Shown here piece by piece: positions 1 to 64,000 of a DNA stretch of 64,000 nucleotides. The notes beneath the pieces are model-generated. The model saw nothing but the letters and a program-made list of their open reading frames with translations, ran no database searches and was not told where the DNA came from. Position numbers and translations under genes: made by a program. The stretch is from Ignavibacteria bacterium (GTDB lineage: Bacteria > Bacteroidota > Ignavibacteria > Ignavibacteriales > Ignavibacteriaceae): contig JAFLBV010000002.1 in NCBI GenBank assembly GCA_017302895.1, forward strand, positions 1,054,001 through 1,118,000, read 5' to 3'. Every line of letters begins with the position of its first letter. Within the stretch, counting starts at the first letter, position 1.

Positions 1-1457
1 CAGGAAATGCCGCCGTTTGCAGCCCGAACGAATGCCCTGTGATTTTCAAGTGCACGGAGAGTTGAAAATTCTTTATGCTGATATGGACCGGATGTGTTGC
101 CGTACCAACTGTCATTTGTGACAACCGCAAAGAATTCGGCCCCCTTCAGAGAAAACTCGGTCACAAAATTAGGAAAAACCGATTCAAAACAAACAAGAGC
201 GCCAAATTTCACCTCCCGCTTGCCGGTCGATGTCTTTACATTAGCAGAAAACACCATCGATTCCTGACCCACATTCCAACTGCTAAGTCCAACTCCCCAT
301 TGCAAAACATTTCCCAAAAACGGGAGCTGATCAATATAAGGGGTTCGCTCCCCGAAAGGAACGAGCTTTACCTTTCCATACTGTTGGACGGTTCGGTCAC
401 CCGGGGCAAACAGCAGAACTGAATTATAAGTCGCATATTTTATGTCGCTCCCCTTGTAAGATTTCACATCAGGGGGGAGCTTCTCACCGGGTTGGAACAT
501 TTTAATGTGTGGCATACCGGTGAGAATATACACTTTGTTACGGTCGGCATAACTGTAAATTCTCTGCACCTGGGCGTCATATTGTCCGTTCATCAAATAG
601 ACTGGTAATGCCGTTTCGGGCCAGATGATAATTTGAGCACCCTCTTTAACCGCCTTGTCTGAAAGAGTAAAATATTTATTCAGAATATCGTCAAGATTGC
701 CACCTGCCCACTTTTCGTAGGGATCAAGATTTGGCTGTACAAGTCCGGTTCTAAGAGTTTCCTGCGCCGGCTGATCATCACGGGTGATGATTCCGTAAAA
801 GAGGGGAACGAGGATGAGGACATTCAAAATCCTGAGCGCCATTCTGTCGGTTTTCTTTTCGGTACGCCACTTTTCCCATATCCTGAAGAGGAAGATATTT
901 ATATAAAGAAGTAGCATCGTAACCCCGAGGGCTCCGATGATATCACTTATTTTGTAGAAAACCGGAAAATTTGCCATGGAATTCGACAGGGTAATCCAAG
1001 GAAAATTAAGGTCGATATTCATGTAAAAATATTCGTAGAATGCCCAAAACGGGGGAAGAAACCAGATTGCCTTCTCCTTCCCGATAAATTTCGACCGTGA
1101 CAGGGCATAGTAGAGAGAGGTCGGTATGATGAAGAAAATCGGATTGGCAAAAAGCATCAGTCCCCCTCCGATCATCAGAAATGGATCTTTGCCTACCGTG
1201 TAAGCCCCGACCCAATAGAGGGAAACCAGTCCAGTGACAAAGCCAAAAAGATATGCCGCCCTGTTTAAATCAATCAGTTTCTCCCGTCTTGTCACGACAT
1301 ATAGAAGAGGAACAAGTGCAATGAATGCAGTAATGGGAAATGGAAACGGAGGATAGGCAAACCCCATCAAAACACCCGATAGAACGATCATAAACCGTTC
1401 GGAGCGGAGTTTTTGCTTCTCTTCGGGAGTTCGCGGGATCCGTTTAAACAGGTTCAT
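1..1457 (-). CDS. lnt: Apolipoprotein N-acyltransferase, 3' end cut by window edge
   Basis: Transfers an acyl chain from phospholipid to the N-terminal cysteine of lipoproteins in the inner membrane, the last step of lipoprotein maturation. The frame is open from an ATG at 1457 to the left edge, about 485 codons, so only the extreme C-terminus is missing. The N-terminal third is a series of hydrophobic segments. The C-terminal part is a nitrilase-type domain with the expected triad: Glu281 in WPETALP, Lys362 in YGKVKLVPFGE and Cys423 in VCFES, matching E. coli Glu267, Lys335 and Cys387. The final visible residues (RALENHRAFVRAANGGIS) match the conserved family end. Its start overlaps the end of ispF by 14 bp, so the two are probably translationally coupled. 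Several lipoproteins in this window are plausible substrates. Confidence 0.93.
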   Translation of the reverse strand, partial: MNLFKRIPRTPEEKQKLRSERFMIVLSGVLMGFAYPPFPFPITAFIALVPLLYVVTRREKLIDLNRAAYLFGFVTGLVSLYWVGAYTVGKDPFLMIGGGLMLFANPIFFIIPTSLYYALSRSKFIGKEKAIWFLPPFWAFYEYFYMNIDLNFPWITLSNSMANFPVFYKISDIIGALGVTMLLLYINIFLFRIWEKWRTEKKTDRMALRILNVLILVPLFYGIITRDDQPAQETLRTGLVQPNLDPYEKWAGGNLDDILNKYFTLSDKAVKEGAQIIIWPETALPVYLMNGQYDAQVQRIYSYADRNKVYILTGMPHIKMFQPGEKLPPDVKSYKGSDIKYATYNSVLLFAPGDRTVQQYGKVKLVPFGERTPYIDQLPFLGNVLQWGVGLSSWNVGQESMVFSANVKTSTGKREVKFGALVCFESVFPNFVTEFSLKGAEFFAVVTNDSWYGNTSGPYQHKEFSTLRALENHRAFVRAANGGIS

Positions 1458-1944
1458 TACCTGCCTCTGTCTTCTCCAGCAACACGACAGCATATGCCAC
1501 AGCACCATCTCCCCTCCCGACAAAACCCATCTGTTCTGAAGTGGTGGCTTTGATCGAGATGTCATCCGGGCTACATTCAAGGATATCCGATATCATCTCT
1601 TTCATGGCAGGTATATACTTCGCAATCTTTGGTCTCTCAAGCACAACAACAGAGTCACAATTAACCAGTCTGTAACCCCTCTCCTTAATCAGGCTGTACG
1701 AATGCTTCAAAAGAAGTTTGCTATCGATATCTTTGAACACAATACATGTATCCGGGAAGTGCTTCCCGATATCCCCAAGTGCAAGCGCACCCAAAAGGGC
1801 ATCCATGATTGCGTGTAATAACACATCCGCATCAGAGTGTCCGAGCAGACCAATTTCAGAAGGTATTTCTACTCCTCCGAGAGTCAGTTTCCTACCCTCC
1901 ACAAGCTGATGGACATCATATCCGTTTCCAATTCTAATTTTCAA
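1444..1944 (-). CDS. ispF: 2-C-methyl-D-erythritol 2,4-cyclodiphosphate synthase
   Basis: MEP (non-mevalonate) isoprenoid pathway enzyme that cyclises CDP-methylerythritol 2-phosphate. At 166 aa it has the normal family length. The metal-binding signature is intact: Asp10 and His12 in GYDVHQL, then the LGHSDADVLLHA loop and the GDIGKHFPDT segment. The C-terminal IKATTSEQMGFVGRGDGAVA signature is also present. The apparent start is a TTG that overlaps the acyP stop as TTGA, and no in-frame ATG lies at a sensible place. The gene sits between acyP and lnt in a compact minus-strand run with overlapping ends. Confidence 0.96.
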   Translation of the reverse strand: MKIRIGNGYDVHQLVEGRKLTLGGVEIPSEIGLLGHSDADVLLHAIMDALLGALALGDIGKHFPDTCIVFKDIDSKLLLKHSYSLIKERGYRLVNCDSVVVLERPKIAKYIPAMKEMISDILECSPDDISIKATTSEQMGFVGRGDGAVAYAVVLLEKTEAGNEPV

Positions 1945-2213
1945 TGTCTAATCTCAAATTTAGTAAATTCATTAATTGCTTTTTCTTTAAAGACTGTCAC
2001 AGATTTTACACTCGATCTTGAGGGACCTTCTTTTGCTTTCTGATACAGTGCCTCAATCTGCCATTCCTCTCCCTCTGCCACTATCTCGACATCACCAGAC
2101 CACAGATTTCTCACGAATCCGGTCACACCAATATCCACGGCTTCGCGGCGAATAAAATATCGAAAACCGACTCCCTGGACAAATCCCTTCACAACCATGA
2201 TCGCCCTAACCAT
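1941..2213 (-). CDS. acyP: Acylphosphatase
   Basis: Small cytoplasmic enzyme that hydrolyses acyl phosphates. The ferredoxin-like fold family is recognised from VKGFVQGVGFRYF, where the final Arg binds phosphate, and from GFVRNLWSGDVEI, where Asn is the catalytic residue. The start chosen is the ATG at 2213, which gives a 90-aa product of usual family length. A longer reading from a TTG at 2258 would add 15 residues with no family counterpart. The ATG overlaps the last codons of the upstream EamA gene, and the stop overlaps the TTG start of ispF, so translational coupling on both sides is likely. Confidence 0.93.
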   Translation of the reverse strand: MVRAIMVVKGFVQGVGFRYFIRREAVDIGVTGFVRNLWSGDVEIVAEGEEWQIEALYQKAKEGPSRSSVKSVTVFKEKAINEFTKFEIRH

Positions 2214-3132
2214 CCACAACCTCGTCTTTCTTGAAAACTTCTGTAAACAAAAGCCCAAAAAAGATTATTCCTGCTCCAATCAAGCCCAGTTTCGTGAACT
2301 GCTCACCGAGCAACAAAAATGCGATGACCGCAGCGAATATCGGCTCAAACGCATAAATAATCGCTGCCTTCACGGGTGGCACTTCCTTCTGATATTTTGT
2401 CATCATCGTAATGTTAAACAATGTAGCAAATAGCGTTGTGTAAATCAATGCCAGAACTACATCTGAATCCAACGAAAATTTTATTACCTCCACCCCTGTA
2501 AAATGGAAAACAGGCATAAGCAGAATGGAAACCACTGCTGTGAATGCAAGTTGTGAAAAGGTTGTGTAGAGATAATTATTCCTCTTCGTAACAACATCCA
2601 AATACACTATATAAATCCCGAATGACATAGCACAAAGAAGAGTAAGGAAATCACCAAAATTAAATGTACTGCCGAGTTCAGTCAACACACTGATCACATC
2701 ACCGTCACCGCTTGAGAGAAAGATGATCCCGACTGCCACAATCCCGATTCCGATGGAATTCACGAGTGACGGCGGCCTCCTCTCGATTATTGTTTGAGCA
2801 AGAGGTGTAAATATCACAAATGTGCCTGTAATAAATGCCGACTTTGAAGCCGTTGTATATTGCAGACCCACCGTCTGAAGAATGAACCCGAGAAAAAACC
2901 AGAATCCAATCCAAAAACCGTCAAGAAGTTTCCCCCTGTCAAGTCCCTTCAAGTGTTTATAAACAAAAGGAAGAAACACAAGGGACGCAAATCCAAATCG
3001 GAGCGAAACAAATACAAACGGTGAGACATGATCGAGTGCATTTTTAATAAGAGAAAATGTCCCGCCCCATATCACAGTAAGCAGAAGAAGAATAAGTTCT
3101 GCCTTAAACTCTCGAATTCTTGAACTGTTCAT
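2206..3132 (-). CDS. EamA/DMT-family membrane transporter
   Basis: Probable inner-membrane exporter of the drug/metabolite transporter superfamily; the substrate cannot be read from sequence. The roughly 300-residue protein shows about ten hydrophobic segments arranged as two EamA repeats. The first begins at LILLLLTVIWGGTFSLIKNA, and the second carries the typical motif APVKAAIIYAFEPIFAAVIAF-like segment near residues 250-270 (here PPVKAAIIYAFEP). The start is either the ATG at 3132, used here, or a TTG at 3144 that overlaps the era stop as TTGA. It lies directly downstream of era and its end overlaps acyP. Confidence 0.88.
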   Translation of the reverse strand: MNSSRIREFKAELILLLLTVIWGGTFSLIKNALDHVSPFVFVSLRFGFASLVFLPFVYKHLKGLDRGKLLDGFWIGFWFFLGFILQTVGLQYTTASKSAFITGTFVIFTPLAQTIIERRPPSLVNSIGIGIVAVGIIFLSSGDGDVISVLTELGSTFNFGDFLTLLCAMSFGIYIVYLDVVTKRNNYLYTTFSQLAFTAVVSILLMPVFHFTGVEVIKFSLDSDVVLALIYTTLFATLFNITMMTKYQKEVPPVKAAIIYAFEPIFAAVIAFLLLGEQFTKLGLIGAGIIFFGLLFTEVFKKDEVVDG

Positions 3133-3140
3133 CCGCCGGG

Positions 3141-4049
3141 TCAATCCCCGTCATCAGTTGAGTATCCGAAATACTTCAGATATCTGTCGTCACTCCGCCA
3201 GTTTGATCTTACTTTCACACGGATATCGAGATACACCTCCCTGTCGAGGAATGATTCAATGCCGGCTCGCGACTTTTCACCAAGTTTTTTGATCATCGAA
3301 CCTTTTTTCCCGATAATAATTCCTGCCTGAGAATCCCTCTCGACATAAATCATTGCGGCGATAAAATCCTTTCGTCCCTCCCGTTCCTTGAACTCCTCAA
3401 TCACCACTTCACAACTGTAGGGAATCTCCTTCTCATACAATTCAAAGATGTTTTCCCTTATAATCTCGGAAACAAAAAACCGTTCGTTTTCATCTGAGAG
3501 GTCGTCCTCGGGATAATATTTCGGATGCTCGGGAAGGTGCTCAATAAAAAACTCTTTGATCATCTGAAGATTGACACTTGCCAAGGCAGAAATCGGCACC
3601 ACTTTGTCGAATTTCTTTGTCCCCTCGAAATATTCGATGCTTTCGATGGTTTTTTTCTCATCGATGTCTATTTTATTTACGCATGCGATTTTGGGGACAT
3701 TCACTTTTTTTACGAGTTTAAATATCTGACCAATCGCAGAATCCTCCTCCTCGAGAGGTGGGGCCTGAGCATCATGGAGCCATACAATTATGTCCGCATC
3801 CTGAAGGGAAATATTCACATAATCCATCATTTTTTCCTGCAATTTATACCTCGGCTCAAGAATACCGGGAGTATCAAGAAAAATGATTTGGTAGTTTTCC
3901 TCTGAAAGAATACCAAGAACTCTTTTGCGTGTTGTCTGGGGTTTTGAAGTGGTGATTGAGATTTTCTCACCGAGTAAAGCATTCATAAGGGTACTCTTAC
4001 CCGCATTTGGTGCTCCCAGAATCGTAACATATCCCGCTTTCGTTGTCAT
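3141..4049 (-). CDS. era: GTPase Era
   Basis: Ras-like GTPase needed for 16S rRNA maturation and 30S assembly. The G domain shows G1 GAPNAGKST (residues 12-20), the switch region TTRKRVLG, G3 DTPG and G4 NKID. A C-terminal KH RNA-binding domain carries GIIIGKKGSMIKKLG. Length 302 aa is typical. The ATG start at 4049 is preceded by AGGAAG at good spacing. It heads a compact run era - EamA - acyP - ispF - lnt in which every junction overlaps or nearly so. Confidence 0.97.
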   Translation of the reverse strand: MTTKAGYVTILGAPNAGKSTLMNALLGEKISITTSKPQTTRKRVLGILSEENYQIIFLDTPGILEPRYKLQEKMMDYVNISLQDADIIVWLHDAQAPPLEEEDSAIGQIFKLVKKVNVPKIACVNKIDIDEKKTIESIEYFEGTKKFDKVVPISALASVNLQMIKEFFIEHLPEHPKYYPEDDLSDENERFFVSEIIRENIFELYEKEIPYSCEVVIEEFKEREGRKDFIAAMIYVERDSQAGIIIGKKGSMIKKLGEKSRAGIESFLDREVYLDIRVKVRSNWRSDDRYLKYFGYSTDDGD

Positions 4050-4089
4050 GACATCTTCCTTTCTGTAATTTGCCTGAAGCTGATCACTC

Positions 4090-5394
4090 TTAGTATGGGT
4101 AAATTATGAACAGTATCAAAGAGATAATGCCCAGTGCCCACATACCTGTTGATATTTCGGAACTCCGTTTTGCTGCAAGCTTAAAAATGATGTAAACAAT
4201 GAATCCGCCTGTCATCCCTATGCCGATATTATAACTGAATGCCATCAGAACAATGGTAACAAATACGGGTACCGCTTCACTAAAATCTGTAAAATTGAGA
4301 TGTGTAACCATGCCAATCATCAGCAGACCCACAACCATCAATGCCGGTGCATAAGCATAAGCCGGAATCGCCGCCACAAATGGTGAAATAAAGAGCGTCA
4401 ATAAAAATAAAAACGATGTAACCACCGCAGTAAGGCCCGTTCTTCCCCCGGCTTCAATTCCGGTTGCCGAGTCGATGTAAGCTCCCGCTGTTGTGGTTCC
4501 GAGAATACCGGCGAGCGTGGTTGCAATCGCATCACTTAGCATAGGTCTTTCCACTTGCGGCAGTTCACCCTTCTCATCAAGTAATTTACCCACCATCGAA
4601 AGTGCCATCAGGGTTCCAATCGTATCTACAATATCCATAACAACGATTGTAAGAATTATCGATGCAAAACTCCATTGAAGTGCCCCTATCAGATCAAACT
4701 GCCATACTATAGGCGAAATATCAGGGGGCATGCTGACCCATTTCTTTGGAAGTTCCGCCAGTCCTGTAACGAACCCCAAAAATGTAATCGCAAGGATACC
4801 AAGAAGTATCGCACCCTTCACCTTCTTCATCATCAGAAGAGCAATGACAATAAACCCAAGAATTGCCAGATAGACCTCCGGGTTGTTCAGGTGGCCGATT
4901 CTTACAGGAGGACCACCCGCACTCTCAATTATTCCCGATTTGATCAGTCCGATAAATGTCAGGAAAAAGCCGATTCCCACAGTACAGGCAAGTTTGAGTG
5001 AAGTTGGTATCGATTTTGCCAGCCAGCCTCTTAAACCGGTAACGGTAAGAACAATCAGGATAATTCCGCTGATTAATATTGCACCTATCGCGGTTTGCCA
5101 GGTGTGCCCCATGATTTTCACAACAGTATATGCGATAAAAGCATTCATACCCATGTATGGAGCAATTGCAAAGGGCCTTTTTGCATAAACACCCATCAAA
5201 AAAGTGCCTAAAAAAGCAACAAGAATCGTCGCGACCATTGTCGGTTCCTCAGGAATTCCTGCAACAGCCAGCACCTTCGGATTAACGATAATGATATAGG
5301 AAATGGTAAAAAATGTTGTGATACCGGCCAATATTTCGGTTTTTATCGAGGAGCCGTGTTTTTCAATTTCAAAGAACGATAAAAGGAATTTCAT
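4090..5394 (-). CDS. NCS2/AzgA-family purine (adenine/guanine/hypoxanthine) permease
   Basis: Predicted proton-coupled nucleobase importer in the inner membrane. The 434-residue protein is mostly hydrophobic with 12-14 predicted membrane spans. It opens with the AzgA-type N-terminus EILAGITTFFTISYIIIVNP and has the conserved PYMGMNAFIAYTV segment near residue 80. Near residue 300 it carries the family signature GTTTAGAYIDSATGIEAGGRTGL. Those features place it in the AzgA/GhxP branch rather than the uracil/xanthine branch, but substrate choice within purines is inference. The ATG start is clear, and the gene ends 40 bp before era. Confidence 0.92.
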   Translation of the reverse strand: MKFLLSFFEIEKHGSSIKTEILAGITTFFTISYIIIVNPKVLAVAGIPEEPTMVATILVAFLGTFLMGVYAKRPFAIAPYMGMNAFIAYTVVKIMGHTWQTAIGAILISGIILIVLTVTGLRGWLAKSIPTSLKLACTVGIGFFLTFIGLIKSGIIESAGGPPVRIGHLNNPEVYLAILGFIVIALLMMKKVKGAILLGILAITFLGFVTGLAELPKKWVSMPPDISPIVWQFDLIGALQWSFASIILTIVVMDIVDTIGTLMALSMVGKLLDEKGELPQVERPMLSDAIATTLAGILGTTTAGAYIDSATGIEAGGRTGLTAVVTSFLFLLTLFISPFVAAIPAYAYAPALMVVGLLMIGMVTHLNFTDFSEAVPVFVTIVLMAFSYNIGIGMTGGFIVYIIFKLAAKRSSEISTGMWALGIISLILFIIYPY

Positions 5395-5431
5395 TTACTC
5401 TATTTTTTCAATCAGTTATTGGGAAATGGCA

Positions 5432-6379
5432 TTATTCTGAGAAAAATTTCCCGATCACCTCGGTTGTTTCTTCATCACTTAAAAGGAGAATTCTTGAGAT
5501 CTCTCTAGCTTTTGCTTTAATTTTTTCTCTGTCTGTCAGCCCGGCAGACAAATGTTCGAGATATTTTACAAGTACAAATTTCCCGGCAATTTCACAAAGA
5601 TTCATCACAAGAACCTCATCAAGTTTCATCTTGCTCCCCAGTTCCATAATAAAATCCGCTTCCCGCCTGTCCAGCTCCCTGTCGGTAAGGGCTATTGCCC
5701 ATGCGAACAAAATCACAGCCTTTTTGAATTCGAAGCGGGTTTGTTCTTCGCACTCTTCGAGGGTTATCTCATGCGGCACTCTTATGTCATTCAAATCACG
5801 GGGGACAGGGAAAATGAAGTCAAAAAGGAAAAGTTTTTCGATTTCCCTTAAAGTTTCGTCCGCTCCGGCAACCATCAACAGAACTCTGGAAAGGAATTTC
5901 TTCTCTGAATCTACCAGTGGTTTTCCCTCATGCAGGATTTTCTCGAACCCGTACTTCTTCAAGTCCTGCGGTATCCGGTTCGCCGTCCACGATTGTGACT
6001 CTTCGTCCCATCTGAAATGGGAACTAATGGAAGTGAAAGCGAGAACTATTCCATTATTAATGGCATCTTCAGAGGGTTGACTCACTCGATTATGGAGAAT
6101 AGCCTTTGCATCGAAAAACTTTTCATCATCATAAATTCTGCTTCCAAACCTGCCATTTATGATTTTCTGAAATATACGGGACATCGAGTGCCGTACATTG
6201 TTTAGTGCGCTCTCTTCACTTCCTCTAAAAACAGGTTCATTAATAGTGGTGGGAATATGGGACATGGCTGCAAACTTCTGTCCCGTGGAAGCACATTGAA
6301 AAATGCAAAGAATTAAGTCGCCATCGAGTGTGTAACTCTGAAGGAGGGGTTTTACATTGGTAATATTTGCCTGTTGCAA
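5432..6379 (-). CDS. Hypothetical protein with TerB-like C-terminal domain
   Basis: Function unknown. No signal peptide or membrane span is visible, so a cytoplasmic location is expected. The N-terminal 100 residues contain LILCIFQCASTGQKFAAMS, a short conserved-looking segment that I cannot assign. The C-terminal half (about residues 190-310) is helical, with a DREADFIMELGSKMKL segment resembling TerB-type helical bundles; this assignment is tentative. The start is a TTG at 6379 supported by GGAG eight bases upstream; the first in-frame ATG would delete about 38 residues. It lies 70 bp downstream of the GH3/beta-lactamase gene and 37 bp upstream of the purine permease gene, and is co-oriented with both. 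Confidence 0.6.
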   Translation of the reverse strand: MQQANITNVKPLLQSYTLDGDLILCIFQCASTGQKFAAMSHIPTTINEPVFRGSEESALNNVRHSMSRIFQKIINGRFGSRIYDDEKFFDAKAILHNRVSQPSEDAINNGIVLAFTSISSHFRWDEESQSWTANRIPQDLKKYGFEKILHEGKPLVDSEKKFLSRVLLMVAGADETLREIEKLFLFDFIFPVPRDLNDIRVPHEITLEECEEQTRFEFKKAVILFAWAIALTDRELDRREADFIMELGSKMKLDEVLVMNLCEIAGKFVLVKYLEHLSAGLTDREKIKAKAREISRILLLSDEETTEVIGKFFSE

Positions 6380-6449
6380 AGATTGTTCTCCAATAATTCA
6401 AAATCGTTTAAGCAAATATTTGAAAAAATATCGGGAAAATCAATTAAAT

Positions 6450-9323
6450 CTACATCAGAAGTGTGGCTAATGCCTCATGAAGTCTGATTCTGAAGTTTTT
6501 TATTCCCTCTTTTTTCCTTGTCGGATAGACCCTGTTTGTAAAAAGGATGACAGCAAATTTTTTCCGGTAATCAGCCCAAATGGATGTGCCGGTAAAACCT
6601 GTATGTCCGAATGAGTTCTCAGCAAACGATTTTCCCCCTACACCGGCATGTTTGAAGTTGGTATCCCATCCGAGTGCTCTTGATGAATTGTTGCTTTGAC
6701 GGGTAATAAATTGAGTGATTGTCTCCTGTTTCAGATATCTAACACCGTCAAAAACTCCTCCGGAGAGAAACATTATCATAAATTTTCTGATGTCTTCAAC
6801 GGTCGAAAAGAGGCCGGCATGCCCGGTCATTCCACCAAGTGCAAAACAGTTCTCATCGTGCACCGATCCTTGTATCAACCTGTTTCGCCAGAAATCATCT
6901 ATTTCTGTCGGTACGCAATATGGAATGTCGACCTGCTCGGGATTATATTTTGTGCTCAACATCCCTATCGGGCTCCACAATATCTCCCTCATAAATTGAT
7001 CGAGATTCTTTCCCGCAACTTTCTCGATCAGTCTCCCAAGCACAATCATTCCAAGATCAGAATAAACAGTCTTTGTACCTGTCTTATAATCCAGATTCAG
7101 TTCGCAAATTTCATTAAATATTTCGTCGGGACCCTTCCCCGACCTGAAAAACTTACCCGAAGCAGGCAGACCGGAAGTATGGGTAAGAATGGTTTTTATC
7201 GTAACTTTTTTTTTATTTACAAATTCTGGAATATATTTTTCAACGGGATCATCGAGTGATATTTTCCCCTCCTCGAGCAGTTTCATCACTGCAAAAGTGG
7301 TAGCTGTCACTTTTGTCAGGGATGCGATATCATACATCGAATTTGTTTTTACAGAAAAGGAGGCCGGGTCATAGGTGAATCTTCCATATGAATTTTCATA
7401 AAACAATTTCCCATCCTTAATTATGGAAATTGCCGCTCCGGGAAAGATGGAATCCTTTATTCCGCCGTTTACCAGCTCATCAATTCTCTTGTACTTGTCA
7501 GAAAGTCCCTGGGTTCTCCCCTGTTCTTTCAACAGGTCGATTCCACTCCCTCTTTTAAATTCGGTGCCTGGAATTGAAACCGGCAGTCTGCCCGAGATAT
7601 TGTTTTCGCCAAAAACAGCCACTGCCAGTGCCTTCTCACCCGAAATCTCAGCTCCATAGTTTGTCACAAATACATCAACCTGGGGGAAATTCAACAGAAT
7701 GTAGGGATGACAATGCGCCAACAGTATTACTTTTTTCCCTTTTTTAAGGAGATCCTGCACAACTTTTACTGTCGATTTCTCCATGTTAATCTTCCCCGTC
7801 GCATTCCGGATCTGAAGATAAACAGAAACTATTACCTCTTTGGTATCGGCAAGTTTCTCCGAGAGAATTTCAAGATCAGTATCGTCGGGTTTTAGCGGTA
7901 ATTCCCAGGTATCAATATTTTTATTTCTCGAATTCAACTCTCTGAGAAATGATTTATAATTAGGGAAATCACGACCGTCTTTTATCACAAGATGGAAATA
8001 TTTTTTCTTTTTGTCCAACGGGAAAATACCCGGACTTGACTTCAACAGTGTAATTGACCTGATTGCAAGGTCCATAGCAATTTCATCCACCTCCCGTTCG
8101 GCATCAAGTTTCGATACTTCTGAAATCGAAGCGGGCTTGCTGTCGAAAAGTCCGGTCCATCTTTTCGCCTGCAACACTTTTCTGACAGACAAGTCAATTC
8201 TGGATTCCTTGATCTCTCCCCTCCTGACGGCTGCAACTATGGCAATGAATGCTTCCTTGGAATCAAGTGATGCCATAATTACATCCATTCCCGCCTTTAT
8301 CGTCCTTACTGCGGCCTCTCCCGGTTTGTGATACTTGGAGACAGCCTTCATGCTCATCGCATCAGTATTTGCGATACCTTTGAAGCCAAGCTGCTCCCTG
8401 AGCAACTTAGTTACAATGTTGTAGGAGAGTGTTGCAGGTGTATCCGGTGTATTTTGTGATTCCACACCAAGATGCCCAACCATGACGCTGTAAGCCCCTT
8501 TTTCGATGCATTTTCTGAAAGGAAAAAGTTCGATGGAGCGAAACTGTTCATCAGTCCCTCTTATTACTGCGAGATCTGTGTGAGAATCGGTGGAAGTGTT
8601 GCCATGTCCGGGGAAGTGTTTTAAAGATGAAAGTACACCCCCTGCATGAAGACCCTTCATCATCATTATGCTAAGCTCAGCCACCTGTTCAGGGTCCTCA
8701 CCAAACGAACGGACATTAATGATCGGATTTGAGATATTGTTGTTGATATCTGCAACAGGACTGAGATTCCAGTTGACGCCGAGAATTTTTGAATCACGGG
8801 CAATCCTCTTCCCCATTTCATAAACAAGGAGAGGTGAGTTTGCTGCTGCCAGTGCCATGTTGAAAGGATACGATTTTGCACCGGGAATTCGCATTGCCAC
8901 TCCCCTTTCAAAATCTTCGGCAAAGAGTAAAGGAATTTTGGAATACTGCTGTAATTCCCTTATCAATTGAGCTGTTTTCATCATACTCGAACCGAAAAGG
9001 ACAAAGCCACCCGGTTTATAGCTCTCGAAGTGCTTGTTTTCGAGATACTCCTTTGTCATTCTGCCCGGTTGAACTGCAGGAAACAGTAACTGCCCGACTT
9101 TCTCCTCCAGGGTCATCCTGGTAAGGATTGAATCAATAAAGGGGTCAGGCTCTGTCGAGAATATTTCATCGGGATCGGGTGTCTCTTCCAGTTTGCTGTA
9201 GATATCATCCGCTGCCACGGTTATTTCAGGATCTTTTACATCAACCTCTTTTTTGCCACAACCTGTGATCGAAAGAAAAAGGAGCAAAACAAGCGTCGCC
9301 AGCCTGATCAATTTATTGTCCAT
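6450..9323 (-). CDS. Lipoprotein fusing GH3 beta-N-acetylglucosaminidase (NagZ-like) and serine beta-lactamase-type domains
   Basis: Predicted outer-surface or periplasmic lipoprotein. The ATG at 9323 gives a compact signal peptide ending in the lipobox LSITGC; earlier TTG/ATG starts up to 9362 overlap the AmpG-like gene. Residue numbers below count from 9362. The GH3 domain covers about 70-400 and has the NagZ-type motif KHFPGHGNTSTDSH (about 250) and the nucleophile Asp in NTDAMSMKAV (about 334). A Rossmann-like GH3 C-domain follows. From about 630 lies a class C beta-lactamase/PBP fold with SLTK (about 682-685), YSD in place of YxN (about 771) and an HTG motif (about 919). Such fusions are known in Bacteroidetes. 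The likely role is cleavage of GlcNAc from muropeptides plus a peptidase or esterase activity. The upstream neighbour is an AmpG-like permease. Confidence 0.9.
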   Translation of the reverse strand: MDNKLIRLATLVLLLFLSITGCGKKEVDVKDPEITVAADDIYSKLEETPDPDEIFSTEPDPFIDSILTRMTLEEKVGQLLFPAVQPGRMTKEYLENKHFESYKPGGFVLFGSSMMKTAQLIRELQQYSKIPLLFAEDFERGVAMRIPGAKSYPFNMALAAANSPLLVYEMGKRIARDSKILGVNWNLSPVADINNNISNPIINVRSFGEDPEQVAELSIMMMKGLHAGGVLSSLKHFPGHGNTSTDSHTDLAVIRGTDEQFRSIELFPFRKCIEKGAYSVMVGHLGVESQNTPDTPATLSYNIVTKLLREQLGFKGIANTDAMSMKAVSKYHKPGEAAVRTIKAGMDVIMASLDSKEAFIAIVAAVRRGEIKESRIDLSVRKVLQAKRWTGLFDSKPASISEVSKLDAEREVDEIAMDLAIRSITLLKSSPGIFPLDKKKKYFHLVIKDGRDFPNYKSFLRELNSRNKNIDTWELPLKPDDTDLEILSEKLADTKEVIVSVYLQIRNATGKINMEKSTVKVVQDLLKKGKKVILLAHCHPYILLNFPQVDVFVTNYGAEISGEKALAVAVFGENNISGRLPVSIPGTEFKRGSGIDLLKEQGRTQGLSDKYKRIDELVNGGIKDSIFPGAAISIIKDGKLFYENSYGRFTYDPASFSVKTNSMYDIASLTKVTATTFAVMKLLEEGKISLDDPVEKYIPEFVNKKKVTIKTILTHTSGLPASGKFFRSGKGPDEIFNEICELNLDYKTGTKTVYSDLGMIVLGRLIEKVAGKNLDQFMREILWSPIGMLSTKYNPEQVDIPYCVPTEIDDFWRNRLIQGSVHDENCFALGGMTGHAGLFSTVEDIRKFMIMFLSGGVFDGVRYLKQETITQFITRQSNNSSRALGWDTNFKHAGVGGKSFAENSFGHTGFTGTSIWADYRKKFAVILFTNRVYPTRKKEGIKNFRIRLHEALATLLM

Positions 9324-9336
9324 TGTCCGGGGCGGG

Positions 9337-10617
9337 TTATTTTTTCCCATAATCTGCATCAAGCGGAATCAGCCAGGTTGCAAAGAGACTTGGGATTGCC
9401 GTCAGTAACACAATCATGAAAAAGTTGGAATAGCCCACCGTCTCCTCCAGCCAGCCGGACCACATTCCCGGAATCATCATACCCAATGCCATAAAACCGG
9501 TGCATACAGCGTAGGAGGAAGTTTTATACTTGTTGTCGGAAACATACATCATATAGACCATGTAGGCTGCAAAGCCAAAACCGTAACCAAACTGCTCGAC
9601 AACTACCGCCACTCCGATGATCAAAATATCGTGAGGAGGTGTCGCTGCCAGATACCAGAAAGCAAGAATCGGGAGGTGCATTGCAACGAGCATGGGCCAA
9701 ATCCACCTCTTAAGTCCATGTTTCGATATCGCTATACCACCAAGAATACCACCGATGGTGAGGGCGATTATACCGGCAGTTCCATACACAACCGCGAACT
9801 GCTCGTTACTCAATCCCATTCCACTTTTCGAAACAGGGTCTTTCAGAAACGGAGCAACCATTTTCACAAGTTGAGCTTCAGGCAGACGATAAACAAGAAG
9901 GAAGAAGAGTATCAAACCAATTTTCTTCTGTTTGAAAAATCCGGAGAATGCCAGAAAAAATTCTTTAAGTTTATTTTTCCCTTCCTCGATTCTCGGTGAA
10001 TCATCAGCGGGATAAGGAAGCATAAATTTGTGGTAAACAAAGAACAGAAGGAAAAGTCCGGCTGCAATTCCGAAAACTATCATCCATGCAGGTTCAGCTT
10101 CACCTTTGAAATAATTTTTGGTGAAATAACCGGCAAAGAACACCAGAACGCCATTTCCGAATAGAGTGGCAGCCCTGTAAAAGGTGCTTCTGATTCCGAC
10201 AAAAAACGACTGTTTGTCCTTGTCCAATGCCAGCAAATAAAAACCATCTGCGGCAATATCGTGAGTTGCCGATGCAAGTGCCATCAGGGAAAGAAAAATC
10301 ATCGAGGGCCAGAAGAAATCCTCAATCGGTAGCGTAAGTGTGAAAGCCACTCCGACAAACCCGGCAGCAAGCAATCCCTGCATCGCAACCGTCCACAACC
10401 TCTTCGTTTTTACGATATCAACAATGGGACTCCAGAGTGGTTTGATAACCCACGGAAGATAAAGCCAGCTTGTAAACAGTGCTATATCAGTATTTGAGAC
10501 CCCTAAATCCTTGTACATTACGACCGAAACTGTCATCACAATCACATATGGGATGCCCTCTGCAAAATAGAGAGTGGGTATCCATGACCAGGGGTGCCTG
10601 TGTTCTTTTTTACGCAT
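9337..10617 (-). CDS. AmpG-like MFS permease (muropeptide uptake)
   Basis: Major-facilitator inner-membrane protein of 426 aa with about 12 hydrophobic segments. The start PTLYFAEGIPYVIVMTVSVV and the loop WLYLPWVIKPLWSPIVD match the AmpG branch, which imports GlcNAc-anhydroMurNAc peptides released from peptidoglycan. The second signature, ASATHDIAADGFYLLALD, is also typical of that branch. ATG at 10617 is unambiguous. Its 3' end overlaps possible starts of the GH3/beta-lactamase lipoprotein gene, so the two are almost certainly one transcript. A sugar kinase lies just upstream. Together they suggest cell-wall recycling; the transported substrate is inferred from family and context. Confidence 0.88.
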   Translation of the reverse strand: MRKKEHRHPWSWIPTLYFAEGIPYVIVMTVSVVMYKDLGVSNTDIALFTSWLYLPWVIKPLWSPIVDIVKTKRLWTVAMQGLLAAGFVGVAFTLTLPIEDFFWPSMIFLSLMALASATHDIAADGFYLLALDKDKQSFFVGIRSTFYRAATLFGNGVLVFFAGYFTKNYFKGEAEPAWMIVFGIAAGLFLLFFVYHKFMLPYPADDSPRIEEGKNKLKEFFLAFSGFFKQKKIGLILFFLLVYRLPEAQLVKMVAPFLKDPVSKSGMGLSNEQFAVVYGTAGIIALTIGGILGGIAISKHGLKRWIWPMLVAMHLPILAFWYLAATPPHDILIIGVAVVVEQFGYGFGFAAYMVYMMYVSDNKYKTSSYAVCTGFMALGMMIPGMWSGWLEETVGYSNFFMIVLLTAIPSLFATWLIPLDADYGKK

Positions 10618-10663
10618 ATTATTATTATTCCGGGTTTATATAAATTGTTAACAAATCACAAAA

Positions 10664-10699
10664 GGATGAAACTGAAACCGGTTCCGGGATTTTTCATCC
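10664..10699 (-). terminator. Hairpin followed by T run between kinase and AmpG-like gene
   Basis: On the minus strand GGATGAAA pairs with TTTCATCC across a 20-base loop and is followed by TTTTG. It sits about 17 bases after the stop of the kinase gene. It would stop or attenuate transcription between the kinase and the permease/GH3 pair. Confidence 0.5.
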
Positions 10700-10715
10700 G
10701 TGAGAAAATACTTTT

Positions 10716-11636
10716 CTAAAGTTTGCCACTTTGAGCCAGCCAGACGGCTCCCATTACAGGCGGAAAGTCCGTTTGTTTCAATTCCACCTGCGGCAGTCTT
10801 TCGGCGAGTTTTGCTTTGAACATCTCTGAAAACCTGTTTGATTTAACCAGAACACTTCCGACGAACGAGAGTCTCAAAGGCTCATCACCAAATTTAGTCA
10901 TCATAGCTCTTACATGGTCAATCAATCCGTCAGATTCTTCATCCAGAATTTTGAGGGCGATGGCATCCCCCTGACCGGCAGCTTCAACTACCAGGGGAGC
11001 AACTGATGCGATATCAAAATTATTGGTATAAACTGCCGTGATTAAATCATTCGGTTCCCTGAATCCGAATTTTTCTTCCACGAGAGTTCTTATCAGGGTA
11101 TCTTCACCTCTTCCGTCAATCGCTCTTCCGGTAGCCGTAAGACCCCTTTGCCCGAGTTTGAAGCCGCTTCCTTCGTCACCGAGAAATCTGCCAAGCCCGC
11201 CAACCCTGTAAATATCTCCACTTTGATTTTTGCCAAACATGATGGAGCCTGTACCGGCTATCAGTATGGCTCCGCTGACACCGGGAAATGCCGTTTCGAG
11301 TGCAATTCTTGCGTCAGATACGATGGAAAATTTTTTGAGGTTGATATTGTTGGAAAGGAATTTTTCAGTTACTGCTTCCTCGAGTCGCTTTGCATCCGCA
11401 ACCCTGCCGGCACCTGTGGTTCCGAGTACCGTGGCAACGAGGTCGTTGTAATTAAGCTTGTTTGTCGAAATGAAATCGTTGATAAGATTGAAAAGTGTCT
11501 CTGATACGGCTTCTACACCGTTCATCAGGAAGTTGGAGTTTCCGCCGAAACTCTCTCCAATCTTGTTATTTTGGTCGTCAAGACAAAAAAGATGTGTCTT
11601 GGTACCGCCTCCGTCTATTCCTATATAAAACTGCAT
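10716..11636 (-). CDS. BadF/BadG/BcrA/BcrD-family sugar kinase (N-acetylglucosamine/MurNAc kinase-like)
   Basis: ASKHA-fold ATPase of 306 aa that probably phosphorylates an amino sugar. Phosphate-binding loop 1 is GIDGGGTKTHLF (residues 5-16). The second loop is ILIAGTGSIMFG, and the glycine-rich segment GRFLGDEGSGFKLGQRGL is characteristic of the GlcNAc-kinase branch of this family. Clostridial MurK, which phosphorylates MurNAc and GlcNAc, belongs to the same family. The AmpG-like permease and NagZ-like GH3 protein downstream make an amino sugar from peptidoglycan the best substrate guess, but this is inference. The ATG start is clear. A hairpin separates it from the next gene. Confidence 0.85.
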   Translation of the reverse strand: MQFYIGIDGGGTKTHLFCLDDQNNKIGESFGGNSNFLMNGVEAVSETLFNLINDFISTNKLNYNDLVATVLGTTGAGRVADAKRLEEAVTEKFLSNNINLKKFSIVSDARIALETAFPGVSGAILIAGTGSIMFGKNQSGDIYRVGGLGRFLGDEGSGFKLGQRGLTATGRAIDGRGEDTLIRTLVEEKFGFREPNDLITAVYTNNFDIASVAPLVVEAAGQGDAIALKILDEESDGLIDHVRAMMTKFGDEPLRLSFVGSVLVKSNRFSEMFKAKLAERLPQVELKQTDFPPVMGAVWLAQSGKL

Positions 11637-11725
11637 CGTCTATTTTCTTATTTTTGGACAATTGTTTTTTAAATTCTTGTCTGAAAAATAAGAAATGATG
11701 GTCTCATAAAGAAATAAAGAGACAA

Positions 11726-11914
11726 TTATTCTGACATCAAATAAAAGATTCCGTATAGTGCGCTGAATAACAGGGATACCGAGATCGTTACAAGCAGAAT
11801 TTGCTTGGTTTTTTTCTTCCGTTCCTGTGCAAGGAGAAACCGGTTTGTCTCAGTGTAATCGCGCTTGTAGTCACCTTTATTTATGTCCCAGTTTTTATGA
11901 TTTGGGTCTAACAT
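11726..11914 (-). CDS. Small single-span membrane protein, function unknown
   Basis: A 62-aa reading frame with an ATG start. It has a charged N-terminal half (NHKNWDINKGDYKRDY, ERKKKTKQ) and one strong hydrophobic segment at about residues 39-59, ending MSE. The positive stretch just before the segment predicts an N-in topology. No Shine-Dalgarno match is visible upstream. It lies 90 bp before the kinase gene on the same strand and is divergent from the PLP-enzyme gene. I do not recognise a family. It is kept because composition and the clean charged/hydrophobic layout look coding. Confidence 0.5.
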   Translation of the reverse strand: MLDPNHKNWDINKGDYKRDYTETNRFLLAQERKKKTKQILLVTISVSLLFSALYGIFYLMSE

Positions 11915-12019
11915 AATATATCAATCAAAATTTGAGTGAATCAGTAGTTAATTTAACCTAAAAATCCTGATTCAGATTTAAAAGATTTTCTCGAACCCAA
12001 AATAACATACAGATTAAAA

Positions 12020-13486
12020 ATGACCAAACTTGAAGAACATTTTCTCTCTTTTCGCCGCAATACTTCCGGAAACGATGTGACCATCGACACGATTCAGGGG
12101 AAAAAGAAGCTCATCTATGCTGACTGGATAGCGAGCGGAAGACTCTACCTGCCGATCGAAGAGGCAATTGCCGGCCGGTTTGGTCCTCTCGTGGGGAACA
12201 CCCATTCCGAGTCTAACTATACAGGTTCGGTAATGACAAGGGCATATCACCATGCTCATAAAAAAATCAAAGAGCATGTGAACGCCTCGAAGAAAGATAT
12301 TATTATAACAGCCGGTTCAGGCATGACGGGCGTGATCAATAAATTTCAAAGAATTCTCGGATTAAGGGTACCTGAGTTATTGAGGAAATTTATCCACATG
12401 GAGGAGACTGTAAAGCCTGTCGTTTTTCTCACCCATATGGAGCACCATTCAAATCAGACTTCATGGCTCGAAACAATCTGCGATGTGGTGGTGGTTCCAC
12501 CCGCTGAGAACGGCCTCGTTTCTGAAGAGAACCTGATAATAGAACTCGAGAAATACCAGGACCGCCCTGTGAAATTTGGAGCTTTCAGCGCCTGTTCGAA
12601 TGTAACAGGAATTGTGACTCCATATCACAAACTCGCAAAAATCATGCATGAAGCAGGCGGATATGCTTTTATCGATTTCGCGTGTTCCGCCCCTTATGTG
12701 GATATAGACATGCACCCGGCAGACCCCGCAGAAAAACTGGATGCCATCTTCTTTTCACCCCATAAATTTCTCGGCGGACCGGGAACACCCGGCGTACTCG
12801 TTTTTGATTCGGAACTTTATCATAATACTGTGCCCGATGATCCGGGTGGAGGCACAGTCGACTGGACAAACCCCTGGGGTGAATACAGATTTGTGGATGA
12901 TATTGAAGCCAGAGAAGATGGCGGAACTCCTCCGTTTCTCCAGACAATAAAGGCTGCAATGGCGATCATGCTGAAGGAAGAGATGGGAACTGAAAACATC
13001 CTTTCCCGTGAGCATGAGATGCTTCCGGGATTCATGGAAAAACTCGAAAGAATACCCGGACTCCATATCCTTGCAGGCAACCACAGGGACAGGCTCGGTT
13101 GTGTATCATTCTATATGGATAACATCCACTATAATCTGGTTGTGAAAATTCTTAACGACAGGTATGGAATTCAGGTCAGAGGTGGTTGTTCATGCGCAGG
13201 CACTTACGGACACTATTTGTTAAATGTGGATCCCTGGATGTCCAAAAGGATCACCGAAAAAATCAGCCATGGCGACCTTTCAGAAAAGCCCGGATGGGTC
13301 CGTGTCTCGATTCATCCAACAATGACCAATGATGAAATTGATCTGATTGCCGAGGCGGTTTCCGAAATAAGGAAAAATATAGACCGGTGGTCGTCAGATT
13401 ATAAATATGACAACCACCGTAATGAATTTGTTGGTACCGGAGGCGACCCTGTCCTCGAGGTTGGTGACCTCTTCAGGTTTCGCTGA
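12020..13486 (+). CDS. Class V aminotransferase-fold PLP enzyme (cysteine desulfurase-like)
   Basis: Fold type I PLP-dependent protein of 488 aa. The Schiff-base lysine is Lys249 in FFSPHKFLGGPGT. Other family features are HMEHHSNQTSW, FSACSNVTGI and VDFACSAPY-type strands, and a C-terminal RGGCSCAGTYGHYLL segment placed where cysteine desulfurases and selenocysteine lyases carry catalytic or structural Cys. It belongs to a conserved Bacteroidetes family about 490 residues long with unassigned substrate, so desulfurase activity is only a possibility. The ATG start is clear. It is convergent with the oligopeptidase gene, whose end lies 8 bp away with no obvious terminator between. Confidence 0.85.
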   Translation: MTKLEEHFLSFRRNTSGNDVTIDTIQGKKKLIYADWIASGRLYLPIEEAIAGRFGPLVGNTHSESNYTGSVMTRAYHHAHKKIKEHVNASKKDIIITAGSGMTGVINKFQRILGLRVPELLRKFIHMEETVKPVVFLTHMEHHSNQTSWLETICDVVVVPPAENGLVSEENLIIELEKYQDRPVKFGAFSACSNVTGIVTPYHKLAKIMHEAGGYAFIDFACSAPYVDIDMHPADPAEKLDAIFFSPHKFLGGPGTPGVLVFDSELYHNTVPDDPGGGTVDWTNPWGEYRFVDDIEAREDGGTPPFLQTIKAAMAIMLKEEMGTENILSREHEMLPGFMEKLERIPGLHILAGNHRDRLGCVSFYMDNIHYNLVVKILNDRYGIQVRGGCSCAGTYGHYLLNVDPWMSKRITEKISHGDLSEKPGWVRVSIHPTMTNDEIDLIAEAVSEIRKNIDRWSSDYKYDNHRNEFVGTGGDPVLEVGDLFRFR

Positions 13487-13494
13487 CCGTCAAT

Positions 13495-15642
13495 CTATTT
13501 AGTGTAGCCCATTCTGTCAAGAATAAAAGCGTACTGGTAAGCCACTTCCTTCAATCTGGCATATCTTCCCGAGGCTCCACCATGACCGGATTCCATGTTC
13601 ATTTTCAGAATGGTTATATTGTCATCCTTCTTGAGCTCTCTTAGTTTCGCAACGAATTTTGTCGGCTCATGAAAACTTACCTGTGAGTCGTTCAACCCGC
13701 CGGTTGCCAGAATGTTGGGATATTTAACCGCTTTTACATTGTCGTAAGGCGAGTAGGACAACATGTATTTATAATACTTCTCTTCCTTTGGATTCCCCCA
13801 CTGCTCCCATTCCTGTGTGGTAAGGGGAAGTGTCTCGTCAAGCATTGTATTTATTACATCCACAAACGGGACGATAGCCAGCACAACATGGAAGAGGTCA
13901 GGACGCATGTTAACACAGGCACCCACGAGCAGTCCGCCTGCACTTCCACCCATTATTGCAAGTTTCTCCGGCTTTGTGTATTTATTGTCTACCAGATATT
14001 CTGCACAGGCGATGAAATCGGTGAATGTATTCTTTTTATTCAGCAATTTGCCATCCTCATACCACTCTTCACCGAGTTCGCTTCCGCCCCTTATCTGGGC
14101 GATGCCATAAACGAATCCACGGTCAACAAGGCTGAAAACCGACGAGTTGAAGTTTGCTTCGGTTGAAGCACCATAGGATCCGTATGAATATAAGAGTGCT
14201 GGATTACTTCCGTCTTTCTTCAAGCCCTTTTTGTAAACCACAGCCATCGGTACTTTTTTCCCGTCGGGAGCTTTTGCCCACAATCTTTCAACCGTATAAT
14301 CATCAGGATTGAATCCACTCGGAATCTCCTGAACTTTCAATTTCTTCGTCTGACCGGAAAAAACATCATACTCGAAAGTAGTCCACGGTCTGTTGAGTGA
14401 TGTGTAGGTGTACCGGATTGTTTTCGAAGTATACTCAGGTGTACCGCTCAGATTGAGAGAATAAACAGCTTCAGGGAAGTCGAGCCATCTTGAAACATAG
14501 GTGTCGAAAGTGATGGTTCTCAGCTTCCGCAATCCTTCGGTTCTCTCCTGAACCACCATAAAATTGCTAAAGACATCAAGGTTTTCAATCTTCACCTTTG
14601 GGTCATGAGCAATAAGGATATTCCATTTTGACATCGATTCGTAGCCCTTCAGTGGAGCTTCATAAATCATGGAATTCTTCGAATTGTCATCTTTGTAAAG
14701 AACAAAGAATTTAGACTTGTGTGGATAAACAGAATACTCAACATCCTTTTTACGCGGCATGAACGGTTTGAAAGTTCCTGTCGGATTGTTTGCATCGAGT
14801 AATGAAATCTCGCTTGTGGTAAAACTTCCGGAATAAAGCATCAGATAATCGTTTGTTTTGCTCTTGTAAACCGATATATTGAAAAGTTCATCCTTCTCCT
14901 CGTAAACAAGTGTTCCGTTCCCTTTTCCGAAAGCATCAGCTCTGTACAACTGGTAAGGTCTCAGAGCCTCGTTCCCTTTTACATAAAAAACGGTTTTACT
15001 GTCGTTCGCCCAGGCAAATGACTGAGTGCCCGGAACAAAAAACTCGAGGTCTTTCCCCGTCTGAAGGTCTCTGATTCTAAGATCATCCTCGGCGAAGGAA
15101 CCGGTCGTGTTGCTCGAATAAATCGCATAACGGTTGTCACTGCTTAATTCATATCCTGAAAACAGAAATGTCGGTTTTCCCTCTGCCATCTTATTTACAT
15201 CAAAAATCACTTCCTCGGGAGCATCGAGGTTCCCTTTTTTACGGCAGTGAATGTTGTATTGTTTTCCTGTTTCTGTACGGGAATAGTACCAGTAGCCATT
15301 GTCGAGGTATGGTACACTGTTGTCCTGTTCCTTTATTCTTCCCTTCATTTCATTGTATAGTGTCTCCTGCAGGACTTTAGTGTGTCCCATTACCTCATCA
15401 GCATAGGCATTTTCTGCTTCGAGATACTTTATAACCTCGGGATCCTTTTTATCCTTCATCCAGAAGTAGTTGTCGACTCTTTTATTTCCGAATTCTGTAA
15501 AAGTAACAGGTTGTTTTTTTGCCACGGGAGGTGCCGGGTAGTCTTTTTGTGTTTTGATCATTTTGGGATCGTCCTTCTTTTGGGCAGTGGTAATTCCCGT
15601 CATCAGCAGAATGACAGAAACCATCAGGATAAGATTTTTCAT
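13495..15642 (-). CDS. Secreted S9 prolyl-oligopeptidase-family protease, oligopeptidase B type
   Basis: Serine peptidase predicted to act in the periplasm. A signal peptide ends near residue 20 (LLMTGITTAQ). An N-terminal beta-propeller of about 400 residues precedes an alpha/beta-hydrolase domain. The catalytic Ser is in GGSAGGLLVGA, the Asp in the GGLNDSQVSF segment and the His in MESGHGGASGRY. The opening DNYFWMKDKKDPEVIKYLEAEN is the conserved N-terminus of oligopeptidase B-like enzymes, which cleave short peptides after basic residues. Family length of about 700 matches the 715 aa found. ATG at 15642 has GAGAAG upstream. Confidence 0.93.
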   Translation of the reverse strand: MKNLILMVSVILLMTGITTAQKKDDPKMIKTQKDYPAPPVAKKQPVTFTEFGNKRVDNYFWMKDKKDPEVIKYLEAENAYADEVMGHTKVLQETLYNEMKGRIKEQDNSVPYLDNGYWYYSRTETGKQYNIHCRKKGNLDAPEEVIFDVNKMAEGKPTFLFSGYELSSDNRYAIYSSNTTGSFAEDDLRIRDLQTGKDLEFFVPGTQSFAWANDSKTVFYVKGNEALRPYQLYRADAFGKGNGTLVYEEKDELFNISVYKSKTNDYLMLYSGSFTTSEISLLDANNPTGTFKPFMPRKKDVEYSVYPHKSKFFVLYKDDNSKNSMIYEAPLKGYESMSKWNILIAHDPKVKIENLDVFSNFMVVQERTEGLRKLRTITFDTYVSRWLDFPEAVYSLNLSGTPEYTSKTIRYTYTSLNRPWTTFEYDVFSGQTKKLKVQEIPSGFNPDDYTVERLWAKAPDGKKVPMAVVYKKGLKKDGSNPALLYSYGSYGASTEANFNSSVFSLVDRGFVYGIAQIRGGSELGEEWYEDGKLLNKKNTFTDFIACAEYLVDNKYTKPEKLAIMGGSAGGLLVGACVNMRPDLFHVVLAIVPFVDVINTMLDETLPLTTQEWEQWGNPKEEKYYKYMLSYSPYDNVKAVKYPNILATGGLNDSQVSFHEPTKFVAKLRELKKDDNITILKMNMESGHGGASGRYARLKEVAYQYAFILDRMGYTK

Positions 15643-15812
15643 GTATCTTCTCGGTTAGTAAAAAAATGATGAGAAAAATAAGCATAAATTTAAATTTTGA
15701 ACCTGTAAATATGCAGGAACGGATTTAAATAATTATAAACAGAAGGTGAAACCATTTTGGACTTTCTGATAATGCAACTTCCCTTAAATTGCGGCTTTTA
15801 TTTTAATTATTG

Positions 15813-16811
15813 ATGGAACAACCGATGTCCCTTTTTTCTTTAAGATTTCTCCTCCTCCCCGTTTCAATTTTATTATTGCAATCAGTCACCCTCGCACAGA
15901 AAGACTCGGGATATTTCGCTTCCGATGGTGAGTTCATGCGGCTTGTTGATGGCGGCACATTCAAAATGGGAGCCACTGAGAAAGAAAAATATCTTATTTC
16001 TGCATCAGTTCCTCAGCATACAGTAACCGTCTCTGACTATTACATCTCCACCACCGAAGTGTCGCTGGCAAATTTTAAAAAATTTATTGACGAAACGGGA
16101 TATAAAACCGTGGCAGAGATAATTGACTCAAGCTATATAAAAACAAAGGATGATTTTGCGTTTACTAAAGGGATTAACTGGAGACACAACGAGTGGGGGT
16201 ATCTCAGAGACAGCATGTTCAACGACTTCCCTGTCTTTCATGTAAGCTGGTACGACGCCATAGAATTTTGCAACTGGTTGAGCAAAAGAGAGGGTTTAAA
16301 TCCTGTTTACACAATCGACAGATCCACTATCGACACTTGCAATAAAAGCGAATATGACAAGCTAAAATGGAGCGTAACCTGGAACGATAATCTCCCAAAC
16401 CCCGGCTACAGGCTCCCCACTGAATCAGAGTGGGAATTCGCTGCAAGAGGCGGAAATCTGAGCAAAGGCTATTTTTACAGCGGAAGTGATGAAATGAGTG
16501 ATGTAGCCGTATCAGAAAACGAACATCTTATCTATAAAGGTTCATACCCGGTCGCAGGAAACACCCCCAACGAACTGGGTATCTACAACATGAGTTTTAA
16601 TGTGATGGAATGGTGCTGGGACTGGTATGCAGATTATAGCTCTTCACCAAAAACCAACCCAAAAGGTGCCCCCTCAGGTAACTGGCGGGTTAAGAGAGGC
16701 GGCGCATGGTACGGCCTCGGTTTCGAAGGAAAACCAGCCTACAGAAATGGCTATTCCTCAGACACCACATTTTTCTGTCAGGGCTTCAGAATAGCGAGGA
16801 GTAAAAAGTAG
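15813..16811 (+). CDS. Exported FGE/SUMF1-fold protein lacking the catalytic cysteine pair
   Basis: Formylglycine-generating-enzyme-type domain occupying nearly the whole protein after a signal peptide (LLLPVSILLLQSVTLAQ). Motifs are GGTFKMGA near residue 50, HTVTVSDYYISTTEVSLANF, FPVFHVSWYDAIEFCNWLS, GYRLPTESEWEFAARGG and the terminal QGFRIAR. True FGEs use two Cys shortly before the final GFR motif; here only one Cys (FFCQGFR) is present in that region. It is therefore probably a structural or ligand-binding member of the fold rather than a sulfatase activator. No sulfatase gene is visible nearby. The start could be ATG 15813, ATG 15825 or a TTG at 15810. Confidence 0.85.
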   Translation: MEQPMSLFSLRFLLLPVSILLLQSVTLAQKDSGYFASDGEFMRLVDGGTFKMGATEKEKYLISASVPQHTVTVSDYYISTTEVSLANFKKFIDETGYKTVAEIIDSSYIKTKDDFAFTKGINWRHNEWGYLRDSMFNDFPVFHVSWYDAIEFCNWLSKREGLNPVYTIDRSTIDTCNKSEYDKLKWSVTWNDNLPNPGYRLPTESEWEFAARGGNLSKGYFYSGSDEMSDVAVSENEHLIYKGSYPVAGNTPNELGIYNMSFNVMEWCWDWYADYSSSPKTNPKGAPSGNWRVKRGGAWYGLGFEGKPAYRNGYSSDTTFFCQGFRIARSKK

Positions 16812-16932
16812 TTTCGGAGGGAAAGCTCGTCAAGCAGGGTGATTTTCAAGATTTTTTCGATATTTTTTGCGAAAACCTCTTTTTATTTCGTATGTTTAGC
16901 CGGTTGTTGCGTTAATTTACGAAAGCCTTGAA

Positions 16933-18438
16933 ATGGCAACTTTTTTTTACCCCGACGGTGAAACATTTGAGAAACCGGAAATCACCCGAATCTACGAATT
17001 TACTGTCAAAGATTTGCCCGATGCCGTTTACTGGGTTGACAAGGATGGCAAATTCGTCTTCGTGAATCCTGCAGCATCTCTGATGTATGGCTATTCTGAA
17101 GATGAATTCTCCGCCATCAATGTTTGCGACCTGGCATCGTGCTCAATCGAGAAGTGGGCAGAAGAATTTCTTACTCTGAAAGAAGCCGGCTCCACTACCC
17201 GTGAAACCGAACAGAAGAGCAAGTCAGGATCATCAATCCCTGTTGAGGTTAAATCAAGTTATTTCGAACTCAACGGAGAAGGATACGCCTGTAATGTAGC
17301 CAAGGATCTTTCAATCCGAAAAAGGGCATTGAAGGAACTCGAAAGAAGTGAACTGAAGATGCGACAACTTCTTTTGAACAGCATTGACGCAATTCTTCTT
17401 ACAAAACCCGACGGTACAATTGAATCTGCAAATCCCAGCGCCTGCAAAATGTTTCAAAGGAGCGAGGAAGAAATTTGCAGAGTCGGAAGATCAGGCATTG
17501 TTGACATCATAGACCCCAGGTTGCCCCTCGCTCTCGAGGAAAGGGCAAAGACGGGGAAATTTTTTGGTGAACTCACGGGCCTTTTACCTGACGGAACAAA
17601 ATTTCCAATCGAGGTTGCAACCGCCTTTTATCACATCGACGGACAGCCTCATAGCAGTATGATAGTCAGGGATATCACCTTACGAAAAAAAGTTGAAGCC
17701 GAAATACAGCTAAACTCCGAAAAACTCGCTGCAATCAATTCAACGAAAGATAAATTCTTCTCGATGATTTCTCACGACCTCCGCAGCCCTTTTCATATTC
17801 TCTTAAATTTCTCTCAGATGCTCCTGGAAGATGCTGATAATTTATCCAGAGAGCAGATTAAGCACTACGCTGATACTCTTTACAAATCGATATCGAATTT
17901 ATATGGACTTCTCGAAAATCTTTTAAACTGGTCTTTGGTACAAAGAGATAAAATCTCTTTCGAACCGCAGGAGTTAAATCTTACTTTCGTTATAGATCAG
18001 GCATTCGAAATAGTCTCTACAACGGCTCTTAAAAAAGAGATAGTTTTAGTGAATGGAGTTTTGCAGGATACGCTGGTTTTTGCTGACAAAAACATGCTCA
18101 CGACAATCATTCAAAATCTCGTTTCGAACGGGATAAAGTTTAGTCACCGGGGTGGATCGATTCTGGTGACGGCTGTAAAAAGCGAAGACGAACTGGTTTT
18201 GATTGTCAGCGATAAGGGTGTCGGGATAAAAGAGTCTGACTTACAGGCATTGTTTGAACAAAACGGGAATCTTCAGACTTCCGGAACTGAACGAGAAAAG
18301 GGATCGGGTTTAGGACTCGCCCTTTGCAGGGAATTTGCAAAAAGACACGGCGGATCACTCGAGGTAATCAGTCACCCGGGAGAAGGCAGCCGGTTCTTTG
18401 TTTCATTCCCCGTGTCAAAGAATGGAAATGGTATTTGA
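16933..18438 (+). CDS. Soluble PAS-PAS sensor histidine kinase
   Basis: Two-component kinase of 501 aa with no membrane segment. PAS domain 1 lies at about residues 20-125 (DAVYWVDKDGKFVFVNPAA) and PAS domain 2 at about 140-255 (AILLTKPDGTIESANPSAC). The HisKA domain has phospho-acceptor His281 in MISHDLRSPF. The HATPase_c domain has N-box NLVSNGIKFS, G1 DKGVGIKE and G2 GSGLGLAL. No response regulator is encoded next to it, so it is an orphan kinase whose signal and partner are unknown. The ATG start follows a short leader. A hairpin directly at its stop codon serves as a terminator. Confidence 0.93.
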   Translation: MATFFYPDGETFEKPEITRIYEFTVKDLPDAVYWVDKDGKFVFVNPAASLMYGYSEDEFSAINVCDLASCSIEKWAEEFLTLKEAGSTTRETEQKSKSGSSIPVEVKSSYFELNGEGYACNVAKDLSIRKRALKELERSELKMRQLLLNSIDAILLTKPDGTIESANPSACKMFQRSEEEICRVGRSGIVDIIDPRLPLALEERAKTGKFFGELTGLLPDGTKFPIEVATAFYHIDGQPHSSMIVRDITLRKKVEAEIQLNSEKLAAINSTKDKFFSMISHDLRSPFHILLNFSQMLLEDADNLSREQIKHYADTLYKSISNLYGLLENLLNWSLVQRDKISFEPQELNLTFVIDQAFEIVSTTALKKEIVLVNGVLQDTLVFADKNMLTTIIQNLVSNGIKFSHRGGSILVTAVKSEDELVLIVSDKGVGIKESDLQALFEQNGNLQTSGTEREKGSGLGLALCREFAKRHGGSLEVISHPGEGSRFFVSFPVSKNGNGI

Positions 18439-18464
18439 AGCCCTGCCTCCGTTAACAGGGCTTT
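18438..18464. terminator. Rho-independent terminator between convergent genes
   Basis: AAGCCCTG pairs with CAGGGCTT across a 10-base loop. It starts at the last base of the histidine kinase stop codon and lies between two convergent genes, so it may serve both strands; the T run is short. Confidence 0.6.
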
Positions 18465-18483
18465 CAATCTTGAATCTGTTCGA

Positions 18484-20352
18484 TTATTTAATTACTATCA
18501 TTTTCCGCGAAGCAACAAACCCGTCGGTCTCCATCCTGTAAACATAAACACCTGATGAGAAACTTGATTTTGCAGAAATGATATCAAAATCAACCTCATG
18601 TACTCCCGCATTTTTGTATCCGTTCACTAGAGTGGACACAAGGTTTCCGGTAATATCATAAACTTTCAATGATACCCAACCAGGTTTCGGTAATTCGTAT
18701 GAAATAACCGTGGACGGATTAAATGGATTGGGGTAGTTCTGGAAAAGTGCATAAGCGTAGGGATTGGCTAAATCGATGAGTAATTCATTTGAATATGAGA
18801 AATCACCGTTCAGATCTATTTGTTTAAGTCTGTATTTGTAAAATCCGGGAGATTGTCTCTCATCCTCAAAATAATACCTCGATGGAAACAGTGAAGTCCC
18901 TTTGCCCTTAACAAATCCCACTGTCGACCAGGTCAGGTTTTTATCAAAAGCCGTTGCCATTTTTGCCCTTTCCACTTCGAAACCACGATTATTCACTTCC
19001 GTTGCAGTCTGCCATTCGAGAAAAATCTTGCTCTCTTCCACAGATGCAGAAAAACCGGTAAGCTCAACAGGGAGAACCGCTGCAGAATCAAAGAATGGGG
19101 CCGTCCAAATTGACATGGTGGTGTTGTCGGCTCTCATCCAAATTGGATAGACTCTCCCTTGAAATGCTGATATTCCGGTATAATCACCGAAAAACACGGC
19201 CGGTGAGGGGTTAAAGGAGGTTTCACTAACCTTAAAATTCTCCCAGGTAAGCCCGCCATCAACAGATTTGGCAACAAAAACATCAGTAAGATTGCTGGTG
19301 GTGTTTCTTCTGTCATAAAAAATTGAATACAGGACTCCGGTCGCCTGATCCACAGTAAGCCAGCAGAAAAATTGATGCCTTGTTGTGTTGTCGTTGTTTA
19401 CTTTGATCGGAGCACTCCAGGTGTTTCCTCCGTCTGTGGATCTTGCGATGAAGACATCCGTGTTTGTCGACCCTGCTCCCTGATCAGACCAGTTGATGTA
19501 AATATTACCACGATGAATTCCCCGGGAAGTGTCGCAAACTGTTACTGTCAACCCGTTGGCACGGTAGATTCCGGGAACAGAGTAATCCCATCCACCTGGG
19601 TGGGTGGCTACAAATCTGTCATTTCCAAAGGTCAGGCCACCATCAAGTGACTTGTCAAACATTATCCCGTGTGGACCCGTCCAAGAGACATAAACTTCTC
19701 CATTTGGACCGACTGCAGGTACCGCGCCCTCCACTGTATTGTCTTCATCGACACAATCACCACTTCTGTCACTAAGTTTTACCGGTGTGCTCCAGGTAAT
19801 TCCCGCATCTGTGCTTCTACTGAACAGAATCCTCGAACTGTCGGAGACTGAACCGCTCCCGTAATTATCGAATTCTGTCCATGACATGTAAATATTCCCT
19901 TTGTAGAGAGGACTGTGATAATCTGCTGCCAGCCATTCTTTGTCCTGCTCTTTAGGCGGAGTAAGTCCGACACCTGCACCGTCATTCCAGGTTGTTCCGT
20001 TGTTTGTAGATCTTTGAACGACTATCCTGTCGATCCAGTATCCCACGGTAGGATTCGAGAGGTGACCGTAGTAGAGATACCCGCGGTGATCGTATAAAAG
20101 GCAGGGATCACCCCATACACCGAGTGTGGAAGTCATCTGTTTCTGCGTCCATGTGGCTCCCCTGTTTGTAGAAACATAAAAATAACTGATGTTCGCTCCA
20201 CCAACAATGATGTCTGGATTGGTCGGATTGATCGCTATCGACACCTCGTTCGGGCTCGATGCTGTCGTTGTTGACATCCTGATATTCTGGAATTGCGGAA
20301 GTACCTGTGTCGAAAAAACTATTAAAAAGAGCAATATCTTGCACGATTTCAT
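18484..20352 (-). CDS. T9SS-secreted Asp-box (BNR/sialidase-like) propeller protein
   Basis: A secreted protein of 622 aa whose ligand is unknown. It has an N-terminal signal peptide (ILLFLIVFSTQVLPQ). A beta-propeller region of about 400 residues carries repeated Asp-box motifs: STNRGATW, STNNGTTW, STDAGITW, SLDGGLTF, STDGGNTW and SVDGGLTW. A linker module follows, starting PVELTGFSASVEES and continuing EWQTATEVNNRGFEVERA. The C-terminal sorting domain of about 80 residues starts ALFQNYPNPFNPSTVISY. Catalytic residues of true sialidases were not found, so it is best seen as an adhesion or binding propeller. It ends opposite the histidine kinase and is divergent from the next cargo gene. Confidence 0.85.
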   Translation of the reverse strand: MKSCKILLFLIVFSTQVLPQFQNIRMSTTTASSPNEVSIAINPTNPDIIVGGANISYFYVSTNRGATWTQKQMTSTLGVWGDPCLLYDHRGYLYYGHLSNPTVGYWIDRIVVQRSTNNGTTWNDGAGVGLTPPKEQDKEWLAADYHSPLYKGNIYMSWTEFDNYGSGSVSDSSRILFSRSTDAGITWSTPVKLSDRSGDCVDEDNTVEGAVPAVGPNGEVYVSWTGPHGIMFDKSLDGGLTFGNDRFVATHPGGWDYSVPGIYRANGLTVTVCDTSRGIHRGNIYINWSDQGAGSTNTDVFIARSTDGGNTWSAPIKVNNDNTTRHQFFCWLTVDQATGVLYSIFYDRRNTTSNLTDVFVAKSVDGGLTWENFKVSETSFNPSPAVFFGDYTGISAFQGRVYPIWMRADNTTMSIWTAPFFDSAAVLPVELTGFSASVEESKIFLEWQTATEVNNRGFEVERAKMATAFDKNLTWSTVGFVKGKGTSLFPSRYYFEDERQSPGFYKYRLKQIDLNGDFSYSNELLIDLANPYAYALFQNYPNPFNPSTVISYELPKPGWVSLKVYDITGNLVSTLVNGYKNAGVHEVDFDIISAKSSFSSGVYVYRMETDGFVASRKMIVIK

Positions 20353-20625
20353 GATGCTTAACTTTCTTTATCTTAAGATTCTTCTCGGAGAATTGATTCA
20401 ATCTGATATTTAAAATAATCAATTCTGTTGACTTGATAATGAACCGTAACTTTTTTTACCGATGTAAACAAAATCTCTTTTGAAATTTGTTATTCTAAAA
20501 ATAATTACTTACTTTTCGAAGTGTCTTGTATTTTGTATGTGAATTATATATGAATTTAACATTGATATATTCAGGCATCGACTTACGATTTCTTAAAATT
20601 ATGTTAATCCCGAAAGGATTAAAAG

Positions 20626-22026
20626 ATGAAAACCTTCACAAGAATCCTCCCTTTTTTCCTGTTTATTACATTATTCTGTTTTACTGATCAGTTATTTTCC
20701 CAAAATCATGAAACCTCCATTGGCAGGGCTCCGGCTACAAAGGGTCCTGTAAAAGAGATCTCCAAAAACGATAATTTGGCAACAACAATCGCCTATGGCA
20801 GCGATGGAATTGGTAATCTGTGGTTTAGTGCCGCAATTCCAGCAGGTACTCTTACACAGATTGGACCCAACGGTGGATTTCTGCATATGGGTGGAGATTT
20901 TGACGGGCAGGGAGTCTTCTACGCGATAAATGGTAACCTCAACGCACTTATAACCGTAAATTATTTGACCGGAGCTGAAACTGTGGTTGGTGTAATTACA
21001 GGCGTTACCGCAGGACTAACGGTCACCTCCATTAGTTGGAATCCTGCGGACTCCAAAATGTACCTAAGTGCCTCAAATTTAACGACTTCATTTCTGTACA
21101 CAATAAATTTAACCACTGCTGCTGCAACTCTTGTCGGCGAAATTACAAACGCTCCGTGTATTATCGCAATTGGAATAAATTGCACCGGTGAGATTTATGG
21201 GGTTGATATAGTGACAGACAGTCTGGTGTCAATAAATCCCGGAACAGGTGCCGGAACAGTATTGGGAGCGTTGAACTTTGATGCGAATTATGCTCAGGAT
21301 GTTGACTTTGACTTCGCTACAAACACTCTTTACCTTGCTGCCTACAACAATACTGCAATGTCTGGTGAACTGCGTACAGCAAATTTAACCAATGGCTCAA
21401 CCGCCTTGGTACTGGGCTGGCCCGGCGTTGAACTGACTTCATTTGGAATTCAGGGAAGCTGCGGTCCTGTCCCCGTTGAATTAAACCGTTTCGAGGCTGT
21501 TCCTAAAGACGGTCAGGTTGAACTGCAATGGGCAACTTCCACCGAAACCAACAATAAAGGCTTCAGCATCGAAAGAAAATCTGCCGATGTTTTTATCGAA
21601 GTTGGCTTTGTTCAGGGAGCCGGAACCACTACTGAAATGAAGCAATACAGTTTTACTGACAGAAATTTTCCGGCAGGAACTCAGATTTACAGACTTCGTC
21701 AAATCGATCTCGACGGTACTGTTGCTCTAAGTTCAGAAGTGACTGTCGAAGTTGGAGCTCCCACAACTTTCAGTCTCGATCAAAATTATCCCAATCCTTT
21801 CAATCCGTCAACCACAATTGAATACAAGATCGCAAGAAGCGGGAAAGTAATGATCACCGTTTATGACCTGCTCGGAAGGGAATTGGAGGTACTTGTGGAT
21901 GAAATGATGACTCCTGGTAGTTACTCTGTGAAATTTGATGCCTCAGGTTATTCAAGCGGAATCTATCTCTACAAACTGGAATCTTCAGGATTTGTACAGA
22001 CCCGCAAATTAATAATTATGAAGTAA
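20626..22026 (+). CDS. T9SS-secreted protein with low-complexity repeat region
   Basis: A secreted protein of 466 aa. A signal peptide (ILPFFLFITLFCFTDQLFS) is followed by about 250 residues rich in Thr, Ala, Gly and Asn, with repeated short strands such as YLSASNLTTSFLYTINLTTA and YGVDIVTDSLVSINPGTGAG, resembling a propeller of about 45-residue blades. The shared cargo linker follows (PVELNRFEAVPKDG, ATSTETNNKGFSIERK). The T9SS sorting domain begins SLDQNYPNPFNPSTTIEY. The ATG is preceded by GAAAGGA at good spacing. It is divergent from the Asp-box cargo gene across a 273-bp AT-rich gap in which I see no clear regulatory site. A strong terminator follows. Confidence 0.82.
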   Translation: MKTFTRILPFFLFITLFCFTDQLFSQNHETSIGRAPATKGPVKEISKNDNLATTIAYGSDGIGNLWFSAAIPAGTLTQIGPNGGFLHMGGDFDGQGVFYAINGNLNALITVNYLTGAETVVGVITGVTAGLTVTSISWNPADSKMYLSASNLTTSFLYTINLTTAAATLVGEITNAPCIIAIGINCTGEIYGVDIVTDSLVSINPGTGAGTVLGALNFDANYAQDVDFDFATNTLYLAAYNNTAMSGELRTANLTNGSTALVLGWPGVELTSFGIQGSCGPVPVELNRFEAVPKDGQVELQWATSTETNNKGFSIERKSADVFIEVGFVQGAGTTTEMKQYSFTDRNFPAGTQIYRLRQIDLDGTVALSSEVTVEVGAPTTFSLDQNYPNPFNPSTTIEYKIARSGKVMITVYDLLGRELEVLVDEMMTPGSYSVKFDASGYSSGIYLYKLESSGFVQTRKLIIMK

Positions 22027-22040
22027 CCCTTTAAAATATC

Positions 22041-22074
22041 AAAAGCTGTCATCCGAGCCCGGGTGACAGCTTTT
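22041..22074. terminator. Strong bidirectional rho-independent terminator
   Basis: AAAAGCTGTCA pairs with TGACAGCTTTT around a GC-rich centre, 15 bp after the cargo gene stop. A-tract and T-tract on the two sides let it work for both this gene and the convergent pdxJ. Confidence 0.85.
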
Positions 22075-22145
22075 AATTTATTCGCAAGAAAAGCTTCCTC
22101 TTTCCCGGTAACAATTCTTCACGGGAAAATATTTCGCTGAATCCC

Positions 22146-22868
22146 TTATTGAACACCAATCTTGATAAGGTTTATCATTTCTCTTACCGCATTATCAATG
22201 CCGACAAACATTGCTCTTGCAACTACGGCATGCCCGATACTCACTTCATCTATCGTATGGATTGATCTGAAAAGTTTGATGTTGTGATAATCCAGTCCAT
22301 GTCCTGCGTTTACAACAAGTCCGTTTTTATGAGCGTAAAGGGCTGCCGCCTCAATCTTGTCGAGTTCTTCTACAATCTTTTCCTCCGTTTTTGCTTCGGA
22401 ATAAACTCCTGTATGAATTTCAATCATGTCCGCACCCGACTCGAGTGCTGCATCAATCTGCTCATTCAACGGTTCAATAAAGAGTGAAACCTTTATTCCG
22501 GCATCTTTCAATCTCGCATTACAATCTTTCAATGACTGAAGATTTGCGATCACATCAAGTCCTCCTTCAGTGGTCAGTTCCTGCCTCTTTTCAGGAACAA
22601 TGGTCGCCATCTCCGGTTTGATATCGCAGGCAATTTTGATAATCTCATCATTTGCTGCCATTTCAAGGTCAAGCTTTGTTTTTACTAATTGTCTCAACAA
22701 AATAACATCTCTGTCCTTGATATGCCGCCTGTCTTCACGCAGATGTACAACAATTCCATCTGCTCCTGCCTGCTCTGCGATTAGTGCAGCCAAAACAGGG
22801 TCGGGCTGGCTGCCACCCCTGGCATTTCTAATGGTTGCAAAATGATCTATATTTAAGCAAAAACGCAT
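22146..22868 (-). CDS. pdxJ: Pyridoxine 5'-phosphate synthase
   Basis: Condenses 1-deoxyxylulose 5-phosphate with aminoacetone 3-phosphate in the DXP-dependent vitamin B6 pathway. The 240-aa TIM barrel has the usual family length. It begins MRFCLNIDHFATIRNARGG and includes the conserved GADGIVVHLREDRRHI segment, IEIHTGVYS and the phosphate-binding end VNAGHGLDYHN and SIGHAVVARAMFVG. ATG at 22868 has AAGGAA upstream. A likely promoter lies 45-75 bp upstream. The gene is convergent with the upstream cargo gene and stands alone. Confidence 0.97.
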   Translation of the reverse strand: MRFCLNIDHFATIRNARGGSQPDPVLAALIAEQAGADGIVVHLREDRRHIKDRDVILLRQLVKTKLDLEMAANDEIIKIACDIKPEMATIVPEKRQELTTEGGLDVIANLQSLKDCNARLKDAGIKVSLFIEPLNEQIDAALESGADMIEIHTGVYSEAKTEEKIVEELDKIEAAALYAHKNGLVVNAGHGLDYHNIKLFRSIHTIDEVSIGHAVVARAMFVGIDNAVREMINLIKIGVQ

Positions 22869-22912
22869 TTCAATTTCCTTAATAATTTATTCTAACTCGA
22901 ACCGTAAAGTTA

Positions 22913-22941
22913 CAAAGGTAAAAGGTTGAATCAAAATTCAA
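22913..22941 (-). promoter_or_regulatory. Candidate Bacteroidetes-type promoter for pdxJ
   Basis: On the minus strand TTG at 22941-22939, then 18 bases, then TACCTTTG at 22920-22913. This fits the -33 TTG / -7 TAnnTTTG consensus. The predicted transcript start is about 35-40 bases before the pdxJ ATG. Confidence 0.5.
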
Positions 22942-23048
22942 TTTTATTCACCCATCCACACAGCGAATCGCAGCTTAGGTGTAATTTTTTCAGGGAGTTT
23001 CAGTTTTACAAAATTTTGTTTGATTCGGGAACAAACGGCATTAAGTTG

Positions 23049-23079
23049 TTTGTATAATGAACTATAAACACTAATTTTG
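23049..23079 (+). promoter_or_regulatory. Candidate Bacteroidetes-type promoter
   Basis: TTTG (23049-23052), 19 bases, then TAATTTTG (23072-23079), an exact match to the TTTG-N19-TAnnTTTG consensus. It would give a leader of about 30 bases before the TTG start at 23116, itself preceded by GGAG. Confidence 0.6.
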
Positions 23080-23115
23080 CAGTAATCATCAATAATAATT
23101 TAATTGGAGTATAAT

Positions 23116-23979
23116 TTGAGAAGAACGATTTTAATCTTCATTATTATGGCAAGTGTTGGCTTTGCACAACACTTCATACCTCACCTCGATAAACAGACAC
23201 CAGAGTTTAAGAGTTTTTTGAAAGAGTATGGCATCAAAAATTTGCTTGAAAAACTGATACCGACAGATTCAACCTTTATTGATAACTTCGACCCGGCTTC
23301 CCAAACAATGTTTACATTTGATAAAAACGGAAACATCCTGACTGCAAAATCAAAAGGATTTAGTTATGTCAGTTCAACCGTCGACAGTTTTGTTTACAAT
23401 AAATCCGGAAAACTTGAAAAAATAATTTCTTCCATGATCGAGGGACACGCTTCAGAAGGAGCCGGCATCATCAGCGTAAGAGAGTTTGTGTATTCCAAAG
23501 ACAATGGCCTCATTACCAAAGTCCTTTATAAAGAGATCGAAAACGGAAAAACGAGAGACTATGGCTCTTATGATTACGAATATGATAAAAAGTCGGTTCT
23601 GAAAAAAATTACCGATAACACAAAAATCGTTTTCATGGGAGAAGAGATGCCCAGGTGCGACTACATTTTCGATGCAAAAGGAAAAATGGTAAAAGAGGTT
23701 TCCGCTGCCCGTATAGCCGAGCACAAATATGATGCTGCAGGCAGAATTCTGGAGACCATTGAGAGCGTTGAAGGACTCGACCCCTACACCATCACATATA
23801 CTTATGACAATGATGGCAAATTGTTAAGCAAAAAAAGCAGGAGTGAGACTTCTTTCGGTGATGTTGAGTATCTCTATGCAGCGACAGGAGTTCTTTCAGC
23901 ACTTCAGGAGAAATGGGTTTATGGATACGACATCCCCTCAACATATTTTGTAACTCAATACTGGTTTAATGTAGATTAA
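23116..23979 (+). CDS. Exported YD-repeat-like protein, function unknown
   Basis: A secreted or periplasmic protein of about 287 aa. The TTG at 23116 is chosen because GGAG lies six bases upstream and the product then begins with a classic signal peptide (RRTILIFIIMASVGFAQ). A TTG at 23104 would place the ribosome site inside the gene. From about residue 75 it contains imperfect repeats of the form FTFDKNGNILT, FVYNKSGKLEK, YDYEYDKKSVLKK, YDAAGRILETIE and YTYDNDGKLLSKK. These resemble RHS/YD carbohydrate-binding repeats in short form. No toxin domain or sorting domain follows, so it is not a full RHS toxin. Confidence 0.7.
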   Translation: MRRTILIFIIMASVGFAQHFIPHLDKQTPEFKSFLKEYGIKNLLEKLIPTDSTFIDNFDPASQTMFTFDKNGNILTAKSKGFSYVSSTVDSFVYNKSGKLEKIISSMIEGHASEGAGIISVREFVYSKDNGLITKVLYKEIENGKTRDYGSYDYEYDKKSVLKKITDNTKIVFMGEEMPRCDYIFDAKGKMVKEVSAARIAEHKYDAAGRILETIESVEGLDPYTITYTYDNDGKLLSKKSRSETSFGDVEYLYAATGVLSALQEKWVYGYDIPSTYFVTQYWFNVD

Positions 23980-24011
23980 ATCTGTTTTAATACTCTTCAT
24001 ATAATTGTTCA

Positions 24012-24072
24012 AGGGTGTCCGGAAGGCAATTCGCTACAGCAGTGAATGCAAACCAGCTTTCTGTACACCCTT
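24012..24072. terminator. Nested inverted repeat between convergent genes
   Basis: AAGGGTGT pairs with ACACCCTT over about 45 bases, and inside it ATTCGCT can pair with AGTGAAT. It overlaps the stop of the downstream minus-strand gene. Its position suggests a shared transcription end; there is no long T run. Confidence 0.35.
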
Positions 24073-25022
24073 CATTGTTTCAAAAGTCTTTCCACGAATG
24101 CATCCGAGTTGAATTTATCTGAAAGTTCTGTCATATACTCATTCAGTCTCTTTTCGGATTCGAGCATGGCAAGAAATTCTTTGAGTTCATCAAACTCCCT
24201 TACCTGTTTTGGTTTATCAATCTTTCTTGCACCAAGTTCCCGAACAAACGCTGTATATTCCGCAAATATTTCATGTCCTTTGTGCAGTTCCTTAAAATCC
24301 AGCACATCCTCGGCCACAACATCCAAGATATGTTTGAAGAATTCATGATTTCCAAGTTTTATCATTCTTTCAAGAAGCCAGTGATCAAGTTTGAACAACC
24401 GGGAGACATGAAAGTCGGATATCCCTGAAACCATTGGGTCATTTCTTCTCGTATCCGGCTTTATACAAATTGAAGCTGCGGTAAAAAATCCGAGATAGGT
24501 CAGCATCCAGCTCTTTTCTTTTTCATCTTTTTCATAGAGTTTTACGAGCCCCATCTCCTTTAATGCAGAGATTGCAAATCTGAGATTGGTTTTACAGCGG
24601 GTGGCACCGGAAGCAGTTATAGCAATATCGGCGAAAGTAAGACTCTTCTCCTTGTGGAAATCGATAAACCTGTCAATTATCTCGAAAAGGTTGCACTGCT
24701 GTTTGTAGAGTTCATTGAAATGGGTGAGAAGATAAACAAGTAGCCAGTATTGATAATCCATCTCGCTTATCGACCGTTCAAGCTCGGAGTCCTCGTTATT
24801 GAAGATATCTCTGTTTACCCAGAAAAAACTTTTGGATATTCTCTCTGAAAAGATTTTAGCATTGTATGAAGTGAGGTGGTGCTTTGCTTTTATCTGTTCA
24901 AGCTCTCCTTCAATCAGATAAATGAGATGTTTTACATAAGTCTCCTCACCGGGGTGAAGTTTTTCCTTCTGCACAGCTATCAGAAGGTCTTCAAGTTTGT
25001 TTAAGAGATCGAAAGCAGGCAT
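24072..25022 (-). CDS. Hypothetical cytoplasmic protein with winged-helix-like segment
   Basis: I do not recognise the family. The 316-residue protein is largely helical, without signal peptide or membrane span. A central region (about residues 130-200) reads like a winged helix: LTFADIAITASGATRCKTNL, then AISALKEMGLVKLYEKDEKE, then SWMLTYLGFFTAA. This could mean a DNA-binding or protein-interaction module. The C-terminal 70 residues are highly charged and probably coiled coil. The ATG start at 25022 is clear. It lies 86 bp downstream of nth on the same strand and may be co-transcribed with it. Confidence 0.6.
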   Translation of the reverse strand: MPAFDLLNKLEDLLIAVQKEKLHPGEETYVKHLIYLIEGELEQIKAKHHLTSYNAKIFSERISKSFFWVNRDIFNNEDSELERSISEMDYQYWLLVYLLTHFNELYKQQCNLFEIIDRFIDFHKEKSLTFADIAITASGATRCKTNLRFAISALKEMGLVKLYEKDEKEKSWMLTYLGFFTAASICIKPDTRRNDPMVSGISDFHVSRLFKLDHWLLERMIKLGNHEFFKHILDVVAEDVLDFKELHKGHEIFAEYTAFVRELGARKIDKPKQVREFDELKEFLAMLESEKRLNEYMTELSDKFNSDAFVERLLKQ

Positions 25023-25108
25023 ATAATTTCCAAAAGTATTCGATTAAATTTAGAAATATTTTTTCTTTTCCTGACAGCAATTCCGATTTTCCAATAAAAA
25101 GTATTTTA

Positions 25109-25819
25109 CTACAACCTGTCCAAAAGCAAAAAATCGTTGTGAGAATATTTTTTCTCATCAGAATGAAGGTTTTTGTCCTCAAACTTGCAAACATTAAGAA
25201 GGGGACAATGGATGCAATCAGGATTCTGCGGTCTGCAAAACTCCCTTCCGAGTAAAATCAGATTGCTGTGAAAACTGTGAGCCAGCCCGTCAGGTATTTT
25301 TCCAAACAGAAGTCTGAAAGTCTTTTCCGGCTGATTGCTTTTTACAAGTCCAACACGGTTAACTATTCTGTTCACATGTGTATCCACCGGACAAACATTC
25401 CTCCTCAACGAAAAAAGCAAAACACACGAGGCAGTTTTTACACCGACCCCTTTGTAAGAGGTGAGCTCATCAAGTATTTCAGTATCCCCCATTCGTCTGG
25501 TGTGCTCTAGATTGAGAGTTCCCCGTTTTTCCTGTAAATCATTCAAAACTTCAAGAATTGCCGCAGATTTCTGCCTCCCCAATCCCGCAACTTTTATCTG
25601 CTCTTCCAAATCCTCCCGGCTCAAATTTCTTATTTCTTCCCAATCCCTGAAATTTTCCTTCAGATTTTTATACGCCTTCCAGGAATTTTTGTCATTTGTG
25701 TTTTGCGACAAAATCGTACCAATCAGCACATCCAACGGATCCTGAAAATGGTCACTTCTCTGTGGCTCCCCGTAATATTCACGGAGCAGACTGTCAATCT
25801 TTTTTATTTTCGCTTTCAT
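25109..25819 (-). CDS. nth: Endonuclease III (HhH-GPD DNA glycosylase/AP lyase)
   Basis: Base-excision repair enzyme for oxidised pyrimidines. The 236-aa protein contains the helix-hairpin-helix with catalytic lysine (YKGVGVKTASCVLL), the catalytic Asp in CPVDTHVNRI, and a complete 4Fe-4S loop with spacing C-x6-C-x2-C-x5-C (CRPQNPDCIHCPLLNVC). The N-terminal LDVLIGTILSQNTNDKNSW is the conserved substrate-binding segment. The C-terminus is about 20 residues longer than in E. coli Nth. ATG at 25819 is chosen. Simple repeats begin only 13 bp upstream of the start. Confidence 0.95.
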   Translation of the reverse strand: MKAKIKKIDSLLREYYGEPQRSDHFQDPLDVLIGTILSQNTNDKNSWKAYKNLKENFRDWEEIRNLSREDLEEQIKVAGLGRQKSAAILEVLNDLQEKRGTLNLEHTRRMGDTEILDELTSYKGVGVKTASCVLLFSLRRNVCPVDTHVNRIVNRVGLVKSNQPEKTFRLLFGKIPDGLAHSFHSNLILLGREFCRPQNPDCIHCPLLNVCKFEDKNLHSDEKKYSHNDFLLLDRL

Positions 25820-25832
25820 ATCTGCCTAAGTT

Positions 25833-25914
25833 GAGTACCTGAGTACTTGAGTACTTGAGTACTGAGATTCCGAAGTTCCGAAGTTCTGTGGTTCCGAAGT
25901 TCTGTGGTTCCGAA
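25833..25914. repeat. Period-8 tandem repeat block upstream of nth
   Basis: Four copies of GAGTACTT-like octamers run directly into TTCCGAAG and TTCTGTGG octamers, all in one 8-bp register. The block starts 13 bp from the nth start codon. The GAGTACTT part is the reverse complement of the block at 25991-26029, so the two could pair across about 75-110 bp. Confidence 0.8.
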
Positions 25915-25990
25915 GCACTCATGATTCATATAAGTTTGTTATTTTTCATGATCAAAATTACAAAAATAATTCACTTGTAAAATAATTAAC

Positions 25991-26029
25991 ACTCAAGTCA
26001 CTCAGGTACTCCGGTACTCAAGTTTCTCA
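25991..26029. repeat. Period-8 repeat block upstream of the phosphosugar mutase, inverted copy
   Basis: Octamers ACTCAAGT, CACTCAGG, TACTCCGG and TACTCAAG lie just before the AAAAGGAG ribosome site of the next gene. They are in inverse orientation to the GAGTACTT block at 25833. Confidence 0.75.
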
Positions 26030-26045
26030 ACCAAAAGGAGTTTTC

Positions 26046-27395
26046 ATGCCCACATTGATGGTCAGCATATCAGGAATCAGGGGAATTGTAGGCGATGGTC
26101 TCGATCCCGAAATACTGGTAAAATTTACATCCGCTTATGCCAAATGGATAGGAAGCGGAACAGTTGTAATCGGTCGCGATTCAAGAATAACAGGAGCGAT
26201 GGTTAGTGCAATTACTGCCGGTGCCCTCAATGCTCTCGGAATTAATGTAGTAGATATCGGGATAGTTCCAACTCCGACCGTTCAGTTTGCAGTTAAAACT
26301 CTGGGAGCTCAGGGTGGAATTGCGATCTCGGCGAGTCACAATCCGAATGAGTGGAATGCTCTAAAACTTCTCAATTCAACAGGTCAGTTTATGTCGCCTG
26401 AAGAACACAATGAAATGAAAAAATACCTCGGGCAACCCGCTGAATACAAACCATGGGACAAAATCGGTCATACCACATTTAATCACGAAATGCTCAAAAA
26501 CCATAAAGAGAAGGCGCTTTTGCTTCCCTTTATCGATGTGGAATTGATCAGATCAAAGAAATTTAAAGTTGTTGCCGATTGTGTGAATGGCGCAGGTGTT
26601 TATGTGATCCCCGAGTTGCTCCGTGACCTTGGTTGCGAAGTGATCGAATTAAATTGTGAAAAGACAGGCATCTTCCCGAGATTACCCGAACCACTTCCTG
26701 AGAACCTCGTTGAAACGATGGCAAAGGTGAAAGAAACGGGTGCAGATCTCGCTGTGGTTGTTGATCCCGATGCCGACCGCCTCGTTCTTATCACAGATGA
26801 AGGCGAACCTTTTAGTGAGGAAAACACCATTTCACATGTGGTTAAATGGGTACTTTCAAAAAATCCGGGAAATGTTGTTGTTAATCTCTCAACCACCAGA
26901 ACCGTGGATGATGTTGCCAAAGCTGCAGGTTGCGAAGTGTTCCGCTCCCCCGTCGGAGAGGCAAATGTCGTACAAAAGATGAAAGAGACCGGTGCAGTTA
27001 TAGGTGGAGAAGGAAGTGGAGGCGTTATTTATCCTGCACTTCACTACGGCAGAGACTCCCTGGTTGGTGTTATCATTACACTCCAGCATCTTGCTGAGTT
27101 TGGCGGAAAACTATCCGATCTGAAACGGGCTTTACCTCAATATAGCATTGCCAAAAAGAAAATTGATATCTCCGGTAAATCACCCGACGAAGTTCTGGCT
27201 GCCATGGTGGAAAAATATAAACACGAAAAAGTTAATACCGATGACGGTTTAAGAATCGACTTCCCGGATCACTGGGTCCATTTCAGAAAGTCAAATACTG
27301 AGCCAATCATTCGTGTCATAGCAGAAACCACTTCCTATGATGAAGCAGTGAAACTTTGTGAAAAATATTTCGCGGAAATAATCTCCCTTTTATAG
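26046..27395 (+). CDS. glmM: Phosphoglucosamine mutase / phosphomannomutase family enzyme
   Basis: Alpha-D-phosphohexomutase of 449 aa that interconverts 1- and 6-phosphosugars; GlmM feeds UDP-GlcNAc synthesis for cell wall. The N-terminus SISGIRGIVGDGL carries the first phosphate loop. The phospho-acceptor is Ser97 in AISASHNPNEWNALK. The metal loop DPDADRLV has Asp240, Asp242 and Asp244. The sugar-binding segment GEGSGGVIYP and the C-terminal phosphate loop RKSNTEPIIRVI are intact. Sequence alone does not firmly separate GlmM from a phosphomannomutase. The ATG is preceded by AAAAGGAG. The gene is flanked on both sides by simple octamer repeats. Confidence 0.9.
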   Translation: MPTLMVSISGIRGIVGDGLDPEILVKFTSAYAKWIGSGTVVIGRDSRITGAMVSAITAGALNALGINVVDIGIVPTPTVQFAVKTLGAQGGIAISASHNPNEWNALKLLNSTGQFMSPEEHNEMKKYLGQPAEYKPWDKIGHTTFNHEMLKNHKEKALLLPFIDVELIRSKKFKVVADCVNGAGVYVIPELLRDLGCEVIELNCEKTGIFPRLPEPLPENLVETMAKVKETGADLAVVVDPDADRLVLITDEGEPFSEENTISHVVKWVLSKNPGNVVVNLSTTRTVDDVAKAAGCEVFRSPVGEANVVQKMKETGAVIGGEGSGGVIYPALHYGRDSLVGVIITLQHLAEFGGKLSDLKRALPQYSIAKKKIDISGKSPDEVLAAMVEKYKHEKVNTDDGLRIDFPDHWVHFRKSNTEPIIRVIAETTSYDEAVKLCEKYFAEIISLL

Positions 27396-27450
27396 AACTC
27401 CGGAGTTCTGAGGTTCTGAGGTTCTGAGGTTCTGAGATTCTGAGGTTCCG
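27395..27450. repeat. 14-bp perfect palindrome followed by GTTCTGAG octamer repeats
   Basis: GAACTCCGGAGTTC (27395-27408) is a perfect palindrome beginning at the last base of the mutase stop codon. From 27405 five octamers GTTCTGAG/ATTCTGAG follow in register, ending GTTCCG. The block sits between two co-oriented genes. It is related in period, and partly in sequence, to the 25833 block. Confidence 0.8.
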
Positions 27451-27483
27451 TAAAGTTTTTTAACCGCTCGTCAAGTATTATTG

Positions 27484-27511
27484 TTGAAATTGCGGGTCTG
27501 TGCATAATTTG
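27484..27511 (+). promoter_or_regulatory. Candidate promoter for the M1 peptidase gene
   Basis: TTG (27484-27486), 18 bases, then TAATTTG (27505-27511), one base short of the TAnnTTTG consensus. The ATG lies 28 bases downstream with AAGGA before it. Confidence 0.35.
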
Positions 27512-27538
27512 GAATTCGATTAAATTAAGGATTTCAAG

Positions 27539-29386
27539 ATGCCAAGACCCGTTTTTTCATTACTGTTATTTTTACTCCTCTATATACCCTCTTTGGTTGC
27601 CCAAAATTCAGATCTCTTCATTTTCCGTGAATTTCAAAATGCGGTTAAGAAGGGAACGCGCACTTTTGACGGTGTGCCCGGTGAAAAATACTGGACCAAT
27701 TCCGCGAAGTATAACATCAAAGCCGCTCTGGAACCGGTAACGGGGAAAATAAGCGGGAGCGAAATAATAGAGTATTCAAACAACAGTCCCGATGACCTTA
27801 AATCCCTTGTTTTCAATTTCTATCCCGATGTCTATAAAAAAGGGGCACAGCGAAATGTAAAATTCCAACCCGAAGATATCACCGAGGGGATGGTCATCCA
27901 TGAATTAAAAATAAACGGAACTGATGTGCCCGCTGCCAAAATCCAACGAAACAAAGCACTCGGGCTCGTCAAACTGTCCGAACCTCTTAAGAAAGGTACT
28001 ACTGCGAAAATAGAAGTGAAATGGGAATTTACCATGCCTAAAAATCCCGATGACAGAATAGGTACCTATGGCGATTCATCTTATTTCGTTGCCTACTGGT
28101 ACCCTCAGGTGGCAGTTTACGATGATATTTCAGGTTGGGATATGGTCGGATACGAAGGTGAACACGAGTTTTACACCGATAACTGCAGTTTTGAAGTGGA
28201 ATTGAATGTACCAAACGGGATACTCGTTTGGGCTACCGGTGACCTTAAAAATGGTTCGGAAATCTATTCCAAAGAATGCCTCAAGAAACTGGAAGACCTC
28301 AAAAACCACGACAATGTAACAGTCATCTGCCAACCGGAAGAAGTAAAAAATATTCTGTTGCCCGGTAAAACACATACTTGGAAATTTACAGCAAAAGATG
28401 TACCCGATTTCAGTTTTACAGTGGCAAATGCCGTCAGATGGGAAGCTGTAAATCTGAAACTTGAAAACGGAAAAAGGAATGTCCTTATTAACTCTGTTTA
28501 TTCACCCGGCGATACACTCACTCCCGAAGTAATAAATCTGTCGAAGCACATAATAAAATATTTTTCCGAAGTCTTTCCGGCCGTCCCTTATCCATACGAT
28601 TACATGACTGTCTTCAACGGAAGTGGCGGGATGGAATTTCCTATGATGGTGAATCAGGACACCGAGAATGACCGTTGGCTGACTACCTATGTTACCACTC
28701 ATGAAATCGCACACATGTATTTTCCATTCCTTACGGGCACAAATGAAAAACGGTTTTCATGGCTCGACGAAGGGATGGCTGTTTACCTCCCGCTGAGCGA
28801 ACAGACAAATATTTTCCCCGGATTGAAATATGACGAAATCAGTGCTGCAAACCTCAGCAGGAACATGGGAACTCAGAGTGATGTCCCTCTGATGGTGCCT
28901 TCCACATTTGTATACGGTCCGGCCCACATGATGGGTGCCTATTCAAAATCAGGTATCGCATTTCTGATTCTCGAAGATATCATCGGAAAAGATGCCATGC
29001 GTACAGCATTGCAAACTTTTATCAAAACATGGACACATAAACACCCGACACCCTACGATTTTTTCTTCTCAATAAACAAATCAACAGGTAAAAACCTCGA
29101 CTGGTTTTGGAAACCATGGTTCTTCGAGTTCGGTTATCCGTCCCTGATCTTAAACGACAGCGAAGCAAACTCCAAACGAAAATTTGAAGTGGTTAAAAAA
29201 GGTAACTGCCCTGTGCCGATCCATCTTGAAATTGAATATGCCGATGGTTCAAAAGAAACTGTAACCAGAACCGCTGAAGTTTGGAAGAATGGTGAGAAAT
29301 CAGTAACTTTCGACCTCAAAGGAAATAAAGAAGTCAAGAAAATTTCCCTTGGATCACCTAAGATTCCTAATGCAGTAATCCAATAA
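27539..29386 (+). CDS. Exported M1-family zinc metallopeptidase
   Basis: Gluzincin aminopeptidase-like protein of 615 aa with a signal peptide (FSLLLFLLLYIPSLVAQ). The zinc site is complete: HEIAH at residues 388-392 followed by Glu411 in WLDEGMA, giving HExxH-x18-E. The exopeptidase-type segment GGMEFPMMV lies about 25 residues before it (family GxMEN-like, here GMEF). The N-terminal saddle-like beta domain is present. A short beta-rich C-terminal domain ends without a T9SS sorting signal, so it is probably periplasmic. The ATG has AAGGA upstream. Its stop codon lies inside a tandem-repeat block. Confidence 0.93.
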   Translation: MPRPVFSLLLFLLLYIPSLVAQNSDLFIFREFQNAVKKGTRTFDGVPGEKYWTNSAKYNIKAALEPVTGKISGSEIIEYSNNSPDDLKSLVFNFYPDVYKKGAQRNVKFQPEDITEGMVIHELKINGTDVPAAKIQRNKALGLVKLSEPLKKGTTAKIEVKWEFTMPKNPDDRIGTYGDSSYFVAYWYPQVAVYDDISGWDMVGYEGEHEFYTDNCSFEVELNVPNGILVWATGDLKNGSEIYSKECLKKLEDLKNHDNVTVICQPEEVKNILLPGKTHTWKFTAKDVPDFSFTVANAVRWEAVNLKLENGKRNVLINSVYSPGDTLTPEVINLSKHIIKYFSEVFPAVPYPYDYMTVFNGSGGMEFPMMVNQDTENDRWLTTYVTTHEIAHMYFPFLTGTNEKRFSWLDEGMAVYLPLSEQTNIFPGLKYDEISAANLSRNMGTQSDVPLMVPSTFVYGPAHMMGAYSKSGIAFLILEDIIGKDAMRTALQTFIKTWTHKHPTPYDFFFSINKSTGKNLDWFWKPWFFEFGYPSLILNDSEANSKRKFEVVKKGNCPVPIHLEIEYADGSKETVTRTAEVWKNGEKSVTFDLKGNKEVKKISLGSPKIPNAVIQ

Positions 29387-29463
29387 TGCAGTAATGCAGT
29401 AATATTTCACGATTATTGCATTATTGGATTATTGCATTATTGGATTATTGCATTATTGGATTA
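29371..29463. repeat. Inverted and tandem 16-bp repeats between M1 peptidase and aminotransferase
   Basis: GATTATTGCATTATTG occurs three times head to tail (29411-29458). The preceding stretch, with TAATGCAGTAATCC and CAATAATGCAGTAATG, is its approximate reverse complement, so the region can fold into a long hairpin. It contains the peptidase stop codon and adds a spurious 17-codon extension to the aminotransferase frame. Confidence 0.85.
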
Positions 29464-29466
29464 AAA

Positions 29467-30609
29467 ATGAAAAGTAAACTTCCCGGCGCACCCGTGTCAA
29501 TTTTTGCAGTAATGTCAGCTTTGGCACGAGAGCACAATGCTATCAATTTATCGCAGGGTTTCCCTGATTTTGATCTCGATCCTGAGCTTATCGAGTTGAT
29601 GGATATGAATATGCGCGCCGGGAACAATCAGTATGCACCTATGACAGGGGTGCAGCAATTGCGGGAAGTGATCTCGGAAAAGATATTCAGGGACTATGGC
29701 CGGCAATACGACCCCAATAACGAGATAAACATCACCTCAGGTGCCACTCAGGCGCTTTTTACTGCTTTTAATTCTTTCGTTTTTCCGGGAGATGAGGTTA
29801 TTGTCATCGAACCGGCATACGATTCATACATCCCGTCAATAGTTTTGAATGGAGGAATCCCGGTTGCGGTTCCCCTTGAGGAAAATTTCAGATATGACTG
29901 GGACAGAATAAAATCAGCAGTTTCATCAAAAACCGCAATGATTGTGCTAAACTCTCCCCACAATCCTCTGGGCACTGTTTTTCACGATGACGACATCTCT
30001 GCGCTTGTAGAAATCACAAAGGATACTGACATCATTATTCTCTCCGATGAGGTTTATGAGCACATAATTTTCGACAGACGGACACACTTAAGCATGGCAC
30101 GGTATTCGGAACTTGCGGAGAGATCAATTGTTATTTCGTCATTCGGCAAAACTTTCCACGCTACAGGGTGGAAGGTGGGCTATGTTGCCGCTCCCGCGAA
30201 ATATATTGCGGAATTCAGAAAGATTCATCAGTTTACGGTTTTTGCGGTAAATACTCCGGCACAGATATCATACGCGGAATTCTTGAAAGACCCCGAACAT
30301 TACCTCCATTTGAACGAATTTTATCAAAAAAAGCGGGATTATCTGAATGGCTTTTTCCGGAATTCCGGATTGAAATTCACACCTGCTGAAGGTACATATT
30401 TTCAGATTTATGACTATTCCGAATATTCAGATGATGACGATTTCACTTTTGCGAAGAAATTAACAGCGGATGCAGGTACTGCGGTGATTCCACTTTCACC
30501 GTTTTATTCAACTAGAAGTGATGCAAAAAAAATCAGAGTCTGCTTTGCAAAAAAAGACGAGATCCTCGAGGAAGGTGCAACAAGAATTCTAAAGTATCTG
30601 AACAAATAA
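29467..30609 (+). CDS. Class I/II aminotransferase (methionine/kynurenine aminotransferase-like)
   Basis: Fold type I PLP aminotransferase of 380 aa. The start is the ATG at 29467; an upstream TTG would add 17 residues encoded only by tandem repeats. Family features are INLSQGFPDFD near the N-terminus, AGNNQYAPMTGVQQLR, NSPHNPLG, SDEVYEHIIFD and the PLP-binding lysine in SSFGKTFHATGWKVGY, followed by the phosphate-binding Arg region near the C-terminus. The closest named relatives are YbdL-type methionine aminotransferase and kynurenine/glutamine aminotransferases. The exact amino-acid specificity is not readable here. Confidence 0.9.
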   Translation: MKSKLPGAPVSIFAVMSALAREHNAINLSQGFPDFDLDPELIELMDMNMRAGNNQYAPMTGVQQLREVISEKIFRDYGRQYDPNNEINITSGATQALFTAFNSFVFPGDEVIVIEPAYDSYIPSIVLNGGIPVAVPLEENFRYDWDRIKSAVSSKTAMIVLNSPHNPLGTVFHDDDISALVEITKDTDIIILSDEVYEHIIFDRRTHLSMARYSELAERSIVISSFGKTFHATGWKVGYVAAPAKYIAEFRKIHQFTVFAVNTPAQISYAEFLKDPEHYLHLNEFYQKKRDYLNGFFRNSGLKFTPAEGTYFQIYDYSEYSDDDDFTFAKKLTADAGTAVIPLSPFYSTRSDAKKIRVCFAKKDEILEEGATRILKYLNK

Positions 30610-30642
30610 GCTACATCTGCTTTCGATGCCATTTTGGGTTTG

Positions 30643-30677
30643 TCGGCAAGACAATCGGGACGATTGCCGCTCCTTTT
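30643..30677 (+). terminator. Possible terminator hairpin after aminotransferase
   Basis: CAATCG GGA CGATTG nested within CGGCAA/TTGCCG is followed by CTCCTTTT. The two stems compete. It lies about 35 bp after the aminotransferase stop. Confidence 0.35.
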
Positions 30678-30692
30678 AAAAATTTCAAACTT

Positions 30693-30848
30693 CAGCCCTC
30701 AGCCTTCATTGATTCATCCTTCAAATTTCAGCCCTCAGCCTTCATTTATTCAGCCTTCAATTTTCTGCCCTCAGCCTTCATTTATTCAGCCTTCAAATTT
30801 CAGCCCTCAGCCTTCGTTTACTCAGCCTTCAATTTTCTGCCTTATTTA
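30693..30848. repeat. 36-bp tandem repeat with alternating variants
   Basis: The core CAGCCCTCAGCC or CTGCCCTCAGCC recurs at 30693, 30729, 30765, 30801 and 30837, exactly 36 bp apart. Copies 3 and 5 carry the CTGCC variant and copies 2 and 4 CAGCC, implying a 72-bp duplication on top of the 36-bp unit. One frame is open through it but there is no independent sign of coding. The last partial copy runs into the stop codon of the hydrolase gene. Confidence 0.85.
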
Positions 30849-31735
30849 ATTTCAAGCAGATCCAGCATACTTGTTTTGAGGAATTTTGTGAAGTTGCCGG
30901 TGAGAAAGACAAGATCACTATGGGTAAGAGGTGTTTTAATTACCACAATGCGGTTGTAAATCAGGTCATCCTTCGTGAGATTTTCCTCATCGGTATTCAA
31001 ATGAGGGATCTGAGCATCCTGAAGCCGTTGCAGCATTCTCATCGTTCCGTCACGGGTGCCTGACCCTTCGGTCCAAATACTTATCAGCTTGCCGTCGAAA
31101 GTCATCAACCAGTCCAGATATTCATCAACATAACCATAGGTTGCATCAAAAAGGTACACATCCCTTATCTGGTGGGTTATCCCCCCCTGACGGAGAATTT
31201 TTGAAAGGACTCTAACACCACCCGAATGACAGGCGATCACAATTTTGCCGGGGATTGTCTCTTCGATTTCTTTTCTCCCCTTCAGAGAATCCATAATTTC
31301 TGTCACAAGGCTCAAAAAGCCGTTTTCCCGCTCGAGTTTCCCATAATAGGAATCGGCTGCATTCTTCGGTCCTTCGGGTATCACAAAAATCGCATTTTTT
31401 CTTGCTTCCAAAAACTGGTCAAGCATTCTGAAACTGCCCAAAACACCATCAACAGTATTGTACCAGCCGTGAAAATAGAAAACAAAATCGACACTGTTCG
31501 TGAACTTATAGCCTGGCGGAACATATACCGCCACAGTATTGTCATCATAATGCCCCGAATACGGAAGTCCATTGTAACCATTGGCTCTTCCTTCTTCGGG
31601 AAATGGTGCGTTTTCCAGCCGGAACTTGTACAATCTCCCCGGCTCGCTCTGTGCAAAAAACGGGCTCGATGCAAGGGTAAAGAGGGCAAACAACAAATAA
31701 AGTGTAACAGTTATGGCAGATCTTTTTCTTATCAC
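30842..31735 (-). CDS. Exported alpha/beta-hydrolase-like protein
   Basis: A 297-aa protein with a signal peptide (VTLYLLFALFTLASSPFFAQ). An alpha/beta-hydrolase core is suggested by the strand VDFVFYFHGWYNT, which contains an oxyanion-type HGW. A nucleophile elbow follows, KIVIACHSGGVRVLSKIL (C-H-S-G-G in place of G-x-S-x-G). A late His lies in KTPLTHSDLV. The Ser-His pair supports hydrolase activity on an unknown ester or peptide. The start is a GTG overlapping the bshC stop (TAGTG), so it is probably translated from the bshC message. Its end abuts the 36-bp repeat array. Confidence 0.7.
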   Translation of the reverse strand: MIRKRSAITVTLYLLFALFTLASSPFFAQSEPGRLYKFRLENAPFPEEGRANGYNGLPYSGHYDDNTVAVYVPPGYKFTNSVDFVFYFHGWYNTVDGVLGSFRMLDQFLEARKNAIFVIPEGPKNAADSYYGKLERENGFLSLVTEIMDSLKGRKEIEETIPGKIVIACHSGGVRVLSKILRQGGITHQIRDVYLFDATYGYVDEYLDWLMTFDGKLISIWTEGSGTRDGTMRMLQRLQDAQIPHLNTDEENLTKDDLIYNRIVVIKTPLTHSDLVFLTGNFTKFLKTSMLDLLEIK

Positions 31736-33363
31736 TATAGCAATACCACCTGGTGATCGAATGATTCGCCGTCCAGTTTTTCCATGAGATATTCGTAAAA
31801 ACCGAGACCATATTTGTTTGCAAAATAGAAGTAGTTAATCTCCCTTTCCTGCAAATTGTCATTCGGCAGTATCATGGAATAACTTTTTTGTAACTGGTTC
31901 ATCGTACTCTCATGCTTCCGTAATCTGGCAGCTTCAGCTTTACCTTTTAGCTCAACCAGGTATTGCAGGGTCCTTTGCTTGTTCTTCTCGACAGGATCAC
32001 CCAGAGTCTTTTCGATTTCCGAAAGATAGTCCTTCAGATCATCAAAAATATTGCTCATCCTGTTTTCGGCGACTTCAAATTTTCCTTCTATGTCATACTC
32101 AGAAATCATCGAAGCAACCTTGTTAAAAATCTCTCCTTTTAATTCGAAATAATCATTAATGGTTAAATCAAATTTCTGTGAAAGAGTTTGGACACTTTTT
32201 TCCACTATTGTCGCACTTATTCTTGGCCACGCGATCGGTGTTGCCAGATTGAATGCCTTGTAAAGTTGTACAATCTGTGCAAAGTACGATATCTCGGCAG
32301 GTCCGCCAACATAAAAAGCCGTCGGAAAGAGCCAGTCCTGACAAACAGGTCTTAAAATCACATTTGCACTAAACATCTCAGGTGAACTTTCAAGGAGTTG
32401 CAATAACTCATCTTTCGAAAATTTGACCTTTTTTCTTTTTAATCTGAACTCGTTGTTTTCAAGCGGATCGAGGAGGTAACGCCCGTTTTCATTATTCACA
32501 AAAAGATTGATCGGACGGATTTTAACCTGTGCATGATATTCTTCATCGAGTCCCGCACTTATGGTTATAAGTTTGGTGGCATGTGCCCTGTAGTTTTCGA
32601 GTTCGTGCTTGAAGACGGGAATCAAAAGTTTCTTTACATCATTTGCCTGAGGATTAAATATCACAAGCCCGTACTTATCAAAAAACTTGAACATCATTTC
32701 ACTGAACGCTTCAGCTACAGTTTTACCGGGACGGTAAATTGATGATAAGTAGTGAATAACATCCTGGGTAAATTCGGTTGGTCGCAGTGCCCCTTCCATA
32801 CCGGAGATAAAGTCCTCTATCTCCTGCTCAAGGCGAATTCCACCAACACTTCCCGCTTCTTTTTCACCCTCTTCCTCGACCTTGTATGTAACGGTTTCAA
32901 CTTTGTTCTCGTTGTTCAGAAGGTTTATAGAACTGATTTCTTCCAGGTCGTGATCGTCTCCGGCAAGCCAGAAAACAGGGACAAAATTGAAATCAGGATA
33001 TTTTGCTGTGAGGTGTGCAGCCAGTTTGATTGCTGTAATGGTTTTGTATATAGTGTAGAGTGGACCACCGGCAAGTCCCAGTTGCTGCCCGGTGACTATT
33101 GCAAGTGTATTACGCTCTTCTAAAAGTTTAATATTTTGCGAAGTTTTGGCGGATATTCTCTTGCTGATATACTGATTTTTTATCGTCTGAGTGACCTGTT
33201 TACGGTCAGAAGGATACTTGGAGAGAACATCTCTAAAATGTGGCTCATATATTGCTTCGTTTCTGAAGTCCTTGATGTAATATTTGGCAACTTTTTTGAA
33301 GTTGTACAGATAATCAAGGTACAGAGGCGATTGCCCGGGTATCTCTTTAAAATTGATTTTCAT
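31735..33363 (-). CDS. bshC: Bacillithiol biosynthesis cysteine-adding enzyme
   Basis: Adds cysteine to glucosaminyl-malate in the last step of bacillithiol synthesis, a low-molecular-weight thiol that replaces glutathione. The 542-aa protein carries the family signatures: TGQQLGLAGGPLYTIYKTIT (about residues 95-115), VFWLAGDDHDLEEI and RPVCQDWLFPTAFYVGGPAE. A long coiled coil near residues 430-500 is also typical. ATG at 33363 is clear. BshA and BshB genes are not in the window. A hydrolase gene overlaps its end. Confidence 0.96.
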   Translation of the reverse strand: MKINFKEIPGQSPLYLDYLYNFKKVAKYYIKDFRNEAIYEPHFRDVLSKYPSDRKQVTQTIKNQYISKRISAKTSQNIKLLEERNTLAIVTGQQLGLAGGPLYTIYKTITAIKLAAHLTAKYPDFNFVPVFWLAGDDHDLEEISSINLLNNENKVETVTYKVEEEGEKEAGSVGGIRLEQEIEDFISGMEGALRPTEFTQDVIHYLSSIYRPGKTVAEAFSEMMFKFFDKYGLVIFNPQANDVKKLLIPVFKHELENYRAHATKLITISAGLDEEYHAQVKIRPINLFVNNENGRYLLDPLENNEFRLKRKKVKFSKDELLQLLESSPEMFSANVILRPVCQDWLFPTAFYVGGPAEISYFAQIVQLYKAFNLATPIAWPRISATIVEKSVQTLSQKFDLTINDYFELKGEIFNKVASMISEYDIEGKFEVAENRMSNIFDDLKDYLSEIEKTLGDPVEKNKQRTLQYLVELKGKAEAARLRKHESTMNQLQKSYSMILPNDNLQEREINYFYFANKYGLGFYEYLMEKLDGESFDHQVVLL

Positions 33364-33543
33364 TTTAAAAACTTTAAATTTTATGATTACTAAAATAGCT
33401 ATTTAAGTGGTAAATGTTTCCTTTCCCGAAATATGTGCATTTAATCACCTCCACGGGTTCATTTATTTTTGCTCACAATCTGAAAAATGCTTAATTTAGG
33501 TTAACATTTCACTTCAATTATTAACGGAAGGAGCCAACTAAAC

Positions 33544-36500
33544 ATGGCCTTTTTACGCACTTCTCTGCTGTCCATTCTACTCACGGGCATGATTCTTGCC
33601 CAGGGTACGGGTGGAGAGACAGAAAGAGACTTGTCAAAATACTGGACGAGATTAACTCTTGACCAGAATTTTGCAACGGCTGCAGGAGATAACTCGTTTA
33701 TTTATGTACCTGCTCCAAACATCAACCGCTATGTCCGTGTAACCGGTGCAGAAGCGACTTTATACCCCAATTTCAGACCTTTTCCTACTACCAATTCAAC
33801 TCAATCCGAGCTGAGTATTGATGTTCATCCTCTTAATATGAATATCCTGCTCCTTTCTGCGAACTCAACTTCATGGTCGGGTTCCTCAGTTGGTACATTA
33901 TATGGTACAGGTACCTACCTTACAACCAATGGTGGAACAAACTGGCAGGGCTGGGATGATCCTCCATACGGTAGAAACTCTGGCGATCCTGTTTCTGTTA
34001 TCGCTCCTAATGGTTACATGCATGTTGGCTACATCCACAACAGTGGCGGCCAGGGTGTTGCCACTTCATCAAACAACGGTGTTAACTGGACAACCTCACA
34101 GGCCGGTGCAAACCCATCAAGCTCAGCAGATCTTCTTGATAAAAACCACATGACTGCTGACAAAGTGCCGGGAAGCCCCTATGCAAACAGACTTTATGAT
34201 GCATGGACTGCCTTCCTGACCGGAAGCCCTAACAATAACAACATCGAACTTGTTTACTCAAGCAACAACGGTACAAGCTGGAGCACTCCAAAAAACATCT
34301 CCGGAAACCTTAACGCAGGCAGTCACTGCCAGGGTGTTAATCTTTCCACAGGTCCTAACGGCGAAGTATACGCAACTTTCGCAGTTTACGATCAATGGGG
34401 TGCCGGTGTTTATGGTGAGGATGCAATCGGTTTTGCAAAATCAACCGATGGCGGCGTTACATGGACTCCTGCTACCAAAGCTTACCAGGCTGCCAATTTT
34501 GGTATCCGTGGTAACCTGAAACCAACTTCAATAAGAGTTTCATCTTTCCCGTCCATGGCTGTTGACAGAAGCAACGGACCGGGAAGAGGAAACATCTATA
34601 TCGTTTGGCCACAAAAAGGTGTAGCACCTGCCGGTAGTGATCCTGATATCGTGATGATCAAATCGACTGATGGCGGAACTACATGGTCAACACCTGTTCG
34701 TGTGAACAACGACCCTATAAACAATGCCAGAGATCAATATTATCCATGGGCTACTGTTGATCAGACCACGGGACATGTTTATTCAGTATGGTATGACAGC
34801 CGTGACATGAGCAATGACTCCGCAACTGTTTACATGGGAAGATCGATGGATTTCGGATCAACTTTCGAAAACATTAAAATCTCAGACTCAAAATTCAAAC
34901 CTAAAGCCATTAGCGGTCTCGCAGGCGGATACCAGGGTGACTATATCGGTATCGCTGCAAAAGACAATACCGTTTGGGCTTACTGGGCTGACGACAGAAC
35001 CAATGTTTATCAGGGATGGGTTGGTAAAGCCACTTTTGGTCCAACAATCAACCATACTGCTCTCGGTAACACAGAAAATCTTGCCGGTCCTTATGTTGTC
35101 AACGCAGTAATCGAATCAACCATCCCTCTCGCAGCCAATGGTGTTAAAGTCTATTGGGGAAGAGGAACCGGCGGTGAAATCACAGATTCATTGATAATGA
35201 CCAACCCTTCAGGTAACAACTGGACAGCTTCCATCCCCGGAAACGGCCAGCCTGCTACCTATAACTACTACATCAAAGCAGAAGACAACACCGGTGGAGT
35301 TTCCACATTTCCAGCAGGTGCTCCATCAAATAAATTAAGCTTTGTTGTTGCAACTGATACCGAAGCCCCTGTTATTACACACTCGGTTATCGGTGACCAG
35401 TATAGAGAAACCTGGCCGGTCACTTTGAATGCCACCATCACTGATAATATCGGAATCGACAGTGCATATGTTGTTTACAAGATAAACACTGCAGGCACAA
35501 TGAGGAGATTTAACCTCACAGCCGGAACCGGTAACGCATATTCAGGTGCTTTCAATGTAGACACTTCACTGATTGCTCTTGGCGATACTCTCTACTACAG
35601 AATTGTAGCCAAAGATGCCGGTGCTGCTCATACAGCAGGTTACCATCCGTCATCAACAACTTTCAATTCATTCAAATTTGTTCCTGACAACACTCTTCCT
35701 GTAGTTAATCATACTCCTCTTAGAGATGTTGCAAAGGTAAGATGGCCTGCGAAGGTTTCTGCTTCAGCTACCGACAACCTGGGTATCTATTCAGTGACTG
35801 TTCTCTACACCAAAAATAACGGTGCCCCAAATCAGTTCACATTGACCAACACTTCAGGCAGTCTGTATGAAGGATTCTTCAATCTCGACAGTACACAAAT
35901 TGCAGTTGGTGACAGTATCCAGTACAGAATTAAGGTTGTTGATAATTCGACAAACCGCAACACTGTTTACTTCCCTGCTTCAGGTACCTCACAGTTCAAG
36001 GTAATCAACACACTTGGTGTGGTTCTTGTTCTTGATGATGATGTTGTAATGGCTGAGAGATCTACCGCTTCAAAAGGAAAGGGTGATGAGATTACTCCTC
36101 TTGGTGCATCAGGAAACATTATCAGCACTACCCTTACAAGTGAAGGTTACCTCGTCGACAAGATCAATTTTGCATCGCTCGATACTACAACATTGAATAA
36201 TTACGATGTTGTGATCCTGTCTTCAGGCGCAAAAACGGGTACTATGTTCGATGATCTCGCCAAGAGAACCGCAATCGTTAACTACACACTCCGTGGCGGA
36301 AAAACCCTGGTTGAAGGTGGTGAAGTTGGCTGGATTTATCGCTACTCAAGTGCAACCTCAGACAAAGATCCTTACTTCAGAACCAATGTTCTCCAGTGTT
36401 CATCCTGGGTATCTGACATGTCGGGTACTGGTCTTCTTCGCAAGATCGTCCCCGGACATCAGATGTTCACTATTCCAAATCTGATCAGTGACTCTCTTGC

Positions 36501-37314
36501 TTTCACCGGTACCTCATACGGCGACCGCGATGCAATGAGAATCATCGCCGGCAAATCCGGTATCTATAAAATTGGCGGCTGGTATCCAACTTATCTTGAT
36601 ACCGCCGGTATCATACTTTATTCACCGAATAATAACCCTGCCAACATCAGAAATGTATTCTTCACCTTCTCTCTTGGCACGATGGTCAATCAGACCATGG
36701 CTGCCAAGCTGATCGTGAATACCATGAATTTCATGATGAGTGGTGGTTCAAACATCCCTGTGGAACTTACATCATTTAATGCAAATGCTGATGCAAATTC
36801 TGTACTTCTGACCTGGACAACAGCTACCGAGCTCAATAACCAGGGCTTTAGTGTTGAAAGGAAAAAAGAAGGCGGTTCATATACCAGTGCCGGATTTATT
36901 GCCGGTAGAGGAAATACCCTTGAACCAAGTGCTTATTCATTCGTTGATAAATCACTCGAATCAGGTAAATATACCTACAGATTGAAACAAGTGGATTTCG
37001 ACGGTACATTCAAGTATTCAAACGAAGTTGAAGTGGAAGTTGGTTCTCCTTCAGTATTCGCTTTGGAACAGAATTATCCTAATCCATTCAACCCTTCAAC
37101 CGTAATCAAATATTCGATCCCTGTTGACGGATTTGTAAATCTCACAATCTACAACACCATCGGTGAGAAGATCAAAACAATCGTTTCCTCTGTACAGAAA
37201 GCCGGAAGTTATGAAGTTTCATTTGATGCTTCAAAACTCGCTTCAGGTGTTTATATCTACAGACTTGAATCAGGTTCCTTCTCATCAGTAAAGAAAATGA
37301 TTCTCAACAAATAA
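33544..37314 (+). CDS. Very large T9SS-secreted multidomain protein (Asp-box propeller, Ig-like repeats, GATase-like domain)
   Basis: Cell-surface or secreted protein of 1256 aa. A signal peptide ends near LLTGMILAQ. Residues about 80-510 form a propeller with Asp-boxes (TTNGGTNW, SSNNGVNW, SSNNGTSW, STDGGVTW, STDGGTTW, SMDFGSTF). Residues about 510-820 hold three related Ig-like repeats of about 100 aa, beginning with motifs such as APVITHSVIGD and LPVVNHTPLRD. Residues about 825-1070 look like a class I glutamine-amidotransferase or ThuA-like sheet (VVLVLDDDVV, YDVVILSSGA, GGKTLVEGGEVGW) but without a recognisable catalytic Cys. The shared linker VPVELTSFNAN and the sorting domain EQNYPNPFNPSTVIKY end the protein. 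ATG with AAGGAG. Function unknown. Confidence 0.87.
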   Translation: MAFLRTSLLSILLTGMILAQGTGGETERDLSKYWTRLTLDQNFATAAGDNSFIYVPAPNINRYVRVTGAEATLYPNFRPFPTTNSTQSELSIDVHPLNMNILLLSANSTSWSGSSVGTLYGTGTYLTTNGGTNWQGWDDPPYGRNSGDPVSVIAPNGYMHVGYIHNSGGQGVATSSNNGVNWTTSQAGANPSSSADLLDKNHMTADKVPGSPYANRLYDAWTAFLTGSPNNNNIELVYSSNNGTSWSTPKNISGNLNAGSHCQGVNLSTGPNGEVYATFAVYDQWGAGVYGEDAIGFAKSTDGGVTWTPATKAYQAANFGIRGNLKPTSIRVSSFPSMAVDRSNGPGRGNIYIVWPQKGVAPAGSDPDIVMIKSTDGGTTWSTPVRVNNDPINNARDQYYPWATVDQTTGHVYSVWYDSRDMSNDSATVYMGRSMDFGSTFENIKISDSKFKPKAISGLAGGYQGDYIGIAAKDNTVWAYWADDRTNVYQGWVGKATFGPTINHTALGNTENLAGPYVVNAVIESTIPLAANGVKVYWGRGTGGEITDSLIMTNPSGNNWTASIPGNGQPATYNYYIKAEDNTGGVSTFPAGAPSNKLSFVVATDTEAPVITHSVIGDQYRETWPVTLNATITDNIGIDSAYVVYKINTAGTMRRFNLTAGTGNAYSGAFNVDTSLIALGDTLYYRIVAKDAGAAHTAGYHPSSTTFNSFKFVPDNTLPVVNHTPLRDVAKVRWPAKVSASATDNLGIYSVTVLYTKNNGAPNQFTLTNTSGSLYEGFFNLDSTQIAVGDSIQYRIKVVDNSTNRNTVYFPASGTSQFKVINTLGVVLVLDDDVVMAERSTASKGKGDEITPLGASGNIISTTLTSEGYLVDKINFASLDTTTLNNYDVVILSSGAKTGTMFDDLAKRTAIVNYTLRGGKTLVEGGEVGWIYRYSSATSDKDPYFRTNVLQCSSWVSDMSGTGLLRKIVPGHQMFTIPNLISDSLAFTGTSYGDRDAMRIIAGKSGIYKIGGWYPTYLDTAGIILYSPNNNPANIRNVFFTFSLGTMVNQTMAAKLIVNTMNFMMSGGSNIPVELTSFNANADANSVLLTWTTATELNNQGFSVERKKEGGSYTSAGFIAGRGNTLEPSAYSFVDKSLESGKYTYRLKQVDFDGTFKYSNEVEVEVGSPSVFALEQNYPNPFNPSTVIKYSIPVDGFVNLTIYNTIGEKIKTIVSSVQKAGSYEVSFDASKLASGVYIYRLESGSFSSVKKMILNK

Positions 37315-37360
37315 TTCTGAGAATGAATTTATAATTCATAACTCATAAATTATAATTGAA

Positions 37361-37389
37361 AAAGGCTGCCCCAAAAGGCAGCCTTTTTT
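37361..37389 (+). terminator. Rho-independent terminator after the 1256-aa cargo gene
   Basis: AAAGGCTGCC pairs with GGCAGCCTTT over a short CCAAAA loop and is followed by TTTT, 46 bp after the stop codon. Confidence 0.9.
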
Positions 37390-37530
37390 GTATTAAGTCC
37401 TTGACATAAGTTTTAACCAACCCCTGCGGCGAAATATGGGTGTGGCAGCTATGAGCTCTGATCTATGAACTATGAGCTGATCGCTAATACTCCGATGAAT
37501 TGACAAAAATAACACCTCATATCTAAAAAA

Positions 37531-37680
37531 AAAGCCCTTTAGGGCGACATATGGATAGAATTCCGGCGCCCAAACTTCAAAAAAGCCCTTTAGGGCGACA
37601 TATGGGTAGAATCCCGGTACCCAAACTTCATAAAAGCCCTTTAGGGCGACATATGGGTAGTACTATAGCAACTCTTCCCT
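37531..37680 (+). repeat. Left REP-like array, three units of 51 bp
   Basis: The core AAAGCCCTTTAGGGCG recurs at 37531, 37582 and 37633, exactly 51 bp apart. Each is followed by ACATATGGGTAG (ATGGATAG in the first) and, in the first two, by a GAATyCCGG / CCCAAACTTCA spacer. GCCC/GGGC forms a hairpin. The last unit is interrupted by the transposase 3' end. The stretch 37390-37530 before it holds no gene. Confidence 0.9.
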
Positions 37681-38109
37681 ATCATAACCGTAGGCTTTGT
37701 AAAATCTTTTCCTCTCCGACATCGTACTCTCTTCCAAATGATGCACTTCCTGATTACGAATATAATTGTGAATTCTGTCCAATTCAGAATGACCAATTGA
37801 GAATGCAGCATAACCTTCTTGCCAGGAAAAATGCCCGTACAGAAACTTCTTTTCATTGATGAACTTCGCAGAATTTGCCTTTATGTCTCTAATCAGTTCT
37901 GATACACTTTGAGACGGATTTAAACCAAGCAGGATATGAAGGTGATCTTCTACTCCATTGATTTCCAGCATCTTATGTCCCTTGTTCGAAACAATTCCGG
38001 TGATATATTTTAAGACTTCCTGCCGAAAGATTGATTTTAGAACCTTTTCCCGTTCTCTAACACTAAATACAATGTGAATATACATTTGTGAGAATGTTTT
38101 GCTCTGCAT
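37663..38109 (-). CDS. IS200-like Y1 (HUH) transposase, RAYT-like
   Basis: Single-strand transposase of 148 aa in the Y1_Tnp family. The metal-binding HUH motif is His56-Leu57-His58 in VEDHLHILLGL and the nucleophile is Tyr116 in RIHNYIRNQEVHH. Conserved IHIVFSV near the N-terminus and FSWQEGYAAFS near residue 95 are typical of the short Bacteroidetes branch of this family. The reading frame is intact, with an ATG start and TAG stop, so it may be active. REP-like hairpin repeats flank it on both sides in inverted orientation, pointing to a REP-mobilising (domesticated or semi-domesticated) role rather than an ordinary insertion sequence. No tnpB is present. Confidence 0.92.
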   Translation of the reverse strand: MQSKTFSQMYIHIVFSVREREKVLKSIFRQEVLKYITGIVSNKGHKMLEINGVEDHLHILLGLNPSQSVSELIRDIKANSAKFINEKKFLYGHFSWQEGYAAFSIGHSELDRIHNYIRNQEVHHLEESTMSERKRFYKAYGYDREELL

Positions 38110-38180
38110 AAAATTCCCAAAATTATTGATTACAAAATATCAATATATTTTCTTCCTATCATATAATTTACACATATGCC

Positions 38181-38424
38181 ACCCTAAAGGGCTCTTTTGG
38201 AATTGGGTGTCTCGGTGCTACACTCATGTCGCCCTTACGGGCTTTTGTTATGTTGGTTGCCGGGAATCTGCCCACATATCGCCCTAAAGGGCTTTTTTGG
38301 AATTGGGTGCCACGGTTCTACACATATGTCGCCCTGAAGGGCTCCAATCCCCCCTCACTGCGAAAATCTGCCTGATCCGCGTGTATCTCTGCGTCCCCTG
38401 CCCACATATCGCCACAAAGCCTCA
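38181..38424 (-). repeat. Right REP-like array, four units of 50 bp plus a degenerate fifth
   Basis: Hairpin cores of the type GCCCTAAAGGGC lie at 38181, 38231, 38281 and 38331, 50 bp apart. In minus orientation they have the same layout as the left array (ATATGTGTAG, then CACCCAATTCC). Loops vary (TAAA, TTAC, TGAA) while the GCCC/GGGC stem is kept. A decayed copy lies at about 38399-38422 after an intervening CTGCGT-type repeat. The rest of 38425-38703 has no gene; it holds a candidate promoter. Confidence 0.85.
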
Positions 38425-38525
38425 TTAAACTTGACAACTCATTCTGCTTCAAAATATTCTTCGCAATTATTCACTCATCATTTAATACTTTCGTTTAATT
38501 ATTAATAATGCTGCTGGTCAAGATC

Positions 38526-38559
38526 TTTGCGGACTAAATGATAATTTTTCATAATTTTG
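38526..38559 (+). promoter_or_regulatory. Candidate promoter for the cytochrome c gene
   Basis: TTTG (38526-38529), 22 bases, then TAATTTTG (38552-38559), matching the -33/-7 consensus at the long end of allowed spacing. It implies a leader of about 135 bases. Confidence 0.4.
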
Positions 38560-38703
38560 TACTCGAAAAACGATGTACCCGGAGAAAGGCAATAATCAGT
38601 TTTAATACAGCATTTCATCCACCCCTCCCCGGTTTACAAGTTAGTTTAATCATCATTACATCATCAACTTTCTTTTCAAAGAAAAATTTCAGGAGAGATT
38701 CTT

Positions 38704-39291
38704 ATGAAGAAAAGTCTTTATTCACTCCTTGCCGTTGCCGTTTTGACTACAGTAGTCATAACAGGATGCAAAGCCAAGGATGAAAAAACACCGGCAGCCC
38801 CAACACCAACATCTCAGGAAGACCTCGTAAAAAGAGGAAAATACCTCGTAGCCATCGCAGGTTGCGACGACTGCCACAGTCCCAAGGTTTTTGGTCCTAA
38901 AGGTCCATCACCCGATCCAAACCTTCTGCTCTCAGGACACCCCGAAAATGTACCTCTCGATGCAATCGACAAGAATGCTTTAAAATCATGGGTACTGTTC
39001 AACGGAATGAACACGGCAGCGGTCGGACCATGGGGAGTTTCATTTGCAGCTAACATTACTTCGGATGAGACAGGTATTGGAACCTGGACAGAACAGCAGT
39101 TCATCAAAGCGATGAGAGAAGGAAAATACAAAGGACTTGACAACACAAGACCTCTCCTTCCTCCAATGCCATGGCCATCATATGCCAACATGACAGATGA
39201 AGACTTAAAAGCGGTTTTTGCATATCTGAAGACAACAAAACCCGTCAGAAATTCTGTACCTGCACCAATTGCAATGAAGGATATAAAATAA
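38704..39291 (+). CDS. Monohaem cytochrome c lipoprotein
   Basis: An electron-transfer protein of 195 aa. The signal peptide ends in a lipobox (VITGC, lipidated Cys22), so it is membrane-anchored in the periplasm or on the outer membrane. The haem site is Cys54-x-x-Cys57-His58 in GCDDCHSPK, and Met155 in LPPMPWPSY is a plausible sixth ligand. The C-terminal MTDEDLKAVFAYLKTTKPVRN is the usual class I cytochrome helix; the same fold is seen in diheme/alcohol-dehydrogenase-type cytochrome subunits. The ATG follows AGGAGA. It stands alone with a terminator directly after it. The partner enzyme is unknown. Confidence 0.92.
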   Translation: MKKSLYSLLAVAVLTTVVITGCKAKDEKTPAAPTPTSQEDLVKRGKYLVAIAGCDDCHSPKVFGPKGPSPDPNLLLSGHPENVPLDAIDKNALKSWVLFNGMNTAAVGPWGVSFAANITSDETGIGTWTEQQFIKAMREGKYKGLDNTRPLLPPMPWPSYANMTDEDLKAVFAYLKTTKPVRNSVPAPIAMKDIK

Positions 39292-39294
39292 ACT

Positions 39295-39329
39295 AAAAAG
39301 GGCTGCCTGATAACCCGGCAGCCCTTTTT
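39295..39329. terminator. Bidirectional rho-independent terminator
   Basis: AAAAGGGCTGCC pairs with GGCAGCCCTTTTT around an 8-base loop, four bases after the cytochrome stop. It also faces the end of the convergent 984-aa gene. Confidence 0.9.
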
Positions 39330-39349
39330 CCTATCTTTAAATCAACCCG

Positions 39350-42304
39350 CTACATCCCAAGATATTCCAAAACGAGCTTCATGAATTTGTCCCTCTGCTC
39401 CGGAACAATAATTGTTTCAAAAGGGAAACCGGACACAATAGATTTACGCAATCCTCTATATCCCACTACCGCACTATTCGTATTCTCTGAATAACGAAGG
39501 AGTGTTTCCCCTTCCTTTTCAGGATTGATTGCTTCAGGGGCTTCCACCCTGTAAATTTTATCTGAATGAATTGTATTAAATTCGAACTTCTCACCCGTAA
39601 AAATGCCTGCATTACTCACACCGAACACCCTGCCTGAAGTCGATGCGAAATGAGTACCGAGTTTTGATTTGAGCACTCCCGATCCGAATTTAGCGGTCAT
39701 TGAATCCGTCTCAAGTTCTGAACCGGTATATGATCCGCTTATAAAAAGCGATTTCCCCCCTGCAAGGTAAGCGGTCAAAAGATTCATCATATTTGGTGTA
39801 AACAATCTGAAATTCTCAGATTTTACCGGTTCCAATCCAACTGAAATCTCCGATCTTTTCTCTTCTCCTGCAATTATATCCACCAGATCGAATCCTTGCA
39901 GATCCACCCTACCTGTTTCCACAGATTCATCACTCGAGCTGCTAAATGAAAATCCTGCATTCAGAATTGATTCACCATGTATTGCGGGATAATCAAATGT
40001 ATTTCCGGCAATCACTTTGCATTCCATATTCGATTTGGAAGCTCCGAATCCGGGTGCATCATTCGACTTGAAATCTGAAGCCCTGTCAAAATCGACCTGC
40101 TCTCCGGTAAAGGCAACATCTTTGTTAAGTTGAACTCCCTCATCAAAATTAAACTGGAATCCCTCAAAACCCGGTTTTTCAATTGTCTTTGGCGCATCAA
40201 GCCTGTCAAATGAGTTGACCACAAGAATTTTTCGGGATCTGTTTTTCCCTATACCTGCAGCAAGAATTTCTGAAGGAAAACTTTCCCCGCCACTGTTGAC
40301 GGCACATACCTTGTAACTGACAACCTGACCAACCGGGATCTGCTGGTCCACGAATTGTGGTTCATAAGTAAACCTGCCATTGTCAAATCCACCGTTACCC
40401 GTTCTGCGGTAAACTACATATCCTGTCGGTGTTGCAGTTGGTTCAAGCGGATCTTCCACCGGTTTCCAGCTCAACTTCACATCTTCACCGTCAGGTATAG
40501 CTGAAAAATTATTGACGGGAAGTGGTTGAACAGCAAATCGGCCTGAATTTGATGAGCTGATAAACCTTAACATTCCTTTATAAATCGCTCTGGCGACCGC
40601 AAACTTGAATGAAGGCTGCCAGAAAAATTTCATTTCTGCAAAATTCTGATGTGACAGAAGTTCGAGAAGAATACCGGGTACATTTCCTCTTACTGCCTCC
40701 GCATAGTTGGCATCCATAAGCTCTCTGCGAGTCCACTTCCGGTCAAACAGCAATTTAATGTCATCAACAATCTGACTTTGCACAATATCTGCCAGGTCGC
40801 GGTTTGCCATCCTCGATCTTCCACCGGGGAAATATGTCGTATCCATCCCTACGGAACTGTAAATCATCAGGGTGCCAACAACCGAGTCACCTCCGAGAAC
40901 ACCCGCATCGGTATGCCAGGCAAGAGACAAATCAACAGGTATTTTTAATCCCTCTTCGTTCCGGTTTTTGTTTGGTCCCGCAGGACTTCCGTTAAGCCAG
41001 TTGACATATTCACTTCTGGCTCTGTAATCATCGGTATAATCATCAATGTTCTTGTGGAGATTATACACGAGTGTATCGTTCACACCGAGGTACTGAAGAT
41101 AATACCTCGCAGCCTCAGCAAATTTGGGTCTGCCACTAGTTTTTCCATTCCTTTTAATGACTCCCGTTCCGCCACCAAACCGTACTGCATCGGAAGTTAC
41201 TACACCTTTGTTGTTGCTCTTGTCAGAAACTTTTACGCACGCACCGCTTTTGTCTCTCCCCTGCCTAAATTTGAATGTGCCCAGATAAATCCAGGTTCCC
41301 CATCCTGCAGTCTGGTTGACTTTAAAGGAAGTGCTGCCTCCGGCATGATTGACTGTATATGTGGCATCCGAAACATTTTTGCCGTCAGAATCTTTTCCAT
41401 AAGAAACATAAACCGCATATTCACCTGTTTCTGGAATTGACGGTACATAATACAGGGGCTTTGATTCTTCATTTTTTGCCTCTGTTCTTAGATAACTCCC
41501 AAGGCTGAATGGATTAACATTAGCTTCGTATCCCTCCTTTTGAAAGAGAAATCCCTTGCCGGTCTTTTCCCATTCAGAACTGTTTTCAATGATTAAATCA
41601 CCGGTGCCGCCATCAGCATCAACCACCACTTCATTTGTCTGGATATCCCGTTCACGCGGTAAAAAGACTCCCGCACCGGCATTCTCAAGCATCGGAACAA
41701 GATACGGTATCACTATGGAAGTTGTAAGCAGGTCTTCCACAGTCCCCCAAAGCCTTGCCCTCTGCCACTGCCAGCGATCATCTTCATGGCTGTAGTACCA
41801 CCCGTGTGAGTTCCAGACTACAACATTTCTTCCAAGGAGTCCATTCTCAATTTCAAATGGTCGGTTGAGATTTGTAACGAGTCGAAATGGTGCCCGCTCA
41901 GCAGGCAGTCTGCTTTTATCAATGTCACTTTTCAGTCTGTAATAATTCGGCACCATCTCCTTTAGTTCAAAAGGACCGAGATATATCTTCAAACCCTTCT
42001 TTGCATATCCGTTGGCATCCTTAAAGTCCATAAACGACTTTGTCATGGATGCTATATTTTCCTCCCTTATCACTTTTCCGGAAGAACGGCGATTGAGACC
42101 AATTACCAGCTCACCGGCTGCTGTGATGTAAACTGTATCCACCTTTGCCGCTGCAGGTAAATTATATTTGGCAAAATCCTTCTTCAATTCGGCAGCAAGT
42201 TTTTTTCTAAATTCAGCAACTCCATTGTTACCCTGATTTTGTGCTCTCAAAGGTAGAATTAAAAACAACAGGAGAGAAAAAACTATAATTTTTACACATT
42301 TCAT
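39350..42304 (-). CDS. Exported divergent N-acetylmuramoyl-L-alanine amidase with golvesin-like and FN3 domains
   Basis: A secreted protein of 984 aa (signal peptide IIVFSLLLFLILPLRAQ). It is often annotated in Bacteroidetes as a xanthan-lyase-like or golvesin-domain protein. Zinc-amidase-like motifs are split: VVVWNSHGWYYS near residue 170, an acidic LENAGAGVFLPRERD near 220, LAWHTDAGV near 460 and ILLELLSHQNF near 570. That order (His, Glu, His, Glu) matches Amidase_3. A golvesin C-terminal-like beta domain (about residues 290-385: YYVPSIPETGEYAVYVSYG, VVTSDAVRFGGG) is inserted between the second and third. An FN3 module (about 610-690) and a GATase-like C-terminal part follow. No T9SS tail was found. 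Peptidoglycan cleavage is inferred. Confidence 0.75.
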   Translation of the reverse strand: MKCVKIIVFSLLLFLILPLRAQNQGNNGVAEFRKKLAAELKKDFAKYNLPAAAKVDTVYITAAGELVIGLNRRSSGKVIREENIASMTKSFMDFKDANGYAKKGLKIYLGPFELKEMVPNYYRLKSDIDKSRLPAERAPFRLVTNLNRPFEIENGLLGRNVVVWNSHGWYYSHEDDRWQWQRARLWGTVEDLLTTSIVIPYLVPMLENAGAGVFLPRERDIQTNEVVVDADGGTGDLIIENSSEWEKTGKGFLFQKEGYEANVNPFSLGSYLRTEAKNEESKPLYYVPSIPETGEYAVYVSYGKDSDGKNVSDATYTVNHAGGSTSFKVNQTAGWGTWIYLGTFKFRQGRDKSGACVKVSDKSNNKGVVTSDAVRFGGGTGVIKRNGKTSGRPKFAEAARYYLQYLGVNDTLVYNLHKNIDDYTDDYRARSEYVNWLNGSPAGPNKNRNEEGLKIPVDLSLAWHTDAGVLGGDSVVGTLMIYSSVGMDTTYFPGGRSRMANRDLADIVQSQIVDDIKLLFDRKWTRRELMDANYAEAVRGNVPGILLELLSHQNFAEMKFFWQPSFKFAVARAIYKGMLRFISSSNSGRFAVQPLPVNNFSAIPDGEDVKLSWKPVEDPLEPTATPTGYVVYRRTGNGGFDNGRFTYEPQFVDQQIPVGQVVSYKVCAVNSGGESFPSEILAAGIGKNRSRKILVVNSFDRLDAPKTIEKPGFEGFQFNFDEGVQLNKDVAFTGEQVDFDRASDFKSNDAPGFGASKSNMECKVIAGNTFDYPAIHGESILNAGFSFSSSSDESVETGRVDLQGFDLVDIIAGEEKRSEISVGLEPVKSENFRLFTPNMMNLLTAYLAGGKSLFISGSYTGSELETDSMTAKFGSGVLKSKLGTHFASTSGRVFGVSNAGIFTGEKFEFNTIHSDKIYRVEAPEAINPEKEGETLLRYSENTNSAVVGYRGLRKSIVSGFPFETIIVPEQRDKFMKLVLEYLGM

Positions 42305-42375
42305 TTATATCGGCTCGTTTTATATTTAAGAACTCAATTTTCAAAATTTAATCACCAAAACTTACAAAAACCCTG

Positions 42376-43128
42376 ATGAAGAAAAACAAAAACCTCGCCA
42401 TTTTTTTATTTTTTGCTGCTCTTGTTCAAATCTATGTCATCTACCATTTTTACGAGAAGAGCAAGGAAAATGACAGAAAGGAAATATTTGTCCTCAGATC
42501 ACAGGCTTTTGAGAAACTGACCACCGGCTACTTCGACTCGGCTGTGAAAATATATTCCAAAATTCTTGATATCGATTCCAAAGACAGTTCTGCCCACCTC
42601 TTCAGAGGACTTGCCTATCAGGGACAGAAAAAATATGACGAGGCAATTGCTGACTTTAATGAGGTGTTGTCGGAGGACCCTAACAAAGTTGATGCCATCA
42701 TTCTCCTCGGAAATCTCTATTCGGAGAAAGGTGATGATAAAAAAGCGATCGAATACTACCTGAGAGCGGAGAAAATTGAACCGGGCAATCCACTTGTTCC
42801 TGTTTACAAATCGGCATATTTCCTGAAAATGAAACAACCTGATGCAGCAATTACTGAACTGGAAAAAATTCAAAAGTTAAAACCCGATTTCGAAAGTCTC
42901 CAGGCGTTTTTTGGAGAGGCTTATTTTCTGAAAGGTGAATTGGAACCGGCGAAAATATACCTTCAAAATGCCACTCAGATGAGCAGTGCAACATCAAAAA
43001 CCTGGCTGATGCTTGGAAGTGTGCTTGCGATAAGTGGAGATAAAAAGGGGGGATGTGAGGCGTTTGAAAAAGCAAACCGCAGCAATTCAAAAACTGCTGC
43101 GGATTCGCTCAAAAAATATTGTGAATAA
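42376..43128 (+). CDS. Membrane-anchored TPR protein
   Basis: A 250-aa protein with one N-terminal membrane segment (LAIFLFFAALVQIYVIYHF) and the rest a solenoid of about five tetratricopeptide repeats. Clear repeat units include AHLFRGLAYQGQKKYDEAIADF, split as two helices around residue 80, and AIILLGNLYSEKGDDKKAIEYY. Such proteins act as scaffolds for envelope complexes; the partner is unknown. The ATG at 42376 is divergent from the amidase/golvesin gene, 71 bp away, so a shared promoter region is likely. Its end nearly meets the convergent lipoprotein gene. Confidence 0.85.
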   Translation: MKKNKNLAIFLFFAALVQIYVIYHFYEKSKENDRKEIFVLRSQAFEKLTTGYFDSAVKIYSKILDIDSKDSSAHLFRGLAYQGQKKYDEAIADFNEVLSEDPNKVDAIILLGNLYSEKGDDKKAIEYYLRAEKIEPGNPLVPVYKSAYFLKMKQPDAAITELEKIQKLKPDFESLQAFFGEAYFLKGELEPAKIYLQNATQMSSATSKTWLMLGSVLAISGDKKGGCEAFEKANRSNSKTAADSLKKYCE

Positions 43129-43140
43129 GGTGCAGTTACT

Positions 43141-44379
43141 CTATTTTCTCAAAGCAAACATGAGATTGCTTCTGCCCTGTTCCCAGTAATATCCAATTCC
43201 GAATGGCAATGGTTTTACATTGTCTTTTTTGCGGTAAGCATCCTGAAGATCTCTCTGGACTCTTCCTGCAAACATTGGAATAGGTGAAGTGTAGGTTCCG
43301 TAGAATCTTCTTTCCCACTTCTTCTCATCGAAATATTTAAGGGGAATACCACTATCTTCCTGAACCATATATTTTGCGTTTTCAACGACAAAATTTCTGA
43401 TACCGTCGAAACCGCCCTGATGCATCAGATATGAGGCTGCCTTTGCCATCGAAGCGAAAGGTTGCATTTCCTTCACGAAGTTCTGGAAATCGGTTTTCTT
43501 CGGGAATCCTCCATCTGAAAGATCTGTGCTGAAAAAGAAAAGTTTCTTCACAACTTTCTCTTCTTTGTCGGTGAATTTAATCATCACACCATCATATTTG
43601 GTCTTTGTTTTTCCTGATGAGGAGTCAGACTTTTCGTATGTGAGTTTTCCGGTTTTGTCCAGTTTGATATACTCGATATCGAGCACTTTATGGTCTGTCT
43701 TTGCCAGGAATACCATAAGTACCGGTACAATTCCGTTTACTCTGCCGGGCTGAAAATCGGATGCCATGTCGATAGTCTTAAAAAATCCGCCTGAGATAAG
43801 TGTAGCAAGTGAATTCTGAAGACTTGCGAGATAACCACTCAAAACATTTTTGTCAAGCTTTTTCAAATCAGGCAACTGTCCTACAGGTTCAAGACCTATG
43901 AGTACATAATTGTTGAACGACGGGAAAAATGTGTTTGCAAAAAGGAAATCAGGACCACCGAAAGGGTAAAAGAGGGTTTTACAATCGGCTGAGATGTCTT
44001 TAAGCTCTGTAGCCACCCACTCTCTTATCGGTGCAAGTCTTTTCTTTTCCAATCCTGCCCATTTTGAATCAAAACTTTTTGCATGATTTTTCCAGGTGTT
44101 TGCTTTAAAAAGTGGAGCAAGTTCACTGGTCGAATCAACTTCAATGCCGGCAAAAAATTTCGCCATATCGTCATACTTTGAAGTGAACTTTGTGGCATCG
44201 TATGCTTCGGTTGCAGTAACTGATTCCGCCTTTTTAGGGGTTTCTGCCTTTAATGTATCTTTTCCTGCAGGAGGAATGTCTCCGGCATTGGCACTTTTAT
44301 TGCAGGCTGCAAAAGAGAAGGAAGCCGTCATAACAGTGATTAAAAAGAGTACGGGGAATGATCTGATGATTTTTTTCAT
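43141..44379 (-). CDS. Conserved hypothetical lipoprotein
   Basis: A 412-aa protein with a lipoprotein-type signal (FLITVMTASFSFAAC, lipidated Cys26) followed by a Pro/Lys/Thr-rich spacer and a globular region from about residue 60. I do not recognise a named family. Conserved-looking segments are CKTLFYPFGGPDFLFANTFFP (split around residue 140), YVLIGLEPVGQLPDL and SYLMHQGGFDGIRNFVVENA. The FYPFSGPDF type of motif occurs in uncharacterised Bacteroidetes lipoproteins. The next gene, upstream by 11 bp on the same strand, is an NlpC/P60 hydrolase, so the pair may be one operon acting in the envelope. Confidence 0.7.
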   Translation of the reverse strand: MKKIIRSFPVLFLITVMTASFSFAACNKSANAGDIPPAGKDTLKAETPKKAESVTATEAYDATKFTSKYDDMAKFFAGIEVDSTSELAPLFKANTWKNHAKSFDSKWAGLEKKRLAPIREWVATELKDISADCKTLFYPFGGPDFLFANTFFPSFNNYVLIGLEPVGQLPDLKKLDKNVLSGYLASLQNSLATLISGGFFKTIDMASDFQPGRVNGIVPVLMVFLAKTDHKVLDIEYIKLDKTGKLTYEKSDSSSGKTKTKYDGVMIKFTDKEEKVVKKLFFFSTDLSDGGFPKKTDFQNFVKEMQPFASMAKAASYLMHQGGFDGIRNFVVENAKYMVQEDSGIPLKYFDEKKWERRFYGTYTSPIPMFAGRVQRDLQDAYRKKDNVKPLPFGIGYYWEQGRSNLMFALRK

Positions 44380-44390
44380 TTTCTATCCGT

Positions 44391-44957
44391 TTATTTTAGA
44401 ATTCTTGTCGCTCTTATGAATCTTTTTTTGTAATACTGATTTTCCAGGGGGGTAATTACAACTCCTGTTTTTCTTCCCTCGGCATGGATGAACTTTATTT
44501 CACCGTTCGAATCTCTTTCATAAGCCATCCCGACATGGCCAATCCAGTTGGAGTTGACATTGCCGCCTCTAAAGAAGATTAAATCTCCCGGCTGAATTTT
44601 TGAATATGGAATATCTTGTCCGAGGATACACTGGTCTGCGGGCATCCTGGGGATTGGTTTGCCGATTTTATTATAAAGAAAATACATAAACCCTGAGCAG
44701 TCAAAACCCCGTTCTGTTGTACCACCCCAGACATAAGGATATCCTAAATATTTTCTTGCCAGCGACAACAAATTATTTACGGTAGCCTGATCTGTGAAAT
44801 AATCGGGTACTTTATATTCGTCATTTATGACCACCCCGGCGGGCAGCTTGTATACATTTTCTAAATAATCCCTGTGAAGTGTAATGAAATTTTGGTTTGG
44901 TAATGCTGAATTAAGTGAACTCATGATCGATAATATATATATCAGATATGGTGCCAT
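44391..44957 (-). CDS. NlpC/P60 family cell-wall hydrolase
   Basis: Papain-like peptidase of 188 aa that cleaves peptide stems of peptidoglycan. The catalytic triad is visible: Cys87 in GFDCSGFMYF, His141 in IGHVGMAY and His158 in KFIHAEG. The preceding YLGYPYVWGGT is the family substrate-binding segment. The N-terminal MAPYLIYILSIMSSLNSA could be a weak signal peptide. ATG 44957 has AGGAGG upstream but only three bases away; a later ATG at residue 12 is possible. It is followed closely by the hypothetical lipoprotein gene. A terminator separates it from the arginine decarboxylase gene. Confidence 0.93.
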   Translation of the reverse strand: MAPYLIYILSIMSSLNSALPNQNFITLHRDYLENVYKLPAGVVINDEYKVPDYFTDQATVNNLLSLARKYLGYPYVWGGTTERGFDCSGFMYFLYNKIGKPIPRMPADQCILGQDIPYSKIQPGDLIFFRGGNVNSNWIGHVGMAYERDSNGEIKFIHAEGRKTGVVITPLENQYYKKRFIRATRILK

Positions 44958-44982
44958 AATCCTCCTGTTATATTATAAAAAA

Positions 44983-45021
44983 GGTCCGGGATTTCCATAA
45001 TTAAGAGTAAATCACCGGACC
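44983..45021 (-). terminator. Rho-independent terminator after arginine decarboxylase
   Basis: On the minus strand GGTCCGG pairs with CCGGACC across a 25-base loop, followed by TTTTTTATAA, 12 bp past the decarboxylase stop. Confidence 0.75.
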
Positions 45022-45032
45022 GTTAATTTCTT

Positions 45033-45578
45033 TTACGGAAGCAGAATTGCCGCTGCAATCACTGTCGTCCAAAGGCCGTTTTTATGTCCTTCAGCAGACT
45101 GCGTTACATTAAATGAACGGACAATTTTACCCGACATTTTGTAAATATTTTCTCTTTCGCTCCAGTCAACCTCCGGGTTAAAATCTATTCCCAAAGTGGT
45201 TGCAAGCATGGTGGCAGCAAGGTCTTCCGCATACTCGCCGCACACTTTTTCCGTCTCACCGTAAGGATGGTGTTCTGATAGATATCCATAAAGGCTTTTA
45301 TCGGCAGGTATGGCTACACCAATCGAAGAGGCTATAAGCCTGTTCGGTTCGTTTGTCTGGTTACGGGCCATAACGCAAAATGTAACCTGACCCGGTTTTA
45401 AATATTTGAGACCCTCTTCCTTCGAAATTCTTTTGCAATCGGGGGGATAGATACTGCTGACTGTAACCAGGTTACACATTTCAATTCCGGCACCTCTTAA
45501 TGCAAGCTCAAAAGAAGCTAAATAATCTTTATGTCTGCCAACGCCTTTGGTAAAAAACATCCGAGAAGGTACGAACAC
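45033..45578 (-). CDS. Pyruvoyl-dependent arginine decarboxylase
   Basis: Converts arginine to agmatine, an entry to polyamines, using a pyruvoyl group made by self-cleavage instead of PLP. The self-cleavage site is Ser-Ser in [15 protein letters not shown] near residue 42. Other family features are ITPGQ-like [12 protein letters not shown] and the glutamate-containing [16 protein letters not shown]. The 181-aa length is normal. The start is a GTG at 45578 supported by AAGGAG seven bases upstream; an ATG six codons later would lose the conserved [11 protein letters not shown] opening. It stands between smpB and a terminator on the minus strand. Confidence 0.94.
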
Positions 45579-45621
45579 CTTTTTTCTCCTTCCTGTTTTT
45601 ATTTATAAAAATAAAAATGAA

Positions 45622-46074
45622 CTAATATTTGCTCCTCTTTCTTTCTCTTTCCATCTCTCTTTTCGCAATCGACTCTCTCTTATCATAAAGTTTTTTACCT
45701 TTTGCAAGGGCAATTTCAACTTTAACTTTGCCATTTTTGAAATAGAGAGCAAGAGGAATAATCGTGTACCCTTTTTCTTTGACTTTCTGATTCAATTTCT
45801 TTATCTCAACCGCGTTGAGCAGAAGTTTTCTGTCTCTGAAAGGATCATGATTATTAATGTTTCCCTGAGAATATTCGGAGATGTGGGCACTTTTCAACCA
45901 GGCTTCATTGTTTACAATTTCCACAAATCCGTCAGTCAGATTGCACTTACCGGCACGAAGCGATTTAACTTCGGTTCCCTGGAGTACAATTCCGGCTTCA
46001 AACGACTGTATAATACTGTATTCAAAGTGAGCTTTTCGATTTCTCACTATTATTTTGATATTTGCCTGTTCCAC
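45622..46074 (-). CDS. smpB: SsrA-binding protein
   Basis: Partner of tmRNA in rescue of stalled ribosomes. The OB-fold core begins [13 protein letters not shown] and includes [19 protein letters not shown], the family signature. The conserved basic tail ends [21 protein letters not shown]. The GTG at 46074 gives about 150 aa, the normal SmpB length. A TTG at 46113 would add 13 residues that have no family counterpart. No tmRNA gene is seen in this window. It is 44 bp upstream of the arginine decarboxylase start on the same strand and may be co-transcribed with it. Confidence 0.95.
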
Positions 46075-46114
46075 TTGCCTAATCTTGAATATTCGAACTT
46101 TAAATATATGCAAT

Positions 46115-46195
46115 AAAAGTCACAGAGTAACGAATTTGTAAATCAGGGAAAAAAAATTACTTCCCGGGTTTACTGTTACGGTACTCTGCGACTTT
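46115..46195. repeat. Long imperfect inverted repeat upstream of smpB
   Basis: AAAGTCACAGAGTAACG (from 46116) pairs with CGGTACTCTGCGACTTT (to 46195), about 15 of 17 positions, with a 47-base loop that itself contains GGGAAAAAAAATTACTTCCC. It lies after the stop of the YCF48-type gene and is followed on the minus strand by TTTT, so it may terminate that gene. Confidence 0.6.
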
Positions 46196-46219
46196 CAGAT
46201 TTTGTTCAGTCTGTTCGAC

Positions 46220-48607
46220 TTATTTCAACAAATTTAACTTTCTGACAGCAGTAAATTCTCCTGCCTCCAAACGGTAAAAATAGATACCGGAAACCAGACC
46301 CGCTCCATCAAATGAAACCTTGTGGTAACCTGCTTCGAGGTATCCGTCTGCCAGCAGAGCAACCGCCTCACCGAGTGTATTATAAACGGTCAGTCTGACA
46401 TTCCCGGCTTTTGGAGTGTTGAAAGATATTACCGTCGATGGATTGAACGGATTGGGGTAATTCTGCTCAAGTGAATATAGAGCAGGCGCGCCAATTTCCA
46501 CCTCGATCTCATTCGAGTATGCGAAAGAACCATCGTTATCCATCTGCTTCAAACGATAATATACTTTTTGTCCGGTTACATTTTTATCGGTGTAGGAGTA
46601 ATAAACGGGAGAAGTCACGGTTCCATTTCCATTTACAAAAGCAAGCGTTTCCCAGTTTTTCCCGGTTTTTCTCTCAATGTTAAAACCTTTATTGTTTGTC
46701 TCAGTAGCTGTCTGCCAGTTGAGGGAAACAGTATTGCCATCAACTTTACCGTTAAAAGAGACAAGCTCGACAGGAACGATTTCAGAGGAAACCTTGTAAA
46801 CCATTCCACCGGTTCCTACGAGAACAAACTGGCTGCTGTTAATTTTGTGAGCGGCTAAAAAGTCGACACTTTTCATTGAGGTATCAATAAGGGTAACATT
46901 ACCAACCCTTCTCATCAACACGCCTGATCTGCCGACTGCCCAGACATCATCGGGACCCATTATGACGATATCGTGCATCACCTTGCCCTGAAGAGCAACG
47001 GTATCGGAAAGAAGTGTAACCGTCTGGAAACCATCTGTAGTCTTGTAAAACGCGCCATTCTCGCCACAAATGTAACCGGTATTGGCATCAACCATCGCGA
47101 CTCCCGTAACCTGTCCCGCAGGGACTGCCATGGTTCCGTGACTAAAATTCACACCATCGGTCGATTTAAATATTCTTTCACCCGAACCAACAGCATAGCC
47201 GGTGGTTGGATTCACCATCTTTATGTCATACAGAGTGGTTAAAGGCAATGTTGTCTGGTTTGACCAGTTAACGCCCTGATTTGTCGTATAGAGTATTCCA
47301 CCTTCATTGTTTACCAAGTAACCTGTGTTTATATCAGAGAAAGCGAGTTTATAATTTCTGGTGGTTGATGTTCCAAGTGATCTGTTCAACCAGGACTGCC
47401 CGTTGTCAGTTGAAGCAAAGAACGCTCCGAGTCTTCCGCAGGTGTAAACATTTGAACCGGATGTGTAGGCATCATATAGCATGTCGCCAACCATAAATGA
47501 GGATTTTTTCCAGGTCAAACCCCCGTCAGTAGTCTGGTGAAGTTCACCCCGGTCTCCAACCACGGTATATTTTTGGTTGGTTTCGGCATAAACTCCGTAC
47601 ATGTCTCTTGAAGTGGAGCCCGTGGTCTTCCAGGTGGCACCGGCATCGGTCGAGATTGCAAGATTAGCGAGATATCCGCCTGCAAGAATTTTATTACCAT
47701 CTTTAAGGGAGGTTCTGATAACTTCTGTTGAGAAAAGAGGGATGTTTGTCCAGGTAGCACCACCGTCTGTGGTTCTGATCACCACACCATTGGAACCGAG
47801 AAGAACACCGTTGGATGCATCATAAAATTCGAGGGAGTAAAGTGCAACCGTTGTTGGGGTTGTAACTGCTGCAAAAGTCACCCCGCCGTCCGTACTCTTG
47901 TAAGCTCTTCCGGCAGTACCGACTACATAAAATGTGGTTGCATCAGCTTTCCGGATTCTGTAGAGAGTTGTTGAGAGACCCGGCATGGTACCCGCTGTCC
48001 AGTTTGCTCCACCGTCAGTAGTGTACATATACTGACTGCCGCTGCCCACGGCTATAGCGGCTGACTGACCGGTCCATTGGATGTCATATAATGTTCTGGT
48101 CGGGATTGCATTTGTTACAGAACTCCAGGTAGCACCACCATCAGTGGTTTTTATCATATTGACCGAACCAACAGAACCGCCCGCGACATAACCCGTGGTT
48201 GCATTGAAGAAGTGGATATAATTAATACTCCCTGTGTAGACAGCAGGTGCACTTATGTTCGTCCACGAAACTCCTCCATTGGTCGTTTTGTAAATCACTC
48301 CTCCGTTTCCGCCGATGTAACCTGTTTGCTCATCAACGAATGAAATGGCATTCAGATTGTCACCCGCAGCAAAGGATGAGGGGAGTGTCTGCCAGTTGTT
48401 GCCACCATCGGTTGATTTGCTGAAATTACTCGCAACACTGAGTGAGTAACTCACGGCAAAAATCGTATTCCCGGCTTTGCTGAAAGCCCTGAAATCATCC
48501 GGAATGAGCGGTTTTTTGATAACCTGCAAATTGCTGCTGAGTGGCTGAGCAATAAGAGGAATGGCAACTGAAAGCATAAATATAAAGTAAACAAAACTTC
48601 TTTTCAC
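46220..48607 (-). CDS. T9SS-secreted YCF48/Asp-box propeller protein
   Basis: A secreted protein of 795 aa. The GTG at 48607 is chosen because GGAG lies five bases upstream and the product starts with a normal signal peptide (RSFVYFIFMLSVAIPLIAQ); a TTG at 48640 would add 11 residues before it. About 12 Asp-box repeats of 40-45 aa follow (STDGGNNW, TTNGGVSW, TTDGGATW twice, TTDGGANW, STDGGVTF, STDAGATW, TTDGGLTW, STDNGQSW, TTNQGVNW). They alternate with TGYxxGxxG strands as in YCF48/HCF136-type propellers. The linker VPVELVSFNGKVDG and the sorting domain SLEQNYPNPFNPSTVISF end it. Ligand unknown. Confidence 0.88.
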   Translation of the reverse strand: MKRSFVYFIFMLSVAIPLIAQPLSSNLQVIKKPLIPDDFRAFSKAGNTIFAVSYSLSVASNFSKSTDGGNNWQTLPSSFAAGDNLNAISFVDEQTGYIGGNGGVIYKTTNGGVSWTNISAPAVYTGSINYIHFFNATTGYVAGGSVGSVNMIKTTDGGATWSSVTNAIPTRTLYDIQWTGQSAAIAVGSGSQYMYTTDGGANWTAGTMPGLSTTLYRIRKADATTFYVVGTAGRAYKSTDGGVTFAAVTTPTTVALYSLEFYDASNGVLLGSNGVVIRTTDGGATWTNIPLFSTEVIRTSLKDGNKILAGGYLANLAISTDAGATWKTTGSTSRDMYGVYAETNQKYTVVGDRGELHQTTDGGLTWKKSSFMVGDMLYDAYTSGSNVYTCGRLGAFFASTDNGQSWLNRSLGTSTTRNYKLAFSDINTGYLVNNEGGILYTTNQGVNWSNQTTLPLTTLYDIKMVNPTTGYAVGSGERIFKSTDGVNFSHGTMAVPAGQVTGVAMVDANTGYICGENGAFYKTTDGFQTVTLLSDTVALQGKVMHDIVIMGPDDVWAVGRSGVLMRRVGNVTLIDTSMKSVDFLAAHKINSSQFVLVGTGGMVYKVSSEIVPVELVSFNGKVDGNTVSLNWQTATETNNKGFNIERKTGKNWETLAFVNGNGTVTSPVYYSYTDKNVTGQKVYYRLKQMDNDGSFAYSNEIEVEIGAPALYSLEQNYPNPFNPSTVISFNTPKAGNVRLTVYNTLGEAVALLADGYLEAGYHKVSFDGAGLVSGIYFYRLEAGEFTAVRKLNLLK

Positions 48608-48704
48608 TGTAACTCCAAAATGTGAATAATCATTCTGCAAGTTAAGAAAAAAGTGGAATTATTCATTTATTTATGCATGTTTCAGAAAAATAATTAGCTG
48701 CCTT

Positions 48705-50522
48705 CTACCAGGTGAAACCGACAGGCATGATCATCATGACTCCGCTCATCTTGCTTATTCTTTCCACTTCCTTAATATAAAATTCAAGCTTTCTGGCGGT
48801 TTCACTTTTGATAAAAAAGGTACCGGCCTTTGCTTCAAGATTACGCATCAGTTTCTGGAAAAATGTTTCAGATGTGCTGCTGTAGGATACAGTATAATCT
48901 TTCAATTTAGCCTTATTGGCTGCAATCTTAATTGCATCATACAAGCCACCCAAGGTATCAACAAGTTTTTTTTCCATTGCTGCAGGGGCAAACCAGATTC
49001 TCCCCTGTCCGATTTCATTTGCCTCGTTCCTGGTGATTTTTCTCTCTTTGGCTACTATTCCGAGGAAGGTCTCGTAAGTGGTATCCACATTCATCTGCAT
49101 CACCGACAATTCATAATTTGTCATCGGGCGGCTGCCTGTGAAAAAGTCGGCGTAAGGATTGGTCTTTACTGTATCGAAGTTTATTCCAAGCTTGTCGCGC
49201 ATCAGTTTTTGGGTGTTCATTACAAGTCCAAAGACACCAATGGAGCCTGTGAGAGTGTTCGGTGAGGCAACCACTACATCACCGGGTGCGGAAATGTAAT
49301 AGCCACCGGAAGCGGCATAATTCCCCATTGAAATAATCAACGGTTTTTTACTTCTTAAAAGCTGAAGCTCATGGTACATAATATCGCTTGCCATGGCACT
49401 CCCACCGGGAGAATTGACCCTTAGGACCACAGCCTTTACCGACTCATCTTCAGCAGCGGCTTTTACTGCTTTTACGAATGTCTCACTGCCGATATTGTCG
49501 TCATTGCTCTTACCCATGACGATATCACCTTCAGCATATATAATTCTGATTTCGTCCCCCGTTTTGTATTTAAACTTTCCTGCACCGGTTTTCAGATAGC
49601 TTTCGAACGAGAGGTACTCAGGATTTTCGGAGAGTTTCAAACTCTTCTTCACAATCGAATCAATTTCGTGATTATAAACGAGCTCATCCACTATTCCGGC
49701 ATTTTTTGCAGATACTGCATCAAAAACTGACAGTGAATCTGCAATCGAGTTTAATTCCTTCAGGTCAAGATTCGTTTTTTGCGAAATCTTTGTAAGTATC
49801 GAGCCCCAAAGTCCGGTGAGATATTCTCGCATCTGAGTTTTGTTCTCTTCACTCATATTGTTAGCAATAAATGGTTCAACAGCACTTTTATACTTGCCGG
49901 CTCTAATTACCTGGACATCAAGTCCGATGGAATTGAGGAGATTTTTAAACATCGGCACTTCGGCGCTTAATCCTTTTAACATTACGCCACCCCGCGGATT
50001 CAGATAGATGCTGTCTGCCACCGATGCCATGTAAAGTCCTCTCAAACTGTAAAAGTCGGAAAAGGCTATTATCTTTTTGCCGCTTTTCCTGAAATCAGCA
50101 AGTGCATTCCAGATTTCTTCAAGATTTGCCAAATTTCCGTTTGCATCCCCGACCTCAAGGTAAATAGCTTTGATATTAGCATCTTCCTTCGCACTTTTTA
50201 TGGCATTCACATACTCCTGAAGGCTTGTCTTTTTTCCACTTTCATCGGTAAAAAGATTCGCAAACGGGTCATCCTCCTGCTTCGGAGAATCGATGATCGC
50301 CTGTCGCATTGTTATCTTCAGGATTGAATCGGGTTTTACCGTCACAACCTCACTGCTCGAAAGTCCGGCTATGAGGATGAAAATAAATCCGAATGATACC
50401 AGGAGTATTCCAAAACCTGCTATCAAAAATCCAAGCATTGATGCAAAAAGCATCATGAAAAAATCTTTAACTCCACGCTTTGGAGGTGGATAATATGGAT
50501 TGTAGGGTTTAGTGTCTGACAT
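48705..50522 (-). CDS. sppA: Signal peptide peptidase SppA, 67-kDa type
   Basis: Membrane-bound serine/lysine protease that degrades cleaved signal peptides. About 605 aa in two tandem ClpP-like halves after one N-terminal membrane segment (FLIAGFGILLVSFGFIFILIAGL). The catalytic Lys lies in the first half (VIRAGKYKSAVEPF) and the nucleophile Ser in the second (SMGNYAASGGYYISAPGD), as in E. coli SppA. The cytoplasmic N-terminus is Pro/Tyr rich (PYNPYYPPPKRG). The ATG at 50522 is used; a TTG at 50546 would add eight residues. It is divergent from the propeller sensor kinase gene, with an 80-bp gap. Confidence 0.95.
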   Translation of the reverse strand: MSDTKPYNPYYPPPKRGVKDFFMMLFASMLGFLIAGFGILLVSFGFIFILIAGLSSSEVVTVKPDSILKITMRQAIIDSPKQEDDPFANLFTDESGKKTSLQEYVNAIKSAKEDANIKAIYLEVGDANGNLANLEEIWNALADFRKSGKKIIAFSDFYSLRGLYMASVADSIYLNPRGGVMLKGLSAEVPMFKNLLNSIGLDVQVIRAGKYKSAVEPFIANNMSEENKTQMREYLTGLWGSILTKISQKTNLDLKELNSIADSLSVFDAVSAKNAGIVDELVYNHEIDSIVKKSLKLSENPEYLSFESYLKTGAGKFKYKTGDEIRIIYAEGDIVMGKSNDDNIGSETFVKAVKAAAEDESVKAVVLRVNSPGGSAMASDIMYHELQLLRSKKPLIISMGNYAASGGYYISAPGDVVVASPNTLTGSIGVFGLVMNTQKLMRDKLGINFDTVKTNPYADFFTGSRPMTNYELSVMQMNVDTTYETFLGIVAKERKITRNEANEIGQGRIWFAPAAMEKKLVDTLGGLYDAIKIAANKAKLKDYTVSYSSTSETFFQKLMRNLEAKAGTFFIKSETARKLEFYIKEVERISKMSGVMMIMPVGFTW

Positions 50523-50602
50523 TTTAGCTCTGATTTTATTCTTCAAAAATAATACGGTAATATATTAAATTGCAGTTTGATTTTTCATATACCGGCAATT
50601 CA

Positions 50603-53600
50603 ATGATCCCACGATCGGGAATATATTTTTTCATTCTTTCATTTCTCCTCCTGCACAATTACAATTATTGTTCTTCCACGACTTCCCATATCTCCGGTCT
50701 GCCAATAATCTTTAATTATGCTCCTGCCACATACGGTTACGAACCTCAAAACTGGGGAGCTTCACAGGATTCGCGCGGGATAATGTATTTCGCAAATACT
50801 GAAGGCATCCTCGAGTATGATGGCGTCTCATGGCGTATAATCCGCCTGCCAAAGGGTGAAACCTGCCGCGCTCTCCACCGCTCCTCTGATGGCACGGTTT
50901 ATGTCGCCGGATTCAATGAAATAGGAAAACTCCAACTTAATTCCTCAGGAAATGCTGAATACCACTCTCTAAAATCTAAAATACCGGCACAAAGCAACAA
51001 TTTTTCGGATGTCTGGTTGATCGCAGAGTTAAACGGTAAAATATACTTCTCTACATACGACCGGATCTTTGTTTACGACGGAAATACATTTACGGTTATA
51101 AACTCATTAAGAAATATAGTCTCGATGAGGACCATAAATGGCAGTCTGGTGATCCTTCGTAAAGATGAACAACCCCGGACGCTCTCGGGTTCACAATTCA
51201 TACCGCTTCAAAGAGAGGAATTCACTCTTCCGGGTGAATTGTACATGTCTCTCCCCTCTGATGATGGTGGTTTTATTTTTATTACAAAAACCGGAGTATT
51301 TTACAGGTTAAAGAACTCCGGATATGAAAAACTTTCAGATGGATTTACGAATCTGGGTGACGGCTCCGCTTTCTACGATGCTGTCTTACTGTCAAACGGA
51401 GATTTTGCCATTGCTTCATTAGAGTCAGGACTGATTCTGACAGACAAAAAGGGACAGCCTAAACAGGTTATCAAACAGGAAACGGGACTCGGACACAATA
51501 CAGTCTATGCCCTTTTTCAGGATAACGAGGGGAACCTCTGGATGATGCTCGAAAACGGTATTTCCAGAATTAACATCAACTCGCCGGTCTCAATTTTTGA
51601 CAACAGAACAGGTCTGCCCGGGGCTGCCTACAACACTGTGTTTTACAAAGGCCGGTTGTTCGCCGGTACAAGTTTTGGTGTCTATACCTCTAAACTCGAA
51701 GGCACACATTTCGGCACTCCGTTCGAGAAGGTCTCCAAAAACATAAGTGATTCCTGGGATTTTCTCAAGTATCGAAACAATATCTACCTGAATACCGGGT
51801 CAGGTTTCTTTCTGATTGATGATACGCGAGAAATATTAATCGATTCGTCATACTGTTTCTCGGCAACCTCGGTTTCCGATGACTCGTCTCTCATCCTTCT
51901 TGGTACAGATTCCGGTGTAAAACTGATTCAAATGGATGAAAAAGGTGAAAGGGCTGTTATGTCCCGGACGATTGAAGGTATCTCAGGACAGGTAGACAAA
52001 ATCGTTCAACACGGTCCGCGGGAATTTTGGATTCAGATTCAACCGCACACAGTAATCAGAATGCGGTTTACACAAGGATATCTAAATGCTCCAAAATTGG
52101 AATATTATGAAGATGATTTTTCGGGAACAGGTTTCAACCCGACATTGATGAATCTTAACGATGATCTTTATGCTGTGACAACAAAAGGCATATATTATCT
52201 GAATTCACAGAAAGATACATTCATAAGTCTGAAAAATACCGGGCTGCAACAGGTCAAAAATCTCTATACGGTTCCTCTCGTTAGCATAATAAACAGTCAG
52301 AATATAGTACTTTACCTCGAAGGTATTATTTACAATGTTGAAATCAGCCAGACTGATTTTTCATGTAAATTCTCACAACTCGGGAGAGTCAGAACAGCGT
52401 CAATATACGGAATCAGTACCAATTTTCAGTCTCCAAACCGTGAGATCTGGCTTTCCGCCACCACCGGATTAATAAAGTTTGACGCCGGAGCGAATAAATC
52501 CAAAAGTGACATCAATGCCTTTTTTCGCAGTTTTCAAATTGGTGATTCACTCTATTTCTCGGGTGTTACCCGTAACGGTGATTTAAAAGATATTCCACCC
52601 GGAAGTAACATTACAGTTACATTCGCCGCTCCCGGTTTTCAGGATGAATTTAACATAATGTATCAGACCTGGGTCCAGGGACTCGATACAAACTGGACGC
52701 AACCCGGCAGAAACAGTTTCAGAGAATTTTACAATATGCAACCGGGCAATTATCTGATCAGAGTGCGAGCAATTCTTTCTTCGGGGCAAGTATCTTCGGA
52801 AGCTTTTTATTCACTGGAAGTCGATTCCTACTGGTATGCCAACTTCTTTGCTTATCTCCTTTATGCCCTGATTTTAATTGCTCTAATTGTCCTTTTTATC
52901 AAAATAAGAACTGCTGAAATACTCAAAGAGAGAGATGATCTCGAAGATATGGTTTCAGAAAGTGCCGCCGAGCTGAAAAAAGCCAATCAGGAGTTAAGTT
53001 TTAAAAATGTCCAGCTGCAGAGGATAAACAGCCAGCTCGAAAAACTTGACAGGGAAAAAAATGAATACCTCGGAATAGTAGCTCACGATTTGAGAAATCC
53101 AATTTCGGGTATTATGGGCTTCGCTGAAATTATTACTGATGAGGAGGAAGAACTCAAGAAATCTGATATAGCCCGTTTTGCAGAAAATATAAGAGTCAGT
53201 TGTGCTTCAATGCTCGAAACACTGAACAAAATTCTCAGCATGAATCTTGTGGAACAAGGAAAACTTGATCTTTACCCCGAAAATTTTGACCTTGTTGAAC
53301 TGATTAAGGAGTTAAAAGACCGAAATCACCCTTCTTTGGAAAGAAAGAATATAAAGTTGAATTTAGAATTGCCCGAACAACTGGTAATTTTCTCGGATCG
53401 TAATTTTACGGGGCAGATCATCGACAATCTCATTTCGAATGCAATAAAATATTCATTTCAAGGAAGTGCTGTCGATATCCGGCTCAAAGTAACAGACGGT
53501 TTCGCTCAAATTGAGGTGGATGATCATGGTCAGGGAATACCAGCAGAGGAACTGCCGAATGTTTTCAAACGCTTCGCAAAAATAAGCAGCTCCCCTACTG

Positions 53601-53740
53601 CGGGTGAATCTTCCTCTGGTATGGGACTTTCAATAGTCCATATGCTGGTGAATCTTTTGAAAGGAAAAATCGAGTGCGAAAGCAGTGTGGGAGTTGGCAC
53701 CCTTTTTACAGTGAGACTGCCATTGAAAATTGAGGATTGA
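50603..53740 (+). CDS. Membrane sensor histidine kinase with two-component propeller and Y_Y_Y domains
   Basis: Kinase of about 1045 aa from the ATG at 50603; a TTG at 50570 adds 11 residues. After a signal peptide, about 640 residues form ligand-sensing propellers (NTEGILEYDGVSWRII, ALFQDNEGNLWMMLENGISR). The Y_Y_Y domain follows (FNIMYQTWVQGLDTNW, MQPGNYLIRVRA). A membrane span FFAYLLYALILIALIVLF, a coiled coil and the HisKA domain come next, with phospho-acceptor His in VAHDLRNPISG (about residue 828). HATPase_c has NLISNAIKYS, DDHGQGIP and SSGMGLSI. No AraC-type output or receiver domain is fused. The genes after it are a NYN nuclease and a GH18 protein; no response regulator is nearby. 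Confidence 0.92.
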   Translation: MIPRSGIYFFILSFLLLHNYNYCSSTTSHISGLPIIFNYAPATYGYEPQNWGASQDSRGIMYFANTEGILEYDGVSWRIIRLPKGETCRALHRSSDGTVYVAGFNEIGKLQLNSSGNAEYHSLKSKIPAQSNNFSDVWLIAELNGKIYFSTYDRIFVYDGNTFTVINSLRNIVSMRTINGSLVILRKDEQPRTLSGSQFIPLQREEFTLPGELYMSLPSDDGGFIFITKTGVFYRLKNSGYEKLSDGFTNLGDGSAFYDAVLLSNGDFAIASLESGLILTDKKGQPKQVIKQETGLGHNTVYALFQDNEGNLWMMLENGISRININSPVSIFDNRTGLPGAAYNTVFYKGRLFAGTSFGVYTSKLEGTHFGTPFEKVSKNISDSWDFLKYRNNIYLNTGSGFFLIDDTREILIDSSYCFSATSVSDDSSLILLGTDSGVKLIQMDEKGERAVMSRTIEGISGQVDKIVQHGPREFWIQIQPHTVIRMRFTQGYLNAPKLEYYEDDFSGTGFNPTLMNLNDDLYAVTTKGIYYLNSQKDTFISLKNTGLQQVKNLYTVPLVSIINSQNIVLYLEGIIYNVEISQTDFSCKFSQLGRVRTASIYGISTNFQSPNREIWLSATTGLIKFDAGANKSKSDINAFFRSFQIGDSLYFSGVTRNGDLKDIPPGSNITVTFAAPGFQDEFNIMYQTWVQGLDTNWTQPGRNSFREFYNMQPGNYLIRVRAILSSGQVSSEAFYSLEVDSYWYANFFAYLLYALILIALIVLFIKIRTAEILKERDDLEDMVSESAAELKKANQELSFKNVQLQRINSQLEKLDREKNEYLGIVAHDLRNPISGIMGFAEIITDEEEELKKSDIARFAENIRVSCASMLETLNKILSMNLVEQGKLDLYPENFDLVELIKELKDRNHPSLERKNIKLNLELPEQLVIFSDRNFTGQIIDNLISNAIKYSFQGSAVDIRLKVTDGFAQIEVDDHGQGIPAEELPNVFKRFAKISSSPTAGESSSGMGLSIVHMLVNLLKGKIECESSVGVGTLFTVRLPLKIED

Positions 53741-53746
53741 TGATTT

Positions 53747-54202
53747 ATGAAAATTTACTTTATTGACGGAAACAACTTGATCGGTAAGATTCCCGATCTT
53801 AAAAATAAATTGAAAACAGACAAAACCTTTGTCAGGGAACAGCTTGCTTTTCGCCTCGACACGGTTTTTCTGAATTCAAGCAATACTGCAGTGGTCTTCT
53901 TTGATGGATTTATTAATGGTGTGATCAATACTAACAAGTTAAAAATTATCTACTCCGACTCCAGACCCGCTGACCTGGTGATCAAAGAGGAAATAAACAG
54001 ATCAAAAAATCCGCGAAATATCGTGGTCGTTTCTTCAGATAATGAAGTGTATAACTATGGCAAGAAGTGCTCCTGCGATGTGTTGAAATCGGAAGAATTT
54101 TTTACACGGTTCTTTGGAACTGCTGTTGAAAAAGAGGAATCGGAGAAAATCAGCCTTCTCCAAAAACAAAATGATGAATTCAAAAAACTGTTCGGACTAT
54201 AA
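53747..54202 (+). CDS. NYN-domain (YacP-like) predicted ribonuclease
   Basis: A 151-aa protein with a PIN-like NYN fold. The first acidic motif is YFIDGNNLIG (residues 4-13), the second acidic site is VVFFDGF, and VVVSSDNEVYNYGKKCSCDVL near residue 95 (split) holds the third, SSDNEV, typical of YacP-type RNases. The C-terminal helix is charged. The arrangement of Asp residues supports nuclease activity on structured RNA; the target is unknown. ATG 53747 lies six bases after the kinase stop, and the GH18 gene begins two bases after its own stop, so the three are probably one operon. Confidence 0.85.
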   Translation: MKIYFIDGNNLIGKIPDLKNKLKTDKTFVREQLAFRLDTVFLNSSNTAVVFFDGFINGVINTNKLKIIYSDSRPADLVIKEEINRSKNPRNIVVVSSDNEVYNYGKKCSCDVLKSEEFFTRFFGTAVEKEESEKISLLQKQNDEFKKLFGL

Positions 54203-54204
54203 CC

Positions 54205-55641
54205 ATGAAAATCCACCTGTTCTTTCTTTTAATAATTCTTGCTGTACCGGTTCTCTCACAAGAACCGTCTTCCGTGCATAAGAATGAACTTGACCACTAC
54301 AATAAATATTTCACTCGAACCCCGGTTTCTGAAGCGGAAAACATTATCCCTCTTCAGTTTGACAAATCCCCTGCAGGTTCCAAGGTTGTATATGGCTTCC
54401 TCCCCTACTGGGAGTACCCCGGTGCCCTGTCATATCTCCGGTATGATCTCCTTACACACATATCGGCATTCGATTTCCAGATAGATTCCCTGGGAAATGT
54501 AACCAATCCTTCAGGCTGGCCCTGGACAAACCTTATCAATGCTGCACATCAGAATGGCGTAAAAGTTATTATGACTGCAGTTAATTTCACTCCTTCACAG
54601 ATTCGTCACATTATCACCAACAGTGCTGCTAAGCAGAACTTCTTTTCAAAAGTAAAGGCCACCTTGGTTCAATACTCTCTCGATGGTGTCAACATAGATT
54701 TTGAAGGTCTTTACACGGCCGACCGCGGAAGTGTCATTAACGGTTTCATGACCGATCTTACTGCATATATTCATACTGAGCTGCCGGGAAAGGAAGTTTC
54801 TTTCGCCGGTCCTGCTGTTAACTGGAGCGGGTGGAACCTTGCGGGACTTGCAGCAGCCTGCGATTATATTTTCATCATGGGATATGACTTCTCAGGTTCC
54901 TGGAGCACTGTCACCGCACCCACAGCTCCTCTGACGGGTGGGGCTTACAATATCACCAACACAATCACAGTTCAGTATGGTGCCTGCCCTCCGGAAAAAC
55001 TTGTTCTTGGTGTGCCTTATTATGGTTGTGAGTGGGTTTCAAATACCAATCAGCCCGGTGCCACCATAAGTTCATATCTTGGTCACCCGCGGTTTTATGC
55101 AGCCATGGATCAGTCGCAATACTATGGACTTCAGTGGCACACTGCCTCACAGACCGTTTATTATACGATTCCTGTTAACAACAAATACAACCAGGTCTGG
55201 TTCGATGACGGAAGAAGCACCGGCTTGAAATTTTCACTGGCCAAACAGTATAATCTTAAAGGTGTCGGAATGTGGGCTCTTGGTTATGACAGGGACAGAC
55301 AGGAGCTTTGGACAGAATTGAACAAATATCTGAACCCATCATCGTTAGGTGAAGATGATAATTCACCGGAATCGTTTAAGCTGGCGGCGTATCCAAATCC
55401 TTTTAACCCTTCAACAACTGTAGCGTTCACGCATTCGGGAGAAGGGAATGTAAAAATCTCGATGTTCGATCTCCTCGGCAGAACAGTTATGGAGAAAGAA
55501 TATGAAAACCTGCCACAGGGTGAGCATAAGGAATTTATCGATGCCCGGACATTAAATTCAGGAGTTTATTTTGTCAGGGTTTCCGGTTACACCAAATCCG
55601 GTATACAAACCTCAATTGTAAAACTTGTACTGACAAAATAG
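54205..55641 (+). CDS. T9SS-secreted GH18-family glycoside hydrolase
   Basis: Chitinase/peptidoglycan hydrolase-like protein of 478 aa with a signal peptide (FLLIILAVPVLSQ). The TIM barrel opens VVYGFLPYWEYPG near residue 61. The active-site strand is SLDGVNIDFEG with Asp160, Asp165 and catalytic Glu167; the usual middle Asp is Asn163, as in YaaH-type spore-cortex GH18 enzymes. IMGYDFSGSW and GVPYYGCEW are further family strands. The sorting domain begins LAAYPNPFNPSTTVAF, so the enzyme is exported to the surface. It lies two bases after the NYN gene. Chitin or muropeptide substrate is undecided. Confidence 0.92.
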   Translation: MKIHLFFLLIILAVPVLSQEPSSVHKNELDHYNKYFTRTPVSEAENIIPLQFDKSPAGSKVVYGFLPYWEYPGALSYLRYDLLTHISAFDFQIDSLGNVTNPSGWPWTNLINAAHQNGVKVIMTAVNFTPSQIRHIITNSAAKQNFFSKVKATLVQYSLDGVNIDFEGLYTADRGSVINGFMTDLTAYIHTELPGKEVSFAGPAVNWSGWNLAGLAAACDYIFIMGYDFSGSWSTVTAPTAPLTGGAYNITNTITVQYGACPPEKLVLGVPYYGCEWVSNTNQPGATISSYLGHPRFYAAMDQSQYYGLQWHTASQTVYYTIPVNNKYNQVWFDDGRSTGLKFSLAKQYNLKGVGMWALGYDRDRQELWTELNKYLNPSSLGEDDNSPESFKLAAYPNPFNPSTTVAFTHSGEGNVKISMFDLLGRTVMEKEYENLPQGEHKEFIDARTLNSGVYFVRVSGYTKSGIQTSIVKLVLTK

Positions 55642-55655
55642 TATTTACCACAAAT

Positions 55656-55697
55656 AAAAAAGCCATGATCATTTTTCATCTGACCATGGCTTTTTTT
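55656..55697. terminator. Rho-independent terminator between convergent genes
   Basis: AAAAAGCCATG pairs with CATGGCTTTTT (inner TGATC/TGACC partly pairs) with an AT-rich loop, 15 bp after the GH18 stop. A and T tracts on both sides suit both strands. Confidence 0.85.
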
Positions 55698-55713
55698 CTT
55701 TTTTTTTAATCTT

Positions 55714-56589
55714 CTATTCGGCTCTTAAAATCTCATCATATTTTGCCAGCCTTGGTGGATCGACACTTTTCAGCGTTTTAAAGATTGATTTTTCAGGATA
55801 ATCCTTCAAATATTCGATAATTTCACCACTTTTTGCATCAAAAAACACTTTCAGATAGACACTTCTGATATCTATTTTCGATTTCATCTGCTCGAGAACT
55901 TTAATCATCTTTACGATAAGTTCCTGACCCTTGACTTTGTTTTTTGCAATGATGTCGATTCCTCTGTGGTACTCCGAGGTTGCATCGCGAAATGCCCTGT
56001 ATTTATCATCGAGTATGTTCTGGATAAAATCAGCTTTGCTGTATGCGGCTCCGGCTTCCCAGCCAGTGGCTCTTCTTCCCGCTGCAAGATTCACAACATC
56101 AAATGCCTTTTGGAAATACGGCGTTCCTGACCCCTTCTCCCATGAATCCTGCTCGAGACCGATAATCACATATGCATAAAAATCAAGAAATGAAGTCAAT
56201 CCGTTAAACAGATTCGCATCATAATAAATTGTCTGATTTTTTTCATAAACAAATGCCCAGTTAACATCATTTACAAGAAGCATCGGTGAAAATTTTTCAC
56301 TTTTGTAAACTTTTCTCATGCTGGTGACCACTACCTGAGCGGTGTAGTTTGACTCATCAGCCCCGGTATTGAAGAAAATATTAAAGCTGCATTTAATTCT
56401 GTCATATTCCCAGGGTGATCCGCTGAATTTTGTGGTATTTAAGTAAGTCTGTACCATCGGTCCAAAATCGGCGAGTATTTCTCTGTACTTAATCGAAAGT
56501 TTTTCTGCATTAACATTCACCGTCGCATCCAGTTCCTGACTGAACAGTATGTTGAATGATAAAAAGAATAAAACAATCAGCTTCTTCAT
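55714..56589 (-). CDS. DUF4835 family periplasmic protein (PorD-type, T9SS-associated)
   Basis: An exported protein of about 291 aa. The ATG at 56589 gives a clean signal peptide (KKLIVLFFLSFNILFSQ) with GGA seven bases upstream; an upstream ATG at 56631 would add 14 residues before it. It matches the Bacteroidetes DUF4835 family: ELDATVNVNAEKL after the signal, TGADESNYTAQVVV, DFYAYVIIGLEQDSWEKGSGT and AYSKADFIQNILDDKYR-like segments. I recall this family being linked to type IX secretion under the name PorD; that link is from memory and should be verified. The abundance of sorting-domain cargo here is consistent. Confidence 0.82.
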   Translation of the reverse strand: MKKLIVLFFLSFNILFSQELDATVNVNAEKLSIKYREILADFGPMVQTYLNTTKFSGSPWEYDRIKCSFNIFFNTGADESNYTAQVVVTSMRKVYKSEKFSPMLLVNDVNWAFVYEKNQTIYYDANLFNGLTSFLDFYAYVIIGLEQDSWEKGSGTPYFQKAFDVVNLAAGRRATGWEAGAAYSKADFIQNILDDKYRAFRDATSEYHRGIDIIAKNKVKGQELIVKMIKVLEQMKSKIDIRSVYLKVFFDAKSGEIIEYLKDYPEKSIFKTLKSVDPPRLAKYDEILRAE

Positions 56590-56720
56590 TTTTTGTCCAA
56601 ATTTCTTATTTCCTGAGTGCAATTTATGCATATCAGTTTTACGGGCAAATTAAAAATATGTTCCATCCGGTTTTCGTTGATTACTAAATTCCAAAAACAC
56701 CGCAGAGTATACCGGGAGGG

Positions 56721-57227
56721 GAATAAACCACAGAGCACACAAGTATGCAAATAAACCACAGAGCACACTGAGTTCACAGAGAAAGGAATAAAATTACTCT
56801 GTGCTCTCTGTGTGCTGCAATCGTCAACGAATTGAATATTTGGCCCCGTCAGGGGTCTCGTTTGGGTAGCAATCGGCAACGAATTGAAAATTTGGCCCCG
56901 TCAGGGGTCTCGTTTGGGTAGCATTCGTCAACGAATTGAATATTTGGCCCCGTCAGGGGTCTCGTTTGAGTAGCATTCGTCAACGAATTGAATATTTGGC
57001 CCCGTCAGGGGTCTCGTTTGGGTAGCAATCGTCAACAATTGAATATTTGGCCCCGTCAGGGGTCTCGTTTGGGTAGCAATCGTCAACAATTGAATATTTG
57101 GCCCCGTCAGGGGTCTCGTTTGGGTAGCAATCCGGTCACCTCAAATTCTCTGCGTAACTCCGCAAAATCTGCGTGAATCCGCGTCCTAAAAAATCTCTGT
57201 GATCTCCGTGTGCTCTGTGGTTTATTA
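56721..57227. repeat. Intergenic repeat island: inverted AATAAACCACAGAGCACAC ends around a REP-like array
   Basis: ATAAACCACAGAGCACAC occurs at about 56723 and 56750 and in inverted form at about 57208-57225. Between them lie CTCTGTGCTCTCTGTGTGC, the six-unit hairpin array (56821-57138) and a CTGCGTAACTCCGC / ATCTGCGTGAATCCGC stretch. No gene is supported in 56590-57231. Confidence 0.85.
56821..57138 (+). repeat. REP-like tandem array, six units of 51-52 bp
   Basis: The core GGCCCCGTCAGGGGTCTCG begins at 56842, 56894, 56946, 56998, 57049 and 57100 (spacings 52, 52, 52, 51, 51). Each core is followed by TTTGGGTAGCA (one unit has TTTGAGTAG), and ATTCGTCAACGAAT- or ATCGTCAACAATT-type sequence precedes most of them. 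GGCCCC/GGGGTC forms a hairpin, and ATTCGT/ACGAAT forms a second small one. The period and the GGGTAG motif match the arrays at 37531 and 38181, though the hairpin sequence differs. Confidence 0.95.
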
Positions 57228-57231
57228 GTCT

Positions 57232-59664
57232 TTATTTCATCAAAGCCATTTTAACCGTAAGTGATTTTGTCCTGCCGGAAATTGTATTTGTACACAAAAC
57301 CTGACAGAAGTAGATACCTGAGGATTCAGTTCCCATATCGATATCCTGTTCAAAATATCCATGACTTAGAACCCCTCTTTCAATCTCCTTTACCTGTTCC
57401 CCCATAGCGTTAAAAACTTTTATCACAACTCTATTTTCTTCGGGAAGTGAAAAAGTCACCTTTGTTGAGGGATTGAAAGGATTGGGATAGTTCTGTTGAA
57501 TTGAATAATTCTCAGGTACTTCGCCCAGCAATACTTCAACTTCATTTGAGTATTCAAATTCACCGTTGTAGTCTATTTGTTTCAGGCGGTAGTAGAGAAT
57601 GCAAGGAGCTTTTGGTTCATAATCATCATATCCGTAGAAAATCTTACGGGTGGAGGTACCGGAACCTTTTGAGAAAGCAATGGTTTTCCAGTCTCCGTGT
57701 TTGTAGCGCCTTTCGATCTCGAAACCCATGTTGTTGGTCTCAGTCTCGGTTGTCCATTGAAGTACCACTTTATTACCAAACGGGAGTGCAGAAAATAATG
57801 ATAGTTCAACCGGTGTGTTGCCGCGATTGCGGGTTTTCCATATTCCGGATCCCCCGGAATTAACTATTGTGACACCAATTCCTTCAAATAAATCATACAT
57901 TCCCATCCATGAAAATTTGCTACTGTATGTAGGCAGGAATTCGTTTACTTTCCATGAAAAACCACCATCATAAGTTGAGTATAGTTTATTCGCACTAACA
58001 TATATGCTAAGTGAATCTTTCATATAGATATAGGATGCGTTTCCCATTCCCGGGATGATCATTTCCGAAATCGTCGCTCCACCATCAGTCGTTTTATAAA
58101 TTTTACTGTTAGAGGTTAAGAAGATGCCAAAATTGCTGTTAATGAAACTAATTTCCCGAAGGGTTAAACCAAGATTACTGAGTTGGTTCCAGGTGTTTCC
58201 ATTGTCTGTGGTTTTATAAAGTGAAACATTACAAGCATAGCCTGTTCCGTCTTCGAACATGATTACTTGATCGAAGTTAATTCCTGAGACTGACAACTTT
58301 GTGTCCCAATTCCTGCCACCGTTGCTACTTGATAAGATAGTGGTTCCAGATGCAATCCAAATGGTGCCGTCTTCTTGGGTATATATATCATAGATCTGGC
58401 CTGTTGGTGATTGTGAAATAGAGTCCATAGTCAAGCAAAGGTCTTCAGATTTAGAGAAGACTTTATCGCTTGCCAGATAGACAAGGGAATCATTCACTAT
58501 ACTAATTTTTGTAGCTTTTCCTTTTTGCATTCTTCTTGTAGCCCAGTGGTTCCCCCGATCGGTAGAAACATAAAGCCTGCCACCTTCATCAGCAATTATC
58601 GCATAACCCGGATCGAGAAATGCAGCAGCAGAGTGATTTAAAAAAGTCTGGTCTGTTCTTATTTCCCATGGTTCATTGATATTGGGTCGGGAAACGACAA
58701 AAAATATTCCGTCTCCGAGGAGATAAACGCGATTTTCAAAAATTTTGACATCTTTATATTGGCGAGATACTCCAATCTGCGACACATATCGCCATGTAAC
58801 TCCGGTATCTGTAGTATATAATAGTCCGTTTTCAAATTGGAGTGGGGATATGGCGGTTGTGGGATTTAAAAATTTAATATTAAAGGGAATACCTGCGAAA
58901 TTAACCTCACCTAAGTCTTTGAATATCCATGTCAAACCTTTGTTTGTAGATGTTGCTAACAATGGGGCATAGTAACCTCGCCAAGGGTCAACCTGAATCC
59001 AACGGGCACTTCCCACAACCAGGATACTATCACTAATCTCATCAATGGTTTTTGGGGAGGAGATTCCTGGCGGATTGTACATGTTGGTGAAGGTAATTCC
59101 CCCGTCAGTTGTGTGGTGGATTTCTCCAGATGCAAAAACCCATCCTTTAAGAGCGTTTTTAAAATAAAACCCGCCAATATACTGCGCCGAGTCAATAATA
59201 TTCCAGTTCACTCCCTTGTCAGTGGATTTTAATAAATAATAAACCACAGCTTCACCAGAACCATAATCGACAGAAGCATAAACGGTTGTGCTGCTGAGGA
59301 ATTGGATTTTCTTCAAGTTTTGATATTGGGTTGGGAGATAGATCTCTGACCATGTTGACCCACCATCAGATGTAAAAATCATTTGGCTCGGGGAATTCAA
59401 TCTGGCGAAAATATGGTTCTCATCAATAACAGATGCTTCTGTCAAACTGAGTATAGGGATTTGTTGTGCACGAAACCAGTTTCTACCCCCATCAGTGGTT
59501 TTTATTACATAACAACTATCGTCCGAATAGGCTGCAGTAAAATTCAATGAGTCGGTCATATGGAAGCTAAATACCTGCCCACTCAAGGGGTTGATTACTA
59601 CACTTTCCCACTGCGAAAGCAGCAGGGAATTTATAGCAAACAGAAAAATTATCAATCGTTTCAT
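57232..59664 (-). CDS. T9SS-secreted Asp-box propeller protein, paralog 1
   Basis: A secreted protein of 810 aa with signal peptide LIIFLFAINSLLLSQ. The propeller region covers about residues 20-600 with Asp-boxes TTDGGRNW, TSDGGSTW, STDKGVNW, TTDGGITF, STNKGLTW, STDRGNHW, SSNGGRNW, TTDNGNTW and TTDGGATI. The linker TPVELSLFSALPFGNK and then TETETNNMGFEIERRYKHG follow. The sorting domain begins SIQQNYPNPFNPSTKVTF. The last 200 residues are almost identical to those of the next two cargo genes, while the propellers are only similar in architecture. ATG 59664 is clear. It lies 26 bp downstream of its paralog on the same strand. Confidence 0.87.
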   Translation of the reverse strand: MKRLIIFLFAINSLLLSQWESVVINPLSGQVFSFHMTDSLNFTAAYSDDSCYVIKTTDGGRNWFRAQQIPILSLTEASVIDENHIFARLNSPSQMIFTSDGGSTWSEIYLPTQYQNLKKIQFLSSTTVYASVDYGSGEAVVYYLLKSTDKGVNWNIIDSAQYIGGFYFKNALKGWVFASGEIHHTTDGGITFTNMYNPPGISSPKTIDEISDSILVVGSARWIQVDPWRGYYAPLLATSTNKGLTWIFKDLGEVNFAGIPFNIKFLNPTTAISPLQFENGLLYTTDTGVTWRYVSQIGVSRQYKDVKIFENRVYLLGDGIFFVVSRPNINEPWEIRTDQTFLNHSAAAFLDPGYAIIADEGGRLYVSTDRGNHWATRRMQKGKATKISIVNDSLVYLASDKVFSKSEDLCLTMDSISQSPTGQIYDIYTQEDGTIWIASGTTILSSSNGGRNWDTKLSVSGINFDQVIMFEDGTGYACNVSLYKTTDNGNTWNQLSNLGLTLREISFINSNFGIFLTSNSKIYKTTDGGATISEMIIPGMGNASYIYMKDSLSIYVSANKLYSTYDGGFSWKVNEFLPTYSSKFSWMGMYDLFEGIGVTIVNSGGSGIWKTRNRGNTPVELSLFSALPFGNKVVLQWTTETETNNMGFEIERRYKHGDWKTIAFSKGSGTSTRKIFYGYDDYEPKAPCILYYRLKQIDYNGEFEYSNEVEVLLGEVPENYSIQQNYPNPFNPSTKVTFSLPEENRVVIKVFNAMGEQVKEIERGVLSHGYFEQDIDMGTESSGIYFCQVLCTNTISGRTKSLTVKMALMK

Positions 59665-59690
59665 TTTTATTTTTCCTTCGAAAATTATGT

Positions 59691-62153
59691 TTATTTCATC
59701 AAAACCATCTTAACCGTAAGCGATTTTGTCCTGCCGGAAATTGTATTTGTGCAAAGCACCTGACAGAAATACATCCCCGAAGATTGGTTAACCATCTCAA
59801 AATCCTGTTCAAAATAGCCATGACTGAGAACCCCTCTATCAATCTCTTTTACCTGTTCCCCCATTGCGTTAAAAACTTTAATCACAACTCTATTTTCTTC
59901 GGGAAGTGAAAAAGTCACCTTTGTTGAGGGATTGAAAGGATTGGGATAGTTCTGTTGAATTGAATAATTCTCAGGTACTTCGCCCAATAACACTTCCACT
60001 TCGTTTGAGTATTCAAATTCACCGTTGTAGTCAATTTGTTTCAGGCGGTAGTAGAGAATGCAAGGAGCTTTTGGTTCATAATCATCATATCCGTAGAAAA
60101 TCTTAGGGGTGGAGGTACCGGAACCTTTTGAGAAAGCAATTTTCTTCCAATCGCCATACTTGTATTTTCTTTCAATCTCGAAGCCCATGTTGTTGGTCTC
60201 AGTCTCGGTAGTCCACTGAAGTGCAACTTTATTCCCAAGCGACACCGCCGAAAATCCCGACAATTCGACAGGTGTGTTTCCGCGGTTATTCGTTATCCAG
60301 ATGCCTGTATCATAAAATGATATACCGACTCCTTCGAAATCATCGAACATATACATCCATGCGAACGGGTACTTCGGGAGTTGCGGGCTGAATTGATTGA
60401 GTTCCCAACTCAAACCACTGTTATATGAAGAGTACAATGACTTATACTTTATCAAATAGAATTTGAAAGGGTCCAAACAAAAAATATGGAATGGATCCGG
60501 TATGCCGGGAATTATTACGGGTTGAAGAGTCAATCCACCATCGTAAGTACGGTAAAACTCACCATTGAAACCCAGTATGAATCCATTTTTGCTGTCATAA
60601 AATTCCACACTGCGCAAATATGTAAATGGCATATTCAGTTGTAGCCATGAATTACCATAATTGCTACTTCGAAATACCTTATCCCCTATTGCATAGCATG
60701 TGCCATCTTCGAACACATCAATTTTATCGAAAAATTCATTATGAACACTTAATTTGGTTTGCCATGTCGCCCCCTGATCACTGCTGACTAAAATACTGTC
60801 GCCGCTCGCGAGCCAGATGTCTCCATTCGGCGCAACCTTAATAAAGCGAATTCGCCCGGATTGGATATGGGCGATTGGATCTATTGTATTACATTTGTCC
60901 AAAGAACGATAAACCGTATTACCATCAACAAGATAGATTAGTGAATCGGTTACGATAGAAATTCCGACTGGATAATCAACGGGAGATGATCTCTTACTCC
61001 AAGTATTTCCTCTATCGGTCGAAAAATACAGGAGACCTGGGTTAGCACCGATCACACACAAACCAGACTTGGAGAATGCAGCACATTCAGGAAATTCATA
61101 AAATTGATCCATTCGCAGATCCCAAGGTTGAGTGATATCGTTGCCTGAAACCAGGAATGATGAACCCCTGCCCGCAGCATAAAGCCTTCTGCCAAATAAT
61201 TTCATGTCATTATACAAGTAATGCATTTCCGGGGGATTCCCTCTAGTCCATGTGACACCTTGGTCAGTCGTCATAATAACCCCTTTGTTCTGAATTGGTA
61301 CAGCAATAGCCGTATTTTCATCAATGAACACCATCTTCTCAGGACTCCCCTCCCAATTCTGCTGAGAATAATCATGGTACCGCCATGTCTGACCTCTGTC
61401 TGTCGAAAATGCCATCTGAATGAATAATCGTGTTGTGTTAGGGGGGACAAAAACTGATCTGTAGCCACCGATCGCGATGAGAGTGTCGTGCAGAATATCG
61501 AATGATGTAATGGTTTGAAATCCTTCAGGCTTCGGAATTTGAGTGAATGTTTGCCCTCCGTCTCTGGTCTCTCTTAACTCTTTACCCATAACCCAGCCGT
61601 GATCCAGGTTGATGAATTTAACCCCGGATATGATCCCAACGCTTGAATCAAGCTCTGTCCAACTCATGCATCCGTCAGTAGTCTTCATAAGTTGCCCGTA
61701 TCCCCCGGAATTCCCGGCGTAATTTCCAACAGCAATCGCTGTATCAGCGTTAAGGAACTGGATCGATTTGAGCATGCTGTATCTTGAGGGTAATGAGATA
61801 TTCCTCCAGGAAACCCCACCATCGGTTGTCATTAGCAATGAATCTGTATTGGTAGCAGACTTGATCACAAAGATATTGTCTTTATCAATAACCTTGGCAT
61901 CACTAACCCATGCAAGCGGGATATTCTGAGAATAAATCCACGATCTCCCCCCGTCACTGCTCCTTATGATTGCTGATTTACCATTATCATCATAGTTCCG
62001 CCGAAACACCGCAGAAATATTCAAGGAGTCTTCCAAATTGAAATCATAAATTGCCCCATACCAAGGTAAAAAATCGACTTTGGTCCACTGCGAGAATAAA
62101 ACCGAATTAAACACTAAAAGTATGATAAACAATCTTTTCAAAATAATTTTCAT
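59691..62153 (-). CDS. T9SS-secreted Asp-box propeller protein, paralog 2
   Basis: A secreted protein of 820 aa, same layout as its downstream neighbour: signal peptide LFIILLVFNSVLFSQ, and about ten Asp-box blades (SSDGGRSW, TTDGGVSW, TTDGCMSW, STDRGQTW, TTDQGVTW, STDRGNTW, SSDQGATW, SSNYGNSW, TYDGGLTL). The linker starts TPVELSGFSAVSLGNK and the sorting domain is SIQQNYPNPFNPSTKVTF. Blade loops differ from paralog 1 but the order and spacing of blades are the same, indicating tandem duplication. The final 35 residues contain a divergent patch (DFEMVNQSSGMYF) flanked by identical sequence, suggesting partial gene conversion. Confidence 0.87.
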   Translation of the reverse strand: MKIILKRLFIILLVFNSVLFSQWTKVDFLPWYGAIYDFNLEDSLNISAVFRRNYDDNGKSAIIRSSDGGRSWIYSQNIPLAWVSDAKVIDKDNIFVIKSATNTDSLLMTTDGGVSWRNISLPSRYSMLKSIQFLNADTAIAVGNYAGNSGGYGQLMKTTDGCMSWTELDSSVGIISGVKFINLDHGWVMGKELRETRDGGQTFTQIPKPEGFQTITSFDILHDTLIAIGGYRSVFVPPNTTRLFIQMAFSTDRGQTWRYHDYSQQNWEGSPEKMVFIDENTAIAVPIQNKGVIMTTDQGVTWTRGNPPEMHYLYNDMKLFGRRLYAAGRGSSFLVSGNDITQPWDLRMDQFYEFPECAAFSKSGLCVIGANPGLLYFSTDRGNTWSKRSSPVDYPVGISIVTDSLIYLVDGNTVYRSLDKCNTIDPIAHIQSGRIRFIKVAPNGDIWLASGDSILVSSDQGATWQTKLSVHNEFFDKIDVFEDGTCYAIGDKVFRSSNYGNSWLQLNMPFTYLRSVEFYDSKNGFILGFNGEFYRTYDGGLTLQPVIIPGIPDPFHIFCLDPFKFYLIKYKSLYSSYNSGLSWELNQFSPQLPKYPFAWMYMFDDFEGVGISFYDTGIWITNNRGNTPVELSGFSAVSLGNKVALQWTTETETNNMGFEIERKYKYGDWKKIAFSKGSGTSTPKIFYGYDDYEPKAPCILYYRLKQIDYNGEFEYSNEVEVLLGEVPENYSIQQNYPNPFNPSTKVTFSLPEENRVVIKVFNAMGEQVKEIDRGVLSHGYFEQDFEMVNQSSGMYFCQVLCTNTISGRTKSLTVKMVLMK

Positions 62154-62212
62154 TTTTTACTCACAGGAAAAGTTTTTTAACCTGATACATTATGTACAAT
62201 TTCATCAGGAAA

Positions 62213-63499
62213 CTATTTGGTCACTAATATTTTTATATGCTCGGTACCGGATTTTGTGATCAATCTAAAAAAATACACACCGGAAGTAAGCCCCGCGGTA
62301 ACAAATTTTATTGAATTTTCGCCGACAGGAAAGTTATCATCAAGAATGTCGGCTACGGGTCTGCCAAGGATGTCATAAAGTGTTCCTTTAGCATGACCGG
62401 CAGCCAGCATATTAAATCGTATTGTCGCAGATTGGTTTCCCAAATTGTTGTTCAGAGATACCGGATTAGGAAATGACTTCAGATCTATCGAGACCGGGAT
62501 TTGGGGATCATCCTCTATTAATCCAACGCTTGGGTCGAAACTTAAGGTGTTAAAGCCAATCGATGATGGCTGGGAGGCTAATTTTGGTCTGTAAAATTTA
62601 TCGCGCAAAGTAAATCTGTATTTAAACTTGTAACCTGCTTTCATTTTTGTGCTATCGAGATTCACAGTGATGTTTGTTTTAGGCTTATCGGCAGATACTT
62701 TCTCAACCACTGTTGTAGTAGAATCTACTCCGTTTGTATAGAAATAACGAATGAAGAGTGAATCGTTAAAATTTATTCCGGGTATAGAATTTGAAAGTTG
62801 AGAGTTCAGGTCATGATTGGTGTTAACCGAAAAGGTTTTTACAAATTCCGCGGTCGTAATCTCAGGAGAAAATGAGATTCTCGGAATCCAATTTGTTGTA
62901 TTGTATATTGTATCACCATTTTGGTTGAAACGAATCTGATCGAATGAGGAAAAACTCTCACTATCTCCACCGGTGTGTGATTGCCAACCGCTACGATGAA
63001 ATGTAAAACCTCGACCTCTTTCAACAGTAAATGCTTCTTCGCTGCTTCCTGAGATTGTAATCTCACCAAAACTGTAGTGTCTCAGAGAATCTGTGCCCCA
63101 GACAGTAATTTCAACAGGGGAAGATCCACCCACATATCCTAAAAAAGTTTGATAGGGAGGGATGTTAAAATCTAACATCATATATTTATTACCATCTTTG
63201 AGATAATATAACTTGTTGTTTTCTTCATCCATCCCAAAGTACCAGCTTCGTGAAACGAAATAACCCTTATAGAATTTTATACCATCATGAATCACCATTG
63301 AATCAACTGATGCTTCATGTATGGATTTAACAGATGTGTAAAGTCCACCTGACCAAGAATTTAATTCTTTAATGTACTTATCCTTGTCTTGAAGGTTCAT
63401 CACAAAAAATGGAGTGGTTTGAGCATAGATATTCAAAAAGGGAACCAGCAATAGTGTAAATGTGCTGATTATCAAGCGGAGTAATACTTCTCTTTTCAT
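62213..63499 (-). CDS. T9SS-secreted protein with divergent sorting domain
   Basis: A secreted protein of 428 aa with a signal peptide (IISTFTLLLVPFLNIYAQ). The central region (about residues 30-320) has no family I recognise; it is beta-rich with a GRGFTFHRSGWQSHTGGDSE-type loop near residue 165. The C-terminal 85 residues form a sorting domain in a divergent form: SFPNPVS replaces YPNPFNPST, then GTLYDILGRPVADIL and AGLTSGVYFFRL. It lacks the shared PVELTSF linker of its neighbours. ATG 63499 is clear. It lies 59 bp upstream of paralog 2 on the same strand, after a 150-bp repeat-containing gap. Confidence 0.78.
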   Translation of the reverse strand: MKREVLLRLIISTFTLLLVPFLNIYAQTTPFFVMNLQDKDKYIKELNSWSGGLYTSVKSIHEASVDSMVIHDGIKFYKGYFVSRSWYFGMDEENNKLYYLKDGNKYMMLDFNIPPYQTFLGYVGGSSPVEITVWGTDSLRHYSFGEITISGSSEEAFTVERGRGFTFHRSGWQSHTGGDSESFSSFDQIRFNQNGDTIYNTTNWIPRISFSPEITTAEFVKTFSVNTNHDLNSQLSNSIPGINFNDSLFIRYFYTNGVDSTTTVVEKVSADKPKTNITVNLDSTKMKAGYKFKYRFTLRDKFYRPKLASQPSSIGFNTLSFDPSVGLIEDDPQIPVSIDLKSFPNPVSLNNNLGNQSATIRFNMLAAGHAKGTLYDILGRPVADILDDNFPVGENSIKFVTAGLTSGVYFFRLITKSGTEHIKILVTK

Positions 63500-63518
63500 C
63501 TTTTTTATTCTCGTTTAT

Positions 63519-63645
63519 TTAACCTCAGAGCACACAGAGATTGTATCGGGACGCAGATTCAGGCAGATTCAACGGATGAACGCAGAGCGAATTTGAATAC
63601 CCAAAACCTTCTCTGTGTGCTCTGCGTGCTCTGTGGTTGTTATTT
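63519..63645. repeat. Inverted CTCTGTG/CACAGAG element
   Basis: AACCTCAGAGCACACAGAGA at the left and TCTCTGTGTGCTCTGCGTGC followed by TCTGTGGTT at the right are inverted copies around a stretch with GGACGCAGATTCAGGCAGATT and AACGCAGAGCG. The same words occur at 56721-57227 and about 38360-38400. Confidence 0.75.
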
Positions 63646-63648
63646 CAT

Positions 63649-64000
63649 TTATTTCAACAAAGCCATTTTAACCGTAAGTGATTTTGTTCTGCCGGAAATT
63701 GTATTTGTACACAAAACCTGACAGAAGTAGATACCTGAGGATTCAGTTCCCATATCGATATCCTGTTCAAAATAGCCATGACTGAGAACCCCTCTATCAA
63801 TCTCCTTTACCTGTTCCCCCATTGCGTTAAAAACTTTAATCACAACTTTGTTCTCCTCGGGGAGTGAAAATGTAACCTTTGTTGAGGGATTAAACGGGTT
63901 TGGGTAATTCTGAAATAACTTGAATTCAACCGGAGTAAGGTCTTTTTCTGAATGATAACCGGTTACTATAGAGTCATCGAGTACAAGATTAATTATAGTG
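63649..64000 (-). CDS. T9SS cargo protein, C-terminal part only (cut by window edge)
   Basis: The frame is open from its stop at 63649 to the right edge, 117 codons, so the N-terminal part lies outside. The visible part is a short linker (DDSIVTGYHSEKDLTPVEFK) and a complete sorting domain starting LFQNYPNPFNPSTKVTF. Its last 65 residues are almost identical in protein and DNA to paralog 1 (57232) and partly to paralog 2, but the DNA just upstream (around 63845-63905) differs at many synonymous sites, so the similarity has a sharp edge. This suggests a conversion tract. Confidence 0.85.
   Translation of the reverse strand, partial: TIINLVLDDSIVTGYHSEKDLTPVEFKLFQNYPNPFNPSTKVTFSLPEENKVVIKVFNAMGEQVKEIDRGVLSHGYFEQDIDMGTESSGIYFCQVLCTNTISGRTKSLTVKMALLK

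Follow-up and report, generated by a model that had tools for sequence, protein, structure and literature searches.

The window analysed here, a stretch of 64,000 nucleotides from an Ignavibacteria bacterium (genome G000), carries a tandem array of hairpin units with no transposase gene near it, which raises the question of how the array came to be there and which enzyme, if any, moved it. An earlier sequence-only reading had rightly noted that a local transposase is absent, and had regarded these units and the arrays around a transposase gene at 37.7 kb as divergent subfamilies of one mobile repeat. We propose, with a probability of roughly 77%, that the array is a REP-like, non-autonomous repeat array whose units would serve as substrates for a single-strand HuH/Y1 transposase with its gene on another contig of this genome, at C5:60865-61311.

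The array occupies positions 56817 to 57132 of the window on the + strand, with GCAATC at either end, and consists of six tandem units with spacings of 52, 52, 52, 51, and 51 bp. The TRF result (period 52, 6.1 copies, 96% matches) and the positions of the hairpins bear out the six units of 51-52 bp that had been read from the letters. Each unit has the hairpin GGCCCC-GTCA-GGGGTC (one G.T pair), then TCGTTTGGGTAG, then a spacer of 23-24 bp; this order had been recognised, with a spacer given as 25 bases. The hairpin and its tail form the unit cores, all on the + strand, at 56842-56869, 56894-56921, 56946-56973, 56998-57025, 57049-57076, and 57100-57127, the first position of each being the start of the hairpin. 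They were identified with R1, a covariance model of the hairpin and GGGTAG built from both the GGCCCC family and the GCCC family of the 37.7-kb gene, together with the hairpin positions read from the sequence. R1 finds the window units at E values around 5e-8 (5.1e-8 for unit 1; 1.7e-6 for unit 3). Unit 3 has GAGTAG, and the GGGTAG core attributed to every unit is found in the other five. AATATTT or AAAATTT stands 5' of the hairpins, and GTAG lies 8 nt 3' of them. The mini-palindrome ATTCGT-CA-ACGAAT, said to occur in each unit, has its perfect form in two of the spacers, at 56923 and 56975, and is imperfect in the others. Direct reading of the spacer at 56870-56893 (+ strand) gives CAATCGGCAACGAATTGAAAATTT, which resembles the spacer CAATCGGCGAACAATTGAAAAATT of the arrays on contig C5. 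The whole array is set within another type of dispersed repeat (CACAGAG.../CTCTGTG..., TCTGCGTGAATCCGCG; window positions 56700-56815 and 57150-57230), the length of which varies between sister species. A 36-bp tandem repeat in 4.4 copies (TTCAAATTTCAGCCCTCAGCC...) is found elsewhere in the window, at 30684-30841.

Further copies, for which the sequence-only reading had suggested a search, are present across the genome. R1 gave at least 126 matches at E<=1 in 3.98 Mb, at about 37 places and with both families taken together, a lower bound because 150 of the 730 candidates were scored; about 30 units of the GGCCCC family (family A) were found with the covariance model besides those of the window. 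The exact window hairpin has one further genomic site. A BLAST search of the genome with the array as query matched C5:60563-60861 (E 2.9e-60), C1:133204-133453 (E 2.3e-31), and C1:131005 (131 kb; E 1.1e-6). The spacing of units clusters genome-wide at 47-57 bp. Repeat copies lie at the contig ends of C1, C2, C5, and C6, and since assembly breaks fall in such arrays, the copy counts are lower bounds. A hairpin-less remnant also recurs, in which the tail GTCATGTATGGGTAG directly follows the preceding GGGTAGAG and the spacer, 5' arm, and loop are missing (L011 near 1486-1522, i.e., C1:131 kb; L123 945-985; L009 2310-2350 and 2610-2640; several in L156); at the L123 locus the sister species retains the full second unit. 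This dispersal bears on a rival account of the array, a plain minisatellite that grew from a single ancient hairpin copy through local slippage or unequal crossing-over, without a transposase. The 96% identity of the units fits local homogenisation, but copies at about 37 places speak against such an origin.

Five PF01797 genes are encoded in the genome, four of them of one type with hairpins at the flanks of each. The question whether each subfamily has its own transposase is answered by the distinct stem at the flanks of each of these four tnpA genes: GGCCCC at C5, GCCC at C2 (the 37.7-kb gene) and C1, and CCCCG with CGTAG at C4. The gene at C5:60865-61311 encodes an intact Y1 (HuH) transposase of 149 aa (Y1_Tnp, PF01797). 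The C5 arrays on both sides of the gene point inwards: one stops 18 bp short of the Y1_Tnp domain match, and inverted units lie beyond the gene. That the hairpin unit of the window, with a similar spacer, surrounds a transposase gene on another contig is further evidence against a minisatellite. In the GGCCCC family, the tnpA start codon is at most a few bases away from the last GGGTAG of the upstream array (GGGTAA in the sister species G003) in three genomes (L025 1480-1490; L156; L163), and a unit so placed could affect translation. The fifth PF01797 gene (G000:C3:504119-504598; L028, L166) is of another type; its upstream repeats, GGAGCGACAATCGTCCCGATTGTCC, recur elsewhere, and its counterpart in G003 has an in-frame TGA.

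The 37.7-kb gene of the window (37663-38109, - strand; Pfam PF01797, E=2e-28) encodes a 148-aa subclass-1.2 TnpA that is related but non-cognate. TRF and the covariance model place its own GCCCTTTAGGGC hairpin arrays on one side at 37528-37660 (+ strand), with GGGTAG towards the gene, and, inverted, on the other side at 38169-38343 (- strand). The four TnpAs of this type have 49-67% identity to the C5 protein, and the two GCCC-family copies are closely alike. If these enzymes were not stem-specific, the 37.7-kb TnpA might have moved the window array, as had been suggested: it lies 19 kb away, is 66% identical to the C5 TnpA, and its repeats have the GGGTAG tail and an equal period. We consider this very unlikely, because each tnpA has its own flanking stem and the family-A spacer matches the C5 array; the GGCCCC family has a cognate enzyme of its own. 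The C5 TnpA, not the 37.7-kb TnpA with its GCCC hairpins, is the likely donor and mobiliser. Movement in trans, which the sequence-only reading had raised, is judged probable through this enzyme, which is flanked by GGCCCC hairpins here and likewise in G003. The two hairpin families belong to one repeat type from which they have diverged as subfamilies, and a separate transposase goes with each. Their likeness is not due to chance, as the R1 matches in this genome and their absence from a same-genus genome without the transposase show. The likeness of the window array to the 37.5-kb family is one of homology of layout: GGGTAG and the period of about 50 bp recur with other hairpins around other transposases.

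Related genomes provide additional information on the origin of the array. The orthologous intergenic region of G003 is without the array; its flanks are 92-94% identical, and the junction is not exactly placeable because they are themselves repetitive. On contig C13 of G003 the same transposase is found with the same GGCCCC hairpins, inverted on both sides, and in G002 such hairpins stand beside a partial tnpA at a locus orthologous to C5. Transposase and repeat copies are both present in G000, G002, and G003. G001, of the same genus, has no transposase and, with the covariance model, no repeat copies, which also speaks against a plain minisatellite. Among 80 genomes of the family, matches of the model R2 track the presence of the transposase (Mann-Whitney p 0.0013, kinship ignored); they also occur in 9 of the 23 family genomes in which tnpA was not detected. 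Other observations favour local growth. A five-unit 52-bp array at G003:C6:2988-3226 (L157) has a dispersed host repeat as its spacer (GGTTCCACGGAT...), which indicates that spacers can be captured locally with the period of about 50 bp kept, and unit number differs between the orthologous loci L123 and L159. Spacers can thus be host-derived, and plain recombination may explain part of the tandem growth. The array L206/L218 is common to both species; the other arrays compared differ. Clean empty sites for the unit ends were sought at several loci and none was found, the flanks being too repetitive to place the cut. An expansion of the minisatellite type is likely as the final amplification step, but the dispersed, tnpA-linked copies argue against it as the whole story, and as such we regard it as unlikely. 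The C5 system is the most likely source of the array, which would have moved in trans.

The hairpins might instead be kept for use by the cell, in transcription end, mRNA stabilisation, or as small RNA, with a domesticated transposase. The position of the array, between the gene of a DUF4835 protein and that of a T9SS-secreted BNR-repeat protein, both on the - strand, is compatible with this, and such roles are known for REPs elsewhere (according to literature cited in PMC6006769). However, the search for an intrinsic terminator-like site at the array found none, an Rfam search of the window gave no match, and the orthologous place in G003 lacks the array. We give this explanation hardly any weight.

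In their sequences, the C5 and 37.7-kb transposases match the TnpAY1 subclass 1.2, which is IS200-related (HuH motif DH[IV]H, WQ, Y---Q--HH, about 148 aa). The motifs are EDHIHIL, SWQEGYGAFS, and YIRNQEVHH in the C5 protein (149 aa) and EDHLHIL, SWQEGYAAFS, and YIRNQEVHH in the 37.7-kb protein (148 aa), with L as the third HuH letter of the latter, outside the published [IV]. Y--Q--HH is present in 84 of 88 related loci, and the HuH motif and catalytic Tyr align with those of the solved ISDra2 and IS608 enzymes. The agreement with the subclass of Quentin et al. 2018 extends to length (about 148 aa), DH[IV]H, WQ, Y--Q--HH, and a distribution in Bacteroidetes; the difference is that repeats were found here at most loci, whereas none are listed there. 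Subclass 1.2 was given as REP "no" and generally without typical IS200 end structures (PMC6006769). The automatic REP search of that study required GT[AG]G 0-2 nt 5' of the hairpin (PMC6006769), and was therefore blind to the present units. We attribute the "no" to a limit of that search and do not take it to place the present enzymes outside the subclass. In the open literature searched, no mention of subclass-1.2 repeats was found.

The system looks like a REP-like one with reversed polarity. It shares with REPtrons, in which class 2 enzymes (RAYT, TnpAREP) are associated with REPs, a HuH/Y1 gene, flanking inverted palindromic repeats, the GTAG tag, one repeat family per transposase, and repeats that are both dispersed and clustered (PMC2817692; PMC6006769; PMC8266576); here too, the gene is flanked by inverted repeat copies (C5, G003:C13) and the family is dispersed in the genome. 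It differs in that GTAG lies 8-10 nt 3' of the hairpin and not directly 5', in the enzyme, which is of subclass 1.2 (WQ, Y--Q--HH), and in the head-to-tail arrays with a period of about 50 bp where REPs form alternating BIMEs. Canonical REP membership was rejected on polarity, as the window units have no GT[AG]G 0-2 nt 5' of the hairpin. The name RAYT used in the sequence-only reading should be applied with caution, because the enzyme matches the IS200-related subclass 1.2 rather than class 2 and the tag is on the opposite side of the hairpin from that in REPs. Insertion sequences of the IS200/IS605 family (IS608, ISDra2; subclass 1.1) include the closest solved relatives of the enzyme, and the right end of IS608 has the order guide, hairpin, cleavage tetranucleotide (PMC5934647), matching the hairpin-then-GTAG order here. 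In contrast to them, no left end can be told from a right end in the present loci, which have nothing but end-like units in inverted arrays, and the TnpAs within one genome are few in number and have diverged (49-67% identity to the C5 protein). An IS200/IS605 element was rejected because there are four divergent TnpAs with different flanking stems and no near-identical multi-copy element. PATEs and other non-autonomous derivatives of IS200/IS605 also bear hairpins and are believed to be mobilised in trans by a TnpA of the IS200 type, as we propose for the present repeats. PATEs keep both IS ends, whereas here single cores of about 30 nt stand in tandem.

The association of tagged hairpins with this subclass extends to other phyla. 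The survey drew on another 80 loci taken from GTDB genomes and on 30 of the family to which this genome belongs (29 usable; L126 and L127 overlap systems already in the set). Across 112 subclass-1.2 loci from several phyla, the conserved unit is a 5-bp stem with a mostly GNA loop and a GACAT-N4-(G/A)TAG tail. Of the first 83 loci, 37 have hairpins with GTAG 8-10 nt 3' of them in their 1-kb flanks, 61 distinct hairpins in all, compared with 1 in the distal flanks of the same loci and a mean of 2.2 in dinucleotide shuffles. In an unselected tetramer-by-offset scan the top rank went to GACA at offset 0, followed by GTAG at offset 9. The pattern recurs in the 29 usable loci of the family. An alignment-based count of stem covariation is circular, perfect stems being preselected, and a tail-first test was used instead: an upstream stem with at least 4 of 5 pairs was found for 82 of 113 tails near the gene, for 0 of 19 tails far from it, and for about 9% in shuffles. 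When GTAG and ATAG tags are both counted, 67 of the 112 loci have tagged hairpins and the nearest units are orientated towards tnpA by 77 to 20, with inward units on both sides in 26 of the 67. The finder, which misses short or G.T-containing stems (L029 is one such case), gave no tagged hairpin in the other 45. Tagged loci are scattered over the whole transposase tree, and the unit spacing of 47-57 bp recurs in unrelated loci. This tight tie to subclass-1.2 genes in other phyla also argues against a minisatellite. The loops show a strand bias on the GTAG strand, with 40 GNA against 4 TNC. GNA loops form stable DNA mini-hairpins, and that they favour the DNA strand with GTAG argues against a cellular use of the hairpins. 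Thirty class-2 Y1 loci of the same genome family, taken as a control, follow the canonical REP order instead: CTAC comes immediately 3' of the stem, which puts GTAG immediately 5' on the complementary strand. The subclass-1.2 flanks, too, contain 15 hairpins in this canonical order, with CTAC at offset 0. A search for a guide 5' of the hairpin showed conservation of a single base, A at -1. One fold, with GACA-TGT pairing within the tail, was dropped, as variants inspected by eye do not keep the pairing. Four other Bacteroidota loci of the subclass (L071, L084, L095, L101) have long composite modules of palindromes on both sides that share one orientation, unlike the inverted arrays described here.

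From these features we infer the mobility, cleavage site, and function of the units. TnpA would bind the hairpin on the strand in which GTAG follows it, cut single-stranded DNA beside the tag, and paste unit-length pieces elsewhere, as IS200/IS605 TnpA does at the right end. GTAG is proposed to mark the cut because the hairpin-then-GTAG order matches the right end of IS608. As each unit ends in its own target-like tag, repeated insertion by GTAG could build head-to-tail arrays of about 50 bp, and unequal recombination may then homogenise the copies, giving near-identical units such as those of the window. On balance we think it probable, if only just, that subclass 1.2 provides the enzyme for a distinct family of REP-like systems in several phyla. 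The units of these systems would be similar to IS200 right ends standing alone (5-bp stem, GNA loop, GACAT-N4-GTAG) and would multiply as monomers of about 50 nt into head-to-tail arrays, their stems diverging with the enzymes. A transposase subclass published as lacking repeats would thereby gain a partner repeat and a substrate that can be tested, and the tag of a REP-like system could then also stand on the opposite side of the hairpin, which bears on the origin of domesticated REP transposases from IS200/IS605 enzymes. GTAG-tailed hairpins, many of them in Bacteroidota-type genomes, would become annotatable and assignable to an enzyme.
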